DNA of 31,478 bases from a virus. The notes beneath the pieces were generated by a model. The model was not told where the DNA came from, ran no database searches, and was given only the letters and a program-made list of their open reading frames with translations. Shown here piece after piece: positions 1-31,478 of this stretch. The translations under genes and the position numbers were made by a program. The stretch's first letter is position 1. Each line of letters starts with the position of its first letter. Where the stretch lies: IMG/VR virus record IMGVR_UViG_3300012988_000032, positions 1 through 31,478 of that record; one strand, 5' to 3'.

Positions 1-7
1 GTGCCAT
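1..7 (-). CDS. 5' end of a further leftward gene (partial)
   Basis: Only the start codon and the following GCA (Met-Ala) are inside the window; the rest lies beyond the left edge. The start is supported by a Shine-Dalgarno-like GGAG six bases upstream and by a late-promoter box about 42 bases upstream. The product cannot be identified. Its position after two fibre-like genes suggests another late structural gene. Confidence 0.55.
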
Positions 8-48
8 GTGAATCTCCATTCCTCAGGAAGATTGTTGTTAATGATGTG

Positions 49-57
49 ATATTTATT
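49..57 (-). promoter_or_regulatory. T4-type late promoter box (AATAAATA)
   Basis: The minus strand reads AATAAATAT here, close to the T4 late -10 element TATAAATA. It lies in the gap after the collagen-like gene and about 42 bases upstream of the truncated gene starting at position 7. Confidence 0.55.
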
Positions 58-67
58 CACTCTAAAG

Positions 68-2077
68 TTACTGGTTAGACCAAGTCACAACCAATTGACC
101 ATTGCTTGCACCAGTACCAATTGCTACATCGTACTGATTGTATCTCAAAACATTTGCTGCCTGGTTTCCAGGTGTGCCAGTTCCACCAGCACCACCAGCA
201 CCACCTGGTGATCCGTCATTACCAGTTCCACCACCAGTTCCTGGGTTTCCATTTGCACCTGCTGATCCAGCACTTCCGGCAGAACCAGTCTTGCTTGGCC
301 AGTTGGCTGGTGCTGAACCACCAGAGTTGCCTGATGTTGCACCTGATCCTGCGCCACCTGAAGCACCGGTGTTGCCACCTGAACCAGCTGATCCAGACTG
401 TCCTGGCCATGAGTTAGGAGCAGCACCACCTGAGTTACCACCTGTTGCACCGTTTCCGCCTGCACCTGGGTTACCAGAGTTTCCTGCGGCGCCAGCATTA
501 CCACCACCACCTGGTGTTCCGCCGCCACCGCCGCCACCGCCACCACCGGATGTAGCAAAGCCTTCGAATGCGAATGCTCCACCACCATCTCCACCATATC
601 CACCATTTGGATCACCAGCGAATCCACCTGCACCACCTGGGATTGATCCAATCAAATTACCAGATGCGCCGGAAGAACCTTCGCCGCCAGCATTTGGACC
701 AGCTGGGCCACCACCGCCACCTGGTGTTCCGCCAGCACTTCCACCGGTGCCACCTTCACCACGTGTGCCACCTGACCCACCATTTCCACCAACACCTGGG
801 TTGCCAGAATTACCAGATGCACCTGGGTTGCCAGCGTTGCCAGCGTTGCCAGCGGCTCCACCTGGGCCTGCGGCTCCATTAGATCCTGGGTTTCCTGGGT
901 TGCCAGATGAGCCAGCGCTTCCAGAATTACCAGCGGCGCCAGCATTACCTGCGGCTCCACCTGGTCCAGCCACGCCATTTGTTCCTGGGTTTCCTGGGTT
1001 GCCAGATGTTCCGTTATTTCCTGGGTTTCCAGGTGTTCCACCTGAACCAGCATTACCAGCTGATCCTGCGTTACCTGCGGCTCCACCTGGGAAGGTTACA
1101 TTTGTTGTACCATTGAATGTTGTTGAGTTACCACCAGCACCAGCTGATCCAGCTGATCCAGCTGATCCCGCAACACCTGGGTTGCCAGCATTTCCTGGGT
1201 TGCCAGATGTTCCAGAGTTTCCATTGTTTGCGCCGGTTCCTGCTGCACCATCAGCACCTGCACTGCCGGCATTACCAGCAACACCATCTTTACTGGTCCA
1301 TGTATTTGGGGCAGCACCACCTGAGTTACCAGATGTTGCACCAGATCCAGCAGACCCTGAATTTCCAGTGTTGCCAGCTGAACCACCGCTGCCAGGATTT
1401 CCGCCGCTGCCACCAGTGCCAGGGTTTCCTGCTGATCCAGAGTTTCCTGCACCACCATTTGTACCAGGGATACCTGGATTTCCATAAACTGGGTTAGCCA
1501 CAGAACCACCAAGGCCACCACGACCTGGGCCACTGTTTGTTGGGCCACTGGCATTAGGGGATGCACCACCTTGGCCACCATCACCACCACCACCATCACC
1601 ACTGAATCCATCCGCTGCTGATCCACCACCACCACCGCCGCCGAGGCCTGCTGATCCTGGGTTTCCTGGGTTACCAGCAGAACCACCTGGTCCACCAGCG
1701 CCTCCGCCACCATTAGATCCTGGGTTTCCTGGGTTGCCAGATGCGCCAGCTGATCCTGCGTTTCCTGCACCACCTGCGTTTCCGGCCGCACCGCCTGGTC
1801 CAGCAACACCATTTGTTCCTGGATTTCCAGGATTTCCAGATGAACCTGCATTACCAGAGTTGCCAGCTGCGCCAGCATTACCAGCAGAACCTGCTGTTCC
1901 GCCGTTTCCTACGACACCTGGGTTTCCTGGGTTGCCAGCATTACCAGGGGTTCCTGGGTTGCCACTTCCACCATAGCCAGTCACTATCACCCTCTTCACA
2001 TTGAAAGGGATCCTGATCTGGCCAGCAGAATTGAATGTTACTGTGGCAGGCTGGGCTCTTGCGGGCATTAATAGCAT
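68..2077 (-). CDS. Collagen-like glycine-rich fibre protein (669 aa)
   Basis: This is probably a virion fibre or adhesin; no defined family can be named beyond its glycine-rich, collagen-like character. The N-terminus (about residues 10-33) is a short beta-rich segment, TFNSAGQIRIPFNVKRVIVT, that resembles the opening of glycine-rich phage/bacterial surface domains. It is followed by long Gly-X-Y arrays with Asn common at X and Pro, Ala or Ser at Y. The first array runs about 39 triplets without a break. The arrays are interrupted by poly-Gly patches and by three related Trp-containing boxes. The last 30 residues (ANVLRYNQYDVAIGTG and following) return to an ordinary sequence ending LVVTWSNQ, so the repeats are capped at both ends. 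The first ATG (2075-2077) was chosen; a second in-frame ATG lies three codons later. A late-promoter box lies just upstream. The family suggests host-surface contact; that role is inferred. Confidence 0.8.
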   Translation of the reverse strand: MLLMPARAQPATVTFNSAGQIRIPFNVKRVIVTGYGGSGNPGTPGNAGNPGNPGVVGNGGTAGSAGNAGAAGNSGNAGSSGNPGNPGTNGVAGPGGAAGNAGGAGNAGSAGASGNPGNPGSNGGGGAGGPGGSAGNPGNPGSAGLGGGGGGGSAADGFSGDGGGGDGGQGGASPNASGPTNSGPGRGGLGGSVANPVYGNPGIPGTNGGAGNSGSAGNPGTGGSGGNPGSGGSAGNTGNSGSAGSGATSGNSGGAAPNTWTSKDGVAGNAGSAGADGAAGTGANNGNSGTSGNPGNAGNPGVAGSAGSAGSAGAGGNSTTFNGTTNVTFPGGAAGNAGSAGNAGSGGTPGNPGNNGTSGNPGNPGTNGVAGPGGAAGNAGAAGNSGSAGSSGNPGNPGSNGAAGPGGAAGNAGNAGNPGASGNSGNPGVGGNGGSGGTRGEGGTGGSAGGTPGGGGGPAGPNAGGEGSSGASGNLIGSIPGGAGGFAGDPNGGYGGDGGGAFAFEGFATSGGGGGGGGGGTPGGGGNAGAAGNSGNPGAGGNGATGGNSGGAAPNSWPGQSGSAGSGGNTGASGGAGSGATSGNSGGSAPANWPSKTGSAGSAGSAGANGNPGTGGGTGNDGSPGGAGGAGGTGTPGNQAANVLRYNQYDVAIGTGASNGQLVVTWSNQ
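287..447 (-). repeat. Two Trp-box repeats inside the collagen-like gene
   Basis: Two of three related boxes of the form SGNSGGxAPxxW interrupt the Gly-X-Y array here, at about 287-341 and 391-447. The third is at about 1286-1345. They share a preceding GAT and a following Ser/Lys-Gly-Ser-Ala-Gly return to triplets, so they look like copies of one element. Confidence 0.6.
850..1012 (-). repeat. Internal duplication, copy 2, of a collagen-like block
   Basis: The protein segment containing SGNPGNPGTNGVAGPGGAAG followed by GNAG recurs almost identically at about 1700-1846. Both copies then continue into another GNPGNPGSN segment. The DNA is similar as well as the protein, which points to duplication or recombination within the gene. 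Confidence 0.6.
1142..1168 (-). repeat. Three perfect tandem 9-bp repeats (AGCTGATCC)
   Basis: AGCTGATCC on the plus strand occurs three times head to tail with no mismatch. On the coding strand it encodes Gly-Ser-Ala triplets. Perfect tandem repeats inside a triplet-coded array are natural slippage points that change length without breaking the frame. Confidence 0.85.
1286..1345 (-). repeat. Third Trp-box repeat inside the collagen-like gene
   Basis: It encodes SGNSGGAAPNTW followed by TSKDG, homologous to the boxes at about 287-341 and 391-447. It again interrupts the Gly-X-Y register. Confidence 0.6.
1700..1846 (-). repeat. Internal duplication, copy 1, of a collagen-like block
   Basis: This is the N-terminal copy of the block repeated at about 850-1012; see that entry. 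The copies differ at a few Ala/Gly/Ser positions only. Confidence 0.6.
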
Positions 2078-2106
2078 GTTTCACTTACACCTATTGGAAC
2101 ATGGTA

Positions 2107-2115
2107 TTATTTAAT
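2107..2115 (-). promoter_or_regulatory. T4-type late promoter box (ATTAAATAA)
   Basis: The minus strand reads ATTAAATAATA at the end of the preceding gene, about 30 bases upstream of the collagen-like gene start at 2077. It shares the TAAATA core with the other late boxes in the window. Confidence 0.6.
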
Positions 2116-3251
2116 CAGATTGACACGTTTGCAAAGCTCTGACCACCAATGAACCTTACACCACCATCCATGGTCACAATCTGGAGAACATCCAACTTGT
2201 TGGCAGTGGTTGTTAGGACTGGAGTCTGGCTGTCAGACCAATTGACTGTATTCGTAAATGTCACAACATTTCCGCCGTTTGCTGACTGAACCAGGACTAG
2301 GGTCACGGTTGACACGTTCCCAGCTAGAGCAGCATTAGAGAAGGTCAGATTAGCGTTCGCAGCTAGTCTTAGACGATAATAGTTTGACAATCCCAAATCA
2401 ATGGTTGTGTTGCCAGTGATCGTTGTGTTTGTGAGATATTCTCTGTATGCTCTGAGAGTCGCATTCATCAACTGAGAGTTGGCATAGTTCTGGTCACCCT
2501 CAGTGGCACCGATGATCAACCAACCATTGGCATTGGCTGAATTGGCAGAAGCCTTCCAACGACCTGTGGTGTGATCAAATCTTAGCTCGGCATTACCTGA
2601 GCTTGGTCCACGAACGACGACAAACTGGCCAGTGCCATCAACAACAGCACCATATCTTACATAGATGGATGCATCTGATGTATATGAGGCACCTTCAGTG
2701 ACGAATGATCCAAGAACTGTTACGTTCCCAAGGATAGCATTGTTGGATGTTAGGATACCAACATATGCATTGGCTCTTACAATTAGGTCTTGGGTGGTTA
2801 GAACATTGGCAACGTTGACTGTGACGGCTGGGTCACTGAATAGAACATTGGCATGGCTGAAGTTTGTGTTGCCAGAAACATTCAACACATTCAATGTGGT
2901 GATGTTGTTTGACATCAAGTTCTTGGAGAAGACAGTGTTTGCTACATACACCAAAACGTTTGGTGATGTGAATGATGCTGAATCATTTGGACCAGTGATC
3001 AACAATGTTCCAGAAACAACGTTGCTGGAAGTCAATCTTTGTGATATGGATGCATTGCCTGATACAGAAAGGAGTGTGGCCAGTGTACCAGAGATAACAA
3101 CTGATCCATTGCTTAGGAATACGCTGCCTTCATCCTTAACATAGGTGGCATTCCTCAACTCATTGACACTGTTTGTGATGTTGTTGTGGGCAATTCTCCA
3201 CTCATCAAACGTGTTGGTTGTTACAATCAGTGATATGTTTGCGTTTGCCAC
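2115..3251 (-). CDS. Virion structural protein, tail-fibre-like (378 aa)
   Basis: The N-terminus MANANISLIVTTNTFDEWRI followed by an Asn-rich helix matches the opening I associate with fibre-like structural proteins of T4-like cyanophages; this is recognition by eye, not a search. The middle consists of repeating beta-strand units with SNN and GNV turns (about residues 45-190). The C-terminal third has the alternating strands of a fibre tip, ending in a DVLQIVTMDGGVRFIGGQSF segment typical of that group. The start is GTG (3249-3251), preceded by AAAGG at good spacing. It begins five bases after the stop of the 80-aa gene. It probably forms or attaches a fibre. Asn and Ala are unusually frequent. 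Confidence 0.65.
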   Translation of the reverse strand: MANANISLIVTTNTFDEWRIAHNNITNSVNELRNATYVKDEGSVFLSNGSVVISGTLATLLSVSGNASISQRLTSSNVVSGTLLITGPNDSASFTSPNVLVYVANTVFSKNLMSNNITTLNVLNVSGNTNFSHANVLFSDPAVTVNVANVLTTQDLIVRANAYVGILTSNNAILGNVTVLGSFVTEGASYTSDASIYVRYGAVVDGTGQFVVVRGPSSGNAELRFDHTTGRWKASANSANANGWLIIGATEGDQNYANSQLMNATLRAYREYLTNTTITGNTTIDLGLSNYYRLRLAANANLTFSNAALAGNVSTVTLVLVQSANGGNVVTFTNTVNWSDSQTPVLTTTANKLDVLQIVTMDGGVRFIGGQSFANVSI

Positions 3252-3256
3252 TTAAA

Positions 3257-3499
3257 TTACCTTTCAGCCAATGTCTTCAAGTATCCCAAGATCTGATCAT
3301 TGGTTGCTTGAATTTCCACAAGTTTCTGTTCTATGTTCTCAACCCTGGTATTTAGAGCCTTGTCTTTGTTAATCTTCGCCATCATCTGCTGGTGTCTTGC
3401 GATTGCACCAACATCAACATTCAAGATTGCCTTGCTCCTGACATCCTTGATTAGCTCTGGATGTTCATAGACCTTTGCAAATGCTGGTTCCACAATCAA
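3257..3499 (-). CDS. Small coiled-coil protein (80 aa)
   Basis: I do not recognise a family. The N-terminal half contains VYEHPELIKDVRSKAILNVD. The C-terminal half (about residues 36-80, QQMMAKINKDKALNTRVENI onward) has the heptad pattern of a parallel coiled coil. The start is TTG at 3497-3499, overlapping the upstream gene's TGA stop as TTGA, so translation is probably coupled. Its place between large peripheral baseplate proteins and a fibre protein suggests a structural connector or fibre-assembly role, which is inferred from context only. Confidence 0.6.
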   Translation of the reverse strand: MIVEPAFAKVYEHPELIKDVRSKAILNVDVGAIARHQQMMAKINKDKALNTRVENIEQKLVEIQATNDQILGYLKTLAER

Positions 3500-6342
3500 C
3501 CACCAGGAACAGCGATTGCTCTCATTGCCAAGACCTTTGGAACAACCGTTGGGTCATTGGCGAACAATACAATCTTCAAGGCGAAGGACTTGAACTTTCC
3601 ACCCAATGGGTAGGTGATTCCGTCTTCAGTGTATGCCAAGTTTCCACCTGGCAATCCATTTAGACCCAATGATGGAGAGTACTGCAATTCAACAGCTGAG
3701 ACCTGATCAACAGACTTGATGTCCTTGACCAATGACATACGAACCCATGGCTTGTCAGCGAAGTTCGCAGAGTCAGTTGAAGAAATGACCTTGTAGTACA
3801 TTTCAACGCTGGTGCCGAATGGACGTACAGCATTCAAGTATACACGCAAGTCAGAGGCATCAAATCCATCAGCCAAGGTGATCTTACGAGTGACATAACG
3901 GCTGAATCCATTACCACCAAAGTTGCTACCCTCACCAGCAACATATGCTGTTGCATTGGCTGGAGCTCCTGGTTCACTGATAACGATGGTTGGGTTGGAG
4001 TAATATCCAGAGCCAGTATTCAATACCGTGACGAATGGTACACTGTTTCCCTGTAGAACAACGACGTTACCAGTTGCCTGAGTACCCAATGGATCATCAG
4101 GCGCACTGAATGTAACAGTGATGTTGTTGGCATTGATGTGGTTGCCACCATCAGTGATGGTGATCATCTCACTATCAATCATGCCAGCGCCAATGACGTT
4201 ACCATAGGTGATCATTGACAAACGTTCTGCGTTGAACATTGGTGATACATCTGGATCATCAGAATCCATTGTAACCTGTACCTGGAAGCATCCACTGTTT
4301 CCTGGTAGTAGAACACGACGACGGTTCGCACCAGATGAAGATACAGTCAAGTCCTTACCAAAGGAGTGGAACTTGTCTGGGACGATTACCTGATAACCTG
4401 AGTCCTGAGCCAATGAGTTCAACAAGGTTGGGCGAATCTTGTATACAATGCTTGAGCTTGGGAAGATTACGTCTGAAGAGTGTAGGATCATCTCATCAAT
4501 TGGAACTGCTCTTTCAGTAGGAGTTACATTGAAAGTGAATGATACAGGTGAAGTATCAAATACGCACTTGTTGATGACAAACATCAAGTCTTGGTTCTGA
4601 TATGGTGTCCAAGTAGAACTGTTCTGTGAACGGAAGAAGCTTCCGCTGTTTGGCTGCTCACTGATACGACGCAAGGTTGAACCTGCTGTCAAATCATTCT
4701 GACCAAGCTCAGTGATGAACACTTCATAATCTGGAGACTCAGAGTAAACAAGGATTGCATACTCAGATGCTGGTAGCAAGTAGACTGGATCAGCGAAGCG
4801 GAACTTGGTTGAGGTTGTGTTGACAGCACTCAAGTCACCAATGTTGGCTCCATCTGGAACATCAGCAGTCTGTACCAATACCCAAGGGACAATTGCGGAA
4901 GCAATAACATTCTCAGTTGGGTAGCCATTCTCAGTTGTAACAATCTTGACTGTTACTGGGAACTTTGGGGAGTCAGCTGATGGCTTGTTCTTGAACCACA
5001 AATCAATGGATGAAACAAAGATACCATAGTTGGACTTTGGATCCTTTGGCTTTGGGGTGAAGAAAGTCTGAGCAACTGGATCAACCCTGAAGATCAAGCT
5101 TGATGCGGCTCCAAGCACACCACTGGAGATAGCTCCAGCCATTGTGTTTGCTGGTGCTGCACCTGATGAAATTACTGGTGGGGTTGAGCTTTCTTCTCTC
5201 TTTGATGGAGAAATCTGGTTGACAGGTGGAGCATTAACTGGGGCAGTGATCTGTGGCTGAACAATTGGGGTTGATCTTTCACCAAACCCAATGAATCCCT
5301 GTGCTACATACTTACCAGTTGCGACCATGGTTGAATCAGCATCATCTGGTAGGAAGGTGTCAGTGATCTTGAACTCACGCTCACCAGTCAAGAACTTAAC
5401 AGTCTGAGTTTCTGGGATGTTGAATACACCAGCAATCATACCATTATCATCTGGAGTTGGGTATCCAATGCTGTAGTAAGTGTTGCTCAATGGATATGGT
5501 GAGAAGGTATGATCAGTGTAGACAGCATTGCCAGTGACACTCAAGACATTACCAAGCTGACCCAAGCCAGTGCGGCTGGTCAAGAACATTACATTACCAA
5601 CAGCATCACTTGGTGCTGTACCAGAGATAATGATTGTGTTGGCATTTGGGGTGTTGACTGAACCAACGATACCACTGCGGTGAGTGTATGTGGTGGTCAA
5701 GAACTTGTTTGATACGTTATCAACAGAGGAAACACGTGAGCTTACTGGGAACTTGTCACCAGTTACAGTATTGGCTGCATAGATAACCTTGTTCTCACCT
5801 GACTTGAACAAGTATGCATCAGCATTTGCTGTGTTGTTAGCATTCAATGTTCCCTTGACTGGCTCAACAACAAGGACCTTGTCACTGCTGTTCCAATACC
5901 AAACCTTGCCGATGAATGTAGCATTGACTGAGGTTGGGTTTGTGTAGGTTGGGGTCTGGTAGATCAGGTCACCCAAAGCATAATCGCTCGCACCCAATAC
6001 GTTAGCGCCAACAGCATTGACATTGATTGAGATGTAATTCTCATTCAAGTAGATGGTGTTGTTTGGAGAGCAATCAATGACTGATGCCATTGCGTGGGTT
6101 GCATTGCAATATAGCTTCTCACCCTTGACATAACCCATTACAGTGTTGGCTGAATCGGTTACAATCACAGAGGCTTGCTGGACAAAGTTTGTCACCAACA
6201 CACTGTCAAAGTAGAAGAATGCGTCTCTACCTGGTCTTAGGTTGATGGCAGAAAACTCAACTTCCTTGCCTCTCATGTAAGGGACAACAGATTGGTCTAC
6301 AACTGCTGTGCCTACGTTTGTTGGGACTGATGCGTCACTCAT
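3496..6342 (-). CDS. Large virion structural protein (948 aa), DPxAQTFF type
   Basis: This is a peripheral baseplate or neck-fibre protein of the kind found next to DUF4815 proteins in T4-like environmental phages. After a beta-rich N-terminal half comes a Pro/Ser-rich linker (about residues 355-395). Then comes the segment FRVDPVAQTFFTPKPK with SSIDLWFKNKPSAD (about 418-450), a conserved feature I associate with these proteins. One GxGY beta-module (VLNTGSGYYSNP, about residues 770-782) lies near the C-terminus. The last 140 residues (YVTRKITLADGFDASDLRVY onward) form a separate domain. The ATG at 6340-6342 starts one base after the DUF4815 gene's stop. The function is inferred from context; no enzymatic motif was seen. 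Confidence 0.7.
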   Translation of the reverse strand: MSDASVPTNVGTAVVDQSVVPYMRGKEVEFSAINLRPGRDAFFYFDSVLVTNFVQQASVIVTDSANTVMGYVKGEKLYCNATHAMASVIDCSPNNTIYLNENYISINVNAVGANVLGASDYALGDLIYQTPTYTNPTSVNATFIGKVWYWNSSDKVLVVEPVKGTLNANNTANADAYLFKSGENKVIYAANTVTGDKFPVSSRVSSVDNVSNKFLTTTYTHRSGIVGSVNTPNANTIIISGTAPSDAVGNVMFLTSRTGLGQLGNVLSVTGNAVYTDHTFSPYPLSNTYYSIGYPTPDDNGMIAGVFNIPETQTVKFLTGEREFKITDTFLPDDADSTMVATGKYVAQGFIGFGERSTPIVQPQITAPVNAPPVNQISPSKREESSTPPVISSGAAPANTMAGAISSGVLGAASSLIFRVDPVAQTFFTPKPKDPKSNYGIFVSSIDLWFKNKPSADSPKFPVTVKIVTTENGYPTENVIASAIVPWVLVQTADVPDGANIGDLSAVNTTSTKFRFADPVYLLPASEYAILVYSESPDYEVFITELGQNDLTAGSTLRRISEQPNSGSFFRSQNSSTWTPYQNQDLMFVINKCVFDTSPVSFTFNVTPTERAVPIDEMILHSSDVIFPSSSIVYKIRPTLLNSLAQDSGYQVIVPDKFHSFGKDLTVSSSGANRRRVLLPGNSGCFQVQVTMDSDDPDVSPMFNAERLSMITYGNVIGAGMIDSEMITITDGGNHINANNITVTFSAPDDPLGTQATGNVVVLQGNSVPFVTVLNTGSGYYSNPTIVISEPGAPANATAYVAGEGSNFGGNGFSRYVTRKITLADGFDASDLRVYLNAVRPFGTSVEMYYKVISSTDSANFADKPWVRMSLVKDIKSVDQVSAVELQYSPSLGLNGLPGGNLAYTEDGITYPLGGKFKSFALKIVLFANDPTVVPKVLAMRAIAVPGG

Positions 6343-6343
6343 A

Positions 6344-9300
6344 TTACTTTAATGATCCTGTAAAGCTCACACCCTTGCCCTGTCTGACTGGTTGGAACAC
6401 GTCATTCAATGCAAGCTTGTTGTTGAATTTGACCTTTGCACCGCCACCTGCGGCCAATTGTATAGCATTACTTAGTGCTGCAGAGCCAGTGATGTTCTGG
6501 TCATACTTGTTGCTGCCAACGTGGCCAGTGAACTTGACATTGGAGACAACCTCACTGATATACCAGTTCTCACGACGAGTTGCACCATAGCCAGTTGGTT
6601 CAACAGTAACGTTGAAGCAAGATTCACCATTGGTAATGAATCCACCAATCATGCTCTGGGCATTGATGACCTTTCCATTTGGAAGAGTGATGTAGTAACC
6701 ATTAGGATTAGACAATGTGCTTCTGTTGAAGCAGTAGTTTTGTGAAACCTTAGTGGTGATTGCTGTCACTGAACCAGTGGCAGGTGCTGGGGATGGTGGA
6801 GGAGGTGAAGTCACAACCTGTGGCTGTACCAATGGCTCATTGGTGTTTGGTGGCACTGGTGGCACAACTGGGATTGGAGCAGGTGGTGGTGGAGGAGGAG
6901 GTGGCAACTCACGTGGAGGACCAACAATCTCTGGGAACACCAGACTGCTGTACCAGAAGTCTGTCTGTGGACGCATATCAACGTCACCACGGAACTGACC
7001 AAAGGCGAATGGCTGAACACTGATTGACTTGGTTGCTGTATTCTGTACAACAACTGGGATTTCAGTGAAGTTCATGGAATAGGTACGATCATTGACCTTG
7101 AATGGTCCAGTTGCACCCTGCATGATGAACTCATGTGGATGAACTTCACGATAAGGCATCAATGAACCTTCACCTAGATTACAGAACAAGTCTGGGTTGC
7201 CGTTGTCAGCAACACTGAAGTCTTCAAATGAGTCAGTGATGATACCATAAGCTTCCTTGGCAGTAGCACCATCCTGATATAGGATGCTCTGCTTGGAGGC
7301 TGCTGCATCCAACTCACTCAATGTGGTGTAATATTCTAGTTGCTCAACACGACGGTCGATTGAGCCAATATCACGCATGGTGTAACGCTTGTTCTCAACA
7401 TACATCAAGTTGATTTCATCAACTCTTGCGGTGTATGGAGGAACACCGAGATAATAAAGTACCATTGAATCCTGGCCAACATCAGGTGCCTTTGGATATG
7501 CAGCTGGTTCACCATTCAAAATCTTGAACTGCTTGTCACGAGTCAAGACCAATGCATCATAACGTGGTAGATAGAAGCTGTAAGTCAATGTCATTGGCTG
7601 GTCAGCTTGTGGAAGCTTCAAGCCATTGATTGTGAAGTCAGTCACATCAGCTGCAGTACCAATTGTTCTGGTTGGTCTGAAGTCAATTGCGTCACGTAGA
7701 GCAATGATTCCAAACTTCTCAGATGAGTAATATGCAATGGATCCATTGGCATAATCAGAGGCTGAGTATGAATCAGCGCTGAAGAAACCACTGGTTGCAT
7801 CATGTGAATAGTAGCGAACCTTGACAACAATCTGACCCGCTGGAACCTCAGCACCGTCTCTTAGGATGATGCTTGCGTGGTCATAGTAGTTGTCACGCTG
7901 CCCAGAGTCAAACAAATAACGATCAGTGATATCAACACCATTTGTGGTGTTTGGATACTGTGCAGTGTTGCCTGAGTCATAGATTGCAATGACATTGACA
8001 ACGTCAGGGATGTGCAAGCTCTGACGAGCACCAGGAGCTTTGGAGATGTCCCAAGTGCTGGTGAAGTAGACCAAACCATTTGCGGCATCGATCTTTGTGT
8101 TAGCTGCACCAGAAACTGCAACACCATTTGTTGGTGCATCAGTTGCAACCAATGAAGTGTCTTCTAGATCACCAATCAGAGTCTTTGTTCTTCTGAAGTT
8201 AATTTCAGCATCAGAGTCCCTAACATTCAATAGGATGTCAGCTAGGAAGCTGCCAGTGGTTGCGCAATCAATGACTACGTGTGTAGAGTCAATCTGGAAT
8301 ATAGCATTACCACCTGGATTTAGACCACGGTCAAATACTACAACTTGACCATTGGATAGGTTGCTTGACTGCTTATCACGCACAACAACCAAGAAGTTGT
8401 TACGAGCAGTGTTGTCTGGCAAGTATGAGTTGGTGAAACCAAAGGTGAAGGATTCAGAGCTATCCAATCCGGTACCAGTACCAACAGTGGTATTGCCTGT
8501 AGCAAATGATACGCTAGACAAAGTCTTGCGATTCATGAATGTTACATCAACAAAGCTGTTCTGGGCAATGTAGCCTTCTGGTAGAGGGAAGACCAACTTG
8601 TTCAATTCAGTGCTGAAAATGATTGTCTTACCAAAGATGTCCTTGCCACCTGCTGGAGCAATATCCATACATGGGTATAGTGCTGAGCTTGTGTTCTTGG
8701 CTCCGTAGACGTTTGCCAATGCGAATGAATTTGGAGTAACAACCAAGGACTCAATATCCTTGACACCAAAACCAATGGACAACTGTGATGAGGAATCAAT
8801 CAACTGAGTGAATGGACGATCAACCACAGCAATCTTAGTTGATTCATCATAGTCAACGATCGTACGAACATCACCAGATGAATTACCTGATAGGATTGTT
8901 ACTGGAACTTCAAGAATTCCATCATATGCTGGGAAGGTTGTTGGTAGTGGAATTGCTGAAGTATTAACAGCGACGCCTGTAGCATAGACAACAATTGGTG
9001 GTAGATCCACATCCAAGAGATAAACGTAATACTGATCATCGCCAGCATAGTCAAATGATCTAACCTTTGCTGTACCCATCTTTGTATTAGCATATGCGCC
9101 TGCGTGTGCTGTGTTGATGAATTGGGTTGGAACATAGTGAAGATCCATATCACCGAAGTTTCCAGTATCAAACCCTTCAACGTTTCCTGAGAACAAGTTC
9201 GCAGCGACGACGTAATTGCCATATTCCAATGACAAATCATAGTCAGATGAAGTGTTGGTTGTACGAGCCTTTGGAGCAGTCATCTTGACTGTTGAAATGG

Positions 9301-10294
9301 TCTCGAATTCGAATCCCTTGACGTAAGCCTTACCTGGTTCAATGTTGGTCACATAGACAGCGTTGTTTCCAACGTCGTCACTGAGAGTGACCTTGAATGG
9401 GCGTACAGTGTAGTCACCAGACTCATCGTATGTACGACGAGCGAGAGTTTGTTCTAGGTTGCCGAGCAATGGGTAGTCAATCTTCTTGGTGACAATACCA
9501 TTCTCAAGTCTCAACAACTCAATGAATAGGCTGTCATCCTTTGACTGCAAGGTTCTCTTTGACAAGGTCAAAGTTACCTGATATCTCCAAGCTCCTGGGG
9601 CCTGATAGTTGAATGATCCCTGTGCTGGGTCAAGCAATGATGAGTCACCTGACTCATCGACAACAGTTTCGTCGATTTCCAAACCAACTCTGAATGATGG
9701 AGAAGTGTTGGCTGAATCTAGAACGATGGTTTGTGGGGCAACGTAGACAAACAAGCCATTGACGTAGAAGACACCTTCATTGATGCTTGCAATGGATCCA
9801 TTTGTTGCATGGTTGGTTTCAGCTGTGGTTGCAGTGAATTGTGTACCAACGGCTGTTCTTAGATCTTCGTTAGCATCGAAGCCAGAACCAGCCAAATACT
9901 TGAGAACCAATGTTCCAGCGAATTCCTGGTTCTGGGTTGAATCATCAACCGCAACAACCATTGCCTTCTTTACAATTGGACCATTTGCATTGATGACCAA
10001 CTTGCTCTCAAAGTCTTCAATTGAGTTGTCATCATTGACCTGAAGCTTGACACCCTTTACAGTTGGGTCAAAGGTAATGTGTCCACCTTCTACTGGAGAA
10101 CCGTCCTTGAATACAAAATCACCAAGGTTCTTGATCTGGTTCTGTAGAATTGACTGAAGCTGGGTGAGTTCTCTTGCCTGAACTGCATACCCTGGACGAA
10201 ACAAGATCTTTAGGAAATTCTTGTCCTTAGCACCCTGACCATTGCCAGATGGGTCTATGAAGTCGTCGTAGAATGGTGGGTAATTGAATTCCAT
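6344..10294 (-). CDS. DUF4815-type virion structural protein (1316 aa)
   Basis: The N-terminal 80 residues carry the signature of this family: FYDDFIDPSGNGQGAKDKNF, then LKILFRPGYAVQARELTQLQ and a stretch ending LGDFVFKDGSPVEGG. The family is widespread in T4-like cyanophages and related phages and is treated as a baseplate-periphery or fibre-base protein; its exact job is not established. The body is beta-rich. A long helix (about residues 965-1020) precedes a proline-rich linker (about 1120-1175) with an eight-proline run. A small C-terminal domain follows, with two cysteines (NYCFNRSTL and GESCFNV). The gene starts its own unit, with a late-promoter box in the 40-base gap upstream. It occupies the place held in T4 by genes 9-12. 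Confidence 0.8.
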   Translation of the reverse strand: MEFNYPPFYDDFIDPSGNGQGAKDKNFLKILFRPGYAVQARELTQLQSILQNQIKNLGDFVFKDGSPVEGGHITFDPTVKGVKLQVNDDNSIEDFESKLVINANGPIVKKAMVVAVDDSTQNQEFAGTLVLKYLAGSGFDANEDLRTAVGTQFTATTAETNHATNGSIASINEGVFYVNGLFVYVAPQTIVLDSANTSPSFRVGLEIDETVVDESGDSSLLDPAQGSFNYQAPGAWRYQVTLTLSKRTLQSKDDSLFIELLRLENGIVTKKIDYPLLGNLEQTLARRTYDESGDYTVRPFKVTLSDDVGNNAVYVTNIEPGKAYVKGFEFETISTVKMTAPKARTTNTSSDYDLSLEYGNYVVAANLFSGNVEGFDTGNFGDMDLHYVPTQFINTAHAGAYANTKMGTAKVRSFDYAGDDQYYVYLLDVDLPPIVVYATGVAVNTSAIPLPTTFPAYDGILEVPVTILSGNSSGDVRTIVDYDESTKIAVVDRPFTQLIDSSSQLSIGFGVKDIESLVVTPNSFALANVYGAKNTSSALYPCMDIAPAGGKDIFGKTIIFSTELNKLVFPLPEGYIAQNSFVDVTFMNRKTLSSVSFATGNTTVGTGTGLDSSESFTFGFTNSYLPDNTARNNFLVVVRDKQSSNLSNGQVVVFDRGLNPGGNAIFQIDSTHVVIDCATTGSFLADILLNVRDSDAEINFRRTKTLIGDLEDTSLVATDAPTNGVAVSGAANTKIDAANGLVYFTSTWDISKAPGARQSLHIPDVVNVIAIYDSGNTAQYPNTTNGVDITDRYLFDSGQRDNYYDHASIILRDGAEVPAGQIVVKVRYYSHDATSGFFSADSYSASDYANGSIAYYSSEKFGIIALRDAIDFRPTRTIGTAADVTDFTINGLKLPQADQPMTLTYSFYLPRYDALVLTRDKQFKILNGEPAAYPKAPDVGQDSMVLYYLGVPPYTARVDEINLMYVENKRYTMRDIGSIDRRVEQLEYYTTLSELDAAASKQSILYQDGATAKEAYGIITDSFEDFSVADNGNPDLFCNLGEGSLMPYREVHPHEFIMQGATGPFKVNDRTYSMNFTEIPVVVQNTATKSISVQPFAFGQFRGDVDMRPQTDFWYSSLVFPEIVGPPRELPPPPPPPPAPIPVVPPVPPNTNEPLVQPQVVTSPPPPSPAPATGSVTAITTKVSQNYCFNRSTLSNPNGYYITLPNGKVINAQSMIGGFITNGESCFNVTVEPTGYGATRRENWYISEVVSNVKFTGHVGSNKYDQNITGSAALSNAIQLAAGGGAKVKFNNKLALNDVFQPVRQGKGVSFTGSLK

Positions 10295-10319
10295 TAGTTA
10301 ACTCATTGAATGTTGTGGT

Positions 10320-10327
10320 TTATTTAG
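10320..10327 (-). promoter_or_regulatory. T4-type late promoter box (CTAAATAA)
   Basis: The minus strand reads CTAAATAA in the gap between gene 8 and the DUF4815 gene, 25 bases upstream of the latter's ATG at 10294. Confidence 0.65.
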
Positions 10328-10334
10328 CACGTTC

Positions 10335-11948
10335 TCAGAAAGAAATCATCGTCTTGATTTGTTCAATCTGATCATCTGATCTTGAAATAGGTTCTACGTT
10401 ATTTACATGCAGGATTTTGCCTGAGAAAATATCAATATCAGGCTCTGCAATGGAGAAGGCAGTGAATGGTGTTGTGGTCACAGTTCCTCTGATCAATTCT
10501 GAGTCTGTGAATGTGCCTGAGATGTTGTTGACCCAGATCTGATTGTTGGTCTCATCCCAATAAACGACACGAGCCACAAAGGTTGCATCATCAAGCGTGT
10601 CACCCTGATAGACGATTTCATCCATTCTATAGAACACACCAATTGGTAGGTTCTGAACACGAACAATTGAAACAGTGCTATACTGTGTAGCATTAGCATT
10701 GATTGTTTCACCATCAACGGCCAACAATGGCTGCTTGATGACCACGATCTGACGATAATCAAAGATGTCTGATCCAACTTCGGCTTCAGTTGGTAGAACA
10801 CCATTTTCATCACCAACCAATTCAAAGCTCAACAATAGATTGGTTGCACCAAGCTCTTCAACTGGATCAAATCCGTGGCCACCAGGTGGACCAACAAGGA
10901 TTCTGATGTTAGCATTCTGACCAATGATGTCATTTATTACAACAAATGCTTCAGTGTAACCAGATCCACCATCCAAGATGTCAACCTGAATGATTGATCC
11001 ATTGGCATTGACTCTAGCATTCAATGTTGCACCAGTTCCATCACCGGTGACGCTCAAGATTGAAGTGACGTTAGAAGCCACGTTCTGGTTGTAGTATTGA
11101 CCTGGATTGACAATCTCAACGACGTCAATTCTTCCATCTACAGATGATGCGAACACGGCTGATTCTCTGAAGACTGGCATCCATTCTGCTGAGAAGAACT
11201 TCTGCTTCTGGCCACTTGGAATGGTGTACAAATACTTCCACTTGTAGCCATCAGAAGTTTCAATGAATGAGTTCTCTGGTAGTGCACCACCGATTGTGAT
11301 TGCTGGTTCAACAGTTGAGAATGCTCCATTGGCATTGAACAAGCACTTAAAGACCTGATCCTTCTTATTGCGGCAATAGAAGTTCTGTACATAGTATGGA
11401 GTTGAATCAACAACCTTGTATGCCGTGTTCTGGATGAATTCTCCAGCAAATGCAGTGTTGACATTCATTGATGTGTTGCTGATGATAGCAATTACCTGTC
11501 TCATCTGTGCATCAACGTTAACACCATCACCAGGCATGTAGACAAAGTCACCATTGGTGAAGTTGCTCAAGAAATGGGTGTTGGTTCCCGTCATTGTTCT
11601 ACTGTTATTAGAATTGACGGTGCCATCAACAGCTGTAAATTCTACAGTCTGATACATGTCAATTGCTGGGTCAACCTCATCAAACACAGTGCCAGTTTCC
11701 CAGTCCACTCTTGGTACAACGAAAGCAATATCACTGCCATTGATCTTCTTAATTGCAATGGAGCTACGACGAACTTCATTCAAATAGTCAATGGATTCAT
11801 TTGGAGTTTCAATCAACTCATCTTCAGAACCCCATGGGGATTCTCTTCCAATCATCACATATGTGTTGGATGATGTCCAGTCACGCACAGTTGCGTTGGC
11901 GAACAAAATTCTTTGTGATACGGTAATTCTTGACTTTTCGCTAATCAT
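10335..11948 (-). CDS. gp8: Baseplate wedge subunit gp8
   Basis: gp8 is a dimeric component of the T4 baseplate wedge. The match to T4 gp8 is clear at both ends by eye. YVMIGRESPWGSEDE corresponds to FITFGRSEPWSSNEN. FVVPRVDWETG corresponds to the PRRDWGDT segment. SDGYKWKYLYTIP corresponds to GDGYVWEYLFEIP. The last residues (ILHVNNVEPISRSDDQIEQI) correspond to the IYMENRPPI...QTEEI end. At 537 aa it is about 200 residues longer than T4 gp8 (334 aa). Two insertions explain this: a beta-module at about residues 103-180 (VNSNNSRTMTGTNTHF...) and a GxGY module at about 270-353. The ATG has AGAGAG upstream and a late-promoter box 20 bases upstream. Confidence 0.92.
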   Translation of the reverse strand: MISEKSRITVSQRILFANATVRDWTSSNTYVMIGRESPWGSEDELIETPNESIDYLNEVRRSSIAIKKINGSDIAFVVPRVDWETGTVFDEVDPAIDMYQTVEFTAVDGTVNSNNSRTMTGTNTHFLSNFTNGDFVYMPGDGVNVDAQMRQVIAIISNTSMNVNTAFAGEFIQNTAYKVVDSTPYYVQNFYCRNKKDQVFKCLFNANGAFSTVEPAITIGGALPENSFIETSDGYKWKYLYTIPSGQKQKFFSAEWMPVFRESAVFASSVDGRIDVVEIVNPGQYYNQNVASNVTSILSVTGDGTGATLNARVNANGSIIQVDILDGGSGYTEAFVVINDIIGQNANIRILVGPPGGHGFDPVEELGATNLLLSFELVGDENGVLPTEAEVGSDIFDYRQIVVIKQPLLAVDGETINANATQYSTVSIVRVQNLPIGVFYRMDEIVYQGDTLDDATFVARVVYWDETNNQIWVNNISGTFTDSELIRGTVTTTPFTAFSIAEPDIDIFSGKILHVNNVEPISRSDDQIEQIKTMISF

Positions 11949-11968
11949 TGTTTGACTCTCTAGATCAC

Positions 11969-11977
11969 TTATTTATG
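11969..11977 (-). promoter_or_regulatory. T4-type late promoter box (CATAAATAA)
   Basis: The minus strand reads CATAAATAA in the 36-base gap upstream of gene 8. The same nine-mer occurs upstream of genes 48 and 32. Confidence 0.7.
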
Positions 11978-11984
11978 GGCCATC

Positions 11985-14669
11985 TCACAGGCTCTTAATG
12001 ACCATCCAAGCGACATTGTCGACTTGGCTGCGGATTTCGTAGTGGACATTCGCATTGGCACTGAACACAGTGTTGGTTGTAATGCTGTTGCCAGACACCT
12101 GAACAACCAAACATGTCTGGGCATTGCCACCATCTGAGTTGGCCAAATAGATGGTGTCATTGACCTGAACATTTGATGCAAACTCAGCTGCAGACACCAA
12201 GACATTGGAACCATTGGTGGTTCTTACTGTCTCAAAAGCAATATATGCAACTCCACTCTCTATGTATAGGAATTCGTCATTGACGACTTCAGTAACTTCC
12301 TTGGCAAGATACATTGGTTGGTCCTTGAAGATGATCATGTCGCCAACCTCAACGACATCTCCAAAGTTGGTTCCAAACCCAACGACAGCATTAGATGTTG
12401 GAACTGTTGTTAGTGTTCCGGTTGCATTGGCAAGAGCATTTGAGGTCAAGATGATGTCAACACCCATCCAATCCACTGCCTTCTTGTAGATTGGTTCCTG
12501 GCTGCTGATGGTGAATCTTCCCAACATGCTCAAGCCAGCTGGGTGGACAATATCCATCAAGGTATCCTTGTACTTGCGCAAGGCTTCCTCAACAGTTACG
12601 ATGTATGAGAAGTTGTGATAGATGATGTCATCCTGGATCTTCATGTCTGAGCTCAAGAAGCCATCAGTGTTCAAGTAGAAGCCAGGGTAACGAATCAAAC
12701 CACCAAAGAATTCAGCGTTGGCCTTTGCCTTACCATTTCCATAAATTGTGGTTTCCAAAGGAATAGTTGAGATGTTGGTGCTTTCTAGGTTCTGTGCTAG
12801 GTTCAATGATCCAATATAGTTGTATACTCTCAATACAGAGTTGGCTCTATCATACTCATCAACATAACCAAAGAAGGTTGATGAGTTAGCATTGGCGCCT
12901 TGGAATACAACCTCACCCTCAAAGTAGAAGTCAACGTTAGCAATCTGAGTTACAGTAATATCCTGGATTCTCATTGAGACGTTTGGAGTTGAGATGTAAT
13001 CAAAACCTCTGCTGATGATTCTGAAGTCAATGATACGACCAATGTCACTTACAGAGATGTCAAGCTCTTCACCATCATTGTCACCAAAGGCAACAAGCTG
13101 TGCGCCAGTTCCAGCTGATGAAACTGAAACATTCAAACTGTTAGCAACAGTCACATCTGGCTTTGGAATTGGGTAACCCAAACCATGATCCAAGATGGTT
13201 ACTGAGATGATCTTGCCTGACAAATCAGTTGAGAACTCAGCCTCAAAGTCGTAACCAACGGCTGTATTGATGTAGATCTTGTCAGTGACATTGCTGTAGC
13301 CTGATCCACCATTATTGATTTCAATAGCAGCGACTCTACCAATGTCTCTTACCTTACCTTCTGAATCTCTCCAAGCATCGTATGTAGCAGTGTTTGGTGA
13401 TAGAAGATACTCTTGAAATACATCAACTGAATAGTCTGTTTCAAAGGTTGAGATTGGAGCCAACTGTGGAATGCTCTGGTATCCACCACCGCCACTGACT
13501 ACAGTGATTGAATCAATCGGGGCCAAGCCAATGTTTGATGTAGCAAAAGCCTCAATCAAAGTGGTTAGCAAGTTTGCGTTAGCTACATTAGGGAATCCAT
13601 AGTCACCAGCATTCAACAAAATGTTCTTGTGATACTCAATAGCATCAGTGTTGAATAGGATGAATTCAATGTTGTTGGTATCAATACCATCAACGATAAC
13701 GTTTGCGCCAGTTCCTGGATCACCTGGATCTGTTATAATGTCAATCCATGTATTTGGGTGCAGGCTGTAACCATAGCCACCATCAATCAAGGAGACACCC
13801 TCAATCTGTCCAACGGTGACGTTGCCAACCAAAGCCACAGCCTTGCGAGCTTCAGCGGTCTCATTCAAACCACCATAGAATACGACTGGGTCTCCAGTTC
13901 CGTAGTATGAACCAGCTGGATCATATGATCCACGGTATCTCAAACCACGGTATCTACCATCAACTGTGACCTTGGAAACGGAACCAATGATACGCTCTGA
14001 GAAGTACAATGGGTTGCCTTGTACATCAGTGTCATACTGGATTACAAGGTCTTCACCAACCTGAAACTCACGATTGATGTTAGACAAATAGACGTCAAAG
14101 ACTTCAACGTTATAGAATGGCTCAATTGTTCTTACAACTGATTCAATAACGCAAGTGGTGTTTGAGATTGATCCAACGCCATAACGACCAACCAATTGGC
14201 TGACGTCAATGTTAATGTTCTCATCTGATACGAAAAGTCTTACACCAAGAGGCAGCTGCCACTTACCATCAGAAGCCTTCAAGATCTGTTTCTTTGGATA
14301 GTAGATTTCTACATCCTTACCAAACAAGACTCTGAACAAGAACTTGAATGATTCCTCACTACCCTTCTTGTTGTAGAACTTGGTGGCAAGCTTCAACAGC
14401 TTGCGCTCACTTAGTTCTGTGGTGTCAGGGAAGAATGGTAGATAAACCTTCTTGAAGTGTTGGATGAACTCTTCAGTGGTTTCGTCTACATTGGTGTAGT
14501 CCATCATGCGGCGAGTATGATATGCAGCCGCACCACCATTAGGATCATCAAGCCAAGCGTAATATGCCTTGACAAATGCAACAAAGTTAGGGTCCTGATC
14601 CCTGATAAACTCAGGGATCATCGCATCAATTAGTACATCTAATCCTACTTGATTGAGATTATCACTCAT
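11985..14669 (-). CDS. Large baseplate wedge protein in the gp7 position (894 aa)
   Basis: It lies between genes 6 and 8, where T4 has gene 7 (1032 aa), and is probably its functional counterpart. Sequence identity with T4 gp7 could not be judged by eye. The N-terminal 130 residues are mostly helical (IPEFIRDQDPNFVAFVKAYY ... KKGSEESFKFLFRVLFGKDV ... ILKASDGKWQ), a conserved opening of large wedge proteins in T4-like phages. Residues about 290-565 hold five GxGY-type beta-modules (GGYGYSLHP, GGGGYQSIP, GGSGYSNV, HGLGYPIP, RGFDYISTP). A helical segment with VHPAGLSMLG follows (about 690-720). The C-terminus (about 745-885) has two tandem beta-modules of the type also inserted in gp8. The ATG at 14667-14669 was preferred over an in-frame TTG two codons upstream. 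It has AAGAG upstream and overlaps the gene 6 stop by eight bases. Confidence 0.7.
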   Translation of the reverse strand: MSDNLNQVGLDVLIDAMIPEFIRDQDPNFVAFVKAYYAWLDDPNGGAAAYHTRRMMDYTNVDETTEEFIQHFKKVYLPFFPDTTELSERKLLKLATKFYNKKGSEESFKFLFRVLFGKDVEIYYPKKQILKASDGKWQLPLGVRLFVSDENINIDVSQLVGRYGVGSISNTTCVIESVVRTIEPFYNVEVFDVYLSNINREFQVGEDLVIQYDTDVQGNPLYFSERIIGSVSKVTVDGRYRGLRYRGSYDPAGSYYGTGDPVVFYGGLNETAEARKAVALVGNVTVGQIEGVSLIDGGYGYSLHPNTWIDIITDPGDPGTGANVIVDGIDTNNIEFILFNTDAIEYHKNILLNAGDYGFPNVANANLLTTLIEAFATSNIGLAPIDSITVVSGGGGYQSIPQLAPISTFETDYSVDVFQEYLLSPNTATYDAWRDSEGKVRDIGRVAAIEINNGGSGYSNVTDKIYINTAVGYDFEAEFSTDLSGKIISVTILDHGLGYPIPKPDVTVANSLNVSVSSAGTGAQLVAFGDNDGEELDISVSDIGRIIDFRIISRGFDYISTPNVSMRIQDITVTQIANVDFYFEGEVVFQGANANSSTFFGYVDEYDRANSVLRVYNYIGSLNLAQNLESTNISTIPLETTIYGNGKAKANAEFFGGLIRYPGFYLNTDGFLSSDMKIQDDIIYHNFSYIVTVEEALRKYKDTLMDIVHPAGLSMLGRFTISSQEPIYKKAVDWMGVDIILTSNALANATGTLTTVPTSNAVVGFGTNFGDVVEVGDMIIFKDQPMYLAKEVTEVVNDEFLYIESGVAYIAFETVRTTNGSNVLVSAAEFASNVQVNDTIYLANSDGGNAQTCLVVQVSGNSITTNTVFSANANVHYEIRSQVDNVAWMVIKSL

Positions 14670-16725
14670 TATCAACTCTTACCGTAATGATGGATGACCT
14701 CATCAAAGTGTCATCATAGGTCAATATCCTGTTTAGGGTAGAAGAAAAGTTGGAATCTAGTGGCTGAACAAAGACTGACAACGTCTTGGTTGTGTTCTTT
14801 ACATCAGTTGGATAGAAGTTGGTCAACTCAATTGTACCATCAACGTAGTTGATGACACCAGCATCATCCTTCATTACAGACTTGATATTGCTGCTATCAT
14901 AGTAATATGATCTCAATGTACCAATTGTTCCTTCAACAATTGCTTCCAATGAAGCACCTGAGCCGGTGTTTCCAGTGATAGTTACTTGTGCTTCAGTGTA
15001 GTTTGAACCTGGATTATCAACAACGACAGACTCAATCTGTCCATTGACGATTACAGCGTAAGCATTGGCACCCTCACCATCACCACTAATGACTAGAGTT
15101 GGGTCTTCAGTGAATCCCGTACCTGGAGACAATACTGAGATGGACTCAACACCGGTGGATGATTCTGGAGTTTCTTCAAGATAACAATCTCTTTCAACAC
15201 CATTGAAGTCTGCGCTGACGAATGCTGGGGATGAGTACAACTTGTTCTTACCCAAGCCTCTGTTCAATGGGGTTCCAAAGCTCAACTCATAAGTCTTGGC
15301 CTGATTCAAGATAGCATCAAGTCTCTTTTCAATGAAGATGTCTGCTGAGCTTGAATTGATTGAGGTATCAGAGTCATCAATTGATCTCAATAGTCTTGAG
15401 ATCTTGAACTTGTTATTGAATGTGTTCAAGTTGTCCTCAGCGAACTGGGCAACTCTTTGTCTTACAATGTCACTGATTTCGTTTGCAGTGTAGTTTGTCT
15501 GACGTGGATCATAGTACACAGTGATACGGAAGTTCAAATAGTTGTAATCAGGATCAACGAATTCAGGCAACACAGTCATAACGCTGATTGGCTGGATGAT
15601 GGATTCAATTACATACTGCTTTTGGGCTTCAGTTACAGCAAATCCTGCCTTTGGCTTGACTGACAAGAATACCTTTCCATAGACTGGTGGATCATTCTCT
15701 TCACCACCCCAAACTGAGATGGCAGCAAAGTATGGATAACGACGATTGATTACATTGATGTAGTCATTCTTTGTTACTGCTCTGTTTTGTGATAGGTATG
15801 ACTTTGGGGCAGCAAACTTGATGCTGTCTGGAGTTTCAGATGGTGAACCAGAAGTAGAGTTGACCACAGTTGAGGTGTTAGCAGTTGATCCACTCAACAA
15901 GGATGACTGGATTCTGAAACGGCCGATGTCATTAGCATTCTCACCATTGCTGATGATGTATGTTACTCTAACGACGTTACCATCAACAAGGCTCTTGCCT
16001 AGGATTCCATCACCAAAGTATATCTTGTAATTACCATTGGTTCCTTCTTCCAAGTAGAACACACTGGATGTTGCTGACATGACTTCAGTTGCATCATCAG
16101 CAAGCGTGAAGGTCTGTTGTTCAATGTTGTTTTCAGAGGTCTGGACAATGACTTCCAAGGTGGAGATGTCAATGCTTGGATCCAGCAGGTCAAAGCTCTG
16201 ATCTGGGTTTGAAGATGAGTTGTAGATGTAGACCTTGGTGACTGGGTTGCCTTCCTTGATTTCAACATTAGTGAAGTCAAAGACATCGCCATTGGCTGAT
16301 ACAGTTAAAGACTCAGTTGTGATGAAGTTATAGCTGACACCATTCAAGGCTTCACTGCTGAACTTGGTGAAGCGTGGCATTGTTAGTGCGCTGGTTGGAT
16401 CTGAGTTGGCCTTAGTGATAGCAACATTGACTACAGCCAATGAGCTTGTTACTGATCTTGGAGTGTATCCAAGCATCTTAGCATGTGAAACGATCGTTGA
16501 ACGTAGAACTGCTGTATCCAAGAAGCTTTCTGAAGCCACCATGTTCAAGTAGAAGCTCAACATGTGGGTATTCATTGCCATCATGTTCAGCAACTGGCTC
16601 ATTGCTGAACCTTCAAAGTTGAAATCCTCAAACTCTGATTGGCTTCTTAGATAAGTCTTGAGGTTGGTCTTGATCGTGTCAAAATCCAAACCTGCAAGAA
16701 TGATTTTATTACTAGTGTTGGCCAT
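14662..16725 (-). CDS. gp6: Baseplate wedge subunit gp6
   Basis: gp6 forms the inner ring of the T4-type baseplate and is the trigger scaffold conserved across contractile tails (J-like family). The length (687 aa) is close to T4 gp6 (660 aa). The N-terminal region has the typical helical segment with FEGSAMSQLLNMMAMNTHML (about residues 37-56) followed by LDTAVLRSTIVSHAKMLGYT. The middle has the J-like strands (about residues 225-410; YKIYFGDGILGKSL, RAVTKNDYINVINRRYPYFA). A GxGY module (about residues 520-602; SVLSPGTGFTEDPTLVISGD) is inserted before the C-terminal wedge domain and is not present in T4 gp6 as I know it. The ATG is preceded by AGG and follows gene 25 by five bases. Confidence 0.9.
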   Translation of the reverse strand: MANTSNKIILAGLDFDTIKTNLKTYLRSQSEFEDFNFEGSAMSQLLNMMAMNTHMLSFYLNMVASESFLDTAVLRSTIVSHAKMLGYTPRSVTSSLAVVNVAITKANSDPTSALTMPRFTKFSSEALNGVSYNFITTESLTVSANGDVFDFTNVEIKEGNPVTKVYIYNSSSNPDQSFDLLDPSIDISTLEVIVQTSENNIEQQTFTLADDATEVMSATSSVFYLEEGTNGNYKIYFGDGILGKSLVDGNVVRVTYIISNGENANDIGRFRIQSSLLSGSTANTSTVVNSTSGSPSETPDSIKFAAPKSYLSQNRAVTKNDYINVINRRYPYFAAISVWGGEENDPPVYGKVFLSVKPKAGFAVTEAQKQYVIESIIQPISVMTVLPEFVDPDYNYLNFRITVYYDPRQTNYTANEISDIVRQRVAQFAEDNLNTFNNKFKISRLLRSIDDSDTSINSSSADIFIEKRLDAILNQAKTYELSFGTPLNRGLGKNKLYSSPAFVSADFNGVERDCYLEETPESSTGVESISVLSPGTGFTEDPTLVISGDGEGANAYAVIVNGQIESVVVDNPGSNYTEAQVTITGNTGSGASLEAIVEGTIGTLRSYYYDSSNIKSVMKDDAGVINYVDGTIELTNFYPTDVKNTTKTLSVFVQPLDSNFSSTLNRILTYDDTLMRSSIITVRVDNE

Positions 16726-16730
16726 TTATG

Positions 16731-17138
16731 TTACCTGACGCGTTGCAAAAACATATCAACTGTATATGTTTGGGTGCTGTTCAAAATAGAGAATACCAAT
16801 GTGACGTTGAACCCATTATGATCTGTATCAGCATCAACCCAAACATTATGCAGATCAACTCTTGGCTCAAAGTTCTTGACGATGTTCTTGATCTCATCAG
16901 CCAACAAGTTTGCTGTGACTCCATCAACCATCTCAAACAACAATGATCTGACATTGCCACCGATTTCTGGGTGGAATGGAACATCGTAGTAATTCAACTG
17001 GATCAAGTTCTTCAGAGCCTGCACGACACTGTTTGTACCAGTGACCTTTACAAGATCACCGGATACAGGATGTGGCCTAAAACTTAGGTCAAAATCACTA
17101 TACTTCCTGATTTCTGTGCTTTTCTGTGTTGATGGCAT
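16731..17138 (-). CDS. gp25: Baseplate wedge subunit gp25
   Basis: gp25 is the small sheath-initiating wedge protein conserved in all contractile injection systems. The length (135 aa) matches the family (T4: 132). The diagnostic EPR motif is at residues 91-93 (NFEPRVDL). The upstream FHPEIGGNVRSLLFE (about residues 55-69) is also typical. It leads a unit transcribed into genes 6, the gp7-position gene and beyond, with a late-promoter box 21 bases upstream. Confidence 0.95.
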   Translation of the reverse strand: MPSTQKSTEIRKYSDFDLSFRPHPVSGDLVKVTGTNSVVQALKNLIQLNYYDVPFHPEIGGNVRSLLFEMVDGVTANLLADEIKNIVKNFEPRVDLHNVWVDADTDHNGFNVTLVFSILNSTQTYTVDMFLQRVR

Positions 17139-17159
17139 TGGAATTCCTTGACGTCGCCA

Positions 17160-17167
17160 TTATTTAG
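17160..17167 (-). promoter_or_regulatory. T4-type late promoter box (CTAAATAA)
   Basis: The minus strand reads CTCTAAATAATGG in the 33-base gap between genes 5 and 25, 21 bases upstream of the gene 25 ATG. The core is identical to the box at 10320-10327. Confidence 0.65.
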
Positions 17168-17171
17168 AGCC

Positions 17172-19058
17172 TCAGGAGAGGAATAACTTGCCTTCTGCCT
17201 TTCTTCTCTTCGTCAAACCAGGGAGAGCCTTCTTACCCTTGTTGGCCTTGTTCCAAGTTTGGAGTGCTGCATAAGCACCACACCAGTCTTGTTTGTTGAT
17301 GCAAGCCAAGAATCCTGACTTCTTGAAGTTTGTTGCACCAACATTGTAAACGAATGAGATGACAGCATCAACCATTCCCTGAGTCAATTCAACCTTAATG
17401 TATCTCTTGATTGAAGGAACGAATATGCTGGTGATAGAATAGTTGAGCCAGGTCTGGCACTGAGCCTTGGAGACCACAGTGTTTGGTGTGAGTGTGACGC
17501 CATTGAGAACTGCGCTGGTTGTCCCCCATCCAACAGTGAATGGCTCTGAACCTGTACCTGGATCTGGATAGCACTGGACCATTCCATTGGCCAATTGCTT
17601 TCCAAATCCTTCGTGGTTCTGGAGTGCAATGAGTCCTGCTGATGAGATGGCCCAGCGGCTCTTTGGCAAGAACGTGTGTAGATGTTCTTCATAGCCACAG
17701 GCAGTGTTTCCAGTTGTGTTGGCAGCTGGTACAGTGTTGGCATCTGGAACATCATCATTGTCATCAAGGAACTGGCCTTGGTTGTATGCAGATCCGGTGT
17801 AGGCATCGAACAACTTGAAGGCATCGCCAAGAGGCACTGGGATCGGTTCAGGATCTGGTTGTCCGGTCGTAGCTGTAGCTCTAGCAGCTGCATCATCTAT
17901 AGCAGCCGGAGAACCTGCAGAAGCCTCAGTTGTTGGTGCATCAAGGGTTACTGAGGCTCCGCCAACAACAACCTCAGATCCTGTCAACTCCATGATGCCA
18001 CCAGATGAAACTCTGGCAACACCAGAAGCCTTCACATGAGTTGCACCACCTGATGTCAAATACTGATCTTCACCTGAAATGATTGCAGCCTCACCCGCAA
18101 CATCCAAATTGAAATCCCCACCAACCTTGATGTTCAAGTTTTCCTTGACGGAAAGATTCATTCCTCCAGATACCTTGGCATCTAGATCATTCCCAACTTC
18201 AACCTTGGCATTACCTTCAACTCTAATATGAGCATCCTGGCCAACAGTGATGATAACTGAACCCATGACATGGATATAGTCATCACCCAAGATAATCTGA
18301 TACTTGCTCTTGGTGATCTTTTCAACCACTGAACCAGATGGATAGAACTCAAGGAATGATCCGGTTCTATGGGTGATTGCTATACGCTCATTGTCAGGTG
18401 TATCATCCAACTCAAACAAGTGGCCTGATTCAGTTTCAATGACGTGGTTGTATGGATACAATGAGTTGTATGCTGGATATGGCTCATCCCAAGTCAAGCC
18501 ATCAGCTGAAACAACACCCTTGTCAAGATTCTCTTTACGAGTCTGAACAACGGTGTTGGCTACATCATATCTTGATGCGCCTGAAAGAGTTGGTCTTTGT
18601 AGGTCTTCAGGCAATGGATATCTTGAAGCAGTGTCAGGTGAATCCACAACAATGCCTGAACCATCAACCTTGTAATTCCAGCTATCTGGCTTCCTTGGTG
18701 CCTTCTTTAGTTCTTCTTCTGATCTCAAGTCATTGAAGCCAATGCCAGTATTATTCTCAACATTATAGCCAGGCAATAGTCCAATGATTAGTGGAACTTG
18801 TGCTGATCTACCATCAATGAACATTCCAATGACAGTGTCACCTTCCTTCAAACAAGGTGTTGCACCTGAGTCAGTTGACTGGATAACAGTTGCCCATGGC
18901 AAGTCCTCAGATGGAATTTCAGCCAATGATGAGGTGTGCCAACCATAGGCACGCACTCTGACTCGGCCAATAGCAAGTGGGTCTGCTCTTGACTCAACCT
19001 TACCAATGAACCAAATGATATGGTCCGCACCAAGGAATGCTTTATCCAAACCACTCAT
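17172..19058 (-). CDS. gp5: Baseplate hub needle and tail lysozyme gp5, domain order rearranged
   Basis: This is the central spike protein, which pierces the outer membrane and digests peptidoglycan during infection. Residues about 1-95 form the OB-fold (WFIGKVESRADPLAIGRVRV ... VIGMFIDG). Residues about 200-375 are short repeated beta strands rich in V/G/K, the needle beta-helix. Residues about 465-628 are a GH24 T4-type lysozyme. Glu483 (NHEGF), Asp499 (YPDPGTG) and Thr508 (FTVGWGTT) align with the T4 lysozyme catalytic triad Glu11/Asp20/Thr26, and a typical GH24 C-terminus (LPGLTKRRKAEGKLFL) follows. In T4 gp5 the lysozyme sits between the OB-fold and the needle; here it follows the needle. 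The Glu-Asp spacing is seven residues longer than in T4 lysozyme. The start overlaps the hub gene's stop as ATGA. Confidence 0.92.
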   Translation of the reverse strand: MSGLDKAFLGADHIIWFIGKVESRADPLAIGRVRVRAYGWHTSSLAEIPSEDLPWATVIQSTDSGATPCLKEGDTVIGMFIDGRSAQVPLIIGLLPGYNVENNTGIGFNDLRSEEELKKAPRKPDSWNYKVDGSGIVVDSPDTASRYPLPEDLQRPTLSGASRYDVANTVVQTRKENLDKGVVSADGLTWDEPYPAYNSLYPYNHVIETESGHLFELDDTPDNERIAITHRTGSFLEFYPSGSVVEKITKSKYQIILGDDYIHVMGSVIITVGQDAHIRVEGNAKVEVGNDLDAKVSGGMNLSVKENLNIKVGGDFNLDVAGEAAIISGEDQYLTSGGATHVKASGVARVSSGGIMELTGSEVVVGGASVTLDAPTTEASAGSPAAIDDAAARATATTGQPDPEPIPVPLGDAFKLFDAYTGSAYNQGQFLDDNDDVPDANTVPAANTTGNTACGYEEHLHTFLPKSRWAISSAGLIALQNHEGFGKQLANGMVQCYPDPGTGSEPFTVGWGTTSAVLNGVTLTPNTVVSKAQCQTWLNYSITSIFVPSIKRYIKVELTQGMVDAVISFVYNVGATNFKKSGFLACINKQDWCGAYAALQTWNKANKGKKALPGLTKRRKAEGKLFLS

Positions 19059-20347
19059 AGCTTCTTGACCTGCTTCATGGATGGGTTGTCATTGTCACTG
19101 GAGAATACACCATCAACAACAGAGTCACCAAGTAACTCTACAACGCTGGTCATTCTATCATCACGGAATATGTGGTGCAAAGCACTGATCATGTAGTTTC
19201 CAGATCTCATGTCTACCTTTTCAGTGTCATCAGTCTGTAGCGTTGCGGCTGGAATAATGACCTCTAGAATCTGTCCAACCTTCAACTGCACATCGCCAGG
19301 GACAGTAATGACCATCTTGAATGCATGAATTTGTGCAAGCTTAGTGGACTTCTGTTGTAGCCAATTGTCTGGCTTGGCTGGGTTAGTCAATGGATCAGAG
19401 TCAGTCACTGGGTAGAACTTCAACAAATAATCAGCTGAATCAAAAGTGCTTTGATCAAAACGGTTCACGGAATCATTCACAGGAACACCCTTGTTCAACC
19501 TCTTAAAGTTTCTCCCATCGAAAATCTTGGAGTTGATCTTTCTGTTAACAAAGTCATAAGTCATGATGGCACTGGTGAATGCACCATACTGTGCTGATGA
19601 GATCATATCAAAGTCCTGAAGAATGTTCAGGTTGGTGATTGATCTAAAGCTATCAGCAGCCTCTGAGTTGACCTTTGGCCTGTATGTATATGTAGCATAC
19701 ACTTGTTGACTGATCAAGGTCTCAAATGATACAAAGTTGTATCCATCACGGTTCTCAAAGAACAAGTACAAGGTTCCAGTGCTTGAGTAGGATCTTGTTG
19801 CCAACCAATTGATTGCTTCAAATGGCTGCATCTTTGGAATGATGATATTGAACACACCATCAGTTGTATCAAAGATTCCCTTGGCTAGTTTCTGAGGGGA
19901 AACTCCAAGCTTGCTCTTCAAAATGTCACTGATGATAGATGCAGTTGTCATGCCCTTGTATGACTTGCTGATCAAACGCTGGTTGGAAAGCAATAGCTCT
20001 TCAGAGCAGAAATGGATCAAGTAGTTCTGGAGACCAGCAGCGGTGGCTGGAGACCTCTTGGAGATCTTGTATATTCTAAACACCTTGTCAATTGGATTGT
20101 TGAATCCTGGCTTGTCAATGACAATACTCAACCACTCATTACCATGGAATCCATAAGCAGAAATCAAATCCAAACCATCACCCATAAGGATATCTCCACT
20201 CATAGTTGGGGAGAAGATGTCCTCATATAGATTGATTTCTACAGCCAATTTCTTGATATCAACACCCTGACCATCACTGGATATAATCATCAGTGCTTTC
20301 AGAGTGTAGTCAGAGGCTGTAACTATTCCTGTAGTATCGGCTGGCAT
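19055..20347 (-). CDS. Baseplate hub protein, gp27-like (430 aa)
   Basis: It lies immediately upstream of gene 5 with an ATGA overlap, as expected for gp27, which forms the trimeric hub ring holding gp5. The length is near T4 gp27 (391 aa). Sequence similarity to T4 is weak by eye. The content fits a hub/phage-D-type fold: KVFRIYKISKR, then PKMQPFEAINWLATRSY in the middle (a conserved hub segment), and near the C-terminus LKVGQILEVIIPA followed by DMRSGNYMISALHHIFRDDR (about residues 345-400), the strand pair typical of these hub proteins. Only one base separates its ATG from the gene 53 stop. Confidence 0.8.
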   Translation of the reverse strand: MPADTTGIVTASDYTLKALMIISSDGQGVDIKKLAVEINLYEDIFSPTMSGDILMGDGLDLISAYGFHGNEWLSIVIDKPGFNNPIDKVFRIYKISKRSPATAAGLQNYLIHFCSEELLLSNQRLISKSYKGMTTASIISDILKSKLGVSPQKLAKGIFDTTDGVFNIIIPKMQPFEAINWLATRSYSSTGTLYLFFENRDGYNFVSFETLISQQVYATYTYRPKVNSEAADSFRSITNLNILQDFDMISSAQYGAFTSAIMTYDFVNRKINSKIFDGRNFKRLNKGVPVNDSVNRFDQSTFDSADYLLKFYPVTDSDPLTNPAKPDNWLQQKSTKLAQIHAFKMVITVPGDVQLKVGQILEVIIPAATLQTDDTEKVDMRSGNYMISALHHIFRDDRMTSVVELLGDSVVDGVFSSDNDNPSMKQVKKL

Positions 20348-20348
20348 T

Positions 20349-21011
20349 TTATTGTGATGTCAATAGGTTCTTAAGTTCAGTTTCAACTTGCTCAACGTAA
20401 TCTCTCTTGATCAACTTGATTACACGCTTGTCTTCATTCACTTCATTCTCATAGTCATAAGCATTGACTGCAACCAAAGAAGTTTCTGTATCAACAACAG
20501 TTCCATCATCAAAGATTACTGAGGTGTTGCCAAAGACAATAACTGGATTTTCGATGTTTGGTAGAGATGTATATTGATTGATGGAGATGATGTTGTTTGG
20601 GAACAATGAAATATCTTCGCTAACCGTTTGCTGTCCATTAATGTCTACAACGGTCTTTGTAACTCTCAATTCAATGTGGTGTAGAAAAGACTCAGCATTG
20701 GCCACGCTTCCATACTTATCAGTCAATGCGTTGTTGAATTCTAGAGTGTCAAGAGGCATTCCAAAGTATGGATCCAAGATCTTATTGGTTAGATAAATGA
20801 TCCAATGTCTGTTTGGGTCATTGTAATACTTGTGGGCCACGATCTCTAGAGTATCTGTTTCCTTCAACGCATATGTGTAATAGGTTGCGGCTGCTGTAAT
20901 GACTGAATCCAACATCTTGACTCTAGCAAAGAGGTTTGTTACCCTGCTGAACTCATTGAATGTTTCATCAAAGGTATACATCAAGCTTGGAAAATTGGCA
21001 AAATACTTCAT
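20349..21011 (-). CDS. gp53: Baseplate wedge subunit gp53
   Basis: gp53 joins neighbouring wedges into the hexagonal T4-type baseplate and contains a LysM-like fold. The diagnostic part is residues about 45-85: YYTYALKETDTLEIVAHKYY, then DPNRHWIIYLTNKILDPYFG. This lines up with the IKGSPRPEELANAIYGNPQLYWVLL...DPYYGW region of T4 gp53. The length is 220 aa (T4: 196). The ATG lies two bases after the gene 48 stop, within one unit with genes 48, 27-like and 5. Confidence 0.9.
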   Translation of the reverse strand: MKYFANFPSLMYTFDETFNEFSRVTNLFARVKMLDSVITAAATYYTYALKETDTLEIVAHKYYNDPNRHWIIYLTNKILDPYFGMPLDTLEFNNALTDKYGSVANAESFLHHIELRVTKTVVDINGQQTVSEDISLFPNNIISINQYTSLPNIENPVIVFGNTSVIFDDGTVVDTETSLVAVNAYDYENEVNEDKRVIKLIKRDYVEQVETELKNLLTSQ

Positions 21012-21013
21012 TG

Positions 21014-22198
21014 TTAGTACCCGAACTTGTCGATCAATTCTCTTGTTATTACCATGCCTTCAGTGAAGACCAACTGAACACTGATATCAACAGGAGCACC
21101 GTCACTGAATGATATGAACTGACCTGATCCAGCATAGTTGACATCGATTCTATCCAACACGCAAGTGCTGATCTTTGAGATGAACTCATTTTCAGCATTG
21201 CCATACTTGAATGTGATATCAAACTGACCAGGGACTCTAAAGAATCTACCATCACTGTTTGGTTCAATTGATGGCGCTGAATAACGCTTGAAGGTTTGGA
21301 TAATCTCCTTGATCCTCAAAGCTTCCTTCTGGCTGCGAGCCTGGAACTTGAATTCAAATATGAATGATCTGTGGTTTGATCCACTGTACAACATTTCAGT
21401 TTGTGGGTTGACTGCGTTGCCCAAACTTCTCAATGCAAACTCACTGAAGCCTTCTCCAACTGCACCGGTGCCTTCCAACAACTCACCAATGGCCTGACGA
21501 CCAACTCCAGTGTCAGCGACATCAGAAGCCACTTCCTTGATCTTGGCTAGAATTCCATCAATGTCTTGGTTGTCCTTCAAGGCTTCACCAAGCTGACCTC
21601 TTAGAGCACTTGCCTTACCCAATACACCAGCGGCAGCAGTAGCACTGGTTGCTGAATAGCCATGATTCATTGAACTCATTACAGTGTCAGGCATATAGAT
21701 GGCAATGGATAGGTCAACCTTCTTTGTTCTTGGCTGGAACTCTACCATTCTGTTAGCAATTGGTGCAGCAGCTGAATAGATTGGAACCTTTGCGGTTGCA
21801 TCCAATACACCACTGACGACACCTCTGGATCCAATCTTTGATCCACCTGACAACACTGCGGCAGTTCCACCGGTCTTGAGAGCATCACTGACTGTGCCAG
21901 CTGATGTTCCACCAAGTACGGTTTTTCTGAATTTCCCCGATTGATTCAAAAGGTCTATGTTCTGAGCAGTTCTGCTCTGACCTGCAGCTTCACCATCCTT
22001 ATTATAGGTGTCGCCCTGAGGGATGAAGATGTTGAATAGAACCCAATGTGGTGCGCCTGCGTCACCAACCTCTTCAGGATATCTCAAGACCTTTGATGTT
22101 CCTGTAACTGATCCCTGATCCAATGCAGCCAACTCGCCTCTGTTAGAGTCGCTGATTGGTAGGACGTTGCGGATGATGCCTTTCGGTTCTGTGGCCAT
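21014..22198 (-). CDS. gp48: Baseplate tail-tube cap gp48
   Basis: gp48 sits on the hub and nucleates the tail tube. The length is 394 aa (T4: 364). Recognisable features are the central VDLSIAIYMPDTVMSSMNHG segment (about residues 160-180), a small-residue Ala/Gly-rich helix (about 180-205), and the C-terminal beta region (RSFIFEFKFQARSQKEALRI; FRVPGQFDITFKYG; CVLDRIDVNYAGSGQF). The last is typical of gp48/gp54 tube-initiator folds. It leads the unit 48-53-27-like-5. A late-promoter box lies 31 bases upstream and overlaps the gene 4 stop codon. Confidence 0.85.
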   Translation of the reverse strand: MATEPKGIIRNVLPISDSNRGELAALDQGSVTGTSKVLRYPEEVGDAGAPHWVLFNIFIPQGDTYNKDGEAAGQSRTAQNIDLLNQSGKFRKTVLGGTSAGTVSDALKTGGTAAVLSGGSKIGSRGVVSGVLDATAKVPIYSAAAPIANRMVEFQPRTKKVDLSIAIYMPDTVMSSMNHGYSATSATAAAGVLGKASALRGQLGEALKDNQDIDGILAKIKEVASDVADTGVGRQAIGELLEGTGAVGEGFSEFALRSLGNAVNPQTEMLYSGSNHRSFIFEFKFQARSQKEALRIKEIIQTFKRYSAPSIEPNSDGRFFRVPGQFDITFKYGNAENEFISKISTCVLDRIDVNYAGSGQFISFSDGAPVDISVQLVFTEGMVITRELIDKFGY

Positions 22199-22229
22199 TA
22201 GATTCTCAGTGAATAGATGATCTGTTTGG

Positions 22230-22238
22230 TTATTTATG
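22230..22238 (-). promoter_or_regulatory. T4-type late promoter box (CATAAATAA)
   Basis: The minus strand reads CATAAATAA. The TAA inside the box is the stop codon of gene 4, and the gene 48 ATG lies about 31 bases downstream. The same overlap with an upstream stop codon occurs before gene 32. Confidence 0.65.
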
Positions 22239-22677
22239 CCTTAATCCCAAGCTCATATTCTGTCAAGACTTTGAATGTCCAACCCCTGTTCTCTGCATAG
22301 TCTTGCGCTGATGCCCATTTAGCTTGATTTACACTGTATTCCATCATCTCACGTAGCAATCTCTTGGTTGGTTTCTTGCCCTGCTTCACCACCGGAGGAA
22401 TGGTTTGAGCATGAGGTTTGATCTCAATCAGTATCACCTTATCTTGTGCTGTCCTCACCTTAAGATCAATGAAGTATCTGTGATATCTATGATCTGCTGG
22501 TGATATGTATGGCACAACCACCTCCTCGGAGGACCAACTCTTCACTGATGGACTGGTGTCGCACCACATGAAAGCCTTGAGCTCCCATCCTGATCTATAG
22601 ATGATCTTGGTTGGATCTCCTTCATACTTCTTAGGGTTCTTGGGTCTAAAGAAGCCCTGCATGTAGTTATACGCCAT
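22234..22677 (-). CDS. gp4: Head completion protein gp4 (PD-(D/E)XK-like)
   Basis: It is homologous to T4 gp4 (also called gp50/65), which is needed to finish DNA-filled heads before tail joining. The length (147 aa) equals the family. RPKNPKKYEGDPTKIIYRSG, WSSEEVVVPY, LIEIKPHAQTIPP and NQAKWASAQDYAENRGWTFK all match the T4 protein closely. Glu32, Asp71 and the Glu85-x-Lys87 pair are placed as in a TnsA/PD-(D/E)XK nuclease fold; that reading is inference. It is the first leftward gene from a divergent gap and lies ahead of gene 48. Confidence 0.93.
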   Translation of the reverse strand: MAYNYMQGFFRPKNPKKYEGDPTKIIYRSGWELKAFMWCDTSPSVKSWSSEEVVVPYISPADHRYHRYFIDLKVRTAQDKVILIEIKPHAQTIPPVVKQGKKPTKRLLREMMEYSVNQAKWASAQDYAENRGWTFKVLTEYELGIKA

Positions 22678-22689
22678 TGAGAAACCACT

Positions 22690-22697
22690 CTAAATAA
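22690..22697 (+). promoter_or_regulatory. T4-type late promoter box, rightward (CTAAATAA)
   Basis: The plus strand reads CTCTAAATAAAA, the same core as the leftward boxes, 29 bases upstream of the ATG at 22727. It would drive the hub/tail-initiation cluster. Confidence 0.65.
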
Positions 22698-22716
22698 AAC
22701 ACGGATGCCGCTACAT

Positions 22717-22725
22717 ACTATTTAC
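22717..22725 (-). promoter_or_regulatory. Possible leftward late promoter box for gene 4 (GTAAATAGT)
   Basis: The minus strand reads GTAAATAGTA, which keeps the TAAATA core but departs from the others at the last position. It is about 40 bases upstream of the gene 4 start and faces the rightward box at 22690-22697. Confidence 0.4.
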
Positions 22726-22726
22726 C

Positions 22727-23158
22727 ATGCTTAAAAACCTCACACAATATGGAGAGTTTGCCCAAAGACTGACAATCGGCGGCATATATCACTATGTTTA
22801 TGATGCCAAGTACAAGGAACAGCTTGACACTTGGGACAGGTTGCCATTGTGTGTTCCAATTGACATCACCAAGAAACACATCCTCGGATTGAACCTTCAC
22901 TATGTTCCAGTGAGGACAAGAAGATTGATTCTGATTGAGTTGATTGGAAACATCCAGAAGATCAATGATAACGTCAAGCTTCAAAGAGCGAACTATGCTG
23001 TGCTACAAAGGGCAGCAATATTTGATGACGTGTCACCTTGTATCAAGAAATACCTGTTCAATCACGTCAGAAGCCCATTCCTTGAGATCTATCCTAGGTT
23101 TTGGCCTAAGATAGTTGAACTACCAACTGCCCAGTGGACTGGGAAGAGACCATACTAA
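22727..23158 (+). CDS. Unassigned phage protein with LGLNLHYVP motif (143 aa)
   Basis: I do not recognise a function. The central segment HILGLNLHYVPVRTRRLILI (about residues 51-70) has the look of a conserved motif seen in small proteins of T4-like environmental phages. The N-terminus has an aromatic-rich IGGIYHYVYDAKYKEQL segment, and residues 110-143 are rich in Pro, Trp and Arg. No membrane segment, signal peptide or catalytic motif was seen. No good Shine-Dalgarno site precedes the ATG. It is the first gene after the rightward late promoter and its stop overlaps the next start as TAATG, so it is co-expressed with tail-tube and hub genes. A tail or head assembly role is only a contextual guess. 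Confidence 0.75.
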   Translation: MLKNLTQYGEFAQRLTIGGIYHYVYDAKYKEQLDTWDRLPLCVPIDITKKHILGLNLHYVPVRTRRLILIELIGNIQKINDNVKLQRANYAVLQRAAIFDDVSPCIKKYLFNHVRSPFLEIYPRFWPKIVELPTAQWTGKRPY

Positions 23159-24003
23159 TGTCACTAAAGAGCTTGCTTTCATTCTTTGACTCCCCATTCA
23201 GGCCACGTAAGGCCAAAGCTGGGTTCAATATAGATGACTTTAGAAGCCACTATTCCAAATATGGTGAGGTTGCAAAGGCTGACAAGTTTCTTGTCCAGTT
23301 GACTCCACCTGCTCTACTCAGGACTTCTGAGTTTGGTGCCAAGGAACTAACCTTCCAGTGTGAGGCTGCTGAGTTTCCTGGAATTGATATCACTCCAATT
23401 GAGTACAGGCATTATGCTTTCGTCAAGCGTATCCCTGGTCATTTGAACTTCACCCCATTGACCTTGACATTTTACTGCAATGGTGAAATGGTTGAGAAGA
23501 AGTTCTTTGATGTTTGGTTCTCAGCATGTATTGCTAGAATGGGTCAGGCTGCTGGTACTGTAGAATATAGACTAGATGACACTGGCACCCCAAACTATGA
23601 AACTGATATCAAGATCATGCAATATGATCAGGTCAGTCGTGAAGTGTATTATTCAGAGGCTCTTGAATGTATGCCTCTTTCCATGAGTGCTCTACAGACT
23701 AACTGGTCTGATGATAGCATCCACCGTTTGAGTGTGACCTTTGGTTTCACCAAGTGGATTGCTGATTCTGATAAGAAGACTGAGGAAATGATGGATGAGG
23801 TTACGGTCAGAGGTTCCAACTGGAACAACCAGATCAACTCCATCATCAACAAGGGCATTGATGTCAAGAATGCTGCCAAGATTGGTATTGGTAGTATCAA
23901 CAATGTGACTGGAACTGTCCAGTCCTACAAGGATCTATTGGGTAATCTTGATACACAGATTCCATCAACCAAGTCTATCAAGAACCCATTTAAGTCCTTC
24001 TAA
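23158..24003 (+). CDS. Tail-tube-like protein, probable gp54 tube initiator (281 aa)
   Basis: It contains the beta-rich tail-tube-type fold: KADKFLVQLTPPA, AKELTFQCEAAEFPGIDITP, then GHLNFTPLTLTFYCNGEMVE and a SIHRLSVTFGFTKWIAD strand (residues about 38-205). This gives the 'ligand out, strand, VTFAF-like strand' order of gp54/gp19 proteins. The length is nearer T4 gp54 (320 aa) than the tube protein gp19 (163 aa), so a tube initiator in contact with gp48 is the better guess. The C-terminal 75 residues are helical and polar. The ATG at 23158 overlaps the preceding TAA (TAATG) and has GAAGAG upstream. An in-frame GTG eight codons earlier is less likely. Confidence 0.65.
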   Translation: MSLKSLLSFFDSPFRPRKAKAGFNIDDFRSHYSKYGEVAKADKFLVQLTPPALLRTSEFGAKELTFQCEAAEFPGIDITPIEYRHYAFVKRIPGHLNFTPLTLTFYCNGEMVEKKFFDVWFSACIARMGQAAGTVEYRLDDTGTPNYETDIKIMQYDQVSREVYYSEALECMPLSMSALQTNWSDDSIHRLSVTFGFTKWIADSDKKTEEMMDEVTVRGSNWNNQINSIINKGIDVKNAAKIGIGSINNVTGTVQSYKDLLGNLDTQIPSTKSIKNPFKSF

Positions 24004-24018
24004 TCGGAGTAATTTGTT

Positions 24019-24747
24019 ATGAAGCTTCCAATTATTGATAAGCCAGTCTATTTGATTAAGCTCCCTTCATTCAAGGATCCTGTAAGGATCACTGCCTACA
24101 CAATGAAGGAAAGTAAGATCTTGATGCTCGCCAAGGAAAGCGAAAATCAAGAAGAAATCCTGAATGCCATCAAGCAAGTCATCCAGAATTGCGTTGTGGA
24201 TGATATCAATGTAGATGAAATCCCAATGTATGATCTTGAGGTTCTGTATTTGAACATTCAAGCAAAGTCTGTTGGTGAAAACACTGACCTGTACTTTGAG
24301 TGTAAGAATCAGGTTGATGGAAACAACTGTGGAATGGTCATTGAGTGCAGCGTAAATCTTGAAGAGGTTGCGGCTGTTGATCCATTCCCTGACACAAGGA
24401 TCATGTTCAATGAGACCGTTGGAGTCACACTGAAGCACCCATCAATATCTTCAATCAAGAAACTATTGAAGGCTCCGTTGTATAATCCAAACACACCTGA
24501 GCCAATCATGATGGCTGTTTACTCCTTGAATCAGATCTTTGACAAGGACAGCGTGTATGATGCAAAGGATGCTCAGGTCAGTGAGTTGATTGAATTCATT
24601 GAGAGTCTTTCAGAGCCTAACTTTGAGAAGATTGAGAAGTTCATTGAGAACACACCAAGCGTCTCCAAGGTCATTGAAACTGATTGCCCAAGATGCAAGT
24701 ATCATCACAAAATTTTGTTGGAGGGTTTGCAAGATTTTTTCGTATAA
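24019..24747 (+). CDS. gp26: Baseplate hub assembly protein gp26
   Basis: It belongs to the T4 gp26 family. In T4, gp26 acts with gp51, gp27, gp28 and gp29 in hub assembly. The length is 242 aa (T4: 208). MKLPIIDKPVYLIKLPSFKD begins the protein. A conserved middle (DLEVLYLNIQAKSVGE, about residues 74-89) and a C-terminal Cys/His knuckle (CPRCKYHHKILLEGLQDFF, about residues 223-241) are visible. GGAG precedes the ATG by nine bases. The last codons form a T TTT TTC slippery heptamer followed by the TAA stop and a potential pseudoknot. A -1 shift would give a 316-residue fusion with the following frame. gp26 would then exist as a short and a long form. Confidence 0.88.
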   Translation: MKLPIIDKPVYLIKLPSFKDPVRITAYTMKESKILMLAKESENQEEILNAIKQVIQNCVVDDINVDEIPMYDLEVLYLNIQAKSVGENTDLYFECKNQVDGNNCGMVIECSVNLEEVAAVDPFPDTRIMFNETVGVTLKHPSISSIKKLLKAPLYNPNTPEPIMMAVYSLNQIFDKDSVYDAKDAQVSELIEFIESLSEPNFEKIEKFIENTPSVSKVIETDCPRCKYHHKILLEGLQDFFV

Positions 24748-24968
24748 GCACCGGAGATGGTGCGCTGAAAAATCTCTTCGAGGTAAACTTCAATCTAATG
24801 TATCACCACAAGATTGATCCAAACATCTTCAATGACTACGCACCATGGGAAAGGGACATCTATTTGAAACTGTTGACGAATGAGGTTGAAGATGAGAACC
24901 TGCAGGCAAGACAGGCTGCTGCATCCTCTAGGGTTAGCAAGGCCACAAGAATTAGGAAACCTCGTTGA
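24684..24968 (+). CDS. -1 frame extension of gp26; small chaperone-like protein
   Basis: This frame overlaps the end of gene 26 in the -1 register. The overlapping first 20 codons (24684-24740) are probably not a real start: no Shine-Dalgarno site precedes ATG 24684. The conserved-looking part begins after the slippery site at 24741 and encodes 75 residues, including VNFNLMYHHKIDPNIF and APWERDIYLKLL. A histidine-containing helix followed by a PWER-type helix is reminiscent of the downstream frame of tailed-phage tail-assembly chaperones. An internal ATG at 24798 with GAGGT upstream could give a separate 56-residue protein instead. In T4 the gene after 26 is 51, a hub-assembly catalyst; this may be its positional counterpart. 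The next gene is a tape-measure candidate. Confidence 0.65.
   Translation: MPKMQVSSQNFVGGFARFFRISTGDGALKNLFEVNFNLMYHHKIDPNIFNDYAPWERDIYLKLLTNEVEDENLQARQAAASSRVSKATRIRKPR
24735..24776 (+). promoter_or_regulatory. Candidate -1 programmed frameshift site (slippery heptamer plus pseudoknot)
   Basis: T TTT TTC occupies 24735-24741 in the zero frame of gene 26, a canonical X XXY YYZ heptamer. After a six-base spacer (which includes the TAA stop, 24745-24747), GCACC (24748-24752) can pair with GGTGC (24759-24763). The loop bases GAGAT (24754-24758) are complementary to ATCTC (24772-24776), giving an H-type pseudoknot. Loop lengths are one base and eight bases (GCTGAAAA), with the two stems directly adjacent. 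Confidence 0.75.
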
Positions 24969-24979
24969 TTAAATAATAC

Positions 24980-26437
24980 ATGGAAGAAAACAATCAAAAC
25001 TCAGCTGGATCCATCAACACCCCAACAGGAATGGGGTTGAAGGATGTTTCCCAATCTCTATCAGATTCAGATGTTGACCTCTCACCGAAGGGTGATGTAA
25101 AGAAGGTTGGCAGGGTCTGGGGTCGTAATCCTTTCAAGATCCCAAAGGGAGTCAAAACAGGAAGCCCAGAGAGCGTAGATCTCAAGATCATCAAAGCTGA
25201 CATCCAAGCAATCAAGGATGCGCTTCTAGAATCAAAGAGAGTGAAGAAGATCAAGAAGGGCACAACCGTTGGGAACCAGCCTTCAGCTGCGAAGTCAGAT
25301 GGTTTGGTCAGTAGCTTCTTCAAGGGTGTTGATGATCATCTTGATCCAATCTCAGCTGATGTTGTAGATGCTGGCAAGTGGTTGTTCAAGAAGATGACTG
25401 GTAAGATGACCCCAAAGGAAGCTAACACCAGAGCAAGAGAAATGAAGAAGACCGGTGGCAGCAGTTCATCTGGTGAACTTGGTGAAATGAAGGACAGGCT
25501 TGTCAAGCTTGACTTGAGACTTGAAGATGATGTTGCTGGCATCAACAAGAAGCTTGACTTGATCCTAGAAAAGACTGATGGACTTGGTGGCAGTTCACTT
25601 GATGGCATTGGGGGCTTGATCACTAGAATCATCAGTGGAGCTATGGCTGGTCTCAGTGCCATGATGAGTGGAATGTGGGGTGCTATCAAGAGCATTGCCA
25701 AGTTCTTGGGCGTTGGTATTGGTGCTGCCATCAAGAAGATCACTAAGAAGGGCGCAGTTGTTGCTGGTGGAGCAGGTGCTGCCACCGTCGCAAGAAAGGC
25801 TGCTATGAAGGCAGCTGAGAAGAAGGCTGGAAAGGCTGCCGCAAAGAAGGCAGCACTAAAGGCTGCAACTGTTGGCGTTGGTAAGATGGGTTTGAAGGCA
25901 GGATTAAAAGCTGTGCCTTTGGTTGGTTTGGCTGCCGGTCTAGGATTTGGTGCATACAAGCTCGCCAAGGGTGACTTTACAGGTGCAGCATTGGAAGTTG
26001 GTTCTGGTGCTGCTTCACTAATTCCAGGTGTTGGTACTGCTGCAAGCATTGGCTTGAGTGGTGCATCAATTATTAGAGACGTCAAGAAGGATACTGACAA
26101 GGCCAAGTTGGATCTCAACAGACAAAATGATGTTGAGACTCAGGCCGATGATTTGTTGAATCGTTCAGTTGCTATGGTTCCACCAGCAAGGGTTGATCAG
26201 AATCTCAACAAGGCAATGAAGGAACAGAAGGAATTCAAGACTGCTCCATCACATACTCACAGTGTTGTGCAGCCAATTGTTATCAACAAGAAAGAAAAGA
26301 CTAGAGTTGTTCAGCAGCCATCTGGTTCAAACAGACCAGCAATTGTTAGAACAAGAAATGATGAGAAATCATTGAATTCAACTGTGGTTGGGTTGTATGA
26401 TGCACCTCAAGGGTACAACACGCTCTCTAGACTCTAA
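24980..26437 (+). CDS. Candidate tail tape measure / gp29-like hub protein (485 aa)
   Basis: The gene after the gp26 chaperone region is expected to be the tape measure (T4 gp29, 590 aa), and the composition agrees. There is a charged helical N-terminal part (about residues 55-95 and 165-200) and a hydrophobic helix (about 208-250; IGGLITRIISGAMAGLSAMM). A Lys/Ala-rich helical stretch follows (about 255-310). A second Gly/Ala-rich hydrophobic region (about 311-365) includes GDFTGAALEVGSGAASLIPG. A polar C-terminal tail comes last. The similarity to gp29 is positional and compositional, not a motif match. The ATG has no clear Shine-Dalgarno site and starts 11 bases after the preceding stop; Met17 is an alternative. 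Its 3' end overlaps the convergent methyltransferase gene by 11 bases. Confidence 0.6.
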   Translation: MEENNQNSAGSINTPTGMGLKDVSQSLSDSDVDLSPKGDVKKVGRVWGRNPFKIPKGVKTGSPESVDLKIIKADIQAIKDALLESKRVKKIKKGTTVGNQPSAAKSDGLVSSFFKGVDDHLDPISADVVDAGKWLFKKMTGKMTPKEANTRAREMKKTGGSSSSGELGEMKDRLVKLDLRLEDDVAGINKKLDLILEKTDGLGGSSLDGIGGLITRIISGAMAGLSAMMSGMWGAIKSIAKFLGVGIGAAIKKITKKGAVVAGGAGAATVARKAAMKAAEKKAGKAAAKKAALKAATVGVGKMGLKAGLKAVPLVGLAAGLGFGAYKLAKGDFTGAALEVGSGAASLIPGVGTAASIGLSGASIIRDVKKDTDKAKLDLNRQNDVETQADDLLNRSVAMVPPARVDQNLNKAMKEQKEFKTAPSHTHSVVQPIVINKKEKTRVVQQPSGSNRPAIVRTRNDEKSLNSTVVGLYDAPQGYNTLSRL

Positions 26438-27074
26438 CGATCCAGAATCGGCGATTCTTGCCGCCTGCAAATTCACCCACGTGACCAGAAAACACTGGCC
26501 AATCATACTTGTGATAAGTGGTATTCAAGTCGCTGTCATCATAGCGAGTGAATGCTACTCCAAGCGAGGTCAAATACTTCTCAATGAATGCAGCTGATGG
26601 GCGGATGCCAATGCCATTCAATGCTTGGTCATAGTATGGCATTTCTTCCTGTTTGAATTCATAGCTATCATCACTGGAGTTTGCCACCTCAGTCTCAAGG
26701 ATCATAACTGATTTGGTGTGCTTTACTGCTTGAGCCAAATCCTGTTGCCAGTTCTTAAGATGATACAACACACCGGTGTGAAGAACAATGTCAAACTTTC
26801 TTTCAAGATCCCATTTTCCATCTTGGTCCATGACAATAGTTTCATACTTGTGATGTTTGCCATACAACTTGCTGAAATTGTCTAGGTGTTCAGGACGACC
26901 ATCAGTGAATGTTACTTTGGTTCCAAGCTTATCAAACATCATTCCAAGCTTACCAAGTCCACAACCAAGCTCAAGCATTGTCTTGCCTGAGAAATAGTCA
27001 GCACCAAACAATGATATGATTTTGTCATACCTTGTTTGGCGCCAGTCATCATAGTGTCCGTCAAATGCATCCAT
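26427..27074 (-). CDS. Class I SAM-dependent methyltransferase (215 aa)
   Basis: The Rossmann-type motif I is MLELGCGLGKLG (residues 33-44). An acidic motif II follows strand 2 (VTFTDGRPEHL, about 54-64). The motif IV region is FDIVLHTGVLYHL (94-106), which places it with the Methyltransf_11/25-type enzymes. The substrate is unknown; the absence of a DPPY/NPPY motif argues against an adenine or cytosine-N4 DNA methylase. The gene stands alone, between the terminator hairpin on its 5' side and the convergent tape-measure candidate. Two closely spaced ATGs lie at the start; the first was taken. It could modify a sugar, RNA or small molecule; no neighbour helps decide. Confidence 0.85.
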   Translation of the reverse strand: MDAFDGHYDDWRQTRYDKIISLFGADYFSGKTMLELGCGLGKLGMMFDKLGTKVTFTDGRPEHLDNFSKLYGKHHKYETIVMDQDGKWDLERKFDIVLHTGVLYHLKNWQQDLAQAVKHTKSVMILETEVANSSDDSYEFKQEEMPYYDQALNGIGIRPSAAFIEKYLTSLGVAFTRYDDSDLNTTYHKYDWPVFSGHVGEFAGGKNRRFWIVRV

Positions 27075-27094
27075 GATTTACTTATCCACAAAAG

Positions 27095-27120
27095 AAAAGA
27101 GCCTCTTTCGAGGCTCTTTT
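27095..27120 (-). terminator. Perfect 11-bp hairpin terminator between gene 32 and the methyltransferase
   Basis: AAAAGAGCCTC (27095-27105), loop TTTC, then GAGGCTCTTTT (27110-27120). The GC-rich core is flanked by A and T runs, so it can work in either direction. It lies 35 bases past the gene 32 stop and should end the leftward gene 32 transcript before the methyltransferase gene. Confidence 0.9.
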
Positions 27121-27154
27121 CAATAGGGGCAACGGGTGCCCTCCACCATCTGAT

Positions 27155-28105
27155 TTAGTTGGCCAACTTGGCGAAATCAGCAAAATCATCGTCACCGTCA
27201 TCTAGTGATGGCTTCTTTCCTGAACCACTTGATTCAGAAACAGCAGCTGAGATTTCAGCATCAGTGCTCTCAGGAGTGATGGTATCACCTTCACCCAAGT
27301 CTTCAGCACGTGCTGTCTGTGGCTTCTTACCAGTTTCACCAGCAAGACCCATGACAACGTCAAGCTTGCGCTTCAACTCATCATAGCTCTTGAAGTTCTT
27401 GGCTGAAACCAATTCATTCAATGAATGCTCAGACTTCCACAGGTCCTCAAGCTTCTTGTCATCACCATCCAACAATGCTGATGGCTTCTCAAACTCGCTC
27501 TTGTCGTAGTTTCTGTAACCTTCGACCTTACGAATCTTGATCTTGAAGTTTGCACCTTCCCAAAGGTTGAATGGGTTGAACTTTACTTCATCCTCATCTG
27601 GGTACTCTCCCTCTGGGCGAGCACCTGGTAGAACATCCTTGATCTTGTCCATGATCTTCTTGCCATAAGTGTACAAGAACACCTTGCCTTCATTGGCTGG
27701 GTTGCCTGGATCCTTAATAACAAGCACGTTGCTGATGTAACTCAAACGACGCTTTGAGTTTTCCTGAACGAACTTCTTGTTGGCATCAACACCGCTATTC
27801 CACAGGGTTGAGTTGTACTCACCAACTGGGTCATCCTGGTTGATTGTGGTCAAGCTGTTTTCAATGTACCACTTTCCAGTTGGTCCCTTGAATCCATGTG
27901 ACCACATCTGGACGAAATCAACAGCTTCGTCGCCATCAGCGGCTGGACCTGGTAGGAATCGAATTACTGCAAGGCCATTTCCTGCCTTGTCAACGGTTGG
28001 TTGCCAGTAGCGATCATCCTTGGAGTATGACTTGTTCTGGGAATCCAGAGCCTTGATTAGCTTGTCAACGGATGATGTCTTCTTAAGTTTTGTAAATGAT
28101 GTCAT
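27155..28105 (-). CDS. gp32: Single-stranded DNA-binding protein gp32, lacking zinc cysteines
   Basis: gp32 coats ssDNA at the T4-type replication fork and in recombination and repair. AGNGLAVIRFLPG (about residues 41-53), HGFKGPTGKWYIE (70-82), SNVLVIKDPGNPANEGKVFL (125-144) and LWEGANFKIKI (181-191) match T4 gp32 throughout the OB-fold core. A basic LKKTSSV (about 7-13) resembles the cooperative-binding LAST motif. The C-terminus is acidic (LDDGDDDFADF). The T4 zinc site (His64, Cys77, Cys87, Cys90) is not kept: the His equivalent (His70) is present, but the protein contains no cysteine, and the Cys loop is replaced by SLTTINQDDPVGEYNST. The ATG has GAGGA eight bases upstream. It is 316 aa (T4: 301). 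A terminator follows. Confidence 0.93.
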   Translation of the reverse strand: MTSFTKLKKTSSVDKLIKALDSQNKSYSKDDRYWQPTVDKAGNGLAVIRFLPGPAADGDEAVDFVQMWSHGFKGPTGKWYIENSLTTINQDDPVGEYNSTLWNSGVDANKKFVQENSKRRLSYISNVLVIKDPGNPANEGKVFLYTYGKKIMDKIKDVLPGARPEGEYPDEDEVKFNPFNLWEGANFKIKIRKVEGYRNYDKSEFEKPSALLDGDDKKLEDLWKSEHSLNELVSAKNFKSYDELKRKLDVVMGLAGETGKKPQTARAEDLGEGDTITPESTDAEISAAVSESSGSGKKPSLDDGDDDFADFAKLAN

Positions 28106-28162
28106 TTGTATGTCCTCGTATGCAGTTTTAGTAGTGTATCCACAGTATTCATAATGTATGGC

Positions 28163-28171
28163 TTATTTATG
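28163..28171 (-). promoter_or_regulatory. Late-type promoter box upstream of gene 32 (CATAAATAA)
   Basis: The minus strand reads CATAAATAA, overlapping the TAA stop of the 76-aa gene, about 57 bases upstream of the gene 32 ATG. It is identical to the boxes before genes 8 and 48. An additional early or middle promoter is expected for gene 32 but I could not identify one. Confidence 0.55.
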
Positions 28172-28397
28172 TTGAACTAGTCTCCACAAATTCAACGGTG
28201 TGGGAGGGATAATAGTAGCGACAAACACCCTCATATTCGTATTCCCTATCACTCATCTTCTTCTTGTAAAGAGAGGCTACAACAACGAAAACTCCACCGT
28301 GATCAACACTGAAAGAGTATTTCTTGTTCTCAGTACTTGAGTTTGAGTCCTTAAACTCTCTGAAGTTCCCATCGAAGAATTTGATCTTAATGTTCAT
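28167..28397 (-). CDS. Hypothetical protein (76 aa)
   Basis: No family recognised. The sequence is short-strand-rich with many Tyr and charged residues (YSFSVDHGGVFVVVASLYKK in the middle; a Tyr cluster EYEYEGVCRYYYP near the end) and looks like a small beta-domain. There are no membrane segments. It sits between genes 59 and 32 with a 34-base gap upstream, inside the replication block. A weak AGG is the only possible ribosome site, so the start is the obvious ATG but not strongly supported. Confidence 0.6.
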   Translation of the reverse strand: MNIKIKFFDGNFREFKDSNSSTENKKYSFSVDHGGVFVVVASLYKKKMSDREYEYEGVCRYYYPSHTVEFVETSST

Positions 28398-28432
28398 AGT
28401 TTATACATTCTAGCCTGATGTTCCTTAATTGA

Positions 28433-29014
28433 TTATCTCTTGCTTTTCAATATTTCTCTGAATCGCTGTGGATCAAATGGCTTGTAGTTGTAGTAGAAAG
28501 GCTTGTACTTCCTGAACTTCGCCACAAATGATTGCCACTCCAAATGATCAGCCAGTTTGGTGTCCCAAATATCAACCATTCCAATGAAGTGATCCAGAAC
28601 AAGAAGGTTGTCTACTTCAAAGTCACCAGCAAACACCTTCTCCATCAATCCAGGGAGTTGGCCATTGTTGATTTTCAATTCTGTTGTCAAATCAATACTG
28701 GCCATTTGGTGATCAAACATGGCCAAACGGTTCTTTTGTTTCTCACACCACTCATCAAATCGTTCTAGATCATCTGGGCCAATACCTTTCACCCACAATG
28801 ATTTGTTCTTGAAGAAACAGTTGGAGAATAGAAATGGTGCGAGCTTCTCATCAACCATCTTTCCCAATTTGACAAATGACCACTTATCACTGCGGCCATC
28901 AAAAGAGTCCTTGCTTATCTTCGCTGGACCAACAATGAAGTAGTCATACTTGGCACTGTTGTAGTGAAGCCTGACTCCATTGAAGACTCTGAAGCAATCA
29001 ATACCTGAGAGCAT
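28433..29014 (-). CDS. gp59: Replicative helicase loader gp59
   Basis: gp59 loads the gp41 helicase onto gp32-coated forks in T4. Similarity to T4 gp59 is recognisable in order: KYDYFIVGPAKISKDSFDGR (about residues 22-41), LAPFLFSNCFFKNKSLWVKG then GIGPDDLERFDEWCEKQKNR (about 58-97), and VDNLLVLDHFIGMVDIWDTK (about 133-152), which parallels the FETFILLDSFLNIIDKHDEQ stretch of T4. The length is 193 aa (T4: 217). The neighbourhood of genes 33 and 32 is the same as in T4. The start overlaps the gene 33 stop as TAATG. Confidence 0.85.
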   Translation of the reverse strand: MLSGIDCFRVFNGVRLHYNSAKYDYFIVGPAKISKDSFDGRSDKWSFVKLGKMVDEKLAPFLFSNCFFKNKSLWVKGIGPDDLERFDEWCEKQKNRLAMFDHQMASIDLTTELKINNGQLPGLMEKVFAGDFEVDNLLVLDHFIGMVDIWDTKLADHLEWQSFVAKFRKYKPFYYNYKPFDPQRFREILKSKR

Positions 29015-29235
29015 TATAGCGGCAGCGTGCTGCCTCTTGGGAGGTATCTCAACTTCTTGGCTTCTTCTTCAATCTTCTCTTTCAGTGGCTTGCTGATCAA
29101 CTTGTCAACAAACTCAATTTCAAGATTGTTCTCTTCACAATATGAAACAATGGCTTCAATGTGACTGACATGCTGCTCAATAGCAATCCTCTCAATGTTC
29201 TGAGAGAAAGCTTCCTTGGTGCTTAGGGTGCTCAT
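29014..29235 (-). CDS. gp33: Late transcription co-activator gp33
   Basis: gp33 bridges the sliding clamp and RNA polymerase to activate T4-type late promoters with the sigma factor gp55. The 73-aa protein is shorter than T4 gp33 (112 aa) but keeps its core. SHIEAIVSYCEENNLEIEFV (about residues 24-43) followed by KLISKPLKEKIEEEAKKLRY (about 45-64) parallels the SYLEATTAFLEEN...IIEKIQSEAIDENLL of T4. The location next to gene 59 supports the call. It is linked by ATGA to the membrane protein gene upstream and by TAATG to gene 59. Confidence 0.85.
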   Translation of the reverse strand: MSTLSTKEAFSQNIERIAIEQHVSHIEAIVSYCEENNLEIEFVDKLISKPLKEKIEEEAKKLRYLPRGSTLPL

Positions 29236-29420
29236 TTTTGTTCTGCTTCTCTCTTGGCCTTTGCAGCTTCCCTGGCTTTCTTCAGTTTTCTATCCTCAGT
29301 CCAAACACTGATTAGTAGAGCAATAAGAATCAACAACGCAATTGACATGAACACAGTAAAACCAAACAAAGCCTTACCAGCCCAGAACCAAAATCCGCCC
29401 ATCAATGTACAAGGGTTCAT
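29232..29420 (-). CDS. Small membrane protein (62 aa)
   Basis: It has one long hydrophobic segment (about residues 8-40, FWFWAGKALFGFTVFMSIAL then LILIALLISVW), which could form one long or two short membrane passes. A highly charged Lys/Ala/Glu-rich tail follows (about 41-62). The charge pattern favours the C-terminus in the cytoplasm. No family is recognised and no lysis motif was seen. ATGA overlaps on both sides tie it to GMP reductase and gp33. Confidence 0.75.
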   Translation of the reverse strand: MNPCTLMGGFWFWAGKALFGFTVFMSIALLILIALLISVWTEDRKLKKAREAAKAKREAEQK

Positions 29421-30448
29421 ACAAATTTCCTATTCAATTGGTTGTTCACTCTGATGAAGTTTGCATTGCGACCAACACAACCCTTCAACTCATTAATGTT
29501 CTCACAGTCAAGATATGCACAGGCGGAACGCAGTCCAGCCAAATACCTGTTGACGGTGTTCTTGATTGGACCTTTTCTCTTGATGAAGAGCTCACGACCT
29601 TCTGAAGATCTATATTCCTTGACCTCGCCACCATGTGCTACTTGAGCAAGGTGGGAGGACATTCCATAGAACTGCAGCTTGTCATTTGCTAGCTCTTCTT
29701 CAGTGTAGCCTTCATCATGTCCAGCAAACTCACCACCAAGCATGACATAGTCTGCTCCAGCAGCAAAAGCCTTGACAACATCTCCTGGACAAGTGATTCC
29801 TCCATCAGCACAGATGGATCCAATTCTTTCATTGAAAAGATTCTTAGTTGCATCATGACAATCCATTACAGCTGATAGCTGTGGGCGACCAATTCCTGTT
29901 TCTGATCTGGTCAAGCAAGCGGAACCAGGACCAACTCCAACCTTTACAACGCTGGCACCAGCATTTAGGAATGACTGGGTTTCGACTCTTGAAACCACGT
30001 TACCAACCATCAACTTGAACTCAGGATATTTCTGATGAAATTCCTTGACCTTGTTCAACACATCAACGTTGTAGGCATTGGCTACATCCAAACAGAACAT
30101 ATGTGGTGCATAACACTCACCAGTCTTGATGGAGTCTATTACTTGGACCAGCTTCTCATCATCGGCTCTACCCAAGCCAAAGGAATAGATGGAATGATTT
30201 GCCAAATATCCACTCTTGAAGAAATCAATGTATTCACCAGCAGTGTAATGCTTGGTCAAACAAGTCAAGATGTTGTGGAAGGCTAGAGCCTTGGCAACCT
30301 CAAATGTACCAACGTGGTCCATGTTGGCAGCAATGATTGGGATAACAGCATCCTTGTTCTCCAAATCAACTTGTGATCTTGATGAGATCTTTCCAAATCC
30401 CATTGGAACAATCAAGACATCTGAATAGTCTAACTCAACGGTTCTCAT
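29417..30448 (-). CDS. guaC: GMP reductase
   Basis: It reduces GMP to IMP with NADPH, releasing ammonia, and so moves guanine nucleotides back to the purine branch point. It matches E. coli GuaC from end to end: DYSDVLIVP, VPIIAANMDHVGTFEVAKAL-type strand 2 (about residues 36-54), and the active-site loop GVGPGSACLTRSETGIGRPQ (171-190) with catalytic Cys178. It also keeps the phosphate-site segment DGGITCPGDVVKAFAAGADY, the signature VMLGGEFAGHDE, FYGMSS and LRSACAY. The length is 343 aa (E. coli: 347). The ATG at 30446-30448 was chosen because the protein matches the family from there and it overlaps the preceding stop as ATGA; the longer frame adds 20 unrelated residues. No CBS domain is present, which separates it from IMP dehydrogenase. 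Catalytic residues are intact. Confidence 0.95.
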   Translation of the reverse strand: MRTVELDYSDVLIVPMGFGKISSRSQVDLENKDAVIPIIAANMDHVGTFEVAKALAFHNILTCLTKHYTAGEYIDFFKSGYLANHSIYSFGLGRADDEKLVQVIDSIKTGECYAPHMFCLDVANAYNVDVLNKVKEFHQKYPEFKLMVGNVVSRVETQSFLNAGASVVKVGVGPGSACLTRSETGIGRPQLSAVMDCHDATKNLFNERIGSICADGGITCPGDVVKAFAAGADYVMLGGEFAGHDEGYTEEELANDKLQFYGMSSHLAQVAHGGEVKEYRSSEGRELFIKRKGPIKNTVNRYLAGLRSACAYLDCENINELKGCVGRNANFIRVNNQLNRKFV

Positions 30449-30747
30449 TTTGGGTCTTGACCGTAAGTAGACTTGAGGGATGCAGCCAATTGTTCTTTGG
30501 TGATCCAACCAAAGTCAAACATATCATTGAAGGACATCCTGTAGTTCTTCATCAAGAATTCCTTGTTGATGTACCACTTATCCAGTGGATCATTGTCAGC
30601 TTCAGCGATGCCACCGCCAACCAGAGTTTCCAGTTGCTTGTCAGCAACACTTACAGAAATTCCCGGCCCAACAAGATCTTCACCAAATACATATGGCCTG
30701 ACCTTAATGCTGCCGCGTCTTTCAACATGTCTGTAGTTTAGATTCAT
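30445..30747 (-). CDS. Hypothetical protein (100 aa)
   Basis: No family assigned with confidence. The N-terminus (about residues 10-32, RRGSIKVRPYVFGEDLVGPG) and the segment DPLDKWYINKEFLMKNY (about 53-69) give a small mixed alpha/beta protein. It resembles short conserved phage proteins of unknown role that contain a 'KVRPYVFGEDL...ISVS' opening. There are no membrane segments or catalytic motifs. It is coupled by ATGA overlaps to the PTH2-like gene upstream and to GMP reductase downstream. Confidence 0.65.
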   Translation of the reverse strand: MNLNYRHVERRGSIKVRPYVFGEDLVGPGISVSVADKQLETLVGGGIAEADNDPLDKWYINKEFLMKNYRMSFNDMFDFGWITKEQLAASLKSTYGQDPK

Positions 30748-31442
30748 TTGAACCTCAATGGTCTGTATTTCAACAAGCTCCCACGAGCATATGCCTTGAT
30801 TGGGAAAGTAGCAACAGCCGTTTCCTGATTGTTAAGATCTGGCTCAATGAATGTCTTGTATGCAACGTGTTCATGATCCAAGTGCTTAATGATTCCATAC
30901 AAGCTTTCAAAGCTTGGTGTGCCAATGACACTGAAGTACAAGTCCTTGGCATCTTCCACATGCTTACCCAAAGTCAATGCAACGTGTGAAGCTTGGACCA
31001 GCTGCTGTTCCTTACTCATGTCCTGTCTTACAAAGATGTAGACATAACGACGATCAAAATATTCAGTCAGCTGATTTGTAGTAAACATTGCAGATGTCAA
31101 CACATAAGAAAGATTCCAATACATCCTTCTTGGCAAATATGCCTTTGGAATTCCAAGCACTTCAGGAGTTTTGAATCCAGTTACTCGAAGAGTCCAATGG
31201 ATTAGTTCCTTGAGTTCTTTGACATCCACTGGCTGACCTGAGCGGCAAAGTCCTTGGAGCACTCTTGATGCAACCTTCTCAACAGTGGCTTGGTTGATCC
31301 TGCGACGGGTTCCAGCCCCACACTTCAATATTTCATATTGGAAATTGTAGACCCTCATCAAATCAGGATCGATGTCATCACGTTCAACTAGATTCCTGTA
31401 TGCAACATCATAATTGAACAGGAGTTTGGTCAACAGTTTCAT
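30744..31442 (-). CDS. Protein with C-terminal PTH2-like domain (232 aa)
   Basis: Residues about 133-215 resemble the peptidyl-tRNA hydrolase 2 family. YVYIFVRQDMSKEQQLVQAS with HVALTLG matches the opening strand and 'Q-x-x-H' helix. FIEPDLNNQETAVATFPI matches the closing EPD...TAIA strand. Residues 1-125 are an unrelated, mostly helical extension rich in Arg and Lys (GTRRRINQATVEKVASRVLQ). True PTH2 enzymes release peptides from stalled peptidyl-tRNA; whether this divergent copy does so is not clear. It is the first gene visible in this unit, 36 bases from the window edge; no clear promoter or strong ribosome site is seen in those bases. Confidence 0.65.
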   Translation of the reverse strand: MKLLTKLLFNYDVAYRNLVERDDIDPDLMRVYNFQYEILKCGAGTRRRINQATVEKVASRVLQGLCRSGQPVDVKELKELIHWTLRVTGFKTPEVLGIPKAYLPRRMYWNLSYVLTSAMFTTNQLTEYFDRRYVYIFVRQDMSKEQQLVQASHVALTLGKHVEDAKDLYFSVIGTPSFESLYGIIKHLDHEHVAYKTFIEPDLNNQETAVATFPIKAYARGSLLKYRPLRFK

Positions 31443-31478
31443 ATTTTAGTATCCGTGTTTCAACTGCATGATATCATA

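Follow-up and report, generated by a model that had tools for sequence, protein, structure and literature searches.

A gp26-gp51 cassette in T4-like marine phages: a tail-assembly chaperone very probably extended by -1 programmed ribosomal frameshifting

In tail-assembly chaperones of the lambda G/GT type, the 3' end of the gene for the short protein carries a slip site, and a -1 frameshift there yields the long form; the genes lie between the tail tube and tape-measure positions. The E. coli dnaX -1 cassette consists of an SD-like site, a slippery heptamer, and a hairpin. Frameshifted tail chaperones are a known class: in the Vandenendeviridae/Andersonviridae chaperone, a conserved -1 shift on a GTTTTT slip has been described where the short gene ends (PMC12846349), and the chaperone genes of T4-like phages were identified in 2022, the work of Vladimirov et al. 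being cited in the PRFect paper (PMC10885494) for an arrangement of short gene plus fusion found in certain T4-like phages. Sullivan et al. 2010 (PMC3037559) described cyanophage gp51 as being without its first ~200 residues. A literature search, in which Vladimirov et al. 2022 was represented by papers citing it, found no paper tying cyanophage gp51 to frameshifting.

The window analyzed here is the whole of a 31,478-base IMG/VR virus record. A DNA-level search of phage records gave no match. Its + strand carries, in order, a DNA end protector gene, a tail tube/gp54-like gene, gene 26, a gp51-type frame, and a 485-aa ORF, with the following features.

22727-23158, + strand: DNA end protector
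23134-24003, + strand: tail tube/gp54-like gene, 5' of gene 26 (phrog_45 tail tube, 1.7e-30)
24019-24747, + strand: gene 26, putative short tail-assembly-chaperone form, 242 aa, ending ...GLQDFFV (PF12322, phrog_150)
24720-24725, + strand: SD-like GGAGGG, 9 nt 5' of the slippery heptamer
24735-24741, + strand: putative slippery heptamer T TTT TTC for a -1 shift, the C at 24741 being read twice
24741-24968, + strand: -1 frame extension, gp51-type, 75 aa plus stop (phrog_634, tblastn)
24745-24747, + strand: zero-frame stop TAA of gene 26, within the 6-nt spacer GTATAA
24748-24763, + strand: candidate stimulatory hairpin GCACCG-GAGA-UGGUGC, 6 bp with a GNRA-type loop (predicted fold)
24980-26437, + strand: 485-aa ORF 3' of the extension, in the tape-measure position

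Like the lambda G/GT genes, the putative cassette lies between a tail tube gene (phrog_45) and a long candidate tape-measure ORF, the latter placed here by position only. It differs from them in its sequence family (PF12322), in belonging to a contractile T4-like phage, and in its T TTT TTY slip, which an SD-like element precedes. SD-like element, slip site, gene 26 stop, and hairpin stand in the canonical order, which is the element order of dnaX, although the window hairpin is weaker and its position is not conserved among relatives. The dnaX-like SD stimulator ~10 nt upstream is matched by the window GGAGGG with its 9-nt spacer and by an excess across the family. The Vandenendeviridae/Andersonviridae system likewise uses a -1 shift, but the motif and the protein family context differ from those of the window. 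The 485-aa ORF itself is Ala/Lys/Gly-rich and poorly conserved, and peptidase/endolysin-type PHROG profiles match only part of its length. A methyltransferase-like gene (26427-27074, - strand) lies between this ORF and a ssDNA-binding protein gene.

Gene 26 belongs to PF12322 (T4_baseplate; 3.3e-47 in Pfam) and matches phrog_150 at 3e-51 among the PHROG profiles. The gp26 and gp51 extension proteins were folded as separate models. When the AF2 model of gp26 (pLDDT 94.1) was used in a structure comparison, the HK97 tail assembly chaperone 2ob9 scored Z 7.5 across 84 residues, 3fgx scored Z 7.6, and the third match, 5ir0, scored Z 5.2, with every remaining row at 2.9 or below. Foldseek of the model against the PDB gave no significant match, chaperones being separated from the rest only in the second comparison, and a PDB sequence search with the gp26 profile gave nothing relevant. 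The resemblance of the predicted N-domain fold to the HK97 tail assembly chaperone is suggestive, at Z values below 8 that unrelated folds can reach.

Gene 26 ends with the zero-frame codons GAT TTT TTC GTA TAA. A -1 shift at the heptamer would give CGT ATA AGC and onwards, a frame open to the TGA at 24966-24968 and encoding 75 residues after the slip, beginning RISTGDG. The profile search against gp51 that the original prediction had proposed for these residues placed them in phrog_634, "baseplate hub assembly catalyst", at 5.9e-14 (query 8-64, profile 64-120 of 121). In tblastn, P-SSM2 gp51 matched at 44% (5e-8) with homology from the first post-slip residue (query 1-54), and so the prediction that the conserved part starts right after the slip was upheld. 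The extension matches 486 phage records, most of them from cyanophages but also from, among others, Pelagibacter phage Mosig. The gp51 homology of P-SSM2, Mosig, and V09 starts at the same place, and their slip DNA is identical, TTTTTTCGTAT, despite gp26 proteins that are ~30% identical and gp51 matches of ~44% for P-SSM2 and Mosig. What is annotated in cyanophages and vibriophages as a stand-alone short gene, "gp51 baseplate hub assembly catalyst" (phrog_634), belongs to the same family and locus. Pfam gave nothing above cut-off for the 75 aa, which are predicted to be helical (pLDDT 78).

The reading that this frame is open from the slippery site also stood up among relatives. Of the 86 whose junction is complete, all keep 50 codons of the -1 frame open, as against 0/86 for the other two frames, and the mismatches by codon position in the -1 frame (0.447/0.290/0.598) form a coding signature. 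A sister contig (L001), 98.0% identical over 4.9 kb, shows just three differences across the 950 nt spanning gene 26 and the extension; all three lie outside the extension and leave gp26 unchanged. On this sequence evidence, the 24741-24968 frame is a real coding sequence. In S-SSM4 (L088:2501-2695), Cronobacter phage S13 (L089:3169-3333), and ACP17 (L091:3262-3416) the gp51 frame is unannotated and appears as an intergenic gap.

For the slip site, 80 IMG/VR loci were fetched by patterns in the N-terminal part of gp26, a choice that leaves the sample unbiased toward the slip site. The junctions analyzed were the 90 ending Phe-Phe from the IMG/VR loci and named phages; excluded from the count were L065, cut by a contig end, and L045, set aside by the script (its codons are also GAT TTT TTT). 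T TTT TTY was present in 90/90 of these junctions (59 TTTTTTC and 31 TTTTTTT) and in all 62 representatives less than 60% identical in gp26. Given the codon use of each locus, the expected heptamer share among the 62 representatives was 0.46 per locus; the product, ~1e-26, ignores kinship and is overstated because relatives share ancestry. Internal Phe-Phe pairs of the same genes have the heptamer in only 4 of 49 cases. In the codon alignment, the codon before the slip and the first TTT show the highest synonymous conservation among 232 gp26 codon columns (excess 0.44 and 0.46, sd 0.07), while the second Phe codon, either TTT or TTC, has no excess. These data argue strongly that the putative slip site is under strong selection in the family, and the arrangement appears in most of the T4-like marine phages sampled as a conserved one. 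S-PM2, P-HM1, and Sf-FR1 have T TTT TTC, and RHph_I34 has T TTT TTG. Four Ackermannviridae-type genomes, Kuja, K475, phiMAM1, and Cba120 (L092, L096, L097, and L101), have a gp51-like frame in the same -1 register with CTT TTT, GTT TTC, or ATT TTC instead of T TTT TTY; in phiMAM1 and Cba120 this downstream frame is unannotated.

The GGAGGG has the best anti-SD energy in the window (-9.8 kcal/mol). Across the family, 16S 3'-end pairing peaks for 9-mers starting 15-16 nt 5' of the heptamer, and the mean SD-like pairing is -6.27 against -5.00 for the synonymous null (sd of null means 0.19). The upstream SD-like site thus exceeds what the protein sequence requires, which argues strongly for selection on it. 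The original prediction had likened the extension to the downstream frames of tail-assembly chaperones, a likeness favored by the apparent strong selection on both slip site and SD-like element. Downstream, the predicted window hairpin begins 6 nt past the heptamer; the fold over 59 nt is -12.5 kcal/mol, with a z of -1.54 that is of modest significance. Family downstream folding is modestly stronger than the synonymous null (mean z -0.87, s.e. 0.17), and is strong in P-SSM2 (z -4.4) and its relatives. No single family-wide conserved downstream stem was found, its place and sequence varying among relatives, and Rfam over the junction gave no match.

It is very improbable that the extension is a free-standing small gene. 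Such a gene would encode 56 aa from ATG 24798, which is present as originally predicted, or 94 aa from an upstream start that proved to be TTG 24684 rather than an ATG inside gene 26. Cyanophage homologues are annotated as separate gp51 genes, and GAGGT lies ~13 nt 5' of ATG 24798 (-6.9 kcal/mol), a distant site through which that ATG may give a minor internal product. The SD-like pairing of TTG 24684 is weak (-3.3 kcal/mol), in keeping with the earlier judgment that a gene of this kind is poorly supported. Moreover, the conserved residues begin at the slip, upstream of 24798, so the free-standing "small chaperone" under which the frame had been titled is not retained. The equivalent internal ATG in relatives is without SD (mean -0.31 versus a background of -1.22), an in-frame upstream -1 ATG occurs in only 4/90, and the conservation of the slip codons would be left unexplained.

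Transcriptional slippage on the T run, by which length-changed mRNAs would give the fusion through normal decoding, is very improbable. Every case does have a run of 6-7 T, but this is short, and the SD-like element is a ribosomal signal. Nor is there selection for TTT at the second Phe codon, although TTT lengthens the run; the freedom of that codon speaks against slippage of the transcript and fits re-pairing of tRNA-Phe.

Translational coupling, in which ribosomes that have terminated gene 26 reinitiate at a start codon overlapping the stop or close to it and produce only gp51, is scarcely credible as the general explanation. An ATG overlaps or adjoins the gene 26 stop in Vibrio phage V09, Sf-FR1, and RHph_I34, and coupling could operate alongside frameshifting in a minority of phages. 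However, the window has no ATG at the gene 26 stop, an ATG 3-5 codons past the slip is found in ~17/90 relatives, and the first ATG is mostly 16-21 codons in (most commonly 20-21), inside the conserved domain. Decay or sequencing error, a one-base indel splitting a continuous gene in this contig, would account for frames joinable by a single-base difference, but its probability is negligible given the same stop and shift in ~90 genomes and an unchanged junction in the 98% identical sister contig.

Programmed frameshifting is the reading we prefer: we put at roughly 0.93 the probability that gene 26 together with the -1 frame makes up a single frameshifted tail-assembly-chaperone cassette producing a gp26-gp51 fusion by a -1 slip, on the basis of sequence, conservation, homology, and predicted fold. 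The 75-residue frame is very probably the C-terminal part of a longer chaperone made by -1 programmed ribosomal frameshifting. The majority of ribosomes would complete gp26, the short form of 242 aa. Pairing of the 16S tail with GGAGGG, perhaps together with the downstream hairpin, would pause a fraction of ribosomes; stepping back by one base at T TTT TTC, these would escape the TAA and translate 75 more residues, yielding a long form, a gp26-gp51 fusion of ~316 aa. If they work like lambda G/GT, the two forms would coat the tape-measure protein and deliver it in tail and hub assembly. It is from knowledge of the family that we infer the shifting, its efficiency, and the tape-measure/chaperone role.

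T4 seems to have reached the two forms differently. T4 gp51 residues 1-201 match PF12322 (3.9e-52), its C-terminal part matches phrog_634 (1.2e-23), and hhalign places the extension profile on residues 200-244 (E 3.4e-5), whereas T4 gp26 ends at the slip equivalent (...GLKEFFELL). T4 gp26 and gp51 are homologous, both having PF12322, and gp51 has the same C-terminal extension as the window. T4 gp51 therefore joins a gp26-like domain and the extension in one frame, and its counterpart would be the whole fusion. The proposal that the 75 residues stand in for T4 gp51 holds insofar as they belong to the phrog_634 family and the T4 gp51 C-terminus carries the same extension; taken alone, they match only its last ~46 residues. 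With gp51 having both parts and gp26 stopping at the slip equivalent, T4 would encode the short and long forms separately, as two divergent paralogous genes without a frameshift, whereas the window has one gene plus a slip and its fusion requires the shift. Separate T4 genes agree with what PMC10885494 cites from Vladimirov et al. 2022. In 44RR the short and long forms are also separate, divergent genes. A Klebsiella phage (L099:2501-3792) has a long gp51-like gene and then a short gp26-like gene in tandem on one strand, unlike the divergent pair of T4. We lean slightly toward a history in which SD-stimulated frameshifting was ancestral in T4-like phages, T4 26/51 arose as a duplicated pair with the long form hard-wired and the slip lost, and the Ackermannviridae retained the -1 register on another slip site, the non-canonical NTT TTY.

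Frameshifting would supply the ~200 residues missing from cyanophage gp51 and thus explain its truncated look. Annotation usually treats the gp51 frame of T4-like phages as a gene of its own or overlooks it, for which a frameshift would account, and the corrected annotation, a gp26-gp51 fusion, would apply to hundreds of phage genomes. It would also tie the two hub chaperone genes of T4 to the chaperones that other tailed phages make by frameshifting, and would offer a small, naturally occurring frameshift element whose SD is conserved, testable in cyanobacterial and E. coli laboratory hosts.
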